64,000 nt of DNA, taken from Comamonadaceae bacterium (GTDB lineage Bacteria; Pseudomonadota; Gammaproteobacteria; Burkholderiales; Burkholderiaceae_C). The stretch spans positions 1 through 64,000 of the forward strand of contig CANJPU010000015.1 in the NCBI GenBank assembly GCA_947476285.1, written 5' to 3'. Of this stretch, positions 1-64,000 are shown one piece after another. Within the stretch, counting starts at the first letter, position 1. Each line of letters begins with the position of its first letter. Position numbers and translations under genes: made by a program. The notes beneath the pieces were generated by a model, which was not told the origin of the DNA, did no database searches, and was given only the letters and a program-made list of their open reading frames with translations.

Positions 1-93
1 AAGCTGCGCGGGCATCGGGATATGAACTTCCTGATGACGGTCTTGGAGGCTCGGCAAACCGCCGTGCAGGCCAGCGAAAGAAAAGCCGCGTAG
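1..93 (+). CDS. C-terminal end of an unidentified protein (partial)
   Basis: Frame 1 is open from the first base to a TAG stop at 91-93, giving 30 residues rich in charged and alanine residues (ending ERKAA). It converges on the subtilase gene that follows on the other strand, with only 2 bases between the two stop codons, which favours a real gene end. The product cannot be recognised from so short a tail, and it could also be a chance open frame. Confidence 0.35.
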   Translation, partial: KLRGHRDMNFLMTVLEARQTAVQASERKAA

Positions 94-95
94 TA

Positions 96-1280
96 TCACG
101 TCACAGGAGCCGTCACCCGGCAGCGTTCAACAGTGATCGGGACATTGCCGGCGTTGGTCACCATCAGATTGGCGATGGCGGCTGGCGTGGCGTCGGGGCT
201 GTTCTGGGCCACCAGGGCGGCCGCGCCGGTCACATGGGGCGAAGCCATGGAAGTGCCGCTGATGGTGTTGGTAGCGGTATCGCTGGTGTTCCAGGCCGAG
301 GTGATGGAACTGCCCGGCGCGAAGATGTCCACACAGGAGCCGTAGTTCGAATAGCTGGCGCGCGCATCGGTGTTGGTGGTGGCGCCCACCGTGATGGCAC
401 TGGGTTCGCTGGACGGTGACTCGTTGCATGCGTTGGCGTTGCTGTTGCCCGCTGCCACCACCATGGTGACGCCTTTTGCCACGGCGCCAGCCACTGCGGC
501 GTTGACCGATGTGGAGTAGCCGCCACCCAGTGACATATTGGCTACTGCGGGCTGCGTCGGTGCCGCCGCCTTTTGGTTGGCGACCCAGTCGATGCCAGCG
601 ATCACGCCCGACCAACTGCCCGAGCCCTTGCAATTGAGCACACGCACTGGAACCAGCGTGACGTTCTTGGCGACACCCCACGTTGTTCCGCCAACGGTAC
701 CCGCCACATGGGTGCCGTGGCCGTTGCAGTCATTGGTGCCATTGCTGTCCGCGACTGCGTTGTAGCCAGTACCCACCCGGCCGGCAATATCCAGGTGGGT
801 GCGCCGGATGCCTGTGTCGATGATGTAGGCGGTGACCCCGGTGCCGTCGAAGTCGTAGTTGTAGGTGGAGTTCAGAGTCAAGGGCCGCTCGTCAATGCGA
901 TCAAGGCCCCAGGTGGCGGGGCTCTCAGAACCTTGCAGCGAGACAGTCTGGTCCTGCTCGATGTAATCGATGTTGGGGTTGTTGCGAAGGGCACGTACCG
1001 CGGCTTCAGGCAGGTCAGCGGCAAAGCCCTTGATGGCGGCAGAGTAGGTGTGCAAAGGCCGCCCGCTCGCGCCAGCGGGGCGCATGGCATTGGCCGCTTC
1101 GGCTGACGGATTACCAACTGAAGACTTGAAGACCACGATGTAGCGGCCAGAAACGGGCTGAGAAGCCGCAAACGGATGGGCGGCCCGGTCATTGGCGGGC
1201 TGCGCTGTGACCGAAGTGACGAAGGAAAACGCGAGGGTCGCCGCCAACAAAGGGCGAAGAAATGCAGTCTTGGTTGTCAT
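96..1280 (-). CDS. Secreted subtilisin-like serine protease (S8, proteinase K type)
   Basis: Endopeptidase of the subtilase clan, 394 residues, probably exported and self-processed. Residues 1-26 form a signal peptide ending near VTAQPA. Residues 45-115 look like an inhibitor I9 propeptide (RYIVVFKSS start, YIEQDQ end). The catalytic domain follows with Asp155 in IIDTGI, His188 in NGHGTHVAG and Ser344 in [10 protein letters not shown], plus the oxyanion Asn in AAGNSNAN. Cysteines at 185, 217, 285 and 316 could form disulphides. I chose the ATG at 1280 because a GGAAGGG sits about 8 bases upstream; an in-frame GTG at 1322 is less likely. The protein ends shortly after the protease domain, with no extra C-terminal domain. 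It is divergent from the small exported protein that follows. Confidence 0.93.
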
Positions 1281-1456
1281 GTGTGTACCCTTCCGAAGGC
1301 GCGTCGGTGACGAAAAGCCCACGCCTGCCGGATGTTACGCTTTACACAAGCCCTTCGCTTGTCTCTAATGTGAAACAGCAGTTGGATTCGGTGAAAAACG
1401 TGACATCTTGACCATCCCTGGCCGGCGCTGACGTCGACCCTCTCACAGGAGGCGGA

Positions 1457-1801
1457 ATGAGAAAGTTGGCGAAACAATGCTGGGTGTTGTTGGCAGTTCT
1501 GGCGGCTGCATCAGCCAATGCGCAGTCTGATCCAGCGTCCTGTCAGGCGCAATTGGCATCGTCCGAGGCAATCATCGATCGCGACGTGGGCCTGGCTAAA
1601 TTCGAGCGGCTATCCGACCAATGTCTCAGACAGCACTTCATGGCGTGCTCGGCACAGTCCAGCCGGGAGATGCTGGATTCGGGCACCGCAGCCAGTTGCT
1701 CCGTGGGGTACGAAGTTTTGCTTACCCGCGGCTTCGCCGGCAATTTTCAGTCCTTGCTGGCCTGGTGGCGATCGCAGCGCGAGACAAGCGCAAAACAGTA
1801 A
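1457..1801 (+). CDS. Small exported protein of unknown function
   Basis: 114 residues with a clear signal peptide (MRKLAKQ basic start, hydrophobic core, cleavage near ANAQS at about residue 23). The mature part of about 91 residues has four cysteines (CQAQL, DQCLRQ, MACSAQ, ASCSVG), which suggests a disulphide-bonded periplasmic protein. A strong ribosome site (AGGAGG, 6 bases before the ATG) supports the start. I do not recognise the family. It is divergent from the protease and convergent with the beta-propeller gene, so it appears to be a single-gene unit. Confidence 0.7.
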   Translation: MRKLAKQCWVLLAVLAAASANAQSDPASCQAQLASSEAIIDRDVGLAKFERLSDQCLRQHFMACSAQSSREMLDSGTAASCSVGYEVLLTRGFAGNFQSLLAWWRSQRETSAKQ

Positions 1802-1814
1802 GCAGTGCCGGCGC

Positions 1815-2798
1815 TCAGCTAGTGCGAATGACCGTGATGTGCTCGTTGCCGCTCTCTGGCAGCCACACTTCGCCCGGCCGACCCAGAATCTGACGCACAT
1901 TGGCGCTCTCGCGCGGCATGGGGAAGCGCTCGAATTTCTCGCCGCGCAGATCAAACGCGAAGGTGGCGTTGCCGCCCCAGTCAGTGACCCAGACGATGTC
2001 GCGCTCATCCACATAGACCGCGTAAGCGCGGGGCCGCTCGCCCGGTAGCTTCCAAGTGCGCCAACTGCGCGCAACCGGGTCGTGCATGGAGAGGTTCCCG
2101 CTGTTCCACTCGCTCACCCAGATGCGGCCCTTGCTGTCGCTCCAGACACGCCGCGCGCCTTGGTCGCGGGTGGGTGGCTCGACGATGGTCGAATCGCCCG
2201 TACGCCGGTCGATGCGCGCAATGTAGGAGCCCGCCAGCGAACACCACCACACATCGCCCGAGGGTGTGCTGCAGATGCCGTACGGCCCACGTCCACGCGG
2301 AGATTCTTTCACGCTGACCTGGCCCGTCTTGACAGCCACCTTGCCCACATAGCCGCTCTGTCCGGTGAACCACAGGTCGCCATCGCCATCGAAGGCGCAA
2401 GTGTTGAGGTTGGTGTAGGGCGTGCCCGCGGGCATGGGAAAACGCTGCAGCTTGCGGTCAGGCCATCCCACTCGCACGATGGCATTCTGGCCGCTGTCGG
2501 TGACCCATGCGGCTTTGTCAAGGCCTTGAATCACGCCATGAGGCGAAGAGCCCGAGCCCAGAGCGATCAACTCGCTGCGGCCGCTGCGCGGATCAAACCA
2601 TCCCAGGTGACCGCTGGCCTGGGCGGTGAACCACACGCCGCCATCGGGCGCGGGCGCGAGATCATGAATGCCAGTACGCCGCGGTGTATTGAGCGGCCAA
2701 GACTGCATTCGCGGTGTCTGCGCGCTTGCACCGCCGCTTGCAAGAACACCGGGGACGGCCAGAAGAGACAAGGCTGTGCGCCTGGAGATTGAGACCAT
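1815..2798 (-). CDS. Tat-exported seven-bladed beta-propeller, virginiamycin B lyase-like
   Basis: 327 residues. The N-terminus carries a twin-arginine signal (SRRTALSLL) ending near ASGGASA, so the protein is probably exported folded. The rest is a chain of seven blades with recurring GxVWFT-type strands (GGVWFTAQ, KAAWVTDS, GDLWFTGQ, GDVWWCS, GRIWVSEW, DIVWVTDW, GEVWLPES), as in Vgb (streptogramin lyase) and related propellers. The family name does not prove lyase action, since most chromosomal members have no known substrate. The ATG at 2798 has AGGAG six bases upstream; an earlier in-frame start at 2843 lacks this and would bury the Tat signal. It lies downstream of the MetE-like gene on the same strand, with 45 bases between. 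Confidence 0.8.
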   Translation of the reverse strand: MVSISRRTALSLLAVPGVLASGGASAQTPRMQSWPLNTPRRTGIHDLAPAPDGGVWFTAQASGHLGWFDPRSGRSELIALGSGSSPHGVIQGLDKAAWVTDSGQNAIVRVGWPDRKLQRFPMPAGTPYTNLNTCAFDGDGDLWFTGQSGYVGKVAVKTGQVSVKESPRGRGPYGICSTPSGDVWWCSLAGSYIARIDRRTGDSTIVEPPTRDQGARRVWSDSKGRIWVSEWNSGNLSMHDPVARSWRTWKLPGERPRAYAVYVDERDIVWVTDWGGNATFAFDLRGEKFERFPMPRESANVRQILGRPGEVWLPESGNEHITVIRTS

Positions 2799-2843
2799 GC
2801 CGAACTCCTTATGGGTAAAGGACGTGCCCTTCATCGCAGCCAC

Positions 2844-3959
2844 TCAAATGCTACCCCAGACCTCCTGTGCGGTCTCGATCACCAATTGCAGCTTCTTGCG
2901 CTGCGCCTGCACAGCGATGTTGTTGCCATGCACGGTGCTGGAGAAGCCACACTGGGGTGAGAGCGCCAGTTGATCCAGTGGTGCATATTTTGCGGCTTCT
3001 TCGATTCTTCGCTTGAGGGCGTCCTTGCTCTCCATGGTGTCGAACTTGGTGGTCACCAGGCCCAGCACCACGGTCTTGCCCTTGGGCAGGAAGCGCAGTG
3101 GTTTGAAGTCGCCTGAACGCTCGTCGTCGTACTCCATGAAGTAGGCGTCCAGGTCCATCTCTTTGAGCAAGGCCTCGGCCACGGGTTCGTAGTTGCCGCT
3201 GGCCGCATGCGTGCTCTTGAAGTTGCCGCGGCACAGGTGCATGGCCAGCAGCATGCCGGCCGGCTTTTGCGCGACCACCTTGTTGATGAACTTCGCGTAG
3301 CGGTGCGGCAGCTCGTTGGGGTCGTCGCCGCGCTGGCGGGCGGCCTCGCGCATTTTCTCGTCGCACAGATAGGCTAGATTGGTGTCGTCCATCTGCACAT
3401 AAGTGCATCCGGCCGCAGCCAGGGATCGCAGCTCGTCGCCATAGGCGTTGGCCACATCGTCGTAGAAGGTGGGCTCCAATTCGGGGTAGGCCTCGCGGCT
3501 GATGCCTGCGCGGCCGCCACGGAAGTGCAGCATGGTGGGCGAGGGGATGGTGACCTTGGCCGTGCGGCCTGGGCCTACCTGGCCCTTGAGGTACTGGAAG
3601 TCAGCGAGCTGGATGTTCCTGGTGTGGCGCACTTTGTCTATGACTCGCATGACCGGAGGCGCCAGCTCTTCGCTGCCGTCGGCGCGTACGATGGTCACCG
3701 GAATGTCGGTCTTGACGCCGTCGAGTTGTTCAAGAAAATCAATGTGAAAGTAAGTGCGGCGAAACTCGCCATCGGTGATGCTCTTGAGCCCAACATCTTC
3801 CTGGAACTTCACGATTTCGGTGATGGCCTTGTCTTCGACTTCACGCAGTTGCTCGGGCGTGATGTCGCCTCGGGCTTTTTGTTCGCGCGCCTCCAGCAGA
3901 TACTTGGGGCGCAGAAAGCTGCCGACATGGTCGTAGCGGGCGGGCAGTTGCATGGTCAT
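2844..3959 (-). CDS. Short cobalamin-independent methionine synthase-like methyltransferase
   Basis: 371 residues, about half the length of classical MetE, matching only its catalytic C-terminal barrel (the YxjG/YxjH type of the UROD/MetE superfamily). Zinc-ligand candidates are visible: His and Cys in MHLCRGN, Glu in MEYDDERSG, and Cys in LSPQCGFSS. An N-terminal DHVGSFLRP motif is typical of these short forms. They transfer methyl groups to homocysteine or to other thiols from folate or other donors; some act in catabolic O- or S-demethylation, so the substrate is open. The ATG at 3959 with GGAG eight bases upstream is preferred over an upstream in-frame start at 4184 that would swallow the divergent promoter region. 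It is divergent from the ABC transporter operon. Confidence 0.85.
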   Translation of the reverse strand: MTMQLPARYDHVGSFLRPKYLLEAREQKARGDITPEQLREVEDKAITEIVKFQEDVGLKSITDGEFRRTYFHIDFLEQLDGVKTDIPVTIVRADGSEELAPPVMRVIDKVRHTRNIQLADFQYLKGQVGPGRTAKVTIPSPTMLHFRGGRAGISREAYPELEPTFYDDVANAYGDELRSLAAAGCTYVQMDDTNLAYLCDEKMREAARQRGDDPNELPHRYAKFINKVVAQKPAGMLLAMHLCRGNFKSTHAASGNYEPVAEALLKEMDLDAYFMEYDDERSGDFKPLRFLPKGKTVVLGLVTTKFDTMESKDALKRRIEEAAKYAPLDQLALSPQCGFSSTVHGNNIAVQAQRKKLQLVIETAQEVWGSI

Positions 3960-4072
3960 GGCGTGTCTCCGTTCGGGGTGAATGTGCCCGGCACACCGGA
4001 TTGGGGGTGCGCCGGGTTTCATCGTTCGATTGAGGACGATTATGCTCAAGATATGTCTGGGCAGCAGATATG

Positions 4073-4090
4073 CCAGATGCGAATATCTGG
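4073..4090. promoter_or_regulatory. Inverted repeat in the divergent promoter region
   Basis: CCAGATGCGAATATCTGG, a perfect 6-base inverted repeat with a 6-base spacer, lies between the MetE-like gene and the ABC transporter receptor gene, about 107 bases before the receptor start. Its position suits an operator for either or both genes. No regulator is encoded beside it, so the assignment is tentative. Confidence 0.35.
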
Positions 4091-4196
4091 TAGTCTGAAC
4101 CATTGCTGGCCCCCCATGCACCAGGCTCGGAGAATCCGGCATCGGTATTGGCCCGCGGGTTGAGTGATGCCCGCTGTTTTTCATTCAGGAGACTTT

Positions 4197-5366
4197 ATGC
4201 ATAAGAGAACCATCGTCCAGGCAGCGGTGCTTGGCGCTTTGCTTTGCGCGAGCGGCCTCGGCCTGGCGCAAGACGCATTCAAGATCGGCCTGATCCTGCC
4301 CATGACCGGCCCCTTCGCATCCACCGGCAAGCAGATTGAAGCGGCGGCGCGTCTGTACATGGCGCAAAACGGCAGCACCGTGGCGGGCAAGAAGGTCGAG
4401 CTCATCGTCAAGGACGACACCGGCACGCCCGATGTCACCAAGCGCATCGCCCAGGAGCTGGTGGTTAACGACAAAGTGAGCGTCTTGGCCGGCTTTGGCC
4501 TGACCCCGCTGGCGCTGGCCACCGCGCCAATCGCCACGCAGTCCAAGACCCCGCTGGTGGTGATGGCTGCCGCCACCTCTAGCATCACGCAGGCATCGCC
4601 CTACATTGTGCGCACCAGCTTCACGCTGCCTCAGGCTGCGGTGGCCATTGCCGACTGGGCGCCCAAGAATGGCATCAAAAAAGTGGTGACACTGGTCACC
4701 GACTATGGCCCCGGCCTGGACGCCGAGAAGTTTTTCAAGGAGCGTCTGCAGTTCAACGGCGGCCAGGTCAGCGAGAGCCTGCGCGTGCCGCTGCGCAACC
4801 CCGATTTCGCACCCTTTTTGCAAAAGGTGCGCGATGCCAAGCCCGACGCGGTGTTCGCCTTCGTGCCCTCAGGTGCCGGCGCGGCGCTGATGAAGCAGTT
4901 TGCCGAGCGCGGGCTGGACAAGGCCGGCATCAAGCTGATTGGTACCGGCGACGTCACCGACGACGACATCCTCAACAGCATGGGCGACGCGGCCGTCGGC
5001 GTGGTCACCTCGCACCATTATTCGACCGCGCACAACTCAGCGGTGAACAAGAAGTTTGTCGAAGCCTTCACAAAGGCGAACAACAATCTGCGTCCCAACT
5101 TCATGGCCGTGGGTGGCTACGATGGCATGCGAGTCATCTACGAAGCCCTCAAGAAAACCAAGGGCGCGGGGGGTGGCGATGCCTTGCTCGCCGCCATGAA
5201 GGGCCAGATCTTCGAGAGTCCGCGCGGCCCCATGTTCATTGACGCGCAGACGCGCGACGTGGTGCACAACATCTACATCCGCAAAGTGGAGAAGCAGGAT
5301 GGGCAGCTCTATAACCTTGAGTTTGACACCATCAAGGACGTGAAGGACCCCGGCAAGGTGCGTTAA
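4197..5366 (+). CDS. Branched-chain-type ABC transporter substrate-binding protein (LivK family)
   Basis: Periplasmic receptor of the HAAT family, 389 residues. Signal peptide of about 23 residues ending at GLAQD, then a type I periplasmic-binding fold (FKIGLILPMTGPFASTGKQ, later VVTLVTDYGPGLDAEKFF and the GYDGMRVIYEAL motif near the end). It delivers substrate to the permeases and ATPases that follow. AGGAG sits about 5 bases before the ATG. In Burkholderiales such systems next to aromatic genes often carry aromatic acids rather than amino acids, so the substrate should not be read from the family name. It is first gene of a five-gene operon with 13 bases to the next gene. Confidence 0.92.
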   Translation: MHKRTIVQAAVLGALLCASGLGLAQDAFKIGLILPMTGPFASTGKQIEAAARLYMAQNGSTVAGKKVELIVKDDTGTPDVTKRIAQELVVNDKVSVLAGFGLTPLALATAPIATQSKTPLVVMAAATSSITQASPYIVRTSFTLPQAAVAIADWAPKNGIKKVVTLVTDYGPGLDAEKFFKERLQFNGGQVSESLRVPLRNPDFAPFLQKVRDAKPDAVFAFVPSGAGAALMKQFAERGLDKAGIKLIGTGDVTDDDILNSMGDAAVGVVTSHHYSTAHNSAVNKKFVEAFTKANNNLRPNFMAVGGYDGMRVIYEALKKTKGAGGGDALLAAMKGQIFESPRGPMFIDAQTRDVVHNIYIRKVEKQDGQLYNLEFDTIKDVKDPGKVR

Positions 5367-5379
5367 GCCGGGGAGCGGC

Positions 5380-6255
5380 ATGCTCACCATCTTGTTCGAC
5401 GGCATCGCCTACGGCATGCTGCTCTTTATTCTGGCCGTCGGCTTGGCCGTGACCATGGGCTTGATGAACTTCATCAACCTGGCGCACGGCGCATTTGCCA
5501 TGCTGGGCGGCTACATCACGGTGCTGCTCATGCAGCGTCTGAATGTGCCGTTTCTGCTGTGCCTGCCTTTGGCATTTATTGGGGCGGCGCTGGTGGGGGG
5601 CGTGCTGGAGCGCACGCTCTATCGGCAGCTTTATCACAAGCCGCATCTCGACCAGGTTTTGTTCTCGATCGGCCTGGTCTTCATGGCGGTGTCCACGGCC
5701 GATTATTTTCTGGGCTCGACGCAGCAGATCATCCTGCTGCCTGAATTTCTGCGCGGGCGAACTGAGGTCGGCAGTGGCGACTGGGTATTGGGCATGGGCC
5801 ACTATCGCCTGTTCATCATCGCGGTGTGTGCGGCACTCACCGTTGCGCTGCAGTTCGTGCTGGCGCGCACGCGATTTGGCAGCCGGCTGCGCGCATCGGT
5901 GGATGACCAGCGCGTCGCCTCGGGCCTGGGCATCAACGTGAACATCGTGTTCCTCACCACCTTCGCCTTTGGCTCCGGTCTGGCCGGCTTGGGCGGGGCG
6001 CTGGGCGCGGAAGTGCTGGGCCTGGACCCAAGCTTTCCGCTCAAGTTCATGATTTATTTTCTGATCGTGGTGGCCGTGGGCGGCACATCATCTATCACCG
6101 GGCCACTGTTGGCTGCGCTGTTGCTGGGCATCGCCGATGTGGCGGGCAAATACTACATCCCCAAACTCGGCGCCTTCATTGTCTACAGCCTGATGATCGC
6201 CATCCTGATCTGGCGTCCGCAGGGCTTGTTCGTGCGCAGCGCAGGCAAGCCATGA
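5380..6255 (+). CDS. Branched-chain-type ABC transporter permease (LivH family)
   Basis: 291-residue inner-membrane protein with about eight hydrophobic helices, including the family marker GLMNFINLAHGAFAMLGGY near residues 25-45 and a VVAVGGTSSITGP segment before the last helices. It forms the channel together with the LivM-type partner encoded next. Its TGA stop overlaps the ATG of that partner by 4 bases, so the two are translationally coupled. Confidence 0.93.
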   Translation: MLTILFDGIAYGMLLFILAVGLAVTMGLMNFINLAHGAFAMLGGYITVLLMQRLNVPFLLCLPLAFIGAALVGGVLERTLYRQLYHKPHLDQVLFSIGLVFMAVSTADYFLGSTQQIILLPEFLRGRTEVGSGDWVLGMGHYRLFIIAVCAALTVALQFVLARTRFGSRLRASVDDQRVASGLGINVNIVFLTTFAFGSGLAGLGGALGAEVLGLDPSFPLKFMIYFLIVVAVGGTSSITGPLLAALLLGIADVAGKYYIPKLGAFIVYSLMIAILIWRPQGLFVRSAGKP

Positions 6256-7229
6256 AGAGCGATTCACCCGCGCAGCAATCGCTGTTGTCAAAGGGCCGCC
6301 GGCGCGCGTTCGAGCCGATCCTGTGGCTGCTGGCATTTGCTGCGCCTTTGATCGTGCCTGGCCATGCGCTGATGGTCAACGAGATCGCCATCGTGGCGCT
6401 GTTTGCAGTGTCGCTGGACCTGGTGCTGGGCTACACCGGCATTGTCTCGCTCGGGCATGCCGCCTTCTTCGGCATGGGTGCGTACAGCGCTGCCTTGTTC
6501 GCCAAGCATGTGATGCCCGATCCCCTGGTGGGGCTGGCCGCAGGCATGGCCGCGGCCACGGTGCTGGGGGCGATCGCATCGGTCACCATCCAGCGCGGCA
6601 GCGATTTGACGCGGCTGATGGTGACCCTGGGCGTGAGCTTGATCCTGATGGAGCTGGCCAACAAGCTCGACTGGCTGACCGGCGGATCGGACGGATTGCA
6701 GGGCGTGGTGATGGGCCCGCTGCTGGGTCAATTTGAATTCGATCTCTCGGGGCGCACGGCGGCTTGGTATTCGCTGTCGGTGCTGCTGCTGCTGTTTTTC
6801 CTGGCGCGGCGCTTGGTGCAGTCGCCCCTGGGCGCCACATTCAAGGCCATTCGCGACAACCGCCTGCGCGCAATGGCCATCGGCATTCCGGTGGGCTCAC
6901 GCCTGACCATCTCTTACACCGTGGCCGCCGCCATGGCGGGCGCCGCCGGCGCGCTGATGGCGCAGACCACAGGCTTTGCATCGCTGGACGTGTTTGACTT
7001 TCATCGCTCGGCAGATCTGATGCTGCTACTGGTGGTGGGAGGCACCGGCTGGCTCTACGGTGGACTGGTCGGGGCGGTGGTGTTCAAGCTGATGCAAGAT
7101 GCAATCTCCGCCCTCACGCCGCAGTACTGGACCTTCTGGTTGGGCCTGTTCCTCGTGGTGTTGGTGCTGGTGGGGCGCGAGCGCCTGATTCGCCCCTGGA
7201 CCTGGTTCGGCAAAGGCGGACAGTCATGA
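6252..7229 (+). CDS. Branched-chain-type ABC transporter permease (LivM family)
   Basis: 325 residues. After a polar N-terminus of about 20 residues comes a set of membrane helices with the LivM signature GYTGIVSLGHAAFFGMGAY and the cytoplasmic loop AIRDNRLRAMAIGIPV that contacts the ATPase. It pairs with the LivH-type permease upstream (4-base overlap) and overlaps the next ATPase gene by 4 bases, so stoichiometric synthesis is likely. Confidence 0.93.
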   Translation: MKSDSPAQQSLLSKGRRRAFEPILWLLAFAAPLIVPGHALMVNEIAIVALFAVSLDLVLGYTGIVSLGHAAFFGMGAYSAALFAKHVMPDPLVGLAAGMAAATVLGAIASVTIQRGSDLTRLMVTLGVSLILMELANKLDWLTGGSDGLQGVVMGPLLGQFEFDLSGRTAAWYSLSVLLLLFFLARRLVQSPLGATFKAIRDNRLRAMAIGIPVGSRLTISYTVAAAMAGAAGALMAQTTGFASLDVFDFHRSADLMLLLVVGGTGWLYGGLVGAVVFKLMQDAISALTPQYWTFWLGLFLVVLVLVGRERLIRPWTWFGKGGQS

Positions 7230-8005
7230 GCGACGCAGCGTTGACCGGCACGCCGGTGCTCCAGGCGCTCGGCTTGGTCAAGCGCTTTGGCGGCATCACC
7301 GCCACCAGCCACATCACGCTGGACTTGATGCACGGAGCCCGCCATGCGCTGATTGGCCCCAACGGCGCGGGTAAGACCACGTTGATCAATTTGTTGACTG
7401 GCGTGCTCGAACCCACTGAAGGGCGTATCACGCTGCAAGGCAAGGACATCACGCACATGCCGGCCCATGAGAGAGCGCGGCACGGTCTGGTGCGCACCTT
7501 TCAAATCAACCAGCTCTTTGACAGTCTGACGCCATGGGAGACGCTGGCCCTGACCGTGTCGGAGCACCAGGGGCTGGGCGCGAGGTGGTGGCAGGCGCTG
7601 GGTGCCAAGCGCGCAGTGGCCGAGCGCTGCGAGCAATTGCTGGAGCAGTTTCATCTGGAGGGCGTGAAAGACCAACCCACCCACGTGCTGGCCTATGGCA
7701 AGCGCAGGCTGCTGGAGATCGCCATCGCGCTGGCCTGCGAGCCGCGCGTGCTGCTGCTGGACGAACCAGTCGCAGGCGTGCCCGCGGGCGAGCGCGAAGA
7801 ATTGCTGCGCACAGTGGGCAACTTGCCGGCCGATGTGTCGGTGCTGCTGATTGAGCATGACATGGACCTTGTGTTCAGCTTTGCCAGCCGCATGACCGTG
7901 CTGGTCAACGGCGCGGTGCTGACCGAAGGCACGCCGCAGGAGATATCGAACAACGAGCAAGTCAAGGCTGTGTATCTGGGGCACGCAGAGGTGGCGCATG
8001 GCTGA
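7226..8005 (+). CDS. Branched-chain-type ABC transporter ATPase (LivG family)
   Basis: 259 residues. Walker A GPNGAGKTT near residue 48, Q-loop region FQINQLFDSLTP, and Walker B VLLLLDEPVAGVPAGE followed by the switch His in LLIEHDMDLVF. The usual LSGGQ signature is degenerate here (VLAYGKRRLLE), as in many LivG proteins. It powers uptake with the LivF-type subunit encoded next, whose start lies 8 bases inside this gene. Confidence 0.93.
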   Translation: MSDAALTGTPVLQALGLVKRFGGITATSHITLDLMHGARHALIGPNGAGKTTLINLLTGVLEPTEGRITLQGKDITHMPAHERARHGLVRTFQINQLFDSLTPWETLALTVSEHQGLGARWWQALGAKRAVAERCEQLLEQFHLEGVKDQPTHVLAYGKRRLLEIAIALACEPRVLLLDEPVAGVPAGEREELLRTVGNLPADVSVLLIEHDMDLVFSFASRMTVLVNGAVLTEGTPQEISNNEQVKAVYLGHAEVAHG

Positions 8006-8702
8006 ACTGCTGCATGTGAGCCAGCTCAGCGCAGGCTACGGCGATTCGGTGATCCTGAGTGGCATCTCGCTGTCGCTGCGGGCAGGTGAAACCATGGCGC
8101 TGCTGGGGCGCAACGGAACCGGTAAAACCACGCTGATCAATACCTTGGCAGGCGCCACCAGGCAGCATGGCGGCACCATCGTGCTCGCTGGCCGCGCGCT
8201 GCACAAGCTCGCTTCACACGAGCGTGCTGCTGCGGGCATCGGCTGGGTGCCGCAAGAGCGCAACATATTCAAGTCGCTGACCGTGCATGAGAACCTGACC
8301 GCCGTGGCCCGGCCGGGGCCATGGACGCCAGCGCGCGCCTACGAAATGTTCCCACGGCTGGCCGAGCGCAAGGGCAATCTAGGCACACAGTTGTCCGGTG
8401 GCGAGCAGCAGATGTTGGCTGTGTGCCGCGCTCTGGTGCTCAACCCCAGGCTTTTGTTGTTGGACGAGCCGCTGGAAGGGCTTGCGCCCATCATCGTGGC
8501 AGAGCTGCTGAGAGCGATCGCGCGCATCACCCGTGAACAAGGCATGTCCGCCATCATCGTGGAGCAGCATCCACAGGCGATTCTCGCCATCTCGCACCGC
8601 GCGGTGGTGCTCGATCACGGGGAGGTGGTGCATGCAGGCCCGGCGCAGGAACTTGCCGACGCGCCTGAGTTGCTTGATCGATTGCTGGGTGTGGCTCGTT
8701 AA
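7998..8702 (+). CDS. Branched-chain-type ABC transporter ATPase (LivF family)
   Basis: 234 residues. Walker A GRNGTGKTTL, signature LSGGEQQML, Walker B LLLLDEPLEGLAPII, switch His in IIVEQHPQAIL. It is the second ATPase of the cassette and closes the five-gene operon. A Bug receptor gene follows 29 bases downstream on the same strand and may be co-transcribed. Confidence 0.93.
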   Translation: MAELLHVSQLSAGYGDSVILSGISLSLRAGETMALLGRNGTGKTTLINTLAGATRQHGGTIVLAGRALHKLASHERAAAGIGWVPQERNIFKSLTVHENLTAVARPGPWTPARAYEMFPRLAERKGNLGTQLSGGEQQMLAVCRALVLNPRLLLLDEPLEGLAPIIVAELLRAIARITREQGMSAIIVEQHPQAILAISHRAVVLDHGEVVHAGPAQELADAPELLDRLLGVAR

Positions 8703-8731
8703 CATTCACTTGTCATTTTGGGATCTGTCGC

Positions 8732-9715
8732 ATGAAGAAAACCATGTTCAATCGCAGAAGCCTGCTGACGCTTGGCGCCGCTTCACTCTGGACCTGGCCT
8801 GCGCTCAGTCAGACGTTCCCATCCAGACCGCTGCGCATCGTGGTGCCCAACGCGGCGGGCGGCGCAGCCGACATCACCGCGCGCACGGTGGGTCAGAAGA
8901 TGGCCGCCGCGCTCGGTCAGAGTGTGGTGATAGAGAACAAGCCCAGCGCCGGCGGGGTTGTCGCCGGGGAAGGTGTGGCGCGGTCAGAGCCCGATGGCCA
9001 CACCCTGCTGCTGGTCTCCAGCGGTACGGCGGTAAGCGCGGCGCTTTTCAAGTCATTGCCTTTTGATACGCAGAAAGACTTTGCGCCGGTTTCCATGCTG
9101 GCCACATTCGATTTGGCCATTGTGGTGAAAGAGGGCGGGCGCATCAAGACGCTGAGCGAACTGCTGGCCTATGCACGGGCCAACCCTGGGCGGCTCAACC
9201 TGGGTACGCCGCAGATTGGCACCACGCAGAATCTGGCGGCTGAGCTGTTCAAGGCAACAGCGGGCGTGGATCTGCAGGTCGTGCCTTTCAACGGCACGCC
9301 AGCGGTGCTCACTGCACTGCGTGGTGAGCAACTCGATGCTGCCATCGACATCCTTGGTCCACTGATGCCGCAGATTTCCTCGCATGCGCTGATGCCACTG
9401 GCCGTGCTCGGCGCGCAGCGCACGGCGCAACTGCCCAATGTGCCCGCGGTACGCGAGAGCGGCGGCAGCTTGGCGGTGTTCAATGTCTCATCATGGAACG
9501 GCTTGGCTGTGCCGGCCAGGACGCCGACCGAAGTGGTTGAGCGCCTCAGCCGTGAAGTGCGGGCCGCGCTGGCTCAGCCCGATGTCAAGGCCAAGCTGCT
9601 CGAATTGAACCTGCTTGCGCAGGGCAGCACGCCCGCGCAATTGAGCGAGCACATGGCTGCCGATATCCGGCGCTGGAGCGACGTGATCGCGCGCGCGAAA
9701 ATTCCGCGGCAGTGA
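8732..9715 (+). CDS. Bug-family solute receptor (tripartite tricarboxylate transporter type)
   Basis: 327 residues. Export signal of about 28 residues (KKTMFNRRSLLTLGAASLWTW, with an RRS that could be Tat-like), then the Bug signature FPSRPLRIVVPNAAGGAADITAR. Bug proteins are high-affinity periplasmic receptors for carboxylates and aromatics, usually serving TctAB membrane partners encoded elsewhere. None is adjacent here, so it is an orphan receptor. It follows the ABC operon and converges on the LysR regulator, 3 bases between stop codons, and may serve uptake of protocatechuate-pathway substrates. Confidence 0.9.
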   Translation: MKKTMFNRRSLLTLGAASLWTWPALSQTFPSRPLRIVVPNAAGGAADITARTVGQKMAAALGQSVVIENKPSAGGVVAGEGVARSEPDGHTLLLVSSGTAVSAALFKSLPFDTQKDFAPVSMLATFDLAIVVKEGGRIKTLSELLAYARANPGRLNLGTPQIGTTQNLAAELFKATAGVDLQVVPFNGTPAVLTALRGEQLDAAIDILGPLMPQISSHALMPLAVLGAQRTAQLPNVPAVRESGGSLAVFNVSSWNGLAVPARTPTEVVERLSREVRAALAQPDVKAKLLELNLLAQGSTPAQLSEHMAADIRRWSDVIARAKIPRQ

Positions 9716-9718
9716 TAA

Positions 9719-10645
9719 TCACTTGAGGCGACCCTCGCCCGGCGCCAGTAACTTGCGCGTGAGCTGCTGTATCAACTGAAACGCCGCTTTCTGGGTGAGG
9801 GTGGCCGGCCTCTGTGAACTCATGGCCGTCGACAATTTGCTTCGCAATGTCGGTGCGCTGATGGGCCGGATGGCAAAGGCCTGGGGCCGGGCCGAAGTGG
9901 TCACCGCGTTGCGCGAGAGCACGGCGGCGCCTGCGCCGTCTTCCACCAGATCAAGAATGGCTGCCACGCCGTCGATTTCCAGTGCCACCTGAGGGCGACA
10001 CCCCAAGTTGGCCATCTCGGCTTCCACCAACATGCGAATCGCATTGGGCCGGCTGGGGATGACCAGGGGCACCTTGGCGACTTCGCGCAAGGGCACGGGC
10101 CTGGGCTTGGTGACGGCTCGTGACTTGGCCGACTGAGCTTGGACCAGAAAGAGCTGTTCTTCCAAGAGTGGCGTCAGCTCAACATCGGGTACCGGGCTGG
10201 CGTTATACAAGAGCGCGATGTCCAAGCGCCCCGTGGCCAAAGATTCGTGCATGCCCACCGACAGCCCTTCACTGATGGAAAGGCTTGCATCGGGCATGCG
10301 CAGGCGGAACTCGCGGATCAAGGGCACGGCCAATAGCTTGGCCACGCTGGGCGGCAGGCCGATGGCCACGCGCCCAGCCAAGGCGCCGCGCACCCGGCCC
10401 AATTCTTCACGGGCGCGCTCGACCTGATGCAAGATGCCGCGCCCGTGCTCCAGTAAAAGCTTGCCTGCCTCGGTTGGGGCGGCGCCCCGGCCGTTGCGGG
10501 TCAGCAGGCTCTGGCGTAGCTCCACTTCCAGCAGCCGCACCTGCCGGCTCAGTGCAGGCTGGGCCACATTCAGAGCGACGCCGGCACGGGTGAAGCTGCC
10601 CAGCTCTGCGACGCGAACAAAATATTCAAGCTGTTTCAGATCCAT
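9719..10645 (-). CDS. LysR-family regulator, probable activator of the protocatechuate operon
   Basis: 308 residues. N-terminal winged helix-turn-helix (MDLKQLEYFVRVAELGSFTRA, LNVAQPALSRQVRLLE) followed by a substrate-binding-like effector domain from about residue 90. It is transcribed away from the pmd operon, with about 117 bases between the starts, the classic LysR arrangement in which the protein autoregulates and activates the divergent genes with a pathway intermediate as co-inducer. That role is inferred from position. It may be the counterpart of PmdR, but I do not claim orthology. Confidence 0.88.
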   Translation of the reverse strand: MDLKQLEYFVRVAELGSFTRAGVALNVAQPALSRQVRLLEVELRQSLLTRNGRGAAPTEAGKLLLEHGRGILHQVERAREELGRVRGALAGRVAIGLPPSVAKLLAVPLIREFRLRMPDASLSISEGLSVGMHESLATGRLDIALLYNASPVPDVELTPLLEEQLFLVQAQSAKSRAVTKPRPVPLREVAKVPLVIPSRPNAIRMLVEAEMANLGCRPQVALEIDGVAAILDLVEDGAGAAVLSRNAVTTSARPQAFAIRPISAPTLRSKLSTAMSSQRPATLTQKAAFQLIQQLTRKLLAPGEGRLK

Positions 10646-10673
10646 GCGATTGCCAAGCTAGCCGCCAATTTCA

Positions 10674-10692
10674 ATAACATCGAATGAATTAT
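10674..10692. promoter_or_regulatory. Candidate LysR box
   Basis: A dyad ATAA-N11-TTAT lies 28 bases upstream of the LysR start, between it and the pmd operon. It has the T-N11-A form bound by LysR-family proteins and the expected place. Other AT-rich dyads could exist in the same interval, so this is moderate evidence only. Confidence 0.4.
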
Positions 10693-10762
10693 GCCGAAAT
10701 GCAATACCTGATAGTTGGCGGGTGAGCTATCCGCTAAGCACAGGCGCGGCCACAATCGCCGC

Positions 10763-11443
10763 ATGCTCAAGTGCATCTCCTCCATGGCCACCCGACAGGT
10801 GCTGGCCCAGATGGCTGCCGCCTTCGAGGCTGCCAGCGGCTGCACCGTCGAAATCGAATCGCTTGGCGGCGTGGACGCGCTGCGGCGTGTGCAGTCGGGT
10901 GAGGCCTTCGATGCCGTGTTTCTGGCTGCCGATGCGATTGACCAGCTGATCGCACAAGGCCGTATTGTGCCCGGCAGCAAGCGCGATCTGATGCGCTCGC
11001 CCGTGGCGGTGGCGGTGCGCGCCGGCGCGCCGCAGCCCCACATTGGAAGCGAGCAGGCCTTGCGTGAGGCCGTGCTGGCTTGCCCCCACATTGGTTACTC
11101 CACTGGACCCAGCGGCGTGGCCTTGATGGCATTGTTCGAACGCTGGGGCATTGCGTCCGCCGTGCGCGAGCGACTCGTGCAGGCTCGGCCGGGTGTTCCG
11201 GTCGGCACGCTGCTTGCGCGTGGCGAAGTGTCGCTGGGTTTTCAGCAACTGAGCGAGTTGATGAATCTGGAAGGCATCGATCTTGTTGGCACATTGCCAG
11301 AAGCGGTGCAGATCGTCACTACTTTTTCGGCCGGCTTGTGTGCTGGCAGCGCGCAGGCAGACGCGGTGCATCGCATGCTTGCATTCATGGCCGGCCCACA
11401 GGCGCTTGATGCAAAGCGGCGTCACGGCATGGAGCCGATATGA
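10763..11443 (+). CDS. ModA-like substrate-binding-fold protein without a signal peptide
   Basis: 226 residues resembling type II periplasmic binding proteins of the molybdate group (AAFEAASGCTVEIESLGG start, FDAVFLAADAIDQLI, IGYSTGPSGVALM, and a C-terminal HRMLAFMAGPQALDAKRRHGMEP tail). Unlike ModA it has no hydrophobic export signal from any possible start (10715, 10763), so it probably stays in the cytoplasm. It is the first gene of the pmd operon, 13 bases before pmdE. The ribosome site is weak. Possible roles are ligand sensing, or an enzyme of the pathway such as an oxalomesaconate isomerase; neither is shown by the sequence. Confidence 0.7.
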   Translation: MLKCISSMATRQVLAQMAAAFEAASGCTVEIESLGGVDALRRVQSGEAFDAVFLAADAIDQLIAQGRIVPGSKRDLMRSPVAVAVRAGAPQPHIGSEQALREAVLACPHIGYSTGPSGVALMALFERWGIASAVRERLVQARPGVPVGTLLARGEVSLGFQQLSELMNLEGIDLVGTLPEAVQIVTTFSAGLCAGSAQADAVHRMLAFMAGPQALDAKRRHGMEPI

Positions 11444-11456
11444 AAGGAGTCAACGC

Positions 11457-12494
11457 ATGAGCCTCGTCATCGATTGCCACGGCCACTACACCACTGCGCC
11501 CAAGGCGCTGGAAGACTGGCGCAACAAACAGATTGCCGGCATCAAGGATACAGCGGTGCGCCCCAAGGCGTCGGATCTGAAGATCAGCGACGACGAGCTG
11601 CGCGAATCGATTGAGAGCAACCAGTTGCGCCTGATGAAGGAGCGCGGCAGCGACATCACGCTGTTCTCGCCGCGCGCGAGCTTCATGGCCCATCACATCG
11701 GCGACTTCAATGTGTCTTCCACCTGGGCCGCAATTTGCAATGAGCTGTGCTATCGGGTGAGCAAGCTCTTTCCCGATAATTTTGTGCCGGTGGCCATGCT
11801 GCCGCAGTCGCCCGGTGTCGATCCCAAGACCTGCATTCCCGAGCTGGAGCGTTGCGTCAATGAGTACGGCAATGTCGGCATCAACCTGAACCCCGACCCA
11901 TCGGGCGGCCACTGGACCAGTCCACCGCTGTCGGACAAGCATTGGTATCCGATTTACGAAAAGATGGTGCAGTACGACATCCCGGCGATGATTCATGTCA
12001 GCACCAGTTGCAACGCCTGCTTTCACACGACAGGCGCGCATTATCTGAATGCCGACACCACCGCCTTCATGCAGTGCCTCACTTCCGACCTGTTCAAGGA
12101 CTTCCCCACGCTGCGCTTTCTGATTCCGCACGGTGGCGGCGCAGTGCCCTATCACTGGGGGCGCTTTCGCGGCCTGGCGCAGGAGCTAAAAAAACCGCTG
12201 CTCACCGAGCACCTGCTCCGCAACATCTTCTTCGACACCTGCGTCTACCACCAGCCAGGCATTGATCTTCTCAACACGGTCATACCGGTGAACAACGTGC
12301 TGTTTGCTTCCGAAATGATCGGAGCGGTACGCGGCATAGACCCGGAAACCGGCCACTACTACGACGACACCCGGCGCTACATCGAGTCTTCGAAAATTCT
12401 GAGCCAGGAAGACCGGCATCAGATCTATGAGGCCAATGCGCGGCGGGTGTTTCCGCGGCTCGATGCCTTGCTCAAATCAAGGGCCGCAGCATGA
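11457..12494 (+). CDS. pmdE: 4-oxalomesaconate hydratase (LigJ/PmdE type)
   Basis: 345-residue amidohydrolase-2 family enzyme. In the protocatechuate 4,5-cleavage pathway it hydrates 4-oxalomesaconate to 4-carboxy-4-hydroxy-2-oxoadipate in the cytoplasm. The metal-binding start DCHGHYTT lies at residues 4-11, and further candidates are His in [22 protein letters not shown] and the Glu in FASEMIGAV. Length fits LigJ (about 340). An AAGGAG site 8 bases before the ATG at 11457 decides the start over an in-frame upstream start at 11283. The order E-F-D-A-B-C is that of the Comamonas pmd operon. Confidence 0.88.
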
Positions 12495-12522
12495 ATTTGC
12501 AGCGGCCACACCTGGAGACATC

Positions 12523-13206
12523 ATGAACACAATGGGCATTGTCAAACGCAACATCGTTCGCGCAGACGAGCAGGCCACCCGATCGCTGTGTCGCTTCGGT
12601 TCGGCCACAGTGCATGAGGCCATGGGCCGCGTGGGCCTGATGAAGCCGTATATGCGGCCGATCTACGCGGGCGCGCAGGTGTCCGGTACCGCAGTGACGG
12701 TGCTGCTGCATCCTGGTGACAACTGGATGATGCATGTGGTGGCTGAGCAAATTCAGCCCGGCGACATCGTGGTGGCCGCGCTCACCGCCGATTGCACCGA
12801 CGGATACTTCGGCGATCTGCTGGCCACTTCATTCATGGCGCGCGGCGCAATGGCGCTGGTGATCGACGCCGGCGCGCGCGATGTCAAGACCCTGACCGAG
12901 ATGGGCTTTCCGGTGTGGAGCAAATGCATCAGCGCCAAAGGCACGATCAAGGCCACCATCGGCTCGGTGAATGTGCCGGTGGTGTGCGCCGGTGCCTTGG
13001 TCAACCCCGGCGATGTGATCGTGGCCGATGATGACGGCGTGGTGGTGGTGCCCTCTGACTGGGCGGTGCGCACCTGCGAGGCGGCTGCCGCGCGCGAAGC
13101 CAGCGAAGGCGAGAAGCGCGCCAAGCTGGCATCGGGTGTGCTGGGCTTGGACATGTACAAGATGCGCGAGCCGCTGGAGAAGGCGGGGCTCAAGTACATC
13201 GATTGA
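12523..13206 (+). CDS. pmdF: 4-carboxy-4-hydroxy-2-oxoadipate aldolase (LigK/PmdF, RraA family)
   Basis: 227 residues, the length of LigK. It splits 4-carboxy-4-hydroxy-2-oxoadipate into pyruvate and oxaloacetate, the last step of the pathway, and usually also decarboxylates oxaloacetate. The RraA-type fold shows in [34 protein letters not shown] and the metal/substrate motif [12 protein letters not shown], with an Arg-Asp pair. GGAG lies 7 bases before the ATG at 12523; ATG at 12532 is an alternative. It starts 28 bases after pmdE. Confidence 0.92.
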
Positions 13207-13223
13207 TCGCTTTGCAGACGCCC

Positions 13224-14138
13224 ATGGAATTCAACAAAACCCCTGGCTGGCTAGACTGGTACGCCGGCCCCAGCAAGCCCCGATTCAAATTGCCCCCAGG
13301 CGCAGTCGATGCACATTGCCATGTGTTTGGACCGGGCCGCGAGTTTCCGTTCGCACCTGAGCGCAAGTACACGCCATGCGACGCCAGCAAGGATCAGCTG
13401 TTCGCGCTGCGCGACCATCTGGGGTTCGAGAAGAACGTCATCGTGCAGGCCACCTGTCATGGCGCGGACAACAGTGCGCTGCTCGATGCGCTGCGCCACG
13501 CAAAAGGCAAGGCCCGGGGCGTGGTGACGCTCAAGCGCGATGTGAGTGATGCGCAGTTGCAAGAGATGCATGCGGCCGGCGTGCGGGGTGTGCGCTTTAA
13601 CTTCGTCAAGCGCCTGGTTGACTTCACGCCCAGGGACGAGTTGATGGAGATCGCTGCGCGCATCGCTCCGCTGGGCTGGCATGTGGTGATCTATTTCGAG
13701 GCGGTTGACCTGCCGCAGCTGTGGGATTTCTTCACCGCGCTTCCCACCACGGTGGTGGTCGATCACATGGGCCGGCCTGATGTGAGTCTGCCAGTGGACG
13801 GCCCGCAGTTCGAGTTGTTCGTCAAGTTCATGCGCGAGCACCAGAATGTCTGGAGCAAGGTGAGCTGCCCCGAGCGGCTGAGCGTTGCGGGCCCGCCGGC
13901 ATTGAACGGCCAGCAGCAGGCTTACCGCGATGTCGTGCCCTTCGCCCGCCGTATCGTCGAGACCTTTCCCGATCGAGTCCTGTGGGGCACAGACTGGCCC
14001 CACCCCAATCTGAAGGACCATATGCCCGATGATGGCCTGCTGGTGGATTTCATTCCCCACATCGCCGTGACAGCGCAACTGCAACGAAAACTATTGGTGG
14101 AAAATCCCAATCGACTGTATTGGCCGCAGGAGACGTAA
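13224..14138 (+). CDS. pmdD: 2-pyrone-4,6-dicarboxylate hydrolase (LigI/PmdD)
   Basis: 304-residue amidohydrolase that opens the lactone 2-pyrone-4,6-dicarboxylate to 4-oxalomesaconate. The active-site start VDAHCHVFGPGREFPF, the VVVDHMGRPDV histidine and the C-terminal LWGTDWPHPN with its catalytic Asp are all present; unusually for the superfamily, LigI works without metal. The start could be the ATG at 13224 used here, or a TTG at 13203 that overlaps the pmdF stop; neither has a strong ribosome site. Confidence 0.92.
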   Translation: MEFNKTPGWLDWYAGPSKPRFKLPPGAVDAHCHVFGPGREFPFAPERKYTPCDASKDQLFALRDHLGFEKNVIVQATCHGADNSALLDALRHAKGKARGVVTLKRDVSDAQLQEMHAAGVRGVRFNFVKRLVDFTPRDELMEIAARIAPLGWHVVIYFEAVDLPQLWDFFTALPTTVVVDHMGRPDVSLPVDGPQFELFVKFMREHQNVWSKVSCPERLSVAGPPALNGQQQAYRDVVPFARRIVETFPDRVLWGTDWPHPNLKDHMPDDGLLVDFIPHIAVTAQLQRKLLVENPNRLYWPQET

Positions 14139-15379
<1,241 letters not shown>

Positions 15380-16330
15380 ATGAGCATCAAAGTGGCTCTG
15401 GCAGGCGCCGGCGCGTTTGGCATCAAGCATCTGGATGGCATCAAGCTCATTGAAGGTGTGGAGGTGGTGTCGCTGGTCGGCCGTGAGTTGGGCACAACCC
15501 GCGAGGTCGCCGCCAAGTACGGCATCGGGCATGTGTCGACCGACTTGGCCGACAGCCTTGCTCTGAAGGAAGTTGATGCGGTGATTCTGTGCACGCCCAC
15601 CCAGATGCATGCCGCTCAGGCCATTCAATGCATGCAGGCGGGCAAGCATGTGCAGGTGGAGATTCCGCTGGCCGACAGCCTGAAGGACGCGCATGCTGTG
15701 CTTGATATGCAGCACAAGACCGGCCTCGTCGCCATGTGCGGGCACACCCGGCGCTTCAATCCCAGCCACCAGTTCGTGCACAAGAAGATTGCCGCAGGCG
15801 AGTTCAACATCCAGCAGATGGATGTGCAGACATATTTCTTTCGCCGCAGCAACATGAATGCACTGGGCCAGCCGCGCAGTTGGACCGACCACCTGCTGTG
15901 GCACCATGCGGCCCACACAGTCGACTTGTTCGCTTGGCAATGCGCCAGTCCCATCATCAAAGCCAATGCCATGCAGGGGCCCATCCATCCGAAGCTGGGT
16001 ATCGCGATGGACATGAGCATCCAGCTGCAGGCGGCCAACGGCGCGATCTGCACCTTGTCATTGAGTTTCAACAATGATGGCCCCTTGGGCACCTTCTTTC
16101 GCTACATAGGCGACAGCGCAACTTATATTGCTCGGTACGACGACTTGTTCAACGGCAAGGAAGAAAAGATCGATGTCTCCAAGGTGGATGTGTCCATGAA
16201 CGGCATTGAGCTGCAGGACCGCGAGTTCTTCGCCGCCATCTCGCAGGGGCGCGAGCCCAATGCCAGTGTGGCGCAGGTGTTGCCGTGTTATGAGATCTTG
16301 CATCAGCTCGATCAGCAGCTTGCGGCCTAA
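15380..16330 (+). CDS. pmdC: 4-carboxy-2-hydroxymuconate-6-semialdehyde dehydrogenase (LigC/PmdC)
   Basis: 316-residue Gfo/Idh/MocA oxidoreductase. It oxidises the cyclised ring-cleavage product with NAD(P)+ to 2-pyrone-4,6-dicarboxylate, the substrate of PmdD. The Rossmann start VALAGAGAFGIKH and the VEIPLADSLKDAH (family EKP-type) motif are present, with WHHAAHTVDLFAW further on. It begins directly after the pmdB stop, completing the contiguous E-F-D-A-B-C set. Confidence 0.94.
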   Translation: MSIKVALAGAGAFGIKHLDGIKLIEGVEVVSLVGRELGTTREVAAKYGIGHVSTDLADSLALKEVDAVILCTPTQMHAAQAIQCMQAGKHVQVEIPLADSLKDAHAVLDMQHKTGLVAMCGHTRRFNPSHQFVHKKIAAGEFNIQQMDVQTYFFRRSNMNALGQPRSWTDHLLWHHAAHTVDLFAWQCASPIIKANAMQGPIHPKLGIAMDMSIQLQAANGAICTLSLSFNNDGPLGTFFRYIGDSATYIARYDDLFNGKEEKIDVSKVDVSMNGIELQDREFFAAISQGREPNASVAQVLPCYEILHQLDQQLAA

Positions 16331-16347
16331 GCCGGCACAATAGGCGG

Positions 16348-17346
16348 ATGCAAACACGACAAATCGGCCCCTTCCAGGTCAGCGCCGTCAGCCTGGGCTG
16401 CATGAATCTCAGCCATGCCTATGGCAAACCGCCCACTCGGGAGCAAGGCGAGCGGGTGCTGCTGGCGGCATTGGACGCTGGCGTCACGATGTTCGATACC
16501 GCGGCACTCTACGGCTTTGGCGCCAATGAAACCTTGCTCGGTCAGGTGCTGGCCAGCCATCGCAGCCGCTTTACCCTGGCCAGCAAGGGCGGCATGGGTG
16601 GGGTGCAGTTCCCCGAAGGCATCCGGCGGGTCATCGACGGCAGGCCTGAATCGATTCGCAAGCACTGCGAGGACAGCCTGCGCCGCTTGCAGACGGATGT
16701 GATCGATCTGTATTACTTGCACCGCTGGGACAAGAAAGTGCCCATCGAGGACAGCGTGGGTGCCATGTCCGACTTGGTACGCGCTGGCAAGGTGCGCACG
16801 CTGGGCTTGTCGGAAGTCTCCGCCGTCACACTGCGAAAAGCCCATGCGGTGCATCCCATCGCGGCGGTGCAGTCCGAGTATTCACTCTGGACTCGCAATC
16901 CGGAGATCGCGGTGCTGCAGGCTTGCCGCGACATTGGCGCCGCCTTTGTGGCGTTCAGCCCGGTTGCGCGCGGCTTTCTGTGCGATGCGGTGCCCGATGT
17001 TTCGGTGTTTGAGCCAAAAGACATCCGCGCCGCCATGCCCAGGTTTTTTCCAGACAATTACGCGGCCAATTTGAAACTGCTGACGCCCTACAAGGCGCTC
17101 GCGCAAGAGGTGGGCTGCACGCCCGCGCAACTGGCCCTGGCCTGGCTGCTGCACAAGGCGCCGCACATCATCCCCATTCCTGGCACCACCAGCGAGACCC
17201 ATGTGCGCGAGAACCTCGCCGCCGCCGACATCCGGCTTGGCGCGGGGCTGCTGGCGCGGCTGGAGGCCTTGATCAACCACAGCACGGTGAGCGGGCATCG
17301 CTACGCTGAGCAGGGGCGTGTTGAGGTCGATACCGAAGATTTTTGA
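16348..17346 (+). CDS. Aldo/keto reductase
   Basis: 332 residues, NADPH-dependent reductase of the AKR superfamily. The barrel motifs GVTMFDTAALYGFGANE (Asp and Tyr of the catalytic tetrad), SKGGMGG with Lys, DLYYLHRWDKKVPIED with His, and a C-terminal HIIPIPGTTSETHVRENLAA cofactor segment are visible. It follows pmdC by 17 bases on the same strand and is probably the last gene of the operon. No step of the pathway requires it, so it may reduce an aldehyde such as vanillin-type precursors; that is only a guess. Confidence 0.88.
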   Translation: MQTRQIGPFQVSAVSLGCMNLSHAYGKPPTREQGERVLLAALDAGVTMFDTAALYGFGANETLLGQVLASHRSRFTLASKGGMGGVQFPEGIRRVIDGRPESIRKHCEDSLRRLQTDVIDLYYLHRWDKKVPIEDSVGAMSDLVRAGKVRTLGLSEVSAVTLRKAHAVHPIAAVQSEYSLWTRNPEIAVLQACRDIGAAFVAFSPVARGFLCDAVPDVSVFEPKDIRAAMPRFFPDNYAANLKLLTPYKALAQEVGCTPAQLALAWLLHKAPHIIPIPGTTSETHVRENLAAADIRLGAGLLARLEALINHSTVSGHRYAEQGRVEVDTEDF

Positions 17347-17366
17347 CCTGGGTTTAACGTCGCCCC

Positions 17367-17406
17367 AAAAGAGAGAACCCGCCGGCCGTTCACACGGGCA
17401 GCGGGT
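17367..17406 (-). terminator. Rho-independent terminator of the small RNA candidate
   Basis: On the minus strand, ACCCGC (17401-17406) pairs with GCGGGT (17377-17382), with an inner CCGT/ACGG pair, followed by TCTCTCTTTT down to 17367. It ends the structured RNA and lies past the stop of the aldo/keto reductase on the other strand. Confidence 0.65.
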
Positions 17407-17549
17407 CTTGGAGACCCTGGCAGGCGCAACGGCCCTTGCCAGTCAAATGGCGTCTCCATCCATCCCGGTGCATGGAGCACCGGATCCTGACCAAGCGACT
17501 TAATCCCCTGGTCATAGTGCCCGGAAACCTTCGATTTCCATCTGGGCAC
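17367..17549 (-). ncRNA. Candidate structured small RNA with FNR-type promoter
   Basis: About 183 bases with no convincing protein, between two convergent genes. Read on the minus strand the RNA would begin at the G at 17549 with hairpin 1 (GTGCCC/GGGCAC, 17517-17522 with 17544-17549, inner GGAAA/TTTCC), then hairpin 2 (TGACCA/TGGTCA, 17488-17493 with 17509-17514), hairpin 3 (CCGGTG/CACCGG, 17465-17470 with 17478-17483), a two-part hairpin 4 (GGAGAC/GTCTCC, 17410-17415 with 17452-17457; inner CTGGCA/TGCCAG) and a terminator. A -10 box and an FNR-type site are placed correctly upstream. It does not match what I know of 6S RNA, tmRNA, RNase P or SRP RNA. Confidence 0.65.
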
Positions 17550-17555
17550 GGTTTA

Positions 17556-17596
17556 ACTATAGACAAGCTCGGCTCGGGCACTTTGATCTAGATCAG
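17556..17596 (-). promoter_or_regulatory. FNR/Anr-type class II promoter
   Basis: At 17583-17596 the plus strand reads TTGATCTAGATCAG, one base off the FNR consensus TTGAT-N4-ATCAA and containing a 12-base perfect palindrome. On the minus strand a -10 box TATAGT lies at 17561-17556. The centre of the site is 40.5-41.5 bases from the predicted first base (17549/17548), the spacing of FNR-activated class II promoters. No good -35 box is needed or seen. Confidence 0.6.
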
Positions 17597-17650
17597 GAAA
17601 AACATCAGAACTTCACAGAGCAAAGTCTGTTTCAAACCATCCAGCTCGCA

Positions 17651-18532
17651 TCAGGCGGCCTGCAAGGGTGCCACACGAGCGAGGAAGTCAATCACGGCAT
17701 TGCCAAAGATATCGTTTCGATCGCCTGCCACCATGTGCGCCGCATCGGTCACGTTGACGTATTCGCTATGCGGGCAAATCGCGAGGAATTGCTGCACGCC
17801 CTCTTCAGTCAGCACGTCCGACAGGCCTCCACGTACCAGCAGCGTGGGCAGCTTGAGCTGATGGGCGCAGGCCTCCAGGCGGATGCGCCGCTCCTCCAGA
17901 TTGCGCGTGCCTGCGCGGTAGCGTGGGTCCCAGTGCCAGTGATACTTGCCCTCGGGGCCGAGGCGAATATTCTTGGCCAGGCCGTCCAGGTTGCGCGGAC
18001 GCTGACGATGGGGTTGGTAGTTGCTGATGGCCAGCGCGACTTCTTCGAGTGTGTCGAAGCCGTCAGGTCGTTGTGACATGAAGCTGTGGATTTTGCCCAC
18101 GCCCTCGGGCTCAATGCGCGGTGCCACGTCCACCAGCACCAGGGCCTTGGCATCCACATGGCGTTCGCCGGCGGCGATCAGGCTGATCACGCCGCCCATG
18201 GACGCTCCAACCAGAACCGGGTGCGGTCTGCCAAGGGCCGCCAGCACGCGCTGCAAGTCCTGGATCATGTGATCGTGGCTGTAGGCGCCATCCGATGCCC
18301 AATCTGAATCGCCATGTCCACGCGCATCGAGCGCGATGGCGTAATAACCGGCCGCACCGAGAATCTCGCCAGTGCCCTTCCAGGCATGTCGGGTCTGGCC
18401 GCCGCCGTGTTGCAGCACCACCAGAGGCCCGTCGGGATTGCCCCATGCATCACCTGCGATGCTCACACCGCCGATGCCGGAAAATGTGTGCATTGGCGCT
18501 GGCGTTCCTGGGAGTCGGGTGCGTGAGGTCAT
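17651..18532 (-). CDS. Alpha/beta hydrolase
   Basis: 293-residue serine hydrolase. The oxyanion segment VLQHGGGQ, the nucleophile elbow VGASMGGV (Ser), an Asp candidate in VRGGLSDVL and the His in TDAAHMVAGD form the triad. ALDARGHGDSDW is the usual strand-4 motif of the epoxide hydrolase/haloperoxidase group. Start is uncertain: ATG at 18532 is used, with ATG at 18493 (MHTFSG) as alternative, neither with a good ribosome site. The substrate cannot be told; peroxidase annotations of this family should not be trusted. It converges on the small RNA and protocatechuate operon. Confidence 0.85.
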   Translation of the reverse strand: MTSRTRLPGTPAPMHTFSGIGGVSIAGDAWGNPDGPLVVLQHGGGQTRHAWKGTGEILGAAGYYAIALDARGHGDSDWASDGAYSHDHMIQDLQRVLAALGRPHPVLVGASMGGVISLIAAGERHVDAKALVLVDVAPRIEPEGVGKIHSFMSQRPDGFDTLEEVALAISNYQPHRQRPRNLDGLAKNIRLGPEGKYHWHWDPRYRAGTRNLEERRIRLEACAHQLKLPTLLVRGGLSDVLTEEGVQQFLAICPHSEYVNVTDAAHMVAGDRNDIFGNAVIDFLARVAPLQAA

Positions 18533-18756
18533 TGTGGGGTCGGTCGGTAAGTGAGGTGTCGGGCATCGACGGCATAGAAGCAATCGGCCCCCCAGTCAGG
18601 AGAATACGGATGCCCCCCAGCAACGGTGGGCACAAACGACGTCCCCATGGTACTCGGCATGGGCGTGGTCCGCAATGAAGTAAAAGGCATGAAGAAAAAG
18701 GCATGTGTCGCAGGCCTTTGCAGGCGCGCCAATGGGCTTGTCTGCATCAGGTCAGA

Positions 18757-20142
18757 TCACTGCATGGAGGCGCCAACATCGCGGCGCAGGCTCCAGAACT
18801 GGAAGATCGATAGCAGCGTGATCAAACCCACGATGATGAAGGCGGGCGCGAAATCGGCGGCGATCAGATGCGATGGTTCACCCCCGCGCCACCAGGCCGC
18901 CAGATTCACCAATGAGGCGCCTATCACCACGCCCAGGCTTAGCGTGGCCTGCTGCGTCATGGTTGCGAATGCGGTGCCATGGCTCATCAAGGGTTTGGGC
19001 AGGTCGGAGAAGTTCAGCGATTGCAAGGCGATCATTCCCAGCGCATTGCATACACCGCCCAATGCCAGCGTGGCAAAGATCAGCACCTGCGGGGTGTCGG
19101 CCCGGAACAGGCTGTAGCTCATGTAGAACAGCCCGGTCATGGCGGTTGCGCCAATCAGCATCCAGCGAAAGCCAGAGCGCCGCAGCAGGCGTTGCATGAG
19201 AGGCCGCGCGCTGAGCGAACCCACAGCGGTGCCCACCGTCAGCACGCCTGACTCCAGCGGCGACAGGCCAAAGCCAATCTGGAACAACAAGGGCAGCAGA
19301 AAAGGAGTCGCGCCGATTGCAATGCGCAGCGGCGTACCGCCGATGATGCAGGCGTAGTAGACGCGCCAGTTCATCACACGCAGGTCGATGATGGGATGGT
19401 CCTTGACCTTGCTGTACTGGTAGTACGCGATGAAAGACAGCAAGCCCAGGGCTACGCCGCTCCAGGTCAGCCATGGCGGCATCAGTGCGCGGCCGAAGGT
19501 CTCCAGGCCGCCAATCATTGCGATCAAACCAATGGACAGCAGCACGAAGCCGCGCAGGTCGAAAGGCTGCGGTCGCTGTGGCGCCTTATCGGGCTCGATG
19601 AACCACAGAGCCAGTGCGATGCTCAGCAGGCCGAAGGGAATGTTGATAAGGAAGATCCAGCGCCAGGACGTCCAGGTGACGATCACACCGCCGAACAAGG
19701 GGCCGGCCATGCGGCCAACGGCTGGCGGCACGGTAAACCATACGGTTGCGGCGACCAATTGCGAAGCCGGTATGGCGCGCAGCAAAATCAGCCTGCCTAC
19801 CGGAACCATCAATGCCCCGCCCAGGCCCTGCAGTACCCGCGAGGCCACCAGCCAAGTCATGGAATCGGCTGCGCCGCACAGTGCAGAGCCGGTGGAAAAC
19901 AAGACGATTGCCCAGCAGAACACTCGCTTGGCCCCGAAGCGATCAGCGCACCATCCGCTCAAGGGCAGGAACACCGCCAGGCTCAGCAAGTAGGACGTGA
20001 TGGCCAGATTCAGGTGAAGTGGCTGAACCTGCAGCGCCAGCGCGATGGTTGGCAAGGCAGTGGACATCACCGAGGTGTCCAGGTTCTGCAAAAACAGCGG
20101 CGATGCAACGATGATTGGAATGAGTTTGTCGCGAATCGCCAT
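18757..20142 (-). CDS. MFS multidrug-type exporter (DHA2, EmrB/QacA group)
   Basis: 461 residues with about 14 predicted membrane helices. The motif A copy GWCADRFGAKRVF and the motif C region VLQGLGGALMVPVGRLILLRA mark the DHA2 drug:proton antiporter group. It begins LIPIIVASPLFLQNLDTSVMSTALPTIA, with the characteristic Asp in helix 1. It lies 9 bases downstream of the TetR regulator on the same strand, so the two form an operon and the exporter is probably induced when the regulator is released, perhaps to expel a toxic pathway substrate. Confidence 0.9.
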   Translation of the reverse strand: MAIRDKLIPIIVASPLFLQNLDTSVMSTALPTIALALQVQPLHLNLAITSYLLSLAVFLPLSGWCADRFGAKRVFCWAIVLFSTGSALCGAADSMTWLVASRVLQGLGGALMVPVGRLILLRAIPASQLVAATVWFTVPPAVGRMAGPLFGGVIVTWTSWRWIFLINIPFGLLSIALALWFIEPDKAPQRPQPFDLRGFVLLSIGLIAMIGGLETFGRALMPPWLTWSGVALGLLSFIAYYQYSKVKDHPIIDLRVMNWRVYYACIIGGTPLRIAIGATPFLLPLLFQIGFGLSPLESGVLTVGTAVGSLSARPLMQRLLRRSGFRWMLIGATAMTGLFYMSYSLFRADTPQVLIFATLALGGVCNALGMIALQSLNFSDLPKPLMSHGTAFATMTQQATLSLGVVIGASLVNLAAWWRGGEPSHLIAADFAPAFIIVGLITLLSIFQFWSLRRDVGASMQ

Positions 20143-20151
20143 TGGGGCATT

Positions 20152-20868
20152 CTATTGAGGTCTTGGTTTTTTTGCCGGTGCCTTGGTGCGTTTTTGGATT
20201 ACGGGCTTTGGCTTTGGCGCGGCCTGGGTAGGCGGCTCACTCCAGATGCCGGAAAAGGTTTCGATGGTGGTGTGAATCAGTTTGTCCACCGGTCCTTGGC
20301 TGGCATCGAACCAACCCACGCTGCGGTTGAGCGTGCCAAGCAGCAAGGGTCTGAGCATGCGCGGCTCCAGCCCCGGCTTGAGCCAGCCCGCGCGGGCAGC
20401 GTCTTCCAATAGCTTGCGCCAGAAGCCGCTGTACAGATCGCGCACCGGGCGAATCACCGCATCGACATCGGAGGGCAGCTTCATGCGTGACTGTGCATTG
20501 GTGGAGGTAAATGGCTTGTTGCTGTGCAGCGCGCGCAAGTGGCCAGCGATGGCCGCCTCGATGCGCTGGCGCGGCGATGGATTGGCAGGCAGCGCGGCGA
20601 TTTCGCGCAGTGCGCTCGCATGGATGGCGTCCACCGCGATGCGAATGATCTCTTCGTAGATGCGTTCCTTGGAAGCGAAGTGATGGTAGACGGACGATGA
20701 GCGAATGCCAGCCATTTGCGCGATCTCGCGCAGGCCTGACTCGGCGAAACCTTTGCTGGAGAAAAGCTTCGCGGCTTCGCGCAGGATGGTCTCACGCCCA
20801 CCGGCGGCTGCGGTTTCCACAGTGGCCGTCACGCGCTTGCGCGACGCCGAGGCCCTCTCGTTGATCAT
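20152..20868 (-). CDS. TetR-family regulator of the acyl-CoA degradation cluster
   Basis: 238 residues. N-terminal helix-turn-helix (ILREAAKLFSSKGFAESGLREIAQMAGIRSSSVYHHFASKERIYEE) and a ligand domain of about 140 residues; the C-terminus is a basic, proline-rich tail (PKPKPVIQKRTKAPAKK) unusual for the family. A GGAAGG ribosome site precedes the ATG at 20868. It is divergent from the igr-like cluster, and an exact palindrome lies in the promoter between them, so it probably represses both that cluster and its own operon, with an acyl-CoA as inducer. The inducer is inferred from context. Confidence 0.88.
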   Translation of the reverse strand: MINERASASRKRVTATVETAAAGGRETILREAAKLFSSKGFAESGLREIAQMAGIRSSSVYHHFASKERIYEEIIRIAVDAIHASALREIAALPANPSPRQRIEAAIAGHLRALHSNKPFTSTNAQSRMKLPSDVDAVIRPVRDLYSGFWRKLLEDAARAGWLKPGLEPRMLRPLLLGTLNRSVGWFDASQGPVDKLIHTTIETFSGIWSEPPTQAAPKPKPVIQKRTKAPAKKPRPQ

Positions 20869-20878
20869 TTTGCCTTCC

Positions 20879-20907
20879 TTGTCAGCCTATCGAACGTTCG
20901 GTATAGT
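20879..20907 (+). promoter_or_regulatory. Promoter of the acyl-CoA cluster with palindromic operator
   Basis: TTGTCA (20879-20884) and TATAGT (20902-20907), separated by exactly 17 bases, form a strong sigma-70 promoter pointing at the gene starting at 20969. The 10-base perfect palindrome CGAACGTTCG at 20891-20900 fills the spacer, where a bound TetR dimer would block polymerase. Confidence 0.65.
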
Positions 20908-20968
20908 ACATCTTCCGTCGAAAAATCGATACTGTCTGACACCGACATTTACCCAGCGGGACTTCCTC

Positions 20969-21931
20969 ATGAACTCAGCCGTGGCGCAAACATCACAGGC
21001 TTTCCTGGACGAATTGAAGAGTTACCTGGGCTGCCGTGGCGCTCTGGTGCACGGATGGGACGCTGTGAATCAGCCGATGATTCGGCAATGGTGCGAAGTG
21101 TTCGACTTTGACTTCCCACCCTTCGTCGACCCCGTTGCGGCTGCCAGCACAGTGCACGGGGGCATCGTGGCGCCGGCCACCATGCTGCCGGTGTGGCTGA
21201 TGCCAGGGCTTCGCAATGCGCGCCCTGCCGGCTCTGACACGGCCGATCCGCGCGCAGTGATGCGGGTGCTGGAGCGCGAAGGCTATGTTGGCATTTTGGG
21301 CACCGACAGCGAGCAGACCTACGAGCGGCCGCTTCGGCCGGGCGACAAGATCTCCTGTTTTCATTCGGTCGATTCGATCAGCCAGGAGAAGCAAACCCGC
21401 ATGGGGCCGGGCTTCTTCGTGACGTTTCTGCAGGAGTTCGTTGACGAGCAAGGCCAGCCGGTGGGCACCATGCGCTTGCGCATCCTACGCTTCAAGCCGC
21501 ATGCCAAGGTGCAGACCGCACCCAAGCGGCCGTCTCCGCCGCAGCCATCGCTGAACCAGGACACCGCGTTCTTCTGGGAAGGGCTGAAAGAAGGCAAGCT
21601 GCTGATTCAGCGCTGCAAGGGCTGCGGCAAGCTGCGCCATCCGCCGGGCCCCGCATGCACCCACTGCCACAGCCTTGAGTGGGACACGCTGCAGTCGAGC
21701 GGGCGCGGCAAGTTGTTCTCTTTCGTCTTCATGCACAAGCCGCGGCATCCGGCATTCGACTATCCGCACCCGGTGGGTCTGGTGGAGTTGGAAGAGGGCG
21801 TGCGCCTGATCGCGCCGCTGTGCGGCATGGCGCAAGACAAGCCCTACATCGGCATGCCGGTCGAGGTGGTGATTGATCCCGTGGAGGGTGAACACCGCCT
21901 GCCCAGCTTTCGGCCGCGGGCAAAGGCCTGA
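20969..21931 (+). CDS. MaoC-like hydratase fused to a DUF35 zinc-ribbon/OB domain (ChsH2-like)
   Basis: 320 residues. Residues 1 to about 170 are a MaoC/FAS1-type hot-dog domain (PMIRQWCEVFDFD, PATMLPVWLMP, YERPLRPGDKISCF). Residues from about 190 are a DUF35 domain: rubredoxin-like zinc ribbon with CKGCGK and CTHCHS, then an OB-fold. Mycobacterial ChsH2 (Rv3542c) has the same domain pair; it joins the ChsH1 hydratase and its DUF35 part binds the Ltp2 aldolase. Both partners appear to be encoded downstream here. The ATG at 20969 is the first gene after the operator. Confidence 0.82.
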   Translation: MNSAVAQTSQAFLDELKSYLGCRGALVHGWDAVNQPMIRQWCEVFDFDFPPFVDPVAAASTVHGGIVAPATMLPVWLMPGLRNARPAGSDTADPRAVMRVLEREGYVGILGTDSEQTYERPLRPGDKISCFHSVDSISQEKQTRMGPGFFVTFLQEFVDEQGQPVGTMRLRILRFKPHAKVQTAPKRPSPPQPSLNQDTAFFWEGLKEGKLLIQRCKGCGKLRHPPGPACTHCHSLEWDTLQSSGRGKLFSFVFMHKPRHPAFDYPHPVGLVELEEGVRLIAPLCGMAQDKPYIGMPVEVVIDPVEGEHRLPSFRPRAKA

Positions 21932-21933
21932 GC

Positions 21934-23040
21934 ATGGAGTTCTCATTCACCGAGGAGCAGCGCGCGGTTGCCGATCTGGCAACCAGCCTGTTTCGTGAAC
22001 ATGGCAGCGATGAACACGTGCGCAAGCTGGCGCAGGACCATGTGAAGCTCGATGCGGCGCTCTGGACCCAGCTGCAGGAAACCGGCCTGCTTAATCTGAC
22101 GCTGCCGTCGGATCTGAGTGGCTCAGGCATGGGCATGCAGGAAGCGGCGCTGGTGTTGCAGCAGCAGGGCCGCCACCTGGCGGCCGCGCCGCTGTGGTCG
22201 CATCAATTGGCAACGCTGGCGCTGGCGGTGCACGGCCAGCCAGCATTGCGTGAGCGTGTGTTGGCTGGCATGGTGTCAGGGCAAGAGATTGCTACGCTGG
22301 CCACTGAGCTTCACGCGCATGCAGGGCTGCATGCGCAGCAAAGTGCGCAGGGCTGGTTGCTTAATGGCAGGCTGGAAGCGGTGGTGCTGGAGGATTTTCA
22401 CGCACACCTGCTGCTGGCGGCCCAGACAACACAAGGGTCACGCCTCTTTGTGGTCTCTTGCACGCGGCCGGGCATGCAGCGCACACAAGGCGCGCTCACT
22501 GACCATCAGACCGTGTGCGATTTGTCTTTCAATAATGTCCTGCTGCCTGGCGATAGCCTACTCGCCATCGACGCGATGGCCTGGCTGGAGCCGCGCATGG
22601 CCTGCTGCCTCGCCGCGTTGCAACTGGGCGTGGTGGAAGAGGCATTGCACCGCGCCGCCGCCTACGTTGGCGAGCGCCACCAGTTCGGCCGGCCGCTGGG
22701 CAGCTTTCAGGCGCTGGCGGTGCGCGCCGCCGATTCTTACATCGAGGTCGAGTTGCTGCGCTCGGCGCTGTGGCAGCTCGCCTGGCGAATTGACCAGGGC
22801 CTGCCGGCCACTGCGGCGGGCCGCGTGGCCAAGTACCAGTGCGCTCAGGCTGGCTACATCGTGGGCCACACCGCGATTCATTTTCATGGCGGCGTGGGCG
22901 CGGACCTTCAATATCCGGTGCACCGCTTCTATCTCAAGAGTCAGGCTCTGTCGCTGATGGGCGGCGGCGCACAAGAGCAGCTTGCCCGCATCGGCCATGA
23001 ACTGGCCGACGGCGCTTTCGAGGAATACCAATATGAGTGA
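21934..23040 (+). CDS. Acyl-CoA dehydrogenase family protein (ChsE-type subunit)
   Basis: 368 residues. N-terminal helical domain starting MEFSFTEEQRAVADLA, a shortened middle beta domain, and the C-terminal helical domain with ERHQFGRPLGSFQALAVRAAD and HFHGGVGADLQYPVHRFYLKS. The usual catalytic Glu of the YEGT-type segment is replaced near LMGGGAQEQL, as expected for the non-catalytic partner in the heteromeric steroid-type dehydrogenases (ChsE1-ChsE2). It starts 2 bases after the preceding stop and probably pairs with the second dehydrogenase encoded at 24632. Confidence 0.88.
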   Translation: MEFSFTEEQRAVADLATSLFREHGSDEHVRKLAQDHVKLDAALWTQLQETGLLNLTLPSDLSGSGMGMQEAALVLQQQGRHLAAAPLWSHQLATLALAVHGQPALRERVLAGMVSGQEIATLATELHAHAGLHAQQSAQGWLLNGRLEAVVLEDFHAHLLLAAQTTQGSRLFVVSCTRPGMQRTQGALTDHQTVCDLSFNNVLLPGDSLLAIDAMAWLEPRMACCLAALQLGVVEEALHRAAAYVGERHQFGRPLGSFQALAVRAADSYIEVELLRSALWQLAWRIDQGLPATAAGRVAKYQCAQAGYIVGHTAIHFHGGVGADLQYPVHRFYLKSQALSLMGGGAQEQLARIGHELADGAFEEYQYE

Positions 23041-23458
23041 ACCTGTATTTGCAAACCTGAAGCAAGGGCAGGAGCTGCCTGTTCTTCGCGTGCCCATCAG
23101 CGTCACCTCGGTGATGGCAGGGGCCATTGCCACTCGCGACTACCAGCCGGTGCATCACGATCTGGAGCGTGCCCGCGCCATGGGCAGCGAGACGGTGTTC
23201 ACCAGCACGCACACCACCGCCGGCTATCTGGAACGCATGGTGCTGCAATGGGCAGGACCCAACGCATTTCTCAAGAGCCTGAAGTTGCGGCTGGGCGTGG
23301 CCAACTACGCGGGCGACGAGCTGGTGCTCAAAGGCAGCATCGTCGCGCTGGACCAGGCGACACAGCGCGTGACAGTGGCCGCCACCGGCAGCAACTCGCG
23401 CGGCGAACACGTCACTGCCCAACTCGTGGTGCAACTCAAGGAGTCGGCTCATGCCTGA
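23033..23458 (+). CDS. MaoC-family enoyl-CoA hydratase (ChsH1-like)
   Basis: 141 residues, a single hot-dog domain. RDYQPVHHDLERARAMGSETVFTSTHTT has the hydratase-2 Asp and His region. The size and place next to the MaoC-DUF35 gene set suggest it is the catalytic partner of that protein, hydrating the enoyl-CoA made by the dehydrogenases. The ATG at 23033 overlaps the preceding stop by 8 bases. Confidence 0.85.
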   Translation: MSEPVFANLKQGQELPVLRVPISVTSVMAGAIATRDYQPVHHDLERARAMGSETVFTSTHTTAGYLERMVLQWAGPNAFLKSLKLRLGVANYAGDELVLKGSIVALDQATQRVTVAATGSNSRGEHVTAQLVVQLKESAHA

Positions 23459-24626
23459 TTTTCTCAGTGGCAAGGTGGCCATCGCCGGCATTGGCGCCAC
23501 CGAGTTTTCCAAGGACTCGGGCCGCACCGAGATGCGCCTGGCTGTGGAGGCCTCACTGGCCGCGCTGGCTGACGCAGGCATAGAGCCAGCAGAAGTCGAC
23601 GGCATGTGCACTTTCACCATGGACAACAACCCCGAGATGGATGTGCACCGCCTGATCGGTGGCAAGGACATGACATTCTTCTCGCGCATCGACTACGGCG
23701 GCGGCGGTGCCTGCGCGCCGGTGCAGCAGGCCGCGATGGCCATTGCAAGTGGTGTGGCCAATGTGGTGGTGTGCTACAGGGCGATGAACGAGCGCTCGTG
23801 GTATCGCTTTGGCGGGGGCACCAGCATGCCGCAGTCACCCACGTTTTTGACGGCCAATCACTACAGTTGGTATCTCCCTGCAGGCCTGACCACGCCGGGC
23901 AGTTATGTGGCCATGGTGGCGCGCGTGTACATGGAAAGATACGGTGCTACCAGCGAAGATTTTGGCCGCGTGTCGGTGGCCGCGCGCGATTTCGCCGCCA
24001 CCAATCCCAATGCCTACTTCTATGGCAAGCCGATCACGCTGGACGACCACCAACAGTCCGATTTCATCGCCGAGCCGCTGCACCTGCTGGACTGCTGCCA
24101 GGAGAGCGATGGCGGCGTGGCCATCGTGTTGACATCGCTGGAGCGCGCCAGAGGCCTGAAGAACAAGCCGGCAGTGGTGCGCGCGGCGGCCCAGGGCAGC
24201 GCGCAGGGCCAGCATCGCTTGACCAGCTTTTACCGCGACGATCTCACGCACCTGCCAGAGATGGGTCTGGTGGCCAAACAGCTTTATGCCCAAAGCGGCC
24301 TCTCGCCCGATGACATTCAGGCTGCGGTTTTGTATGACCACTTCACACCCTATGTACTTGAGCAACTGGAGGAGTTTGGTTTTTGCAAGCGCGGCGAGGC
24401 CAAAGACTTCGTGCGCGCAGGCCAGCACGCACGCGGCGGTCGGCTGCCGATCAACCCCAACGGCGGCCAGCTTGGCGAGGCGTACATCCACGGCATGAAC
24501 GGCATCGCCGAGGCGGTGCGCCAGCTTCGCGGCACCTCGGTCAACCAGCTCGATGGCATTGAGCACATGCTGGTGACCGCCGGCTCTGGCGTGCCCACCA
24601 GCGGCATCATTCTCGGGCGCGACTAA
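23451..24626 (+). CDS. Ltp2-like lipid-transfer thiolase/aldolase
   Basis: 391 residues, thiolase superfamily, SCP-x/Ltp type without the sterol-carrier extension. KVAIAGIGATEFSKDSGRTEMRLAVEA start, RAMNERSWYRFGGG loop, and C-terminal GGQLGEAYIHGMNGIAEAVRQLRG are characteristic. Mycobacterial Ltp2 is an aldolase that releases propionyl-CoA in a retro-aldol step when held by the DUF35 domain of ChsH2, not a classical thiolase. The same chemistry is likely here because the same partners are present. It overlaps the hydratase gene by 8 bases. Confidence 0.86.
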   Translation: MPDFLSGKVAIAGIGATEFSKDSGRTEMRLAVEASLAALADAGIEPAEVDGMCTFTMDNNPEMDVHRLIGGKDMTFFSRIDYGGGGACAPVQQAAMAIASGVANVVVCYRAMNERSWYRFGGGTSMPQSPTFLTANHYSWYLPAGLTTPGSYVAMVARVYMERYGATSEDFGRVSVAARDFAATNPNAYFYGKPITLDDHQQSDFIAEPLHLLDCCQESDGGVAIVLTSLERARGLKNKPAVVRAAAQGSAQGQHRLTSFYRDDLTHLPEMGLVAKQLYAQSGLSPDDIQAAVLYDHFTPYVLEQLEEFGFCKRGEAKDFVRAGQHARGGRLPINPNGGQLGEAYIHGMNGIAEAVRQLRGTSVNQLDGIEHMLVTAGSGVPTSGIILGRD

Positions 24627-24631
24627 CAGCC

Positions 24632-25801
24632 ATGCATTGCCAACTGACTGATCAGCAGCGCGCACTGCGCGATGAGATTCGCGGCTACTTCGCGCGCATC
24701 ATCACGCCCACACTCAAGGAAGAACTGCGGGTGCATGCGGCCACCCCGGTGTACAAGCAGGTGATCGCCCAGGTCGGCAAGGATGGGTATCTGGCCGTGG
24801 GCTGGCCGGCGGAATATGGCGGGCGAGGCTTCGGCCCGATCGAGCAACTGATCTTCGTGCAAGAGGCGCTGCGTGCGGGCGCACCGATTCCCTTCGTGAC
24901 CCTCAGCACCTTGGGCCCCACTTTGATGGCGCATGGCTCAGAGGCGCAGAAGGCCAAGCTCTTGCCTGGCATCGCGGCGGGGCAGATTCACTTTGCCATC
25001 GGCTACACCGAGCCCAGCGCCGGCACCGACCTAGCCAGCCTCAAGACCCGCGCTACCGTGGTGGAAGGCGGCTTTCGCGTCAATGGCAGCAAGATCTACA
25101 CAAGCCATGCGGAAGGCGCCGACTACATCTGGCTGGCCGCTCGAACCGACCCCGATGCCAAGCCGCACAACGGCATCTCCATCTTGATGCTGGACACGCG
25201 GGAAGAGGGCTTTTCCCTCACGCCCATGGAGACCCTGCCCGACATGCACACCAATGTCACCTACTACGACAATGTATGGGTGCCGGCCGACATGTTGGTG
25301 GGGCAGTTGCACGGCGGCTGGAAGCTCATCACATCGCAACTCAATTACGAGCGCATCGGCATTGCCGCGCGCGGCATCCATGGCGAGCAGCTTTACTTGC
25401 GCACTTTGCGCTGGGCGCGCGACACGCACCACGGCCGGCGCCCAATCGACCAGCCCTGGGTGCAGCAATTGCTGGCAGGCGCCTATGCGCGGCTGGAAAC
25501 CCTGCGCATTCTGAACATGCGTCTGGCCTCGAGTCTTGCCGGCGCGCAGCCCGATCCGGCCTTTGCCTGCGCGGCCAAGGTTCAGGGCGTGGAGACGCTG
25601 GTGGCGGTGTGCCGCGATCTGCTGCAGGTGCTGGGCCTGGGCGGCCTGGTGCGCCATGGCAGCGAGGCCGCGCTGATCGCGGGCGATGTGGAGGCACAGT
25701 ACCGGCGCTGCCAGCTCAACACCTATGGCGGCGGCAGCGGCGAGGTGATGCGCGAGATGGTCGCCATGCGCGGCCTGGGCATGCCCCGCACCGTGCGTTG
25801 A
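24632..25801 (+). CDS. Acyl-CoA dehydrogenase (ChsE2/FadE29-like)
   Basis: 389 residues with a full three-domain FAD dehydrogenase fold: VGWPAEYGGRGFGPIEQLIFVQE, the FAD/substrate segment AIGYTEPSAGTDLASLKTRA, NGSKIYTSHAEGADYIWLAARTD, and C-terminal NTYGGGSGEVMREMVAMRGL. The ERIGIAARGIHGEQLY segment contains a Glu in the region used as base by FadE29-type enzymes. It oxidises an acyl-CoA to the enoyl-CoA, probably as a complex with the product of the gene at 21934. Five bases after the Ltp2-like gene. Confidence 0.88.
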   Translation: MHCQLTDQQRALRDEIRGYFARIITPTLKEELRVHAATPVYKQVIAQVGKDGYLAVGWPAEYGGRGFGPIEQLIFVQEALRAGAPIPFVTLSTLGPTLMAHGSEAQKAKLLPGIAAGQIHFAIGYTEPSAGTDLASLKTRATVVEGGFRVNGSKIYTSHAEGADYIWLAARTDPDAKPHNGISILMLDTREEGFSLTPMETLPDMHTNVTYYDNVWVPADMLVGQLHGGWKLITSQLNYERIGIAARGIHGEQLYLRTLRWARDTHHGRRPIDQPWVQQLLAGAYARLETLRILNMRLASSLAGAQPDPAFACAAKVQGVETLVAVCRDLLQVLGLGGLVRHGSEAALIAGDVEAQYRRCQLNTYGGGSGEVMREMVAMRGLGMPRTVR

Positions 25802-25885
25802 ATGCACAAACAGAGCGATACTCTTGTCGCGCAGATCAATCGGATCCATTCATAGATGAGCCAACCTACAGAGAAAGGCATGACC

Positions 25886-26869
25886 ATGAGCAAACTTCCA
25901 ACTCGCCGCAATGCTGTCATTGCAATGATGTGCGCTGCCTCTGCAGCAATCGCACCAGACCTGGCACTGGCGCAGGAATTCCCCTTCAAGCCCATCCGCA
26001 TCGTGGTGGGCTTCGGCCCCGGCGTGGGCATGGAGGTCAGCACACGTTTGATGGCTGATCTTCTGGCCAAGGAACTGGGCCAGACCGTGCTGGTTGAAAA
26101 CAAGGCCGGTGCGTCCACCATGATTGCAGCGCAGGCCGTGGCCACCGCACCGAAGGACGGCTACACGGTGCTGATGCTGAACAACCAGACCAACAACATG
26201 CCCTTGCTGAGCAAGAATGTGCCCTACAAGCTGACCGACTTCACGCCGGTGGCAGCGGGTGGCCTGGTCTCCATGGTGATGGCGGTGTCCAAGAGTGTGC
26301 CGATCAAAACCGGGCGCGAGTTCATCGCCTATGCCAAGGCCAACCCCGACAAACTCAACTATGCCTACTGGGGGGCGGGTGGCACGCCGCACCTGATGGC
26401 CGCGCGGCTTGAGCAAGCCACGGGCGTGAAGATGCAGGGCGTGGGCTACAAGGACCCGGCGCAGGCCACCACCGACATGGTCTCTGGTCGGGTTCATTTG
26501 TTCTTCACCTCGGCAACGCATGGCATGGGTCTGGCCAGTGCGGGCCATGTGAACATCGTTGCCGTGGGGACACCCCAACGCATGGCCTCCATGCCCGACG
26601 TGCCTACCTTCGCTGAATCGGGCATAGAAGGCATGCCCAACCCCTGGTGGGGCTATGGCGTGCCCACCGGCACCCCACCCGATGTCATCGCGAAGCTTGA
26701 GCGCGCCATCAAGGCAGCCGTTGCCGCCCCGGCCTATCAGGAGATGCTGACCAAGACCGGCTCGGTGCCGCTGGTGGTCGAATCGCCAGCGAAGTTCCAG
26801 GAGTTCATGAGCAGAGACCAGGAACGCTGGGCCGCCGCCATCCGTCCCCTGAACCTGAAGATGGATTGA
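25886..26869 (+). CDS. Bug-family solute receptor
   Basis: 327 residues. Signal peptide (KLPTRRNAVIAMMCAASAAIAPDLALAQ), then the family start FPFKPIRIVVGFGPGVGMEVSTRLMADLLAKELG. It probably captures the carboxylic acid fed to the neighbouring CoA-transferase; no TctAB partner is adjacent. Three start codons are close together (25856, 25880, 25886); the last has GAAAGG 7 bases upstream and a sensible signal peptide, so I chose it. Confidence 0.88.
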   Translation: MSKLPTRRNAVIAMMCAASAAIAPDLALAQEFPFKPIRIVVGFGPGVGMEVSTRLMADLLAKELGQTVLVENKAGASTMIAAQAVATAPKDGYTVLMLNNQTNNMPLLSKNVPYKLTDFTPVAAGGLVSMVMAVSKSVPIKTGREFIAYAKANPDKLNYAYWGAGGTPHLMAARLEQATGVKMQGVGYKDPAQATTDMVSGRVHLFFTSATHGMGLASAGHVNIVAVGTPQRMASMPDVPTFAESGIEGMPNPWWGYGVPTGTPPDVIAKLERAIKAAVAAPAYQEMLTKTGSVPLVVESPAKFQEFMSRDQERWAAAIRPLNLKMD

Positions 26870-26895
26870 AACTGAATCGAAGTGAGGTTGCGGTA

Positions 26896-28107
26896 ATGAC
26901 AGATGCAGCAGATCGCGCGCAAGCCGCGCCGACGAAAAAGGCAAGCTCTGCCAAGGGGCCGCTCGATGGTGTGCGTGTGCTCGACCTGGCCACCATGATC
27001 GTTGGCCCCATGGCCGCTCAAGCTCTGGGCGACATGGGCGCCGATGTGATCAAGGTGGAGGCCCCTGAAGGCGACCTGATGCGTCGCATAGGCCCGCGCC
27101 ACTCGGCCGACATGGGGTCTTTCTTTTTGGGCAGCAACCGCAACAAGCGCAGCATCACGATTGACCTCAAGAGCGCGCAAGGTCAGAAGCAGTTTGAAGC
27201 CCTGGTGCGCACCAGCGATGTGGTGCTGCATTCGATACGTGCCAAGGCGGCTACGCGCCTGGGTCTGTCGTATGAACGCCTCTCGCAAATCAAACCCGAC
27301 ATCATTTTGTGCAGCGTGGGCGGCTTTGGCGAGTCAGGCCTGTACGCCGGCAAGCCTGCCTATGACGATGTGGCTCAGGCCATGTCGGGCTTGGCCATGC
27401 TGCAGTCAGTCATAGGCGGCGAGCCACGCTATGTGACATCCATCATCGCCGACAAGGTCACGGCCATGCAGGCAGCGTTTGCGATATCCATGGCCTTGTG
27501 CCACCGGTTTCGCACCGGGCAGGGCCAGGAGGTCAGCGTGCCGATGTTCGAGACCATGGTGGCCTTCAACATGATCGAGCACCAGTGGGGCGAAACGTTT
27601 GTGCCGCCATTGGCGCCCACCGGCTATGTGCCCGTTGCCACCGCAGCGCGCCGGCCGTTCAAGACCAAAGATGGCTACCTGTGCGTGCTGCCCTACACCG
27701 ATCAACACTGGGCGCGCTTTTGCGAAGTGGTGGGCGACCCAGCGCTCACCAACGATGCGCGCTACTCGACCCACGCGGCAAGGCAGTCAGATCAAGTTGC
27801 CTTTTGGGCCGAAGTGGGCCGCCGTGTGCTGCAAAAGACGACTGCGCAATGGATAGAGGCACTCACGCAGGCCGACGTGCCCTTTGGGCAGGTCAACACC
27901 ATGGATGATCTGCTGACCGATCCGCACCTGGAGAGCGTGTGCTTCTGGCAAAAGCGCGAGCACCCGAGTGAAGGCACGCTGCGCGTGGCCAGCCCACCGA
28001 TGGAGATGTCCGGCACGCCGGCCGCGGTGCGGCTGCTGCCGCCGCGTCTGGGCGAACACACTGCGGAAATCCTGCGCGAACTTGGATTGGACGCTGAAAA
28101 GAAATGA
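26896..28107 (+). CDS. Class III CoA-transferase (CaiB/BaiF family)
   Basis: 403 residues. PLDGVRVLDLATMIVGPMAAQALGDMGADVIKVEAPEGD is the family N-terminus, with SNRNKRSITIDLKSAQG and a central ILCSVGGFGESGLYAGKPAYDDVAQA containing the nucleophilic Asp. It moves CoA from a donor acyl-CoA onto a free acid and is the likely entry step for the substrate of this cluster. GAGG upstream supports the ATG at 26896. Its stop overlaps the nitroreductase start. Confidence 0.9.
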   Translation: MTDAADRAQAAPTKKASSAKGPLDGVRVLDLATMIVGPMAAQALGDMGADVIKVEAPEGDLMRRIGPRHSADMGSFFLGSNRNKRSITIDLKSAQGQKQFEALVRTSDVVLHSIRAKAATRLGLSYERLSQIKPDIILCSVGGFGESGLYAGKPAYDDVAQAMSGLAMLQSVIGGEPRYVTSIIADKVTAMQAAFAISMALCHRFRTGQGQEVSVPMFETMVAFNMIEHQWGETFVPPLAPTGYVPVATAARRPFKTKDGYLCVLPYTDQHWARFCEVVGDPALTNDARYSTHAARQSDQVAFWAEVGRRVLQKTTAQWIEALTQADVPFGQVNTMDDLLTDPHLESVCFWQKREHPSEGTLRVASPPMEMSGTPAAVRLLPPRLGEHTAEILRELGLDAEKK

Positions 28108-28793
28108 ACACTTCGACCTCAGACATCGAGGTGCTTGATCGGCTCTTGGCCCAGCGGCGCAGTTGCCGCGGGTTTTTGCCCCAGCAAGTGCCGCGCGAAA
28201 CCATCGAGCAATGGCTGCACTCGTCGCAGCGCGCCGCCTCATGGTGCAACACGCAGCCCTGGCAGATGGTGGTGACCTCGGGCGAGGCCACCACCCGGTT
28301 TCGCGACGAGATCGTCAAACGGGCGGATGCGCGCGAGCCGGCGCAACCTGATTTTCCGTTTCCGCCGGAGTACCAAGGCGTCAGCCTGGTCAGGCGACGC
28401 GAGGTCGGCTTTGCGCTGTATGAAAGCGTGGGCGTGGCGCGTGGCGACCGCGTGGCCTCGGCGCGGCAAGCGCGCGAGAACTTCCTGCTCTTTGGCGCGC
28501 CCCACGTGGCCATCCTCACCACCGATGCTTCATTGGGCGTTTATGGCGCGGTCGATTGCGGCGTTTACCTGGGCACACTGATGCTCACCGCGCAGGCGCT
28601 CGGTCTGGGCCTGATCGCCCAGGCCGCACTGGCCCGCCACCCCGACTTCATCCGCAGCCACTTCGGCCTGGCTGAAGACCGCCGCGTGGTGTGCGGCATG
28701 TCGTTCGGATTTCCCGACGAGCAGCACCCGGCCAATTCGTTCCGCTCGCGGCGGGCGGGGCTCGATGAGGTGGTGAGGTGGGTGGGGGAGTAG
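28104..28793 (+). CDS. Nitroreductase-family FMN oxidoreductase
   Basis: 229 residues. RRSCRGFLPQQVPRETIEQWL with the SWCNTQPWQMVV stretch is the FMN-binding start; VYGAVDCGVYLGTLMLTAQALGLGLI is the central helix, and SFGFPDEQHPANSFRSRRAGLDEVVRW the end. It reduces nitro, quinone or unsaturated groups with NAD(P)H. Coupled to the CoA-transferase by a 4-base overlap, so it may act as a reductase in the same catabolic route. Confidence 0.88.
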   Translation: MNTSTSDIEVLDRLLAQRRSCRGFLPQQVPRETIEQWLHSSQRAASWCNTQPWQMVVTSGEATTRFRDEIVKRADAREPAQPDFPFPPEYQGVSLVRRREVGFALYESVGVARGDRVASARQARENFLLFGAPHVAILTTDASLGVYGAVDCGVYLGTLMLTAQALGLGLIAQAALARHPDFIRSHFGLAEDRRVVCGMSFGFPDEQHPANSFRSRRAGLDEVVRWVGE

Positions 28794-28824
28794 GGCGACG
28801 TCAATCGACCTACCCGTGTCCGAG

Positions 28825-29160
28825 ATGAAGCTGATGCGCACCGTTGCACCCATCTCCCCCGGCGAAATGCTGGAAGAGGAGTTTCTCAAGCCATTGGGTC
28901 TGAGCAAGTACCGTCTTGCCAAAGACATAGGCGTGCCCGCGCAGCGCATTGGCGACATCGTTGCAGGCAAACGTGCCATCACCGCCGACACAGACCTGCG
29001 CCTTTGCCGGTATTTCGGGCTCAGTGACGGTTGGTGGCTTCGCGGTCAGGCGACAACCGCCTCGTGGGGGCGAGGTTTGCGCAGCTGCGAGACCACGTTC
29101 GTGTTGAGCAAGTACAAGGGGCGTCACCCGATTCGAGCAATGGCGCGCCGCTTGACGTGA
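28825..29160 (+). CDS. HigA-like antitoxin, Xre family, altered C-terminus, no HigB
   Basis: 111 residues. ISPGEMLEEEFLKPLGLSKYRLAKDIGVPAQRIGDIVAGKRAITADTDLRLCRYFGLSDGWWLRGQ is a typical HigA helix-turn-helix. After about residue 75 the sequence no longer looks like HigA (ATTASWGRGLRSC); the next frame continues with LVGARFAQLRDHVRVEQ, which fits better, so a one-base change near 29048 is likely. No HigB toxin gene lies upstream. It may still bind DNA as an orphan repressor. ATG at 28825 is used; GTG at 28816 is possible. Confidence 0.65.
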   Translation: MKLMRTVAPISPGEMLEEEFLKPLGLSKYRLAKDIGVPAQRIGDIVAGKRAITADTDLRLCRYFGLSDGWWLRGQATTASWGRGLRSCETTFVLSKYKGRHPIRAMARRLT

Positions 29161-29381
29161 CCACGCGGGGGAATCGCCAACTCAGCCCGAGCGTCATTGG
29201 ACAGCAGCAGTTGCTTCAAGGACAGGCGCGTGGCCGACTGCAGGCGCTTCCATTCGCCCACGGGTACCAACACCGCGGCTTCAGTGCCCAGCTTGGTCAC
29301 CATCGGCGGACCTTCGGAAAGACCGGCATCCAGAAATTCGCTGAACCTGGCTTTGGCGTCTTGAACCGGCCATGTGTGCAT
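29124..29381 (-). CDS. Phd/YefM-type antitoxin without a recognisable toxin
   Basis: 85 residues. WPVQDAKARFSEFLDAGLSEGPPMVTKLGTEAAVLVPVGEWKRLQ is a standard Phd/YefM DNA-binding domain; the C-terminus SLKQLLLSNDARAELAIPPRGHVKRR resembles the toxin-binding tail of complete members. GAGG sits 6 bases before the ATG at 29381. The expected PIN or RelE-type toxin gene would lie downstream on the minus strand, but that space is taken by the HigA-like gene on the other strand, whose 3' end overlaps this one by 37 bases. Confidence 0.7.
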   Translation of the reverse strand: MHTWPVQDAKARFSEFLDAGLSEGPPMVTKLGTEAAVLVPVGEWKRLQSATRLSLKQLLLSNDARAELAIPPRGHVKRRAIARIG

Positions 29382-29393
29382 GGTGAACCTCAT

Positions 29394-29405
29394 CAAACTA
29401 GTTTG
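29394..29405. promoter_or_regulatory. Palindromic operator of the Phd/YefM-like gene
   Basis: CAAACTAGTTTG, a perfect 12-base palindrome, lies 13 bases upstream of the antitoxin start, with CTAGT repeated nearby at 29409-29413 in inverted form. Antitoxins of this type repress their own promoter through such sites. The rest of the 381-base gap up to the next gene (29382-29762) holds nothing else I can identify. Confidence 0.5.
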
Positions 29406-29762
29406 GTGACTAGCTTGACACGGCGCGGACGGGACGTCGATCCTTGACGGCCTTGGCATCCGGCGGGTGCCGTTGGGCGGGCGGCCGCAACCCAAGGCGC
29501 CACCACCACTGGCAGGGTGGGCACACAAGTAGTGCAGGGCCGCGACCCCCGACCTTCTTCATCTCGTTCGTTCCACAAAGGGGCAGTCTGGTTCCTCAAG
29601 AGGCCCGCCCGGTGCTCAGGCTGTCTGTTCGCCTCCAAATTGGTGAAGCATCGCGATGCTGAGGCTGGCAGTCGCCACGTGTTGAGGCAACTGAATGTTG
29701 CGCAAGGGCGTTGGTCGCGGCAGCTTCGGATCCTTTCAGTTCGACCAATTCGGAGAACACCT

Positions 29763-31538
29763 ATGCCATTTCTTGGGAACGATGCCGGGGAACTCAGTCG
29801 CCATCCTTCTGCGGCTGCGTTTATCGAGCGAGCCACAAAGTATCCTCATTCCTTTCAAGCTACTGACTTCCAGTTTATGAACACAGGAGGTCGGCTAATG
29901 GCTCGTGTTCGACCGCCTGGGGAGTCACCCCCGTTGTCCTCGGAGGCGACTGAATACCACCGCACATATTCGAGGCCTGGGCTGGAAGGTAGTTCGTTCT
30001 ATGTGCCGGATCTGCGGCCCATGAGCGCGGCTCCGCAGAACCCTTGTTTTGGTGAACATTGGCAAGCGGTGAACTTGTTGCGGACAGACCCCACCTCTGC
30101 GATGGGTGTTAGGGGGAGTTTGGATCACGCAAGGCGTGCTCCCGTGTCGACCCATGGCACCCCTGTGATCCTCGCTCCGGGAGTGAGTGTTGCGGACATC
30201 ATCACCGATGTGAAATCAGGGCAACTGCCTACAAGCGGCTTGGCCGTCGCCAGCGCGGCCAACGGTCAGCATGTGGAGTTGGGCTCTATCTGTTTTAGGC
30301 GAGGGCCAGAGGATCGGATTCTTCAAGATGCTGCTGCGGCAACCGACCGCACTCAAGGCCCCATCGTGACCAGTGCAGCGCCTGCGGCTGGCTTGGGCCA
30401 AGAGGACATCACTGGCGCGCACCCTTTGACACTTGCGATGCCGGTTAAGTGGCAGAAGTTTCTCGCAGACGGTGGTGTGTATTCCTTTTCCGAAACTGCA
30501 GGCAGCACCAGGCATGTCATTGCGGTTGGGCCGGTGTTTGCTGCCAGGCAAAGTGGAAATCCGGGCTACGTACGGGATTTCATCAGCTCAATTTGCCTTG
30601 TCCAGGCTCAGGTTCTTGCCAACTGTGCAGAAGCAGGTGTGCGAGTTCCAGTCATGACCGCAATCGGTCAGGGGGCCTTCTTGGCAGGGGCCAGTCCGGA
30701 GGTGGCCAGCCACATTCGAACGCAGTGCGCTGAACATTTCTTAGGGCTCGTGGGTCCAGGGGGTCCTGCGAATGGCTTGTTTGATGCCGTGGTCTATCCT
30801 TTCCCGCCGGCTGAACTTCAGTCTGTCGCGCAAGGCCGCCGGCATGTTCAAACGGTGTCGACGGTGGACGGCGTGGTGAGCGCAATATCCCCTGCCTTGC
30901 GCCTGGGAACGCTGAAACCGGATCCCGGACCTGCAGCCGCTGCCGCTGCTGCGAGGGCTGCGGAAAGGGCGAGGTATGGGGAGCAAGCAGTGCCGTCTCC
31001 CAGGGGACTGGGCAGGCTACCAGCGACGTTCGGGGCTGCGAGGACGTCGGCGGCGGTCATTCCGCCGCCTGCGCCAGCCGCGCCGGCAGCGGCTGTTGTT
31101 GCTGGGCGTGTGCCTGCTGCGCGTCCACTGCCTCCGGCGGCTGCGCCTGCAGCTCGAAGCGATGCTTCCGTTGACCCACATCTGGCGCAGGCGGAAGCAG
31201 CCATACGCAGTGCTGGCGTAAAGCCTGGCGAATTCTTCTATGTCAAGTTCCAGGACGATTCAAGGCTGGTACTCGGAGTTGGCAAAACAAGCGCAAAACC
31301 TTACATAGAACACCACTCAGCTCCCGGGGCGGACGGAAAGCATAGAACGTTGGCGGCGATCGGGTTGGATCAGAGCGGAGGCGTCGTCCATCAAAATCCG
31401 CCTGGAGAGGCCGCCCAAAGGATAACCACGATCCTCCGAGGGCCAGGCGTGATCGCAGCAATGGAGCGGAGCGCGACGGCCTTCGCAGCGGGCAAGGCCG
31501 CAGTTCCGCAGGCCAAGGGTCGCCAACCCGTGATGTGA
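29763..31538 (+). CDS. Large protein with macro/PARG-like region, possible effector
   Basis: 591 residues, no signal peptide and no close family I can name. Two segments recall macro-domain or bacterial PARG folds: VASAANGQHVELGSICFRRG followed by PEDRIL (compare the AAN...GGG...GaEd loop) and VMTAIGQGAFLAGASPEVAS leading to FDAVVYPFP (compare the AxGcGAFgndP...F..VvFA ending). Between about residues 390 and 480 is an alanine/proline-rich linker, then a C-terminal domain (GEFFYVKFQDDSRLVLGVGKTSAKPYIEHH has been shortened here to its first and last parts: GEFFYVKF and PYIEHH). GGAGA upstream supports the ATG at 29763. By eye it is less GC-rich than its neighbours, which suggests transfer. Domain assignment is inference. 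Confidence 0.6.
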   Translation: MPFLGNDAGELSRHPSAAAFIERATKYPHSFQATDFQFMNTGGRLMARVRPPGESPPLSSEATEYHRTYSRPGLEGSSFYVPDLRPMSAAPQNPCFGEHWQAVNLLRTDPTSAMGVRGSLDHARRAPVSTHGTPVILAPGVSVADIITDVKSGQLPTSGLAVASAANGQHVELGSICFRRGPEDRILQDAAAATDRTQGPIVTSAAPAAGLGQEDITGAHPLTLAMPVKWQKFLADGGVYSFSETAGSTRHVIAVGPVFAARQSGNPGYVRDFISSICLVQAQVLANCAEAGVRVPVMTAIGQGAFLAGASPEVASHIRTQCAEHFLGLVGPGGPANGLFDAVVYPFPPAELQSVAQGRRHVQTVSTVDGVVSAISPALRLGTLKPDPGPAAAAAAARAAERARYGEQAVPSPRGLGRLPATFGAARTSAAVIPPPAPAAPAAAVVAGRVPAARPLPPAAAPAARSDASVDPHLAQAEAAIRSAGVKPGEFFYVKFQDDSRLVLGVGKTSAKPYIEHHSAPGADGKHRTLAAIGLDQSGGVVHQNPPGEAAQRITTILRGPGVIAAMERSATAFAAGKAAVPQAKGRQPVM

Positions 31539-31605
31539 CCGCCTCCACCCTTGAGCTCCCGCACGGTCACCCCAACCCCCACCCCATTTCTGCTAGCCTC
31601 CCCCC

Positions 31606-31788
31606 ATGACCGCCAGCATCATCGGGCTTGTTGTGGCCCTTGCCAGTTTCTTCCTCACCTTCATCGTGGCCCGTAGCCTGGCCAAGTGGATGAAGAAGCG
31701 TCAGCAGCGCAAGGACGAAGAGGAGACCGCGCGCACGCAGAGCCGTCAGGTGCGGCGGGCGAAAGAGCGCAGGCAGGGCGGGGGCTGA
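31606..31788 (+). CDS. Small single-span membrane protein
   Basis: 60 residues: one membrane helix (IIGLVVALASFFLTFIVARSL) followed by a highly basic, glutamine- and arginine-rich cytoplasmic tail (KKRQQRKDEE, RQVRRAKERRQ). No function is recognised; the shape is like small membrane regulators or assembly factors. It lies between the large effector-like gene and the TRAP permease, which is on the other strand. Confidence 0.5.
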   Translation: MTASIIGLVVALASFFLTFIVARSLAKWMKKRQQRKDEEETARTQSRQVRRAKERRQGGG

Positions 31789-31816
31789 GGTGTTGCCGGG
31801 CTAGGCGGGTCGGGCT

Positions 31817-34030
31817 TCACGACACCGCAGGCTTGGGCGCGAGTCTGCCGAGTTTCCACGCCGCCAACTGCCGCAGCAGCACCGGCAAAGTCATCGCACA
31901 GCCAATCAGCGTGACCACCAGCCCCGGTGCGATCAGCAGCAGGGCGGCGGCGACGCACAGTACTTGTTCCCAGCGTTTCATCTCCACCAGAAAAAACTTG
32001 CTCAAGGCCGCAGCCAACACCGTGATGCCCAGCACGCAGCCGACGAAGGTGACGCTGAAGTCATACCAAGTGAAGCCCTTGGCCACCAGCAGCAGTGAGG
32101 GGGAGAAGACAAACACAAAGGGCACCAGCACTTTGGCCAGGCCCAGGCGGAAGGCCATGTTGCCGGTCTTGAATGGGTCGCCACCGGCCATGCCTGCGGC
32201 CGCGTAGGCCGCCAGCGCGACCGGCGGTGTGATGTCGGCCAGCACGCCGTAGTAGAAGACGAAGAAGTGCGCCACCAGCGGCTCCACACCGAGCTGCACC
32301 AGCGTGGGCGCGGCCACTGTCACCATGATGATGTAGTTGGCGGTGGTGGGGATGCCGCAACCCATCAGGATGCAGACCACGCCGGTCATCACCAGCGCGG
32401 CAAAGAGGGTGAGGCCTTGCGTGTTGACCAGCGTCGCGGGCAGCACTGTCGCCACACCGCCGGCGATGGCGCTGGCCCATGTGGTGATGATGTAGCTGAT
32501 CTTGAAGCCCACGCCGGTGAGCGTAACCACGCCGATCACGATGCCCACAGTGGCTGCGGCCGCGCCCACCGCCAGCGCGTACTTGGCGCCGGTCTCCAGT
32601 GCCTCCACGAGCACACTGGGTGGAAGCCGGCCGGATAGGCCAGCAAAAAACCGGGCGGCCGCCAGAGCCAGGGCACCGCCGGCGAACAAGCCCAGCTTGA
32701 TCCAGTCGCTTTGCTGGCCCAGGTCAATAAATGCCAGCAGCACCAGCAGCAGATGCAGCCCCACCAAAGCCAGCCAGTTCTTCAGCGTGTTGCCTCGGGT
32801 CAGCGTGGTCAGCCCCACAATCGCGCACGATGTGATGCCGGTGAAGGCCGCCAGGTAAGGTGTGCGGCCCGACACCAGGATGCCGATCAAGAGCACCAGC
32901 GGGATGAGCGTGGGCCAGCGCTGACGCAGTGATTCTTTCAGGCGCGGCATTTCCTCGTCGGTCAGGCCGCGCAGGCCGAAGCGCTTGGCCTCGAAGTGCA
33001 CTTGCATGAACACGCCAAAGAAATGCATGAAAGCTGGCACCACCGCAGCGGCAATGATGGTCTGGTAGGGCACGTTGAGAAACTCGACCATCAGGAAGGC
33101 TGCAGCGCCCAGCACCGGTGGTGTGATTTGCCCGCCGGTGGATGACGCGGCTTCCACAGCGCCGGCGAACTCACGGCGGTAGCCCACGCGAATCATCGCG
33201 GGAATGGTGAGCGAGCCCACCGTCACCGCATTGGCCACCGATGAGCCGCTGAGCATGCCGAACATGGCAGATCCGAACACACTGACTTTGGCCGGCCCGC
33301 CCGCGTAGCGCCCGGCAATGGTTGCGGCGATGTCCAGAAAGAGTTGACCCAGCCCCACGCGCGTGGCCATCACGCCGAACAGTACGAAGTGAAAGACATA
33401 GGTTGACACCACGCCCACCGCCACGCCATAGATGCCCTGGCTGGTGAGGTACTGGTGGTTGATCATCTGGCTCCAGCTCGCGCCCGCGTGCTTGAGCAGG
33501 CCGGGGAAGTAGGGCCCGGCCAGTGCGTACACGGTGAAGCCGATGGCGATCAGCGGCAGCGGCCAGCCCATGGAGCGGCGCGTGGCCTCCAGCAAAGTGA
33601 TGAACAAGATGGAGCCGAACACCACGTCGGACAAGTCGGGGTTGCCCACGCGGAAGGCCAGGTCATTGAAGACCCAGGGGATGTACAGCACGCTGGCGGC
33701 GCATGCCAAGCCCAGCAGCCAATCCACCAGTGGCACACCACCGGGCGAGAGCAGGCTGTGGCGCGCAGGCTGCTCGTTGGATTTCTTGTTGGCAGAAAAT
33801 ACCAAGAAGATCAGGCCCAGCACAAAGGCCAGGTGCACGCCCCGGTGCGTGGTCTCGCGCAAGAGGCCGAAGCCGGCGGTGTAGTAATGAAAGCAAGACA
33901 GCGCGATCAGCAGCCACTTGACAATCTGCAGCGCAGGCGGCACCGTGGGCCGAAAGCGCATCTCGGGATCGAATTTTTCTTCAAGCTCTTGGAGCTTCTT
34001 TTCGTCTAGTGTGGTGGCGGCCAGTGTCAT
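31817..34030 (-). CDS. TRAP transporter fused permease (DctQM-type, TAXI class)
   Basis: 737 residues, many membrane helices: the small DctQ-like part fused to the large DctM channel, as usual for TAXI-type TRAP systems. GSAMFGMLSGSSVANAVTVGSLTIPAMIRVGYRREFAGAVEAASSTGGQITPP (given in part: SGSSVANAVTVGS, EAASSTGGQITPP) is the hallmark motif, repeated in ALVMTGVVCILMGCGIPTTANYI. It imports organic acids with the Na+ or H+ gradient, using the receptor encoded at 35822. Its ATG overlaps the DarG stop (ATGA), so its translation is coupled to the toxin-antitoxin pair. Confidence 0.92.
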   Translation of the reverse strand: MTLAATTLDEKKLQELEEKFDPEMRFRPTVPPALQIVKWLLIALSCFHYYTAGFGLLRETTHRGVHLAFVLGLIFLVFSANKKSNEQPARHSLLSPGGVPLVDWLLGLACAASVLYIPWVFNDLAFRVGNPDLSDVVFGSILFITLLEATRRSMGWPLPLIAIGFTVYALAGPYFPGLLKHAGASWSQMINHQYLTSQGIYGVAVGVVSTYVFHFVLFGVMATRVGLGQLFLDIAATIAGRYAGGPAKVSVFGSAMFGMLSGSSVANAVTVGSLTIPAMIRVGYRREFAGAVEAASSTGGQITPPVLGAAAFLMVEFLNVPYQTIIAAAVVPAFMHFFGVFMQVHFEAKRFGLRGLTDEEMPRLKESLRQRWPTLIPLVLLIGILVSGRTPYLAAFTGITSCAIVGLTTLTRGNTLKNWLALVGLHLLLVLLAFIDLGQQSDWIKLGLFAGGALALAAARFFAGLSGRLPPSVLVEALETGAKYALAVGAAAATVGIVIGVVTLTGVGFKISYIITTWASAIAGGVATVLPATLVNTQGLTLFAALVMTGVVCILMGCGIPTTANYIIMVTVAAPTLVQLGVEPLVAHFFVFYYGVLADITPPVALAAYAAAGMAGGDPFKTGNMAFRLGLAKVLVPFVFVFSPSLLLVAKGFTWYDFSVTFVGCVLGITVLAAALSKFFLVEMKRWEQVLCVAAALLLIAPGLVVTLIGCAMTLPVLLRQLAAWKLGRLAPKPAVS

Positions 34031-35115
34031 GCAATGGGTGTGTTGGTGGGCTGGGCCACTGCTTCGGTGGGAGCCCAGCCTTTGCTAAACAGGTGTTGCC
34101 ACGCCTTGGTCAATTGCTCGGGTTTGAGCGTTCGGCGTTTGCGGGCGTTCCACTCCTGAACTGCGCTGGCAGCTGCCTGCGGGGACAGCATGGCCTCGGC
34201 GTTGTGGCACATCACCCAGTGCACCGAACTCAACAACTCCAACCCCACTGGGTCTTCATAACCTTCAATCAGATCGGTGACACGTTCCATGCGCTGGAGG
34301 ATCAGAGCGTCTTCCTGCAAGAATGCCTGTGCCTCATCCACCGCTCCGGGCAGTAGCTCGATGGCTTTGGTGGGCGAGTCTTTGCCATCGCCATAGCCTT
34401 GCGTGTAATGGCTCTCCAGGCGAATCAACACCTGCCGCAGGTTCTTTGCGTAGGGACCAAACTCTTTGGCTTCGTATTGCAAACGCAGAGGCTGACCAGT
34501 GACCTGCAAAAAATACATCAACTTGTGAATCTCCAGCAGGCTCACAAATGGGTCAAGCAATCCTTTGAGGTAACGGTCCATCAGTGCAATCAACGCGGCC
34601 TGGCCAATGGTCATCTTGGGGCGTGCAGTACGGTTGGGCATGCTCGCCGCCGCAGGCTCCGCGCCGGGGGCAAACACCAATACGCGCACATCAGGCAAAT
34701 CGCCAAGCGCCGATTCAATCAGGGGCCGCACCTGCGCCCAATCCAGCCCACCATGCCCACAGCCCAGCGGTGGCACCGCAATGGATCGGATGTTCAAGCG
34801 CGCGATGGCGTCCACCAAGTCAGACAGCCCCGCCTCAATATCCGCCTTGCGGCTACCAGCGCGCCAGTGCCCCTTGGTCGGGAAATTGATGACCCAGCGA
34901 GGGCCACCCACTAGGCCGCCCATGTCAACCACATGTACCTTGCCCAGCTGAACTTCGCCCATCTTGCATGCATGCGCGTAGGTGCGAAACATCTGTGGGT
35001 AGGCTTGCTTGAATTGCAGCGCGATACCCTTGCCCATGATGCCCACCGTGTTCACGGTGTTCACCAGTGCCTCGACGGGTGCATTCAGCAGGTTGCCTTC
35101 AGTTATTTCAATCAT
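34027..35115 (-). CDS. darG: DarG antitoxin, macrodomain DNA ADP-ribosyl glycohydrolase
   Basis: 362 residues. Residues 1-150 are a macrodomain: GNLLNAPVEALVNTVNTVG, GIMGKGIALQFKQAYP, Lys81 in FPTKGHWR (matching the catalytic Lys of Thermus DarG) and VPPLGCGHGGLDW. It removes ADP-ribose from thymidines in DNA modified by DarT. Residues from about 170 form the C-terminal DarT-binding domain (LMDRYLKGL, LEIHKLMYFLQ, EAKEFGPYAKNLRQVL). The ATG at 35115 overlaps the DarT stop by 8 bases, giving coupled toxin-antitoxin synthesis. Confidence 0.9.
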   Translation of the reverse strand: MIEITEGNLLNAPVEALVNTVNTVGIMGKGIALQFKQAYPQMFRTYAHACKMGEVQLGKVHVVDMGGLVGGPRWVINFPTKGHWRAGSRKADIEAGLSDLVDAIARLNIRSIAVPPLGCGHGGLDWAQVRPLIESALGDLPDVRVLVFAPGAEPAAASMPNRTARPKMTIGQAALIALMDRYLKGLLDPFVSLLEIHKLMYFLQVTGQPLRLQYEAKEFGPYAKNLRQVLIRLESHYTQGYGDGKDSPTKAIELLPGAVDEAQAFLQEDALILQRMERVTDLIEGYEDPVGLELLSSVHWVMCHNAEAMLSPQAAASAVQEWNARKRRTLKPEQLTKAWQHLFSKGWAPTEAVAQPTNTPIA

Positions 35116-35737
35116 GTTCAGTAGTACCAGTTTGGCTCCACGCGCACGGCGGGGCGATGGGCATGGTGCGCCAGCATATTTTGCACTTGTTGGGCGACCT
35201 CGCCATTGTGGCAACCACCGCGTGGCAGCCCGACCAGTCAAAGAAATCCGCCAGTAGAAATTCGGCCGACTTCTGGTGGGTTTTGCCTTGCCATTGGGTG
35301 GCGCGAATCGCCGCCCAGTCCAGCCCTGCAAGGGCCGCCAATTCCGATGAGAACGCGGTGTGAAAGGCGCCCGCATTGCCGTCGCTGATGGCCCAGGGTC
35401 TGTTTTGACCCATGCCCACGGCCAAGGTGCTGACCAAATGCACGATCGTGCGCTGGCAGCCGGAGGGCCGGCCGGTGTTGCCACGGTCCACAGAAAAGAG
35501 CATGGGCGAGCGCGGACAGAAATAGAAGGGCACAAATTCGCCGACAAACCGGTTACCACAGCAATCCACGCGAATCTCGGTCATGCGCCGCTGTTTGATA
35601 TGCCCGTAGCCAATCACCGCCGGGTTGCTCTGCGCCATGGCTGCGTCGGAGCGCAAACCGCCGCCCGCCAGAATGCCGGGCAGGTTCCGCACATCGGTGA
35701 TGTGGTAGATCAGGATCTGGTCAGGGCGGGGGGTCAT
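35108..35737 (-). CDS. darT: DarT toxin, DNA thymidine ADP-ribosyltransferase
   Basis: 209 residues, DUF4433 family. It uses NAD+ to attach ADP-ribose to thymidine in single-stranded DNA and stalls replication. Key residues fall where the family expects them: His12 in IYHITDVRNLPGIL, Arg51 in IKQRRMTEI, and Glu159 in HQKSAEFLLADFF (Arg51/Glu160 in Thermus DarT). VPFYFCPRSPML is the conserved core. The toxin therefore looks intact. It is upstream of darG, as in known darTG pairs, and 84 bases downstream of the TRAP receptor gene. Confidence 0.9.
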   Translation of the reverse strand: MTPRPDQILIYHITDVRNLPGILAGGGLRSDAAMAQSNPAVIGYGHIKQRRMTEIRVDCCGNRFVGEFVPFYFCPRSPMLFSVDRGNTGRPSGCQRTIVHLVSTLAVGMGQNRPWAISDGNAGAFHTAFSSELAALAGLDWAAIRATQWQGKTHQKSAEFLLADFFDWSGCHAVVATMARSPNKCKICWRTMPIAPPCAWSQTGTTEHD

Positions 35738-35821
35738 CAGGCCTTGACCTTGATCTGGTTTGGCGTGCTTTGGCGCAATGGCACGCTTGGCGGCCTCCCT
35801 GCGTGGCAGAGTGCCGCTCGC

Positions 35822-36775
35822 TTACTTCAGCAGGCCGACTTCCTTGTAGAACTTCTCGGCGCCCGGGTGGTAGGGGATGCCCACGCCTTGCACCGCGTTT
35901 TGCCGGGTGATGAACTTGCCTTTGGCATGGCCGGCTTGCAGCGCCTTTTGCGCGGCCTCGCCGTACATGGCCTTGGTGATCTGGTAGACGGTTTCAGTAT
36001 CCACCTTCGCACTGGTCACCAGTTGGGCGCCTACTGCCAGGGTCTGTACTGCGGCCACATCCTTGTAGGTGTTGGCTGCAATGGTGTCCACCGCGAAGTA
36101 GGGGTTGGACTTGCGCAGGCTGTCCGATTGCGCGCCCACGAGGGCCACCAGCTCGATGCCGGCACCGCTGGAGGCCAGCTCAGCAATCGCGCCGGCAGGT
36201 GCACCGCCGACAAAGAAGAATGCGTCGAGCGCGCCGTCCTTGAGCTTGTCGCCAGCCTGGTTGGGCTTGATGTAGTCGGGCTTGATGTCAGTTTCTTTGA
36301 CGCCGTAGGCGGCCAATACCATGCGTGCATTGATCAGGGTGCCCGAGCCCGGCTCATCGAGCGCGACGCGTTTGCCCTTTAGGTCAGCCACGCTCTTGAT
36401 GCCCGAGCCTTTCTTGACCACCAGGTGGATGCTCTCGGGGTAGAGGTTGGCAATCATGCGCAGATCAGTGACCTTTGGCTTGCCCTCGAAGGCGCCGGTG
36501 CCGGTGTAGGCCCAGGTGGCCACGTCCGACTGCGAGAAGCCCGCTTCCATGGCGCCGCTGGCCACGCCGTTCACATTGGCCAGCGAGCCATTGCTGGCCT
36601 GCGCGGTGGCGATGATCTTGCCGGGCTGCGAGACTGCGTTGGCGATCATGCCGCCCACGGGATAGTAGGTGCCGGCGGTGCCACCGGTGCCGATGCGAAA
36701 GAACTGCTGGGCCTGGGCGGCACCGGCGAATAAGAGTGTGGCAGCCAGTGCGGCTGCCCAGCGATTGGTTTTCAT
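35822..36775 (-). CDS. TAXI-family TRAP transporter solute receptor
   Basis: 317 residues. Signal peptide ending AGAAQAQ, then the TAXI signature FFRIGTGGTAGTYYPVGGMIANAVSQPG, with VDLTRL-type internal strands and the C-terminal HPGAEKFYKEVGLLK. It passes substrate to the fused permease encoded 1.8 kb downstream, beyond darT and darG. GGAG lies 6 bases before the ATG at 36775. Confidence 0.92.
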   Translation of the reverse strand: MKTNRWAAALAATLLFAGAAQAQQFFRIGTGGTAGTYYPVGGMIANAVSQPGKIIATAQASNGSLANVNGVASGAMEAGFSQSDVATWAYTGTGAFEGKPKVTDLRMIANLYPESIHLVVKKGSGIKSVADLKGKRVALDEPGSGTLINARMVLAAYGVKETDIKPDYIKPNQAGDKLKDGALDAFFFVGGAPAGAIAELASSGAGIELVALVGAQSDSLRKSNPYFAVDTIAANTYKDVAAVQTLAVGAQLVTSAKVDTETVYQITKAMYGEAAQKALQAGHAKGKFITRQNAVQGVGIPYHPGAEKFYKEVGLLK

Positions 36776-36862
36776 GACGGCTCCGGAGAGTGGATGAGAA
36801 AAAGCGAGCATAAAGCAGACCACGCCGACGGCGGATTCGTCATAGTGCAAACCCCAGTAGTA

Positions 36863-36931
36863 CTACTCATCGATCGACGCGCTCCAGCGGTCACCCCAGT
36901 TGCGTTGGACTTCATCGAGAGCCCGCTGCGT
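36863..36931 (-). pseudogene. Remnant of an S4-domain gene 3' end
   Basis: Encodes only the tail TQRALDEVQRNWGDRWSASIDE and stop, closely matching the last residues of the intact S4 gene at 37646-38062 (ELDDVQRNWGDRWSASLDEY). No S4 domain precedes it. It is one arm of a direct repeat around the hicAB genes. Confidence 0.6.
36879..36904. repeat. Direct repeat, copy A (left of hicAB)
   Basis: 26 bases identical to 37665-37690 and in the same orientation, starting GCGCTCCAGCGG and ending CAGTTGCG, with partial identity for about 15 more bases to the right. The copies are 786 bases apart and bracket hicA-hicB. Confidence 0.8.
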
Positions 36932-36948
36932 CCGCATCTCTACCAGGT

Positions 36949-36972
36949 GATAGCCGCGTGGATAGCCGCGTG
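36949..36972. repeat. Tandem 12-base repeat
   Basis: GATAGCCGCGTG occurs twice in a row, ending 17 bases before the possible hicA start. It introduces in-frame stops just upstream and may mark slippage at the junction of the hicAB insertion. Confidence 0.7.
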
Positions 36973-36989
36973 GGCAGACAGACCAAAAG

Positions 36990-37211
36990 TTGCTCTCTGA
37001 CCCGGTCAATGGAAGCATCGAGTGGGCTCGGATTGAGTCCATGCTCAGGGGCGCTGGATGTCGTGTTGTTGAGGGGGCAGGGTCTTCAGTCACATTTGAG
37101 TTCAATGGTCGAAAGATGACGCTGCATCGGCCTCATCCTGCCAAGGAGGCGCTTCGCTATCGAGTTCTGTCTGTGCGCGAGTTCATTGAGAGTGTGGGGA
37201 TTAAGCCATGA
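36990..37211 (+). CDS. hicA: HicA-type toxin, mRNA interferase, non-ATG or truncated start
   Basis: 73 residues. IEWARIESMLRGAGCRVVEGAGSSVTFEFNGRKMTLHRPHPAKEALRYRVLSVREFIESVGIKP in outline (IEWARIESML, GSSVTFEFNG, HRPHP) is the HicA subgroup with a central beta-sheet and HRPHP histidines. Related proteins carry about 12 more residues at the N-terminus, before the DPVNGSIEW segment; here the frame is stopped by the tandem repeat region, leaving a TTG at 36990 as the only plausible start. The toxin may be N-terminally damaged. Its stop overlaps the hicB start. Confidence 0.75.
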   Translation: MLSDPVNGSIEWARIESMLRGAGCRVVEGAGSSVTFEFNGRKMTLHRPHPAKEALRYRVLSVREFIESVGIKP

Positions 37212-37576
37212 TCAATTCCATGTCATACAAGGGCTACACCGCGAGTATGGTCTTCGACCAACAGGACAAGATCATCGTTGGGCGCGTTCTGGACGTTGAC
37301 GACATCATTTCCTTTCATGGAGAGTCAGTCGCGCAATTCGAGTCCAATTTTCACGAGGTGATCGAAGACTATTTGGCTGCGTCCAAGGTGCTTGGTTCGC
37401 CGCCGGAGAAACCCGCGAGCGGAAAATTGATGCTTCGGATAGCGCCCGCGGTTCATGCCGCAGCTCTGAAGGCGGCAGCGCGCAGTGGGATCAGTCTGAA
37501 CAAGTGGGCAGAGGGCGCTATGGGTAAGGCGGCCCTCAAGCCGCATGCCCGAGCCAGTGCTCGCGGTGTGGCTTGA
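37208..37576 (+). CDS. hicB: HicB-type antitoxin
   Basis: 122 residues. N-terminal degenerate RNase-H-like HicB domain (YKGYTASMVFDQQDKIIVGRV, ISFHGESVAQFESNFHEVIEDYL) and a C-terminal ribbon-helix-helix (LMLRIAPAVHAAALKAAARSG) for DNA binding and autoregulation. It neutralises HicA by covering its active site. The 4-base overlap with hicA is typical. Confidence 0.88.
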   Translation: MINSMSYKGYTASMVFDQQDKIIVGRVLDVDDIISFHGESVAQFESNFHEVIEDYLAASKVLGSPPEKPASGKLMLRIAPAVHAAALKAAARSGISLNKWAEGAMGKAALKPHARASARGVA

Positions 37577-37645
37577 AGCGCGGTCGCGCTGCAACCATGG
37601 CGTCTTCGCTGCCCCTGGTGTGAATCCAGCCCGCCTGCTCAAACA

Positions 37646-38062
37646 TCAATATTCGTCCAATGAGGCGCTCCAGCGGTCACCCCAGTTGCGCTGGACGTCA
37701 TCAAGCTCGCGCCGGCCGCGCTTGGTGGGGCGGCCTTGTTCGATGGACAGGGCTGGCTCTGGCGCGTCGCGGCGTTGCTGGGCGGCGCGCTCGCGGGCTT
37801 TGAGGCTGTCTGCGGTTTCCTCGTACAGCCCCTGTGCCACCGGCGCCGGACCGCGCATGGCCGACAAGCCCCTGACGACCACATGGCGAATCACAGGGCC
37901 CTGGCGCAAGGTAACAGTGTCGCCGGGTTTGAGCTCGCGCGCGGGCTTGACCTCCTGGCCATTGACTTCAACCCGTCCCTTGCCGACTTCCTCCGAGGCA
38001 AGGCTGCGTGTCTTGTAGAACCGGGCGGCCCACAGCCATTTGTCTATGCGTAATTTTTCCAT
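37646..38062 (-). CDS. hslR: S4-domain RNA-binding protein, Hsp15-like
   Basis: 138 residues. MEKLRIDKWLWAARFYKTRSLASEEVGKGRVEVNG (in part: RIDKWLWAARFYKTRS) is the S4 RNA-binding fold of Hsp15, which binds 50S subunits carrying a stranded nascent chain. The C-terminal half is basic and Arg/Glu-rich. The ATG at 38062 is preferred over an earlier in-frame start at 38179 because it begins exactly at the S4 domain. Its 3' end is the intact version of the repeat described at 37665. Confidence 0.8.
   Translation of the reverse strand: MEKLRIDKWLWAARFYKTRSLASEEVGKGRVEVNGQEVKPARELKPGDTVTLRQGPVIRHVVVRGLSAMRGPAPVAQGLYEETADSLKARERAAQQRRDAPEPALSIEQGRPTKRGRRELDDVQRNWGDRWSASLDEY
37665..37690. repeat. Direct repeat, copy B (inside the 3' end of the S4 gene)
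   Basis: Identical over 26 bases to 36879-36904. It lies in the last codons of the S4-domain gene, the kind of site used by integrating elements that recreate the 3' end of their target gene. Confidence 0.8.
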
Positions 38063-38150
38063 CAGGCGTGATTGTCGGCCAAGGGCAGGCGGCTGCGGCC
38101 GTTCAGTACTTTCCCCTATGCCGTGGACAGCTGACAGACAGCCGGGCGGT

Positions 38151-38171
38151 GCATGATAGCTGCTGTCATGC
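38151..38171. promoter_or_regulatory. Inverted repeat before the TctCBA operon
   Basis: GCATGA and TCATGC, 9 bases apart, lie 27 bases before the tctC start. It could be an operator; no regulator is paired with it. Confidence 0.3.
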
Positions 38172-38197
38172 AATTTCAAAACTCCAAGGAGATCTCC

Positions 38198-39157
38198 ATG
38201 CGTCGCGACACCTTCATCAAGTCACTGGCCATTCTGGCCGCAGCCGGTGGACTGCCCCTGGGCGCCCGTGCGGCCACCAACATCAAGATGATGCTGCCCG
38301 CCAACCCTGGCGGCGGCTGGGACACCACCGGGCGCGCGCTGGGCAAGGCCATGCAAGAGGCCAAGGTCGCCGACACGGTGAGCTACGAGAACAAGGGCGG
38401 CGCCGCCGGCGCGCTGGGGCTCGCTCAGTTCGTCAACAGCGCCAAGGGCGACCCCAATGCCTTGATGGTGATGGGCGCCGTGATGCTGGGCGGCATCATC
38501 ACTGGCAAGCCGCCAGTGAGCCTGAGCCAAGCCACGCCGATCGCGCGCCTGACCAGCGAATACAACGTCTTCGTGCTGCCGGCCAATTCGCCCTTCAAGA
38601 CCATGGCGGACGTGGTCGCGCAACTCAAGAAAGACCCGGGCAGTGTCAAGTGGGGCGGCGGCTCGCGCGGCACCACCGAGCACATCGCATCCGCAATGAT
38701 CGCGCAGCGAGTCGGAGTCGATCCCTCCAAAATCAACTATGTGGCCTTCCGTGGCGGCGGGGAAGCTACTGCGGCCATTCTGGGCGGCAATGTCACCGTA
38801 GGCGGCAGTGGCTACAGCGAGTTCGCGGAATACATCGCTGCCGGCAAGATGCGCGCCATCGGCGTGACCTCGGCGACCCGCATCAAGGGCGTGGCAGTGC
38901 CCACGCTCAAGGAGCAGGGGCTTGATGTGGTCATAGGCAACTGGCGCGGCGTGTACGGCGGACCGGGCATCAGTGCCGATCAGCGCAAGCAGCTCACCAG
39001 CCTCGTGCTGGCTTCCTTGAAGACCAAGAGCTGGGCCGAGGCGCTCGAAAAGAACAACTGGACGCCGGCGGTCATGTCGGGGGCCGATTTCGAGAAGTTT
39101 GTCGACGACGACTTCGCCAGCCTGCGCGCCACCATGGTCAAGGCCGGGATGCTCTGA
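38198..39157 (+). CDS. tctC: Tripartite tricarboxylate transporter receptor (TctC/Bug)
   Basis: 319 residues. Signal peptide with twin arginines (MRRDTFIKSLAILAAAGG, cleavage near ARAAT), then IKMMLPANPGGGWDTTGRALGKAM, the family signature. Unlike the two other Bug genes of the window it is followed by its membrane partners tctB and tctA, so this is a complete transporter. AAGGAG 7 bases before the ATG fixes the start. Confidence 0.92.
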   Translation: MRRDTFIKSLAILAAAGGLPLGARAATNIKMMLPANPGGGWDTTGRALGKAMQEAKVADTVSYENKGGAAGALGLAQFVNSAKGDPNALMVMGAVMLGGIITGKPPVSLSQATPIARLTSEYNVFVLPANSPFKTMADVVAQLKKDPGSVKWGGGSRGTTEHIASAMIAQRVGVDPSKINYVAFRGGGEATAAILGGNVTVGGSGYSEFAEYIAAGKMRAIGVTSATRIKGVAVPTLKEQGLDVVIGNWRGVYGGPGISADQRKQLTSLVLASLKTKSWAEALEKNNWTPAVMSGADFEKFVDDDFASLRATMVKAGML

Positions 39158-39206
39158 GGGCGCAGCGCACTCGCACCTCCATTGTTTGAATCCCGAGGCA
39201 AAAAGA

Positions 39207-39716
39207 ATGACACAAGCAACGCATGTCAAATTGCAGACGGCCGTGGGCGCGGGCGTTGTGCTGATCGGGCTGGCCCTTGCGGCCGGCGCGGTCTCGATTC
39301 CCTCGGCTTCGGGCTATGGCGGTGTGGGGCCCAATTTCCTGCCCTGGTTGGTGGCGGTGTCGCTGCTCGTGTGCGGGGTGTTGATTGTGCGAGAGGCGCG
39401 CACCGGCGGCTTTCGCTCAATGGAAGAGCCCTCAGGCGCGCAGCAACCGTACTGGCCGGCGTTCGCCTGGATCACCGCAGGCCTGCTGGCCAATGCGGCA
39501 CTGATCACAACCATCGGATTCATCTTCGGCTGTACCCTGTGCTACCTGTTGGCGGTGCAGGGCTTGCGGCGCGCCAGCGGGCAGCAGGCGGGGAGACCGG
39601 GCAGTCTGGTCATTGACATTGTCACTGGCGCATTGATTGCCGCGCCGGTGTTCTGGACCTTCACGCAATTTCTGGGCATCAACCTGCCCAGCCTGACCAG
39701 CACCGGGTGGCTTTGA
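39207..39716 (+). CDS. tctB: Tripartite tricarboxylate transporter small membrane subunit (TctB)
   Basis: 169 residues with four hydrophobic helices ([84 protein letters not shown]). It joins TctA in the membrane. The low sequence conservation is normal for this subunit; the context makes the call. Confidence 0.88.
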
Positions 39717-41230
39717 TGGACATCCTTAACTCTCTGCTGGGCGGTTTCGCCACCGCGATATCGGTCTCCAACCTGCTCTGGGCTTTTGTGGGCTGCGTGT
39801 TAGGCACGGCGGTGGGGGTGTTGCCCGGCATTGGCCCGGCGGTTGCGGTGGCCATGCTGCTGCCCATCACGGCCAAGGTGGACATCACTGCGTCGATGAT
39901 TTTCTTTGCGGGCATTTATTACGGCGCGATGTATGGCGGCTCGACCACCTCCATCTTGCTCAACACACCCGGTGAGACGGCTTCCATGGTCACGGCCATG
40001 GAGGGCAACAAGATGGCCAAGAGCGGCCGTGCTGGCGCGGCACTGGCCACGGCGGCGATCGGATCCTTTGTTGCCGGCACCATTGCCACTGTCATCGTGA
40101 CGCTGTTTGCGCCCGTGGTGGCTGAGTTCGCCGTCAAGCTCGGCCCGCCGGAATATTTCATGCTGATGCTGTTGGCGTTCACAACCGTGAGCGCGGTGCT
40201 GGGCAAGAGCACGCTGCGCGGAATGACCGCGCTGATGATCGGTTTGGCGGTTGGGTTCATCGGCCTGGACCAAATCTCCGGGCAGGCGCGTTACACGCTG
40301 GGCAAGCCAGAGCTGCTCGATGGCATAGAGATCGTGCTGGTGGCAGTGGGCTTGTTTGCCGTGGCCGAAGTACTCTATGCGGGCTTGTACGAAGGGCGAG
40401 TTGATGAGAAGCAGAACAAGCTGAGCAAGGTGTACATGACAGCGCGCGACTGGCGCCGCTCAGTGCCAGCATGGCTGCGCGGCACGGCCATCGGCACACC
40501 CTTTGGCTGCATACCGGCCGGCGGCACGGAGATACCCACTTTCCTTAGCTACGCGACCGAAAAGAAACTGGCCAAGGGCGAGAACCTGGCCGAATTCGGC
40601 ACCACGGGAGCTATCGAAGGTGTGGCCGGCCCCGAGGCCGCCAACAATGCAACAGTGACCGCAGCGCTCATTCCCTTGTTGACATTGGGCATTCCCACGT
40701 CCAACACCACGGCCATCTTGTTGGGCGCATTCCAGAACTACGGCATTCAGCCGGGGCCGCAGTTGTTCACCACCTCTGCCGCCTTGGTGTGGGCGCTGAT
40801 CGCATCGCTCTACATCGGCAATGTGATGCTGCTCATTCTGAACCTGCCGCTGGTCAAGCTGTGGGTGCAGTTGCTCAAGATTCCAAAGCCGCAGCTCTAC
40901 GCCGGCATTTTGATCTTCGCCACCGTTGGCGCGTACGGCATGCGCCAGAGCACATTCGACCTGGTGCTGCTCTACGGCATTGGTGTGCTGGGCGTGTTGA
41001 TGCGGCGCTTTGATTTTCCTACCGCACCGGTGGTGGTGGGCATGATCCTGGGGCCATTGGCCGAAGCGCAGCTTCGCAACGCGGTGTCCATCGGCGAAGG
41101 CAGCTTTGCTGTGTTTGTGCAGCGGCCCATGTCCTTGAGCTTGCTGGTGTTGGTGCTGGCCATTCTGGTGCTGCCGCGTCTGGCGCGTGCCCGTGCCAAA
41201 CGCCGTCTTGCCGACGCGGGCGGGTCATGA
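39716..41230 (+). CDS. tctA: Tripartite tricarboxylate transporter large membrane subunit (TctA)
   Basis: 504 residues, about twelve helices. [42 protein letters not shown] (in part) and the matching second-half motif [21 protein letters not shown], with [18 protein letters not shown], are hallmarks. It is the channel for tricarboxylate or other carboxylate uptake. Its start overlaps the tctB stop (TGATG). Confidence 0.93.
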
Positions 41231-41245
41231 ACTCAAGCGGGTAGC

Positions 41246-42733
41246 ATGGCGGCCATGACAGCGGCCGTACCGCCAACCCATTCGCTCCCCTTGGACGCGC
41301 AGGGCATCCTGGAGCTTGCCGCGCGCTCGATGTTCCAGTTGTTCTCCAGCATCAGCCAGGGCATGTTCCTGGTCGATCGCTCGGGCCGCATCGTCTGGAT
41401 GAACGAGGGCTACAAGCGCTTCTTGCCGGCGCTGGGTTTTTCATCGCTGGACCAGGTGATGGGGCATATGGTGGAGGACATCGTGCCCAACACGCAGATG
41501 CGCCGTGTGCTTGAGACAGGCCAGGCCATTCTGATCGACCTGCTCACCAATCGTGCGGGCACCTTCGTTGTCAGCCGCCTGCCGCTGCGCGACGAACACA
41601 GCAACGAGGTGATCGGCGCCATCGGCATTGTGCTGTTCGATCACCCCGAGACCACACTGCAGCCCTTGATCAGCAAGTTCGCGCTATTGCAGCGTGACCT
41701 GGACGATGCACGGCGCGAGTTGGCCACGCAACGCCGCACCAAGTACACACTGGCCAGCTTCGTGGGTACCAGCCCACCGGCAGTAGAGGTCAAACGACAG
41801 GCCCGCCGCGCGGCGCTGTCATCGAGCCCGGTGCTCTTGCTGGGTGAGACCGGCACCGGCAAGGAGCTGCTGGCTCATGCGATTCATGCCGCGTCGGCGC
41901 GCGCCTCGGGGCCACTGGTCAGCGTGAACATTGCAGCAGTGCCCGATACGCTTTTGGAGGCGGAGTTCTTCGGCGTGGCACCGGGGGCCTACACCGGCGC
42001 CGACCGCAAGGGCCGCGTGGGAAAGTTCAAGCTGGCCGATGGCGGCACTTTGTTTCTGGATGAAATCGGCGACATGCCCCTCAGTCTGCAGCCCAAGCTG
42101 CTGCGTGCCTTGCAAGAAGGCGAGATCGAGGCGTTGGGTTCCAACAAAGTGGTGTCCTTCGATGCCCGCGTGATCGCCGCCACTTCGCGCGATCTGGCGG
42201 CGCTGGTGCGCGAGGGCAAGTTCCGAGAAGACTTGTACTATCGGCTTAACGTGCTGCCCATTCGTGTGCCACCCTTGCGCGAGCGCAGGCAGGACATTCC
42301 CGCGCTGGTCGAGGTGCTGGCCGAGGACATGGCCTTGCGCAGCGGATCAGCGCCCCCAGAGCTTGACTCTGAAGCCATCGCTCTGCTGGCCGGCCAGAGC
42401 TGGCGCGGCAACATCCGCGAGCTGCGCAATGTGCTGGAACAAGCCACCATGCGAAGCGATTCGCAGCGCATCGAAGTGCAGCATCTGTCCGATGTGCTGC
42501 GCGAATCCGGCGTCAAGCAGATTGCGCCGCCACTGCCGGCCGATCCCTCCTTCGCCAGTGAGACCCCGCCACGGCCACTGAGACCCCTGGCCGAGCAGGT
42601 CGCACAGCTAGAGCGCAGCGCCATCGAGGCTGCACTGGCAGCGACTGGCGGCAACAAATTGGCGGCAGCCAAAGTGTTGGGCATCTCTCGGGCCAAGCTC
42701 TATGAGCGGCTTGATGGAATGTCTAAAGTCTGA
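41246..42733 (+). CDS. Sigma-54-dependent activator with PAS sensor domain
   Basis: 495 residues. PAS domain at about 25-135 (SISQGMFLVDRSGRIVWMNEGYKRFL in part), AAA+ domain at about 170-410 with Walker A GETGTGKELLA, GAYTGA loop (consensus GAFTGA) that touches sigma-54, Walker B GGTLFLDEIGD and the RLNVLPIRVPPLRER sensor, then a Fis-type helix-turn-helix (AALAATGGNKLAAAKVLGISRAKLYERL in part). It lies directly before a -24/-12 promoter, so it probably drives the ABC operon starting at 42888. ATG at 41255 is an alternative start. Confidence 0.92.
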   Translation: MAAMTAAVPPTHSLPLDAQGILELAARSMFQLFSSISQGMFLVDRSGRIVWMNEGYKRFLPALGFSSLDQVMGHMVEDIVPNTQMRRVLETGQAILIDLLTNRAGTFVVSRLPLRDEHSNEVIGAIGIVLFDHPETTLQPLISKFALLQRDLDDARRELATQRRTKYTLASFVGTSPPAVEVKRQARRAALSSSPVLLLGETGTGKELLAHAIHAASARASGPLVSVNIAAVPDTLLEAEFFGVAPGAYTGADRKGRVGKFKLADGGTLFLDEIGDMPLSLQPKLLRALQEGEIEALGSNKVVSFDARVIAATSRDLAALVREGKFREDLYYRLNVLPIRVPPLRERRQDIPALVEVLAEDMALRSGSAPPELDSEAIALLAGQSWRGNIRELRNVLEQATMRSDSQRIEVQHLSDVLRESGVKQIAPPLPADPSFASETPPRPLRPLAEQVAQLERSAIEAALAATGGNKLAAAKVLGISRAKLYERLDGMSKV

Positions 42734-42767
42734 ACACTGATTGAGAATCAGACAATAAAATGTCTGA
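42728..42767. promoter_or_regulatory. Probable enhancer sites for the sigma-54 activator
   Basis: An inverted pair GTCTGA (42728-42733) and TCAGAC (42748-42753) encloses the dyad CTGATTGAGAATCAG (42737-42751), and a third GTCTGA half-site follows at 42762-42767. The cluster is centred about 90 bases before the -24/-12 promoter, a normal distance for enhancer-binding proteins. Confidence 0.55.
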
Positions 42768-42828
42768 AATTAAAGCATTCCATTAGTTGAGAAATAAAAA
42801 AGTCGTTTGAAATCAAGGGTCGTAACAC

Positions 42829-42844
42829 TGGCATGAACTCTGCT
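42829..42844 (+). promoter_or_regulatory. Sigma-54 (-24/-12) promoter
   Basis: TGGCATGAACTCTGCT fits the consensus TGGCACG-N4-TTGCW with two mismatches and exact spacing. Transcription should start near 42855, about 33 bases before the receptor gene. Confidence 0.7.
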
Positions 42845-42887
42845 GTGGGTAGCGGGAAGATTCCTCAGTCAATAAGGAGACATAACT

Positions 42888-44087
42888 ATGAACCGTCGCA
42901 CCTGGGCCTTGCTCGCTGCGCTTGCCGCATCTGCATTTACCTCGCCCCTGCTGCTCGCCCAATCCAAGGGCGAGATCAAGATCGCTCACATTTACGGCAG
43001 GTCCGGCCCGCTGGAGGCCTATGGCAAGCAGACTGCAACCGGCTTCATGATGGGCCTGAACTACGCCACCAATGGCACCATGACGGTGGCCGGCAAGAAG
43101 CTCACCGTCATCGAGAAAGACGACCAGGGCAAGCCCGATTTGGGCAAGTCGCTGCTGGCTGCGGCCTATGGCGACGACAAGGTCGATCTGGCGGTGGGCA
43201 CCACCGGCTCGGGCGTGGCGCTGGCCATGTTGCCGGTGGCTGAGGAATACAAGAAGATTCTGCTGGTCGAGCCGGCCGTGGCCGATTCCATCACCGGCGA
43301 GAAGTGGAACAAATACATCTTTCGCACCGGCCGCAACAGCTCGCAAGATGCCATCAGCAATGCGGTGGCACTGGACAAGGCTGGCGTGAACATCGTGACG
43401 CTGGGGCAAGACTGGGCCTTTGGCCGCGACGGCGTCAAGGCATTCAAGGCCGCACTCAAGAACGCCAAGATCGTGCACGAGGAATACCTGCCGCCGGCCA
43501 CCACCGATTTCACCGCCGGCGCGCAGCATGTGATCGATGCGCTCAAGGACAAGCCGGGTCGCAAGATTGTCTGGATCATCTGGGCCGGCGCGACCACGCC
43601 TTTTGGCAAGCTGGCCGATCTGGACTTGCAAAAGCGCTATGGCATCGAAGTGTCCAGCGGCGGCAACATCTTGCCGGCCATGGCCGACTACAAGCGCTTC
43701 CCCGGCATGGAAGGAGCGGCCTACTATTACTTCGGCATGCCCAAGAACGCAGCCAACGAGTGGCTGGTGGCCAACCACTACAAGCAGTTCAAATCACCGC
43801 CTGATTTTTTCACTGCCGGCGGCATGAGCGCGGCCATCGCCGTGGTCGAAGCACTCAAGAAGACCAATGGCGACACCGGCACCAACAAACTCATCAGCAC
43901 AATGGAAGGCATGAGCTTTGAGACGCCCAAGGGCAAGATGACTTTCCGCAAGGAAGACCATCAGGCCATGCAGAGCATGTTCCACTTCAAGATCAAGGCC
44001 GACCCGGCGTTCACATGGGGCGTGCCTGAGCTGGTGCGCGAGATCAAGCCCGAAGAGATGAAGATCCCGATCAACAACAAGCGTTGA
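42888..44087 (+). CDS. Branched-chain-type ABC transporter substrate-binding protein
   Basis: 399 residues. Signal peptide to LLLAQS at about residue 25, then EIKIAHIYGRSGPLEAYGKQTATGFMMGL, closer to the group binding amides or aromatic compounds than to LivK itself. TLGQDWAFGRDGVKAFKAAL and MEGAAYYYFGMPKNAANEWL follow. Co-regulated by sigma-54 with the four transporter genes downstream. Confidence 0.91.
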   Translation: MNRRTWALLAALAASAFTSPLLLAQSKGEIKIAHIYGRSGPLEAYGKQTATGFMMGLNYATNGTMTVAGKKLTVIEKDDQGKPDLGKSLLAAAYGDDKVDLAVGTTGSGVALAMLPVAEEYKKILLVEPAVADSITGEKWNKYIFRTGRNSSQDAISNAVALDKAGVNIVTLGQDWAFGRDGVKAFKAALKNAKIVHEEYLPPATTDFTAGAQHVIDALKDKPGRKIVWIIWAGATTPFGKLADLDLQKRYGIEVSSGGNILPAMADYKRFPGMEGAAYYYFGMPKNAANEWLVANHYKQFKSPPDFFTAGGMSAAIAVVEALKKTNGDTGTNKLISTMEGMSFETPKGKMTFRKEDHQAMQSMFHFKIKADPAFTWGVPELVREIKPEEMKIPINNKR

Positions 44088-44141
44088 TGACCGGCCTAGG
44101 TTGACATTGCAGCGCCCGCCTGTGTGCGGGCGGTAAACACC

Positions 44142-44936
44142 ATGCTTCAGACTCAAGACCTCACGGTCCGCTTCGGCGGGCACGTGGCGGTGAATGCTGT
44201 CTCCTGCGCGTTCGAGCCAGGTACGCTCACCGCCATCGTCGGCCCGAATGGCGCGGGAAAAACCACCTATTTCAATCTGATCTCGGGGCAATTGCGCGCC
44301 AGCTCGGGCAGTGTCACGCTGGGTGGGCGCAATCTCTCGGGGCTGTCGCCATCGCAGCGCACCCGTGCAGGGCTGGGCCGTGCGTTTCAGCTCACCAATC
44401 TGTTTCCGCGCCTGTCGGTGCTGGAGAACGTGCGCCTGGCAGTGCAGGCCACGCGCGAAGGTGAGCACCGGCGCGGGCTCAATCTGTGGAGCATCTGGAG
44501 TGACCATGCCGCGCTGACCGAACGCGCGCAGGACATTTTGCGCACCGTGGCATTGGCCGACAAGGAAGACGAGACAGTGGCCAACCTGCCCCATGGCGAC
44601 CAGCGCAAGCTGGAGGTGGCGCTGCTGATGGCGCTGGAGCCACAGGTCTTCATGTTCGACGAACCCACTGCGGGCATGAACGCGCTGGAAGTGCCGGTCA
44701 TCCTTGATTTGATTCGCCAACTCAAGCAAGACCGCAGCAAGACGATTTTGCTGGTCGAACACAAGATGGATGTGGTGCGCGAGTTGGCCGACCGCATCAT
44801 CGTGCTGCACAACGGCCAGCTCGTGGCCGATGGCGACCCGGCCACGGTGATCGCCTCACCGATTGTCCAGGAGGCTTACCTCGGCATCGCCCCCAAGGAT
44901 GCCCTGGCGCAGGGCGAGGGGGAGGGGCGGGCATGA
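44142..44936 (+). CDS. Branched-chain-type ABC transporter ATPase (LivG family)
   Basis: 264 residues. Walker A GPNGAGKTTYFNL, FQLTNLFPRLSVLENVRL, degenerate signature LPHGDQRKLEVALLM, Walker B VFMFDEPTAGMNALE, switch His in LLVEHKMDVV. In this operon the ATPase genes precede the permease genes, the reverse of the first system at 4.2-8.7 kb. ATG at 44142 is used. Confidence 0.92.
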   Translation: MLQTQDLTVRFGGHVAVNAVSCAFEPGTLTAIVGPNGAGKTTYFNLISGQLRASSGSVTLGGRNLSGLSPSQRTRAGLGRAFQLTNLFPRLSVLENVRLAVQATREGEHRRGLNLWSIWSDHAALTERAQDILRTVALADKEDETVANLPHGDQRKLEVALLMALEPQVFMFDEPTAGMNALEVPVILDLIRQLKQDRSKTILLVEHKMDVVRELADRIIVLHNGQLVADGDPATVIASPIVQEAYLGIAPKDALAQGEGEGRA

Positions 44937-45658
44937 AGAACCAACTTCTCACTCTGCAGGGCGTGCACACGCACATCGGTGCGTATCACATACTTCATGG
45001 TGTTGACCTCGCCGTGCCGCGCGGCGGGCTCACCATGCTGCTGGGGCGCAACGGCGCGGGCAAGACCACCACGCTTCGCACCATCATGGGCTTGTGGCGC
45101 GCCTCCCAGGGCAGCATCACATTCAACGGGCAAGACATCACACAAGCACCCACGCCGCAGATCGCTTCGCTGAAGGTGGCCTATGTGCCTGAGAACATGG
45201 GCATCTTCTCTGACCTCACCGTCAAAGAGAACATGCTGCTGGCAGCGCGATCGGCGCGCACCGTGGCGCAGATGGACGATGCGCGCCTCAAATGGATTTT
45301 CTTGCTGTTTCCGGCGGTTGAAAAATTCTGGAACCACCCTGCCGGCAAGCTCTCGGGCGGGCAAAAGCAGATGCTGGCAGTGGCGCGTGCGATTGTCGAG
45401 CCGCGCGATCTGCTCATCGTCGATGAGCCCAGCAAGGGCCTGGCGCCCGCCATCATCAACAACATGATCGATGCGTTCGCGCAGCTCAAGGCCAGCGGCG
45501 TCACCATTTTGCTGGTCGAGCAGAACATCAATTTCGCCAAGCGCCTGGGCGACACCGTGGCGGTGATGGACAACGGCATCGTCGTGCATGCCGGTTCCAT
45601 GCAAGAGCTGGCGCAGGACGAAGCATTGCAGCAGTCGCTGCTGGGGCTGGCGATATGA
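44933..45658 (+). CDS. Branched-chain-type ABC transporter ATPase (LivF family)
   Basis: 241 residues. Walker A GRNGAGKTTTLRT, signature LSGGQKQMLAVARA, Walker B LLIVDEPSKGLAPAII, switch region LLVEQNINFAK. Overlaps the LivG-type gene by 4 bases and the following permease gene by 4 bases. Confidence 0.93.
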   Translation: MKNQLLTLQGVHTHIGAYHILHGVDLAVPRGGLTMLLGRNGAGKTTTLRTIMGLWRASQGSITFNGQDITQAPTPQIASLKVAYVPENMGIFSDLTVKENMLLAARSARTVAQMDDARLKWIFLLFPAVEKFWNHPAGKLSGGQKQMLAVARAIVEPRDLLIVDEPSKGLAPAIINNMIDAFAQLKASGVTILLVEQNINFAKRLGDTVAVMDNGIVVHAGSMQELAQDEALQQSLLGLAI

Positions 45659-46629
45659 AAGACTTTGACTGGAAACCTGCGGCTCTGGTGCCGGCACTGG
45701 CGCTGCTGGTGCTGCCCTTCATCGGCTCGGGCTCGACTTGGCTCACGCTCACCGTGGCGGGCCTGGCCATGGGCATGATCATTTTCATCATCGCCTCGGG
45801 CCTGACGCTGGTATTCGGCCTGATGGATGTGCTCAACTTCGGCCATGGCGTGTTCATCGCGCTGGGCGCGTTCGTGGCGACCAGTGTGCTGGGCAGCATG
45901 GGCGACTACACCAGCTCCAGTAGCTTGTGGGTCAACATGCTGGCGGTGTTGCCGGCGATGGTGATCGCGATGCTGGTGGCCGGCGCCGTGGGCGTGGCCT
46001 TCGAGCGCTTCATCGTGCGGCCGGTCTATGGCAATCACCTCAAACAGATTTTGATCACCATGGGCGGCATGATCATCGGCGAAGAGCTGATCAAGGTGAT
46101 CTGGGGCCCGCTGCAGATTCCGCTGCCGCTGCCCGAAGGCATGCGCGGTGCCATCTTGCTGGGTGACGCGGCGGTGGAGAAATACCGTGTCATTGCCGTG
46201 GTGGTGGGCCTGCTCGTGTTCGGCGGTCTGCTGTGGGTGTTGACTCGCACCAAGATCGGCCTGCTGATCCGCGCCGGCGTACAAGACCGCGAGATGGTTG
46301 AGTCGCTTGGCTACCGCATCAAGGTGCTTTTCATCGGCGTGTTCGTCTGCGGCAGCGCGCTGGCAGGCCTGGGCGGTGTGATGTGGGGCATGTACCAGCA
46401 AAACGTGATTCCGCAGATGGGTGCGCAGGTCAATGTGCTGATCTTCATCGTGCTCATCATCGGTGGCCTGGGCTCTACCTCGGGCGCGCTCATCGGTGCT
46501 TTGCTGGTTGGCCTGATGGCCAATTACACCGGCTTTCTGGTGCCCAAGGCGGCGCTCTTTTCGAACATCGCGCTGATGATGGCCATACTTCTGTGGCGGC
46601 CGCAGGGCGTGTACGCCCTGGGCAAGTGA
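45655..46629 (+). CDS. Branched-chain-type ABC transporter permease (LivH family)
   Basis: 324 residues with about nine helices. VFGLMDVLNFGHGVFIALGAF is the LivH signature and GGLGSTSGALIGALLVGLMANYTGF the C-terminal one. A longer insert around residues 80-165 than in the first system suggests a distinct substrate. Coupled to the preceding ATPase gene. Confidence 0.92.
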   Translation: MKDFDWKPAALVPALALLVLPFIGSGSTWLTLTVAGLAMGMIIFIIASGLTLVFGLMDVLNFGHGVFIALGAFVATSVLGSMGDYTSSSSLWVNMLAVLPAMVIAMLVAGAVGVAFERFIVRPVYGNHLKQILITMGGMIIGEELIKVIWGPLQIPLPLPEGMRGAILLGDAAVEKYRVIAVVVGLLVFGGLLWVLTRTKIGLLIRAGVQDREMVESLGYRIKVLFIGVFVCGSALAGLGGVMWGMYQQNVIPQMGAQVNVLIFIVLIIGGLGSTSGALIGALLVGLMANYTGFLVPKAALFSNIALMMAILLWRPQGVYALGK

Positions 46630-46639
46630 GGGCCACACC

Positions 46640-47710
46640 ATGATGACCCGCATTCTCTCCAACGACTTTCCACGCAGCCGCGTGTTGGCGGCACTGCTCA
46701 TCGCGCTCTTGCTGGTGCTGGCCTTGCTGCCCTTTATCTTTCCTGGGGTCAAGGCGCTGAACGTGGCGGCCAAAATTTTGGTGTTCATCGTGCTGGTGGC
46801 CAGCTTCGATCTGCTGCTGGGCTACACCGGCATCGTGAGCTTTGCGCACACTATGTTCTTTGGCATAGGCGCCTATGGGGTGGCTATTGCGGCCACGCGC
46901 ATGGGGGCGGGCTGGGCAGCCATCGGGGTGGGCGTGGCCGGCGCTTTGGCGCTGTCTTTTGTGCTGGCATTGGCGGTGGGCTTGTTCTCGCTGCGGGTGC
47001 GGGCAATATTTTTCTCGATGATCACGCTGGCAGTCGCGGCTGCGTTCCAGACTCTGGCCTCTCAGTTGTCCGACATCACCGGCGGTGAGGATGGCCTGAC
47101 CTTCAAGATGCCCGAGCTGCTGTCGCCATCGTTCGAGTTGTCCGAGACGCCTTTCATGGGGGTGTCGCTCGATGGTCGCCTGATCTGCTATTACCTGCTG
47201 TTTGTGACATCACTGGTGCTCTTGCTGGCCATGCTGCGCATCGTCAATTCTCCCTTCGGTCGGGTGTTGCAGGCCATCCGCGAAAACGAATTTCGCGCTG
47301 AAGCCATCGGGTACCGCGTGGTGGTCTACCGCACCACGTCGGCCATTCTTTCGGCGCTGTTTGCCACGCTGGCCGGCGCGATGCTGGCGATCTGGTTGCG
47401 CTACAACGGGCCTGACACGTCGCTGTCTTTCGAGATCATGGTCGATGTGCTGCTGATTGTGGTGATCGGCGGCATGGGCACCATCTACGACTCGGCCATA
47501 GGCGCGGGAATCTTCGTGGTGGCGCAAAGCTATCTGCAAGACCTGCTCAAGCTGGGCAGTGATGCCGTGTCGGGCCTGCCCTGGCTGTCCGCGCTCTTGT
47601 CGCCTGATCGCTGGTTGCTGTGGCTTGGGCTGTTGTTCGTGCTGTCGGTCTATTACTTTCCCACCGGGGTGGTCGGTCGTCTGCGGGCCATCGGCGCTCG
47701 CGCCAAGTAA
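46640..47710 (+). CDS. Branched-chain-type ABC transporter permease (LivM family)
   Basis: 356 residues. LLLGYTGIVSFAHTMFFGIGAYGVAI and the AIRENEFRAEAIGYRVVVYRT cytoplasmic loop mark the LivM family. It is the partner of the LivH-type permease 10 bases upstream and the last transporter gene of the sigma-54 operon. Confidence 0.92.
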   Translation: MMTRILSNDFPRSRVLAALLIALLLVLALLPFIFPGVKALNVAAKILVFIVLVASFDLLLGYTGIVSFAHTMFFGIGAYGVAIAATRMGAGWAAIGVGVAGALALSFVLALAVGLFSLRVRAIFFSMITLAVAAAFQTLASQLSDITGGEDGLTFKMPELLSPSFELSETPFMGVSLDGRLICYYLLFVTSLVLLLAMLRIVNSPFGRVLQAIRENEFRAEAIGYRVVVYRTTSAILSALFATLAGAMLAIWLRYNGPDTSLSFEIMVDVLLIVVIGGMGTIYDSAIGAGIFVVAQSYLQDLLKLGSDAVSGLPWLSALLSPDRWLLWLGLLFVLSVYYFPTGVVGRLRAIGARAK

Positions 47711-47726
47711 GGAGCACAGGCAAGCC

Positions 47727-48593
47727 ATGCAACACCGCTCACGCTACGCCACCTGCGCCGGCCTTGAGATTCACTACACCGAATGGGGCTGGCAGAACAC
47801 CGCGACAGTGATCGCCTGGCATGGCCTGGCGCGCACCGGGCGCGACATGGACGAACTGGCCGCGCATCTGTGCAGCCGTTATCGCGTGATCTGCCCGGAC
47901 ACAGTGGGGCGCGGCCTGAGCCAATGGAGCGCAGACCCCGGCAATGAATACCACAACTTGTTTTACGCTCGGCTGGCGGCTGAGCTGATGGATCAACTGC
48001 AGATCGACAGTGCGCATTGGGTGGGCACGTCGATGGGTGGTGCGATTGGCACGGTGTGCGCGGGCGGTCTGGCGCAGCCGCAGCTCAAGAGCCGCATCAA
48101 GAGCCTGCTACTCAACGACAACGCACCGCGCCTGTCTGAGCTGGCATTGCAGCGCATACGCGCCTATGCGGGCAACCCGCCGACCTTTTCCACCATGGCA
48201 CAGATGCAGGCCTTTTTTCGAGAGGTGTACAAGCCTTTCGGCTGGCTGGGCGACGAGCAGTGGCTGCGCTTGACCGAGACCTCCGCGCGGCGTTTGTCCG
48301 ATGGGCGACTGACGCCGCACTACGACCCGGCGATGGTGAGACAGTTCATCGACCACCCCAATGACTACGAGCTCTGGACACACTACGACGCCATCGACAT
48401 TCCGGTGCTGTGTCTGCGTGGGGCCGAGTCGGATCTGGTGCTGCCTGACGCTGTTGATGAGATGATGCAAAGAGGCCCCGCCCTGCGCGGCCTGACCCGC
48501 GTGGTGGAGGTGCAAGGCTGTGGCCATGCGCCGGCGCTGAATGTGCCGGACCAACTGGAGTTGGTTGCATCATTCATCGCGCAGCACGATTAG
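47727..48593 (+). CDS. Alpha/beta hydrolase at the end of the sigma-54 operon
   Basis: 288 residues. AWHGLARTGRDMDELAAHL (oxyanion side), WVGTSMGGAIGTV with the nucleophilic Ser, Asp candidate in CLRGAESDLVLP and His in VQGCGHAPALN. CPDTVGRGLSQW is the strand-4 motif. It follows the transporter genes by 16 bases and probably hydrolyses the imported compound or its ester. The AAGGAG before the ATG is somewhat distant (about 12 bases). Confidence 0.85.
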   Translation: MQHRSRYATCAGLEIHYTEWGWQNTATVIAWHGLARTGRDMDELAAHLCSRYRVICPDTVGRGLSQWSADPGNEYHNLFYARLAAELMDQLQIDSAHWVGTSMGGAIGTVCAGGLAQPQLKSRIKSLLLNDNAPRLSELALQRIRAYAGNPPTFSTMAQMQAFFREVYKPFGWLGDEQWLRLTETSARRLSDGRLTPHYDPAMVRQFIDHPNDYELWTHYDAIDIPVLCLRGAESDLVLPDAVDEMMQRGPALRGLTRVVEVQGCGHAPALNVPDQLELVASFIAQHD

Positions 48594-48607
48594 CGCGTTC
48601 AGCACGA

Positions 48608-49711
48608 TCAGCGTGATGCACCCATGGCGATCGCCCGGTCGCGCGAGCCGGCCAGTGCCTGTGCATCGGGGGTCTCGCGCGTAGGCCATCCGCCAAGATG
48701 CTGTTGCGCGATCTCCCCCAGCGCCGCGATCCAGGCCGGATCATCGTTGAGGCATTCAATGTAATGAAACTCGCGCCCGCCTGAGGTGAGAAACGCCTGC
48801 CTCCCTTCCATGGCGATCTCTTCCAGGGTCTCCAGGCAGTCGCCTGTGAATCCGGGGCAGACCACATCCACCCGCGCCACGCCACGGCGGGCCAGATCGC
48901 GAAGAGTCGGTTCGGTGTAGGGCTCCAGCCACTTGGCTTTGCCGAAGCGGGACTGGAAGCTCAAGGTGTACTGCTCTTTTTGCAAGCCCAGGCGGGCGGC
49001 CAGCAGGCGTGCCGTCTTGTGGCATTCGCAGTGGTAGGGGTCGCCCAACTGCAGGGTGCGCTGCGGCACGCCGTGAAAGCTCATGAGAAGGTGGTCGCCT
49101 CGCCCGTGGTCTCGCCAATGGCGCTCGACGCGCCGTGCAAGCGCTACTACATAGCCAGCATCGTCGTGGTAGCGGTTAATGAACCTCAGCTCGGGCAGGT
49201 GGCGGATGCGCTTGCTCCAGGATGCCACCGCGTCGACGATGCTGGCGGTGGTGGTGCCTGAGTATTGCGGATAAGCTGGCACGATGAGGATGCGGCTTGC
49301 GCCCTCTGCCTTTAGGGCGTCGAGTTGCGAGTCGATCGACGGATTGCCGTAGCGCATGGCATAGCGCACCTTCACCTGATGGCCGTGTTCACCCAGCCAT
49401 CCTTGCAGCAACTTGGCTTGCTTGTCAGTCCACAGCTTGAGCGGGGAGCCATCGGCAGTCCAGATGCTTGCGTATTTGGCGGCCGATTTGGCCGAGCGCA
49501 GAGGAAGGATCAGGCCATACAGCAGCGGCAGCCAAACCAGGCGGGGAATCTCCACCACCCGCGAGTCGGTCAGAAACTGCGCCAGGTAGCGGCGCACCGC
49601 GCTGGACGTGGGCGCATCGGGTGTACCCAGGTTGCAGTAGAGCACGGCGGTGTGCGAGGCCTGGCCATGTCTGTACTCGGGTTCAGGCTGAAATGTTTTT
49701 GGCGAGGGCAT
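48608..49711 (-). CDS. hemH: Ferrochelatase
   Basis: 367 residues. It inserts Fe2+ into protoporphyrin IX, the last step of haem synthesis, at the inner membrane face. The family markers are LYCNLGTPDAPTSSAVRRYL, YAMRYGNPSI, the catalytic His in LLMSFHGVPQRT, GDPYHCECHKTA, and GFTGDCLETLEEIAMEG with the catalytic Glu. Typical length for proteobacteria. Divergent from the HAD gene with only 17 bases between start codons. Confidence 0.95.
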   Translation of the reverse strand: MPSPKTFQPEPEYRHGQASHTAVLYCNLGTPDAPTSSAVRRYLAQFLTDSRVVEIPRLVWLPLLYGLILPLRSAKSAAKYASIWTADGSPLKLWTDKQAKLLQGWLGEHGHQVKVRYAMRYGNPSIDSQLDALKAEGASRILIVPAYPQYSGTTTASIVDAVASWSKRIRHLPELRFINRYHDDAGYVVALARRVERHWRDHGRGDHLLMSFHGVPQRTLQLGDPYHCECHKTARLLAARLGLQKEQYTLSFQSRFGKAKWLEPYTEPTLRDLARRGVARVDVVCPGFTGDCLETLEEIAMEGRQAFLTSGGREFHYIECLNDDPAWIAALGEIAQQHLGGWPTRETPDAQALAGSRDRAIAMGASR

Positions 49712-49728
49712 AAGGTATTCTCACCGAC

Positions 49729-50421
49729 ATGCTGGACATTTCGAAAATCAAGGCCATCTCGCTGGATCTGGATGACACCTTGTGGCCGATCTGGCCGACC
49801 ATCGAGCGGGCGGAGAAGGCGCTGCACGATTGGATGGTTGCGCATGCTCCCATGGCTGGCGCATTGTTTTCCAGCCCGCAGGCTCTGCGCGAAATTCGCG
49901 AGTACATGGGCGCGAGCCGACCCGACCTCAAGAGCGACCTGAGCGCGCTGCGCCGCGAGTCGATTCGCCTGGCTTTGTACCGTGCCGGAGAAAACCCTTT
50001 GCTCGCCGACGAAGCCTTTGAGGTCTTTTTTGCCGAGCGCCAGCGTGTGACCTTGTTCGACGATGCGCGCCCCGCGCTGGAGTTTCTTTGCGCGCGCTTT
50101 CCCCTGGTGAGCCTGTCAAACGGCAATGCCGACCTGGACCGCGTGGGTCTGGCGCCTTATTTCAGGGCAGCCATATCCGCCAGAGCCTTCGGAGTAGGAA
50201 AACCCGATCCACGCATCTTTCACGCGGCTGCCGGGGCGGTAAACCTTACACCCGAAGATGTATTGCATGTGGGCGACGACGCAACTCTGGATGTGCTGGG
50301 CGCGATCAATGCGGGCATGCAGGCTGCGTGGGTCAATCGGGCCGACCACCTCTGGCCACACGAGACAGTGCCGCATGTGACGCTTGGCAGCTTGTCCGAA
50401 CTGTGCGAATTGTTCAAATGA
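49729..50421 (+). CDS. HAD-family hydrolase
   Basis: 230 residues. Motif I ISLDLDDTLWPI with the nucleophilic Asp and the acid/base Asp, motif II LVSLSNGNAD, motif III Lys in GVGKPDPRIF and motif IV HVGDDATLDVLGA. The helical cap between motifs I and II is that of subfamily IA phosphatases (YigB type). Substrate unknown; flavin-pathway or sugar phosphates are possible. Confidence 0.88.
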   Translation: MLDISKIKAISLDLDDTLWPIWPTIERAEKALHDWMVAHAPMAGALFSSPQALREIREYMGASRPDLKSDLSALRRESIRLALYRAGENPLLADEAFEVFFAERQRVTLFDDARPALEFLCARFPLVSLSNGNADLDRVGLAPYFRAAISARAFGVGKPDPRIFHAAAGAVNLTPEDVLHVGDDATLDVLGAINAGMQAAWVNRADHLWPHETVPHVTLGSLSELCELFK

Positions 50422-50429
50422 CGTTCGCT

Positions 50430-51722
50430 CTAGGCGGGCGCGTTGCCCGCACGTGCCAGCATTTGCGCGGCGGCCAGACCTGAACGCACTGCGCCTTCCA
50501 GCGTAGCGGGGTAGGGGCCTTGCACATAGTCGCCGCAGGCCAAGAGGCCTGGTGCCACCAGTGTTTGGGGCCGCGTCACGCCCGGAGTGCAAACGAAGGT
50601 CGCCCGTTTTTCCACCACGGTCTGCACAGGCACAAGACCCTGCCAGCCCAGTGCCTGGGCCTGTGCCACCACTTGGGTTTGCAGCGCCTGCCTCTCACCC
50701 TGGCTCGCGCTCACCACAAAGGCAAGCATACCGCGTGGCCCGCCAAGCTGGCTTCGATCGAACACGAATTGTGCTGGCGCAGTCGGGCCTGAGTGAAGCG
50801 CCAGCATAGGCAGGGCAAGCCGCGGGCCGCCCGCCAAATACACGGTCGTGATGGCCGCATGCTCCAGGCCGCACGCAAGATCAATCCACTCTGGCGATGC
50901 GCAGCCACTGGCCTGCGCCAAACGAGCCGCCTCGCGCGCGGGGCAGGCCAGTACCACGCGGTCAAACGGCTCGGAATCCACACGCCACTGGCCTGATACC
51001 GCCTGCAAGGTTTCAATTCGCCGCCCAGTCAGCGTGCGGCAAGCGCTGCGCCCCAGCCATTGCGCCGCCGGCAGCGGGAAGAGACTGGACAGGTCGCGCC
51101 GTGGCAAGAGCAGGTTGGAGCCACCAAACCCTTCATGGCCCTTGCTGAACAGTGCATCCTGCAGGACCCGCAAGAAAATCTCGCCGCTGGATTTTTCGGC
51201 CGGGGTGTTCAAGGCCGACACACACAAGGGTTCGATCAACTGCTGCATCACGCGGGGAGACAGATCGTGGCAGACATCCAGCACCGATTCATGTTGCGAA
51301 CATTGGAACTTCTGACGCCGCCAGCGCATGGCGGCGCGCAGCAGAGTCAACTTGTCACGCGCGCTCCAGCCTTTGGCGGTCAGGATGCCGGCGGCGGCAT
51401 CCAGTGGTGCCGTCCAATTGGGCAATAACAGACCCGTGCCGTCTGGAAAACGCATTGCCAGCGGCATGCGAAGCAGACTCGCATGCACGTTGACTCCCAC
51501 CTTGCTCATCAGGCCCAGGGTTTCGCAGTAGGCGCCAATCAGGATGTGCTGGCCGTTGTCCAGCGCGGTGTGGTCGGCTCCGGGCATCGACCCGGCTATG
51601 CCGCGCGCACGGCCACCGAGTTCGCGGCTGGCTTCGAACACCGTGACCTGATGGCCAGCGCTGGCTGCCGCCACTGCAGCAGCCATGCCGGCCCAGCCCG
51701 CGCCTATGACAGCGACGCGCAT
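50430..51722 (-). CDS. hpnE: Hydroxysqualene dehydroxylase HpnE
   Basis: 430 residues. FAD-binding MRVAVIGAGWAGMAAAVAAASAGHQVTVFEAS in outline (GAGWAGMAAA, FEAS), GGRARGI, and DNGQHILIGAYCETL, typical of the squalene-associated amine-oxidase/desaturase family. It reduces hydroxysqualene to squalene, the third step of the HpnC-HpnD-HpnE route. An in-frame open region continues upstream to 52340, but the Rossmann start at 51722 marks the gene start. Downstream of hpnD. Confidence 0.9.
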   Translation of the reverse strand: MRVAVIGAGWAGMAAAVAAASAGHQVTVFEASRELGGRARGIAGSMPGADHTALDNGQHILIGAYCETLGLMSKVGVNVHASLLRMPLAMRFPDGTGLLLPNWTAPLDAAAGILTAKGWSARDKLTLLRAAMRWRRQKFQCSQHESVLDVCHDLSPRVMQQLIEPLCVSALNTPAEKSSGEIFLRVLQDALFSKGHEGFGGSNLLLPRRDLSSLFPLPAAQWLGRSACRTLTGRRIETLQAVSGQWRVDSEPFDRVVLACPAREAARLAQASGCASPEWIDLACGLEHAAITTVYLAGGPRLALPMLALHSGPTAPAQFVFDRSQLGGPRGMLAFVVSASQGERQALQTQVVAQAQALGWQGLVPVQTVVEKRATFVCTPGVTRPQTLVAPGLLACGDYVQGPYPATLEGAVRSGLAAAQMLARAGNAPA

Positions 51723-51754
51723 GCTGGGCAATGTGTGCAACAGGTCATGATGAG

Positions 51755-52594
51755 CTAAAGATGCCCCAGTGCCTGCACCTTCCAGGCCAGCCACAGCTTG
51801 CGCACAGGCGTGAGGCTCACCCGCTGATGCAGCACCTGGAAGTCGTCGCGCTCGATTTCGCGCAAGAGTGTGCGGTAAATGCTGGCCATCATCAGCCCGG
51901 GCTTCTGGCTGCGCCGGTCCACTGCGGGCAGCAAGGCCAGTGCCTCTTCGTAGAGCGCATGTGCCCGCGCTGTCTGGAATCGCATGAGCGCGGTGAACCG
52001 GTCCGAGTATTGGCGGTTGAGAATCTCGTGCGCCTTCACATCGAAGCGCGCCAACTCGCTCATGGGCAAGTAGATGCGCCCGCGCATGGCGTCCTCGCCC
52101 ACGTCGCGGATGATGTTGGTCAACTGAAAAGCCAGCCCCAGCGTGTGCGCATAGTTGGTGGTTTGGGCCTGCGTCTGCCCAAAGATGCGCGCCGCGACTT
52201 CGCCCACCACGCCGGCCACCAGATGGCAATAGCGTTGCAGCCCGGGAAAGTCGAGGTAGCGCGACTGCTCCAGGTCCATGCGGCAGCCTTCGATGACCGC
52301 TTGCAACTGCTCCTGCAGAATGCCAAACTCTGCGGCGCAAGGCATCAGTGCCTTCATCACCGGATGGCTAGGATCGCCGGCGTAGGCCTTGGCGGCTTCG
52401 GCACTCCACCAGGCCAGTTTGTTTTGCGCGACGCTGGGGTCGCTTACCTCGTCCACCACGTCATCCACCTCGCGGCAGAAAGCATAGAACGCGGTGATCG
52501 CTGCGCGCCTGCGCTTGGGCAGAAACAGAAAGGCGTAATAGAAGCTGCTGCCAGAGGCAGCGGCTTTGTCTTGTACGTATTGTTCGGGTGTCAC
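51755..52594 (-). CDS. hpnD: Presqualene diphosphate synthase HpnD
   Basis: 279 residues, squalene/phytoene synthase fold. First Asp-rich motif EVDDVVDEVSD, second motif NIIRDVGEDAMRGRIYLP. It condenses two farnesyl diphosphates to presqualene diphosphate. The order hpnC-hpnD-hpnE on the minus strand is the standard one. Confidence 0.92.
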   Translation of the reverse strand: MTPEQYVQDKAAASGSSFYYAFLFLPKRRRAAITAFYAFCREVDDVVDEVSDPSVAQNKLAWWSAEAAKAYAGDPSHPVMKALMPCAAEFGILQEQLQAVIEGCRMDLEQSRYLDFPGLQRYCHLVAGVVGEVAARIFGQTQAQTTNYAHTLGLAFQLTNIIRDVGEDAMRGRIYLPMSELARFDVKAHEILNRQYSDRFTALMRFQTARAHALYEEALALLPAVDRRSQKPGLMMASIYRTLLREIERDDFQVLHQRVSLTPVRKLWLAWKVQALGHL

Positions 52595-52622
52595 TTGGTG
52601 CAGGACCTCATCGCCCTGATTG

Positions 52623-53441
52623 TTACATCCACAGGGCGCGCCAGATCAGCACGGGCCCATCCCACGTGCGCAAACGGGGCCGCACTTGAAAGCTGCCCGA
52701 GCCGCCGGCCTCGATTTTTTCCAGAATGCGCAAGCCGCCTTGCACCACCAGCCGCAGTTCCCAGCCCGCGCGGCCGGGGATGCGATGGACGAGCGGCGCG
52801 CCCTGGTGCATCAGCGTGCGCGCCCAGGCGACCAGCGCGGCCAGCATCTCACCGCGGCTGGCGAAGGCCTGTACATCCTGTTCGGGCAAGTAGAAGCGGC
52901 CGCGCGGCATGTCGATGCTGAGGTCCTGCCAGAAGTTGGCGAGTTGCAGTGCGCTGCAGATGCAATCGCTCTGCGCGAGGCAGGCCGCATCGTCAATGCG
53001 GTAGAGGTGCAGCAGCAGCCGACCCACCGGGTTGGCCGAGCGGCTGCAGTAGTCAAGCAGCGCGTCACGATCTGGGTAGCCGGCCGCTTCGTCGCTTTGT
53101 CGCACGTCCTGCTCGAATGCACTGAGCAGATCGGTCAGCAGGTTCAGCGGCAGAGCAAACCGTTGCAGCGCATCAGCCAATGGGCCGAACACCTGTGGCC
53201 AGCGGGTCGATGCGGCGCCGGTGTCGGCGCAGGCGCGCACGTCCGCTCCGAACGCGGCCAACTCGGCCAGTCGCTCAGAGGCCGGCGCATCGCCCTCGTC
53301 AGCAATATCATCGGCAGTTCGCGCGAACCAGTAGATCGCTTTGATGGCGGGCCGTAGATGCGCGGGGCACAGCCAGGAAGCGACCGGAAAGTTCTCGTAG
53401 TGGGCAACGCCGTGGGCGATGGGGGGCGCAAGTGATTTCAC
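52623..53441 (-). CDS. hpnC: Hydroxysqualene synthase HpnC
   Basis: 272 residues, same fold as HpnD. GVAHYENFPVASWLCPAHLRP start, first motif RTADDIADEGD, second motif NFWQDLSIDMPRGRFYLP. It converts presqualene diphosphate to hydroxysqualene. First gene of the three, which supply squalene for hopanoids; the cyclase gene is not in the window. Confidence 0.92.
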   Translation of the reverse strand: MKSLAPPIAHGVAHYENFPVASWLCPAHLRPAIKAIYWFARTADDIADEGDAPASERLAELAAFGADVRACADTGAASTRWPQVFGPLADALQRFALPLNLLTDLLSAFEQDVRQSDEAAGYPDRDALLDYCSRSANPVGRLLLHLYRIDDAACLAQSDCICSALQLANFWQDLSIDMPRGRFYLPEQDVQAFASRGEMLAALVAWARTLMHQGAPLVHRIPGRAGWELRLVVQGGLRILEKIEAGGSGSFQVRPRLRTWDGPVLIWRALWM

Positions 53442-53469
53442 CGCCGGGATTGTCGCCTGCCCCGAAAGG

Positions 53470-53498
53470 TTGACAAGCTGCTGGCCTTCCCATAAATT
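53470..53498 (+). promoter_or_regulatory. Sigma-70 promoter of the RND efflux genes
   Basis: TTGACA at 53470-53475, a 17-base spacer, and TAAATT at 53493-53498. Transcription would start near 53505, about 57 bases before the adaptor ATG. Confidence 0.6.
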
Positions 53499-53507
53499 AC
53501 GCAGCTT

Positions 53508-53521
53508 ACTAACCGGTCAGT
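53508..53521. promoter_or_regulatory. TetR-type operator at the start of the efflux transcript
   Basis: ACTAACCGGTCAGT, a near-perfect palindrome around ACCGGT, begins at about +3. Operators of this form are used by TetR-type efflux repressors, but no such regulator is encoded beside it. Confidence 0.5.
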
Positions 53522-53561
53522 CATTAGCTGGCATTTGCAGTACTTTAAGCTCTGGCCCGTC

Positions 53562-54737
53562 ATGCATAAATCCCATCCGTTTCAGCTTCTGGTCTCACCT
53601 CGCCTGCGCCTGTTGTCAGGGCTGGGCCTTTCACTTTTTCTGCTCGCATGCACCCAGGCACCGCCTTCGCAAGAGCCGGTGCGGGCGGTCAAGCTCATGA
53701 CGGTGGGCATGAACAGAGTCGAGTCTGACTACGAATTCGCGGGTGAAGTGCGGGCCCGGGTGGAATCGCGGCTGAGTTTTCGGGTGGCGGGCAAGATAGA
53801 GCGCCGCCTGGTCGAGGTGGGCCAGCGGGTCAAGGCTGGCCAAGTGCTGGCGCAGCTCGATCCCCGTGATCTTCAGTTGGCGGCGGACGCCGCGCGCGCA
53901 CAGGTCACAGCAGCCAGCACCAATCGCGATCTTGCAGCCGCCGAGTTCAAGCGCTATGCGGCGCTGCGCGAGCAAAACTTCATCAGCGGGGTCGAACTAG
54001 AGCGGCGCGAAGCATCCCTTAAGGCGGCCCAGGCCCAGCTTGAGCAGGCCCAGGCACAACTGGCCGCCCAGGGCAATCAGGCCACCTACAGCAAACTGGT
54101 GGCCGATGTGTCTGGCGTGGTCACCGCAGTGGAGGCCGAGGCCGGTCAGGTGGTGAGCGCCGGCACGCCGGTGCTGCGCGTCGCACAGGATGGGCCGCGC
54201 GATGTGGTGTTCTCCGTGCCCGAGGATAAGGTCGCGGCGATTCACACCGGCTCTCAGGTGGCGCTGCGCTCATGGGCCACCAGCACCGTACTGCAGGGCA
54301 AGGTGCGGGAAGTGGGGGCAAGCGCCGACGCTAGCACACGAACCTATCTGGTGAAAATCGCGCTCGATGGCAAGAGTAGCCCGCCGCTGGGCTCGACAGT
54401 GTATGTCTCGCCGCGCGAACTCAGTCAGCGTGGCCTGCCTGTCATCAAACTGCCGACCAGCGCCTTGCGCGGCGAGGGCAAGGGCAGTGCGGTCTGGGTT
54501 CTGGACGCATCCACCATGACGGTGAAATCACAGCCGGTGCAGGTTGGTCCGATCGATGGCAACGACGTGGTGATCACAGCCGGCGTGCAACCGGGCATGC
54601 AGGTGGTTACCGCCGGTGTGCATGTGCTCTCGCCAGGGCAGAAGGTCACGGTCTATCAGGCGATCGGCGCGCCCGCTGCGCCGGCGGCCATGCCTGCTCG
54701 GGCTGCACCAAGCGCATCTTCGCCCCAGGCCAAGTGA
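53562..54737 (+). CDS. RND efflux periplasmic adaptor lipoprotein
   Basis: 391 residues, membrane fusion protein of the MexA/AcrA kind. A lipobox LFLLACTQ gives a lipidated Cys near residue 30. Then the split lipoyl domain (RLSFRVAGKIERRLVEVGQRVKAGQVLAQLDPRD in part: VGQRVKAGQVLAQLD), a coiled-coil hairpin at about 95-170 rich in Ala/Gln (AAQAQLEQAQAQLAAQ), and a beta-barrel. It links the pump to an outer-membrane channel. ATG at 53562 is used; a TTG at 53535 is possible. Confidence 0.9.
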   Translation: MHKSHPFQLLVSPRLRLLSGLGLSLFLLACTQAPPSQEPVRAVKLMTVGMNRVESDYEFAGEVRARVESRLSFRVAGKIERRLVEVGQRVKAGQVLAQLDPRDLQLAADAARAQVTAASTNRDLAAAEFKRYAALREQNFISGVELERREASLKAAQAQLEQAQAQLAAQGNQATYSKLVADVSGVVTAVEAEAGQVVSAGTPVLRVAQDGPRDVVFSVPEDKVAAIHTGSQVALRSWATSTVLQGKVREVGASADASTRTYLVKIALDGKSSPPLGSTVYVSPRELSQRGLPVIKLPTSALRGEGKGSAVWVLDASTMTVKSQPVQVGPIDGNDVVITAGVQPGMQVVTAGVHVLSPGQKVTVYQAIGAPAAPAAMPARAAPSASSPQAK

Positions 54738-54744
54738 GCACAGC

Positions 54745-57700
54745 ATGCCCTTGAGTCCATCGAAGAAAAACTTCAATCTCTCCGCCTGGGCGCTGGCGCA
54801 TCCAGCCCTCACCCGCTACCTGATGGTGGTGCTGATGCTGCTGGGCTTCACCGCCTATTTTCAGCTCGGGCAAGACGAAGACCCGCCCTTTACTTTCCGC
54901 GCGATGGTGGTGCGCACCTACTGGCCGGGCGCGACCGCTCAGCAAGTGGCCGAGCAAGTGACCGACAAGATCGAGCGCACGTTGCAGGATGTACCCTACG
55001 CCGACCGTATCCGAAGCTACTCCAAGCCAGGGGAGTCGCAGATTATTTTCCAGGTCAAAGACTCATCGCGCCCTGGCGACGTGCCCAACCTCTGGTACAC
55101 CGTGCGCAAGAAGATCGGCGACATGCGCCAGCAGCTTCCGGGCGGCGTACAAGGCCCTTTCTTCAATGACGATTTCGGCGATGTGTACGGCGTGATCTAC
55201 GCACTGGAGGCCGATGGCTTCAGCTATGCCGAACTCAAACGCCATGCAGACGATGTGCGTCAGCAGCTTCTGCGAGTGGCAGACGTGGCCAAAGTGGAGC
55301 TCTTTGGCGTGCAGGACGAAAAAGTCTACATCGAGATTTCGCACAAGCGCCTGGCACAACTCGGGCTTGACTTGAACCAGGTGCTCAGCCAACTCGGTCA
55401 GCAAAACGCAGTCGAGTCGGCCGGCGCGGTGCAGGCGCCGCAGGATGTGGTGCAGGTGCGCGTAGCCGGCCAGTTCCAGGCTGTGGAGCAGTTGCGCGCC
55501 ATGCCCATCACTGGCGCGTCAGGCAACCAACTGCGCCTGGGAGATATTGGCACCGTCTCGCGCGGCTACGTCGATCCGCCGGTGGTGAAGGTGCGCCATC
55601 AGGGCAAAGAAGTCATTGCGCTGGGCGTGTCCATGGCCAAGGGCGGCGACATCATTCGCCTGGGCCATTCGCTGCGCGCGCAGTTCGATCGCATCGAGGC
55701 TGGATTGCCGCTGGGCATGAAGCTCGTGCAGATTCAGGACCAGCCGCGCTCGGTGGCCAACTCTGTCAATGAATTCGTCAGCACGTTGATTGAAGCGGTG
55801 GCCATCGTGTTGGCTGTGAGCTTTGTCTCGTTGGGCCTGCACGAGCGGGCCGGCGCCGCCGCGCTGCCCCTGTGAAAGCGCTATTACATCGACATGCGGC
55901 CAGGCCTGGTGGTGGGCATCACCATTCCACTGGTTCTGGCGGTCACCTTTCTCGTCATGTATTACTGGGGCATAGGCCTGCACAAGATTTCACTGGGCTC
56001 GCTCATCATCGCACTGGGCCTGCTGGTGGACGACGCGATCATCGCGGTGGAGATGATGGTGCGCAAGATGGAGGAGGGCTACGACAAGGTTCGCGCCGCC
56101 ACCTTCGCCTATGAGGTCACCGCCATGCCCATGCTGACCGGTACCCTGATCACGGCCACTGGGTTTCTGCCCATTGGCATGGCACGCTCGACTGTCGGTG
56201 AGTACACCTTCGCGATCTTCGCGGTGACGGTGGTGGCGCTGGTGCTCAGTTGGCTGGTGTCAGTGTATTTTGTGCCCTACCTGGGCACGGTGCTGCTCAA
56301 GTCCCGCCCAGTGCCCGCGCCCGCTGCGTCCGGGCAAGTGGGCCACGCAGAGCACGCTGAGCATTTCGACACGCCTTTTTATCGCACCTTCCGCCGCACC
56401 GTCCACTGGTGCGTGGCGCACCGCTGGATCACCATTGGTGCGACCCTGCTCGTCTTCGCTCTGGGCATCGTGGGCATGGGACGGGTGCAGCAGCAGTTCT
56501 TTCCCGATTCAAGCCGGCCGGAAATCATGGTCGACATCTGGTTCCCCGAGGGCACCTCATTCGCCGCCAACGAAGAAGCCACCCGGCGGGTGGAGCAACG
56601 CCTTCGCAATGAGCCCGGTGTCACCACGGTGAGCACCTGGGTCGGCTCGGGTGTTCCGCGCTTCTACTTGCCGCTCGACCAGATTTTTCCTCAGACCAAT
56701 GTGTCGCAGTTCATCGTGATGCCCACTGACCTGAAGGTGCGCGAGACGCTGCGCGTGAAGCTGCCGGCACTGATGGCCCAGGAGTTCCCCGAGGTGCGTG
56801 GCCGGGTCAAGCTGCTGCCCAACGGTCCGCCGGTGCCCTATCCGGTGCAATTCAGAGTGGTGGGGCCTGATCCCCTGGCTCTGCGCGAGCGGGCCGACGA
56901 GGTCAAGGACGCGATGCGCCAGAACGCCAACACACGCGGTGTCAACGACAACTGGAACGAATCGGTCAAGGTGCTGCGCCTCGAAGTCGATCAGACCAAG
57001 GCCAGGGCCCTGGGGATCACCAGCCAGACCATCGCCCAATCGGCCCGCACCATTCTGGCGGGCACCAATGTCGGCCAGTTCCGCGAAGGCGACAAGCTGA
57101 TCGACATCGTGCTGCGCCAGCCGCTCGATGAGCGACGCGCCATTTCAGACCTGGCCAATGGCTACCTGCCTACCGCCTCGGGCAAAGCGATACCTTTGTT
57201 GCAGATCGCCAAACCGGTGTTCGCCTGGGAGCCCGGCGTGATGTGGCGCGAGGGGCGCGACTACGCGATTACCGTGCAAGGCGACATCGTGGAGGGCTTG
57301 CAGGGCGCCACAGTGACCAATGAACTGCTGCCGCAACTGCAGGCACTTGAGAAGAAATGGCCGGCAGGCTATTCGATCCAGGTGGCTGGCGCGGTCGAGG
57401 AAAGCTCCAAGGGCTCGTCGTCCATCGCGGTGGGGCTGCCCGCCATGCTGTTCATCACCTTCACTCTGTTGATGCTGCAATTGCAAAGCATCAGCCGGGC
57501 GCTGCTGGTCTTTCTCACTGGGCCGCTGGGCATTGCGGGTGTGGCCGGGGCACTGCTGCTGCTCAACCGCCCCTTCGGCTTTGTCGCCCTGCTGGGTGTG
57601 ATCGCCCTGATGGGCATGATCCAGCGCAATTCGGTGATCCTGATTGACCAGATCGAGCAGGACCGCGCCCGCGGCGTTCCGGCCTGGACGGCCATCGTCG

Positions 57701-57951
57701 AGTCTGCAGTGCGGCGGCTGCGGCCCATTGTCCTGACGGCCGCCGCAGCGGTGTTGGCGATGATCCCGCTGTCGCGCTCGGTGTTCTGGGGCCCGATGGC
57801 GGTGGCCATTATGGGCGGTTTGATCGTGGCCACGGTGCTCACCTTGCTGGCCTTGCCGGCCATGTATGCCGCGTGGTTCCGGGTGCGCATGGAAGAGCCC
57901 GAGCATGCCGAGTTCGATCCGCCGGCCAATCCGGTGCCCGTGTCAAGCTAA
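54745..57951 (+). pseudogene. RND efflux pump interrupted by one in-frame TGA
   Basis: 1068 codons, the full length of an AcrB/HAE1-type pump. The first 376 codons (54745-55875) hold the N-terminal helix and first periplasmic part (QDEDPPFTFRAMVVRTYWPG, YADRIRSYSKPGESQI) up to helix 2 (VAIVLAVSFVSLGLHERAG). A TGA at 55873-55875 then stops it, and the same frame goes on with KRYYIDMRPGLVVGITIPLVL and LGLLVDDAIIAVEMMV (the Asp-Asp of the proton relay), to 57951. There is no frameshift. The lost codon is probably Trp TGG or Arg CGA. Likely causes are a nonsense mutation or a sequencing error; internal restart at ATG 55894 would not give a working pump. Confidence 0.85.
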
Positions 57952-57975
57952 AATACCTGGTTGACCGAATCAGCG

Positions 57976-58013
57976 CGGGCCGTCGGGAGTTTTCCGGCCG
58001 CCCGTTTTGATTT
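57976..58013 (+). terminator. Rho-independent terminator after the RND pump
   Basis: Stem CGGGC...CGG (57976-57986) with CCGGCCGCCCG (57994-58004), loop around GAGTTTT, followed by TTTTGATTTT. It separates the efflux genes from the tRNA gene, which starts only 8 bases later. Confidence 0.7.
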
Positions 58014-58021
58014 TCAGCTCA

Positions 58022-58108
58022 GCGCGGGTGGCGAAATTGGTAGACGCACCAGGTTTAGGTCCTGACGCCAGAAATGGTGTGGGGGTTCGAGTCCCCCCCC
58101 GCGCACCA
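58022..58108 (+). tRNA. tRNA-Leu (anticodon UAG)
   Basis: 87 bases with encoded CCA. Acceptor stem GCGCGGG/CCCGCGC, D arm GGCGAAATTGGTAGACGC, anticodon stem-loop AGGTTTAGGTCCT with TAG in the middle, a long variable arm typical of leucine tRNAs, T arm with GGTTCGAGTCC, then A-CCA. It reads CUA and related leucine codons. Placed just before the trigger factor gene. Confidence 0.96.
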
Positions 58109-58136
58109 GAATACATTTAATTCAAGAGAGACCAAC

Positions 58137-59453
58137 ATGGCTGTGAACGTAGAAACCCTTGAGAAGCTGGAACGCAAGATCACGCTGACGCTGCCCGTCA
58201 ACCTGATCCAGTCCGAAGTCGATTCCCGCCTGAAGCGGCTGGCACGCACTGTGAAGATGGACGGCTTCCGCCCGGGCAAGGTGCCCGTGAACGTCGTGGC
58301 TCAGCGTTATGGCTACTCGGTGCACTACGAAGTCATGAACGACAAAGTGGGCGAGGCCTTCACCCAGGCCGCCAACGAAGCCAAGCTACGCGTGGCCGGC
58401 CAGCCCCGCATCACCGAGAAGCAGGAAGCCCCCGATGGCGAGCTCGCATTCGACGCAGTCTTCGAGGTCTACCCTGAAGTCAAGATCGGCGACCTCGCCG
58501 GCGCCGAGATCGAGAAGCTCAACGCCGAAGTCGGGGATGAAGCCATCGACAAGACCCTGGAGATTCTGCGCAAGCAGCGCCGCACCTTTGCGCAGCGCCC
58601 CCATGATGCACCTGCTCAGGAAGGCGACCGGGTCACCGTTGACTTCGAAGGCAAGATCGACGGCGAAACCTTCCAGGGTGGCAAGGCTGAAGACTTCCAG
58701 TTCCTGGTGGGCGAAGGCCAAATGCTCAAGGAATTCGAAGAGGCCGTGCGCGGCATGAAGCACGGCGAGAGCAAGACATTCCAGTTGTCTTTCCCGGCCG
58801 ACTACCACGGCAAGGACGTCGCCGGCAAACAGGCCGACTTCATGGTCACGGTCAAGAAGATCGAGGCAGCCCACCTGCCCGAAGTCAACGAGGCGCTGGC
58901 GAAGTCGCTTGGCATCGCCGATGCAACAGTGGAAGGCCTTCGCGCCGACATCCGCAAGAACCTGGAGCGTGAGGTCAGGTTCCGGCTGCAGTCACGCAAC
59001 AAGCAGGCGGTGATGGACGCCCTGGTGGCCAAGGCCGAGCTGGATCTGCCCAACTCCATCGTTCAGGCCGAGATCGACCGCATGACCGAAAACGCCCGCG
59101 CCGAACTCAAGCAGCGCGGCATCAAAGACGCTGACAAGGCACCCATCCCGCAAGACATGTTCCGCCCTGCGGCTGAGCGCCGGGTTCGCCTGGGCCTGGT
59201 GGTGGCCGAACTGGTTCGCACCAGCAAGCTGGAAGCCAAGCCCGAGCAAATCAAAGCACATGTGGACGAGCTTGCGGCCAGCTACGAAAAGCCCGCTGAA
59301 GTGGTGCGCTGGTATTTCAGCGACAAGCGCCGGCTGGCCGAGGTGGAGGCCATCGTCATCGAAAACAACGTGACCGAATTCATCCTCGGCCAGGCCAAAG
59401 TGCTTGAGAAGCCGATTGCATTCGACGATTTGATGGGTCAACAGAGCCAGTGA
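58137..59453 (+). CDS. tig: Trigger factor, ribosome-bound chaperone and prolyl isomerase
   Basis: 438 residues. N-terminal ribosome-binding domain with GFRPGKVPVNVVAQRYG, FKBP-type PPIase domain at about 160-245 (EGDRVTVDFEGKIDGETFQGG in part), and the helical C-terminal cradle that holds nascent chains. Starts 28 bases after the tRNA. Together with clpP, clpX and lon it forms the protein-quality-control cluster common in proteobacteria. Confidence 0.96.
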   Translation: MAVNVETLEKLERKITLTLPVNLIQSEVDSRLKRLARTVKMDGFRPGKVPVNVVAQRYGYSVHYEVMNDKVGEAFTQAANEAKLRVAGQPRITEKQEAPDGELAFDAVFEVYPEVKIGDLAGAEIEKLNAEVGDEAIDKTLEILRKQRRTFAQRPHDAPAQEGDRVTVDFEGKIDGETFQGGKAEDFQFLVGEGQMLKEFEEAVRGMKHGESKTFQLSFPADYHGKDVAGKQADFMVTVKKIEAAHLPEVNEALAKSLGIADATVEGLRADIRKNLEREVRFRLQSRNKQAVMDALVAKAELDLPNSIVQAEIDRMTENARAELKQRGIKDADKAPIPQDMFRPAAERRVRLGLVVAELVRTSKLEAKPEQIKAHVDELAASYEKPAEVVRWYFSDKRRLAEVEAIVIENNVTEFILGQAKVLEKPIAFDDLMGQQSQ

Positions 59454-59558
59454 TTCTCCCGGGTCCGCGCGCTGTTCTGCATGGACTTGCAGACCAGCGG
59501 CCCGACCCCATCTGCTTTTGGCGATAAAGTAGCCACTCAAGAAACCGGAGTCTTCCCC

Positions 59559-60167
59559 ATGAGCGCACTCGAAACCCAGGCCCTCGGCATGGTGCCCATT
59601 GTCATTGAGCAATCCGGCCGCGGCGAGCGGTCGTATGACATCTATTCGCGTCTGCTGCGCGAGCGGGTGATCTTCCTGGTCGGACCGGTCAATGACCAGA
59701 CCGCCAACCTGGTGGTCGCCCAGCTCTTGTTCCTAGAGAGCGAAAACCCGGACAAAGATATTTCGTTCTACATCAATTCCCCCGGCGGCAGCGTCAGCGC
59801 AGGCATGGCGATTTTCGACACCATGAACTTCATCAAGGCGGATGTCTCCACCCTGTGCACCGGCATGGCTGCGAGCATGGGCGCCTTCCTGCTGGCCGCT
59901 GGCGCCAAGGGCAAGCGCTTTTCGCTGCCCAACTCCAAGGTCATGATCCATCAGGTGCTGGGCGGTGCCCAGGGCCAGGCCACGGACATCGAGATCCACG
60001 CGCGCGAGATCCTCAAGACCAAGGAAACCATGAACCGCATCCTGGCCGAACGCACTGGCCAGCCGCTGAAGAAGGTTCGCAACGACACCGAGCGCGACTA
60101 TTTCCTCGATGCTGAAGAAGCCAAGGCCTACGGCCTGATCGATCAGGTCATCGCCAAGCGCCCGTAA
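59559..60167 (+). CDS. clpP: ATP-dependent Clp protease proteolytic subunit
   Basis: 202 residues. Catalytic Ser106 in GMAASMGAF and His131 in [10 protein letters not shown], with the Asp in the [12 protein letters not shown] region. N-terminal propeptide [13 protein letters not shown] as in other betaproteobacteria. It forms the barrel that ClpX feeds. ATG at 59559 is used; an in-frame start at 59481 is not supported. Confidence 0.96.
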
Positions 60168-60218
60168 GGGGGCATCGCGCTCACGAGAGCGCCCAGCGGC
60201 CGGTTGCAGTGCAACATC

Positions 60219-60256
60219 GGCGTTTCCCGTCGCACGGGGAACGCCGCTATTTATTT
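60219..60256 (+). terminator. Terminator-like hairpin between clpP and clpX
   Basis: GGCGTTTCCC (60219-60228) pairs with GGGGAACGCC (60236-60245) in nine of ten positions, followed by GCTATTTATTT. It probably limits read-through so that clpX is partly separately transcribed. Confidence 0.6.
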
Positions 60257-60293
60257 CGTTATCATTCCATCTCCAGCAACTAGGCAAGGTCAT

Positions 60294-61559
60294 ATGGCCG
60301 AGAAAAAAGGCTCTTCCAGCGAGAAAACGCTTTACTGCTCCTTCTGCGGCAAGAGCCAGCATGAGGTCAAGAAGCTTATCGCCGGGCCATCCGTTTTCAT
60401 TTGCGACGAATGCATTGACCTTTGCAATGAGATCATTCGCGACGAGCTGCCTGCGGGCGATCTCTCCGGCGAGGCCCGAAGCGACCTGCCCACGCCCATC
60501 GAGATCAAAACCAACCTGGACAACTACGTCATTGGCCAGGAGCCGGCCAAGCGCATTTTGTCGGTGGCTGTCTACAACCACTACAAGCGTCTGCGCCACA
60601 AAGAACACGCCAAGAAGGAGGATGTCGAGCTCACCAAGAGCAACATCCTCTTGATCGGCCCTACCGGGTCGGGCAAGACGCTGCTGGCCCAGACGCTCGC
60701 GCGCATGCTCGACGTGCCCTTCGTCATGGCCGATGCCACCACCCTCACCGAAGCCGGCTATGTGGGCGAGGACGTCGAGAACATCATCCAGAAGCTGCTG
60801 CAAAGCTGCAACTATGAAGTCGAGCGGGCTCAGCGCGGCATTGTTTATATCGATGAGATCGACAAGATCTCGCGCAAGTCAGACAACCCGTCCATCACCC
60901 GCGACGTTTCGGGCGAGGGCGTGCAGCAGGCGCTGCTCAAGCTCATCGAAGGCACCATGGCCAGCGTGCCACCTCAGGGCGGGCGCAAGCATCCTAACCA
61001 GGATTTCCTCCAGATTGACACCACCAACATCCTCTTCATCTGCGGCGGTGCCTTTGCCGGGCTTGAAAAGGTGATCGAGCGGCGTACCGAGTCCTCTGGC
61101 ATCGGCTTTGGCGCTTCGGTCAAGAGCAAGGCAGAGCGCAGCCTCACCGACGTGTTCCGCGAGGTCGAGCCAGAAGACCTGATCAAATTCGGCCTTATCC
61201 CCGAACTGGTGGGCCGCATGCCGGTGGTCGCCACCTTGGCCGAGCTGAGCGAAGACGCCATGGTGCAGATTCTGACCGAGCCCAAGAATGCGCTGGTCAA
61301 GCAATACGGCAAGTTGCTCGCCATGGAAGGGGTCGATCTGGAAATCCGCCCCAACGCCTTGCGCGCCATCGCCCGCAAAGCCCTGGCCCGCAAGACCGGC
61401 GCGCGCGGACTTCGATCGATTCTGGAGCAGTCACTCATCGACACCATGTACGAGCTGCCCAACACGGTCAACGTGGACAAAGTGGTGGTCGATGAGTCCA
61501 CCATCGACGAAAACAAGCCGCCGCTCCTGGTCTATCGCGAGGCTGCCAAGAAAGCCTGA
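60294..61559 (+). CDS. clpX: ATP-dependent Clp protease ATP-binding subunit
   Basis: 421 residues. Zinc-binding domain with Cys15, Cys18, Cys37 and Cys40 ([19 protein letters not shown]), AAA+ domain with Walker [12 protein letters not shown], Walker [11 protein letters not shown], and the [10 protein letters not shown] pore-loop region followed by the IGF-type loop GIGFGASV that contacts ClpP. It unfolds tagged substrates for ClpP. ATG at 60294 begins the typical MAEKKG start. Confidence 0.97.
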
Positions 61560-61599
61560 GCCCGGCTTGGGTATCCTGACCCAGTGATTTTTCACAATA

Positions 61600-61641
61600 T
61601 TTCAACCCTTCAGGCCGCATTGCGATGCGGACGGGTTGAAA
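61600..61641. promoter_or_regulatory. Long hairpin between clpX and lon
   Basis: TTTCAACCC (61600-61608) pairs exactly with GGGTTGAAA (61633-61641), with an inner exact pair CCGCAT/ATGCGG (61615-61620 and 61625-61630) around a TGCG loop. No T tract follows on the plus strand, so it may be a terminator of weak type, an mRNA-end stabiliser, or a leader element of lon. Confidence 0.5.
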
Positions 61642-61689
61642 ATGCTTTCTTCCGGTCCATATTCGACTCATTGCATTAGAGGATCTTTC

Positions 61690-64000
<2,311 letters not shown>

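What the first reader, a model, noticed from the sequence alone, without database searches (positions are those of the whole stretch)
17367..17596. FNR-controlled structured small RNA candidate next to the protocatechuate operon
A 14-base FNR-type site, a -10 box TATAGT and a predicted first base at 17549 are spaced exactly as in a class II FNR promoter. The predicted transcript of about 183 bases begins with a perfect hairpin at +1, contains four separate stems with exact 6-base arms, and ends in a terminator with a T-rich tail. All parts point the same way (minus strand) in an intergenic gap between convergent genes, where no promoter is otherwise expected. I do not know an Rfam family that matches. 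It could be an oxygen-responsive regulator of aerobic catabolism such as the oxygen-requiring ring cleavage encoded next door.
Basis: partly seen in the sequence, partly recalled or inferred. Interest (0 to 1): 0.8.

Follow-up and report, generated by a model that had tools for sequence, protein, structure and literature searches.

The report
Oxygen-sensor-controlled pseudoknotted small RNA family
The window holds one member of an apparently undescribed family of folded bacterial RNAs, probably switched on when oxygen runs out, whose relatives often sit among genes for surviving without oxygen.

Summary
On the minus strand lie an FNR-type dyad (17583-17596), a -10 box (17556-17561) and a predicted transcript of about 183 nt (17549-17367) with four hairpins and an intrinsic terminator, folding 4.7 sd below shuffles. 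Rfam has no credible match. Covariance searches gave 36 distinct loci of 60 bits or more, all in Burkholderiales where named. The fold shows many compensatory changes; 25 of 27 aligned members of the larger subgroup keep a full pseudoknot (the window's subgroup does not clearly have it). An FNR-type dyad lies at the same distance from the terminator in 34 of 36 loci (control intervals: 4 and 5 of 36). Neighbours are enriched for low-oxygen stress families (CBS, Usp, BON, Host_attach, HSP20). Ten members lie within 45 nt before a gene, like a leader; eight, the window's included, face a convergent gene and should stand alone. The window's genome has two FNR-like proteins beside an island of such genes. 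Best reading: an FNR-activated structured RNA of the anoxic-persistence regulon. The tie to protocatechuate cleavage is weak: not conserved as a neighbourhood, and one chance-level pairing with ligB. Transcription and mechanism are unproven.

The parts
17583..17596 (-). FNR-type dyad CTGATCTAGATCAA
   Evidence: a dyad at the same offset from the terminator in 34 of 36 family loci
17556..17561 (-). -10 box TATAGT, 21 nt after the dyad
   Evidence: 21-23 nt in members (L028 corrected), but the script chose the best hexamer within 19-24 nt
17367..17549 (-). predicted transcript of about 183 nt
   Evidence: sequence, fold, covariance matches over 17367-17487
17517..17549 (-). hairpin H1 at the 5' end
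   Evidence: only 51% and 69% of cells paired (poorly aligned)
17489..17513 (-). hairpin H2
   Evidence: 66% of cells paired
17465..17483 (-). hairpin H3
17410..17457 (-). stem P4 (H4) with upper stem P4b
   Evidence: 100% of outer-stem cells paired in 7 members
17443..17451 (-). 9-nt internal loop of P4 (GCCATTTGA here; GACATCAGA in five of the six nearest relatives aligned; the larger subgroup has CCUCA here, one strand of the pseudoknot)
17367..17406 (-). intrinsic terminator: stem 17377-17406, T-rich tail 17367-17376

Best explanation
A free-standing, intrinsically terminated RNA of about 183 nt, transcribed from a class II FNR promoter when oxygen is low. It belongs to a family of structured RNAs (pseudoknotted in the larger subgroup) of Comamonadaceae and neighbouring Burkholderiales that is part of the anoxic-persistence (lxa-like) regulon. 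In the window no gene follows it in its direction (the next gene is convergent), so it should act in trans, by pairing through its loop segments or by holding a protein, and change expression of metabolism or persistence genes on entry into anoxia. In about ten other members the same element lies directly before a gene, mostly of a low-oxygen type, and must there also be a terminator-bearing leader. Shown by computation: conserved dyad, fold, pseudoknot (larger subgroup), terminator, gene company. Inferred: transcription, FNR control, trans action. Targets are not known.
For: Homologues found with models of the transcript's 3' part alone carry the dyad at a fixed place. Pair counts: 90.2% of cells paired against 37-52% for slid partners, 22 of 39 pairs with changes on both sides, 0 of 500 shuffles as high; window subgroup 83.9% against 36-48%, 13 of 44. 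Pseudoknot strands co-vary (UGAGG:CCUCA to UGGGG:CCCCA in L010 and L014; also L078, read). Flanks of 36 members, 114 proteins: CBS 11, Usp 7, BON 5, Host_attach 5, HSP20 5, phosphoribosyltransferase 4; none of these among the 25 listed families of 131 control proteins. Exact TTGAN6TCAA: 21 in 13 member regions of 204 kb (5 of them the RNAs' own) against 4 in 320 kb of control. Own genome: two CRP/FNR-family proteins with the FNR cysteine set and ETVSR helix (motif meaning recalled) within an island with PhaC, HemN, Host_attach, CBS and DnaJ proteins. No conserved reading frame.
Against: No transcript has been seen. The window's copy departs most in the internal loop, has no clear pseudoknot partner, and does not itself sit among low-oxygen genes. 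The family is patchy (6 of 60 genomes of the genus with strong matches). In the window subgroup one of five measures, further pair types, does not exceed shuffles (328 of 500 as high). Half-sites vary (TTGAT, TTGAC, TTGAG, TTGCG) and the own genome has 9 HTH_Crp_2 matches of 47 bits or more, so another CRP/FNR-family protein could be the activator. No significant target was found.
Confidence: 0.72

Rival explanations
1. A cis-acting leader: an FNR-driven transcription attenuator, perhaps riboswitch-like, whose pseudoknot state decides whether RNA polymerase passes the terminator into the gene behind. The window copy would be an orphan leader.
For: BON genes start 26-37 nt after the terminator in L012, L017, L020, L021, L023; phosphoribosyltransferase genes about 20 nt (L025, L026), nitroreductase genes 41 and 43 nt (L027, L033), a biotinyl-protein gene 39 nt (L043): little room for another promoter (gaps, domains). 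Pseudoknotted conserved core.
Against: Eight of 36 members, the window among them, face a convergent gene, seven within 80 nt, and keep dyad and terminator; eight more have no called gene within 350 nt downstream. No consistent antiterminator: the terminator's 5' arm pairs upstream with 6 or 7 of 7 bases in 13 of 32 folds (no shuffled control).
Confidence: 0.3
2. The RNA binds a protein (for example of the CsrA, Hfq or ProQ type, or part of the transcription or translation machinery) and acts by titration or inhibition rather than by pairing.
For: Most residues lie in helices; conserved loop residues sit in a pseudoknot in the larger subgroup; a GAUGGA linker at 17464-17458 in the window.
Against: The GGA motif of the linker is not kept in several members of the larger subgroup, for example L031 and L013. 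Nothing tested directly.
Confidence: 0.2
3. A base-pairing regulator of the neighbouring protocatechuate genes, for example of ligB.
For: Adjacency; the linker GAUGGA and the loop segment of the window's RNA can pair with GGUCGAUCCAUCG about 35-45 nt before the ligB start, -10.8 kcal/mol.
Against: At chance level for about 48 starts tested (6 of 400 shuffles, 12 of 800 random pieces, 20 of 200 by co-folding). Other lig-type starts rank 9th to 38th of 47. Ring cleavage is not among the listed neighbour families of relatives.
Confidence: 0.08
4. Not a gene of its own: a chance promoter-like site and GC-rich hairpins, or a 3' UTR of the alpha/beta hydrolase gene.
For: The hydrolase gene ends about 54 nt upstream on the same strand.
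Against: Covariation, fixed dyad-terminator distance and different neighbours in other genomes.
Confidence: 0.03

Closest known systems
FnrS of Escherichia coli and the gonococcal anaerobically induced sRNA (PMC3032703, passages seen)
   Same: sRNA with a class II FNR site (centred at -41.5 in E. coli) and an intrinsic terminator
   Different: the gonococcal RNA is described there as a 5' stem loop, an unstructured region and a terminator, cloned to +111; this one is about 183 nt and almost wholly structured, and the window stretch matches no such Rfam family
lxa locus of Burkholderia cenocepacia (PMC6127331 and PMC3759415, passages seen)
   Same: gene company: six universal stress proteins, a BON protein, a nitro/flavin reductase and heat-shock proteins raised at low oxygen
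   Different: no such RNA appears in the passages seen; in 250 genomes of the order no match lay outside the window's GTDB family, but B. cenocepacia itself was not searched by name
ncS35 of Burkholderia cenocepacia (PMC5760752, passages seen)
   Same: 166-nt sRNA with four predicted hairpins, the last a terminator, no Rfam hit, and a role in slowing metabolism
   Different: the word FNR does not occur in that text; its sequence was not at hand, so homology was not tested
Toxic small RNA, RF02278 (PMC4603805, passages seen)
   Same: small RNA family of Burkholderia with several copies
   Different: 57-92 nt there; no match here
Burkholderiales-1 motif (one table row of PMC2864571)
   Same: candidate structured RNA of Burkholderiales without an Rfam number in that table
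   Different: its sequence was not seen, so identity is neither shown nor excluded

Membership tests
FNR-activated small RNA (functional kind) | FNR-type dyad centred about 41 nt upstream of the start | tested here: met
   centre at -40.5 or -41.5 for a predicted start; dyad at the fixed offset in 34 of 36 loci
FNR-activated small RNA (functional kind) | intrinsic terminator, no conserved reading frame | tested here: met
FNR-activated small RNA (functional kind) | FNR protein encoded in the genome | tested here: met
   two CRP/FNR-family proteins with the FNR cysteine set (pattern recalled)
FNR-activated small RNA (functional kind) | induced without oxygen in an fnr-dependent way | not testable with these tools
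   needs RNA from cells
FnrS (Rfam family; its presence in Rfam is recalled) | sequence and structure match to the family model | tested here: not met
   not among the four matches up to E 10
Toxic small RNA RF02278 | sequence and structure match | tested here: not met
   window; 13 relatives, E up to 0.1
Burkholderiales-1 motif | sequence and structure match | not testable with these tools
   alignment not seen
ncS35 | sequence similarity | not tested
   sequence not at hand
Riboswitch or attenuator | lies in the 5' leader of a gene that it controls | tested here: inconclusive
   ten members within 45 nt before a same-strand gene; window and seven others convergent
Riboswitch or attenuator | two mutually exclusive structures | tested here: inconclusive
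   13 of 32, no control
Small protein gene | conserved reading frame | tested here: not met
   of 36 loci 8 have no start codon in the core, 6 stop within 10 codons, 16 stop after 16 to 192, 6 stay open beyond 200

The most novel reading that the evidence does not exclude
A new class of pseudoknotted, oxygen-regulated RNA element used both as a terminator-bearing leader of anoxia genes and, when no gene follows as in the window, as a trans-acting RNA: one fold that links attenuation and small-RNA control inside the anoxic-persistence regulon, possibly sensing a ligand or protein.
Probability: 0.3. Interest if true: 0.85.

Novelty: new variant of a known kind. Interest (0 to 1): 0.68.

Why it matters
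FNR-controlled small RNAs are known from enteric bacteria and Neisseria. In Burkholderiales, which matter in soils, groundwater and waste treatment, I found none described in the open papers searched. A conserved RNA tied by promoter and gene company to the anoxic-persistence regulon gives a concrete, testable entry point, and its double placement (leader or free) bears on how leader RNAs and small RNAs turn into one another.

Tried and rejected
Rfam at gathering threshold on the window and at relaxed thresholds on the stretch and on 13 relatives: nothing credible (among the relatives the only match was Bp2_287 in L008, 27 bits against a cut-off of 70). DNA search of phages and plasmids with 17360-17610: no match. 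Small ORF: rejected. CsrA sponge: the GGA motif is not kept throughout the larger subgroup. A pseudoknot partner for the window subgroup was sought by eye (H3 loop CUGAU with AUCAG in L004, L006, L044; H1 loop in others): inconsistent, left open. Pairing with neighbouring catabolic genes: a weak, chance-level hint at ligB only. In one search LigB was first scored at a wrong start (14411) and mended. Matches set aside before counting: L045/L080 (49 bits), L046/L081 (40 bits), L016, L047, L048, L050 (30-35 bits) and L076 (20 bits) as weak; L079, L018, L022 as no match; L008, L009, L034 and L040-L042, L049 as second names of loci already counted. L045 and L046 have a dyad at the right place and may be real; they are left out of the 36. 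Control regions reached 25.7 bits at most. Papers: the listings showed no description of this family; PMC11109978 and PMC8632094 contain none of the terms looked for, and passages of PMC3110155 did not bear on it; only open-licence papers are held. The first Pfam pass over 57 neighbours was superseded.

Full report
Check of the observation. The minus strand of 17300-17700 was read. The dyad centre is at -40.5 for a start at 17549. The fold is much more stable than shuffles. The gap is bounded by an aldo/keto reductase gene on the plus strand and an alpha/beta hydrolase gene on the minus strand. Rfam gives nothing at its thresholds and nothing credible below them.

Relatives. A DNA search of 99 genomes found 5 with a match: the own one and four of the same genus. 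All four carry an FNR-like dyad at a similar distance from the terminator, although only the 3' half or so of the query had aligned. A covariance model of the 3' part made from these five sequences (R1) found 10 of 299 genomes of the GTDB family at E 0.01 or better, the own one included, with 11 loci; one weak locus (L016) was dropped, and the nine other new loci have the same order of hairpins and a dyad. A second model, R2, was built from 14 sequences. A pattern taken from the larger subgroup was scanned over one genome for each of 84,980 species: 22 records, 20 of which are R2 matches of 75 to 97 bits, titled as Burkholderiales or Betaproteobacteria or as Hydrogenophaga, Simplicispira, Acidovorax, Rubrivivax, Variovorax, Rhodoferax or Leptothrix; the two others, an Opitutales and a Pseudomonas record, do not match R2. 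In the own genus 10 of 60 genomes match at E 0.01: 6 genomes (7 loci) at 90 bits or more, 4 at 30-49 bits. In the order 3 of 250 genomes match, all in the own family, one of them weak. A pattern search found 10 of 399 family genomes, 8 of them confirmed by R2. First looks scored only 12 to 59 candidates per genome, so these counts are lower bounds. Four genomes have two copies (G211, G044, G125, Hydrogenophaga aromaticivorans). Taken forward are 36 distinct loci with 60 bits or more; 14 of them built R2 and match by construction; 20 control regions of 16 kb reached 25.7 bits at most.

Promoter. Measured from the terminator end, a 14-mer with at least 7 of the 8 bases TTGA..TCAA lies between -245 and -215 in 34 of 36 loci, against 4 and 5 of 36 in two control intervals. 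The exceptions are L074 (TTGCGAATTCGCAA, 6 of 8, as L010) and L072 (7 of 8, at -248). The commonest form is TTGAGCATGCTCAA; TTGAT, TTGAC and TTGCG half-sites occur. A -10-like hexamer follows after 21 to 23 nt, but the script chose the best hexamer within 19-24 nt, so this spacing is weaker evidence.

Structure. Two subgroups were aligned over full length: 27 sequences of the larger one (A5) and 7 of the window's (A6). With a named structure 90.2% of 1046 cells pair in A5 and 22 of 39 pairs show changes on both sides; slid partners give 37-52%. In A6 it is 83.9% of 298 cells and 13 of 44 pairs, against 36-48%; there the number of further pair types does not exceed shuffles (328 of 500 as high), and H1 and H2 are poorly aligned. 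In the larger subgroup UGAGG just before H2 can pair with CCUCA in the internal loop of P4: 25 of 27 keep all five pairs, L033 and L011 keep four, and L010 and L014 have UGGGG with CCCCA; L078, found later, reads the same way. Three of the five pairs never vary and say nothing. In the window subgroup the loop reads GACATCAGA in five of seven, GCTTTCAGA in L043 and GCCATTTGA in the window, and no consistent partner was found.

Gene company. Up to two genes on each side within 3 kb of the 36 loci gave 114 proteins; around 40 points in 20 regions of six genomes of the family (four with strong members, one with a weak one, one with none confirmed) there were 131. Members: CBS 11, Usp 7, BON 5, Host_attach 5, HSP20 5, AAA 4, phosphoribosyltransferase 4, erythromycin esterase 3, Cpn60 3, PCMT 3, PhaC 2, nitroreductase 2, Lon 2, peptidase M41 2 (the 25 commonest of 99 families are shown). 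None of these is among the 25 of 183 families shown for the control, so each matches at most 2 of 131 there. The gene caller is crude, and close relatives among the members (L021 and L023, L025 and L026, L003 and L005) are not independent. [quoted passage not shown] PMC3759415, passages). Exact TTGAN6TCAA sites are dense there: 21 in 13 member regions (of the 18 strong-member stretches at hand the shorter L063, L064 and L074 were left out, and L076, L079, L080, L081 were not strong members), 204 kb, five of them the RNAs' own, against 4 in 320 kb of control.

Own genome. It holds 15 matches to HTH_Crp_2, 9 of them at 47 bits or more. Two, on contig 12 and about 9 kb apart, have the N-terminal CSSC..C cysteines and the ETVSR helix of FNR (that reading is from my own knowledge; domains). 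Between them lie genes with HemN-type, Host_attach, CBS, Glycos_transf_3 and DnaJ domains, and beside them PhaC and an ATP-grasp acyl-CoA ligase type, with four TTGAN6TCAA sites in the 20 kb. So the window's genome has both the presumed activator and the presumed regulon, although the RNA gene sits on another contig. The window itself has no exact TTGAN6TCAA; its dyad has one mismatch.

Free RNA or leader. In L012, L017, L020, L021 and L023 the BON gene starts 26-37 nt after the terminator, in L025 and L026 the phosphoribosyltransferase gene about 20 nt after, in L027 and L033 the nitroreductase gene 41 and at least 43 nt, in L043 a biotinyl-protein gene 39 nt (gaps, in L012, L017, L020, L026 and L027 moved from the longest frame to the conserved start; domains). 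In these ten loci the element is most simply part of the leader. By a rough recount of all 36, 20 are followed by a same-strand frame within 170 nt, 8 (the window, L063, L066, L067, L073, L075, L077, L078) by a convergent gene, seven of these within 80 nt, and 8 by no called gene within 350 nt. Three of the convergent genes are Host_attach and one CBS, so stand-alone members too lie beside low-oxygen families. For the window the free RNA is therefore the better reading.

What it does. Established knowledge says that FNR activates class II promoters when oxygen is absent. The neighbours point to anoxic persistence rather than to ring cleavage. I hold trans action most likely for the window copy but cannot choose firmly between pairing and protein binding. 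A simple scan of 47 start regions in the window gave lig-type genes middling ranks. LigB, missed there, scores best of all when added (-10.8 kcal/mol), through the RNA's GAUGGA linker and loop, but at chance level for the number of tests. After this check I raised the odds of the catabolic-target rival from 0.05 to 0.08 and left the others. Open papers searched listed no such family. Burkholderiales-1 (PMC2864571) and ncS35 (PMC5760752) could not be compared by sequence.

Noticed in passing
L117 (own genome, contig 12, 33000-52999): Two FNR-type regulators about 9 kb apart frame an lxa-like island (HemN-type, Host_attach/baeRF12, CBS, Glycos_transf_3, DnaJ; PhaC and an ATP-grasp acyl-CoA ligase type beside it) with four TTGAN6TCAA sites.
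   Followed up: partly
window 11283-16330: A protocatechuate 4,5-cleavage (lig-type) cluster with LigB and GFO/IDH/MocA-type genes ends close to the RNA gene; gene names other than LigB and the oxidoreductase are my reading.
   Followed up: partly
window 14483-14495 (+) and 17443-17464 (-): The stretch GGTCGATCCATCG before ligB can pair with the RNA's GAUGGA linker and loop; chance level, but the loop letters involved are peculiar to the window's copy.
   Followed up: partly
window 17512-17541 (-): The RNA contains a 9-codon frame from an AUG at +9 without a clear ribosome site; conservation of this frame was not tested.
   Followed up: no
family loci: Dyad half-sites differ between members (TTGAT, TTGAC, TTGAG, TTGCG) while the position is fixed, which could reflect different CRP/FNR-family activators.
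   Followed up: no
G044, G125, G211, Hydrogenophaga aromaticivorans (L023, L027): Two copies of the RNA gene in one genome.
   Followed up: no
L080 (8049-8167), L081 (8035-8129): Weak family matches (49 and 40 bits) in the same genus with dyads at the right place; possible diverged members.
   Followed up: partly
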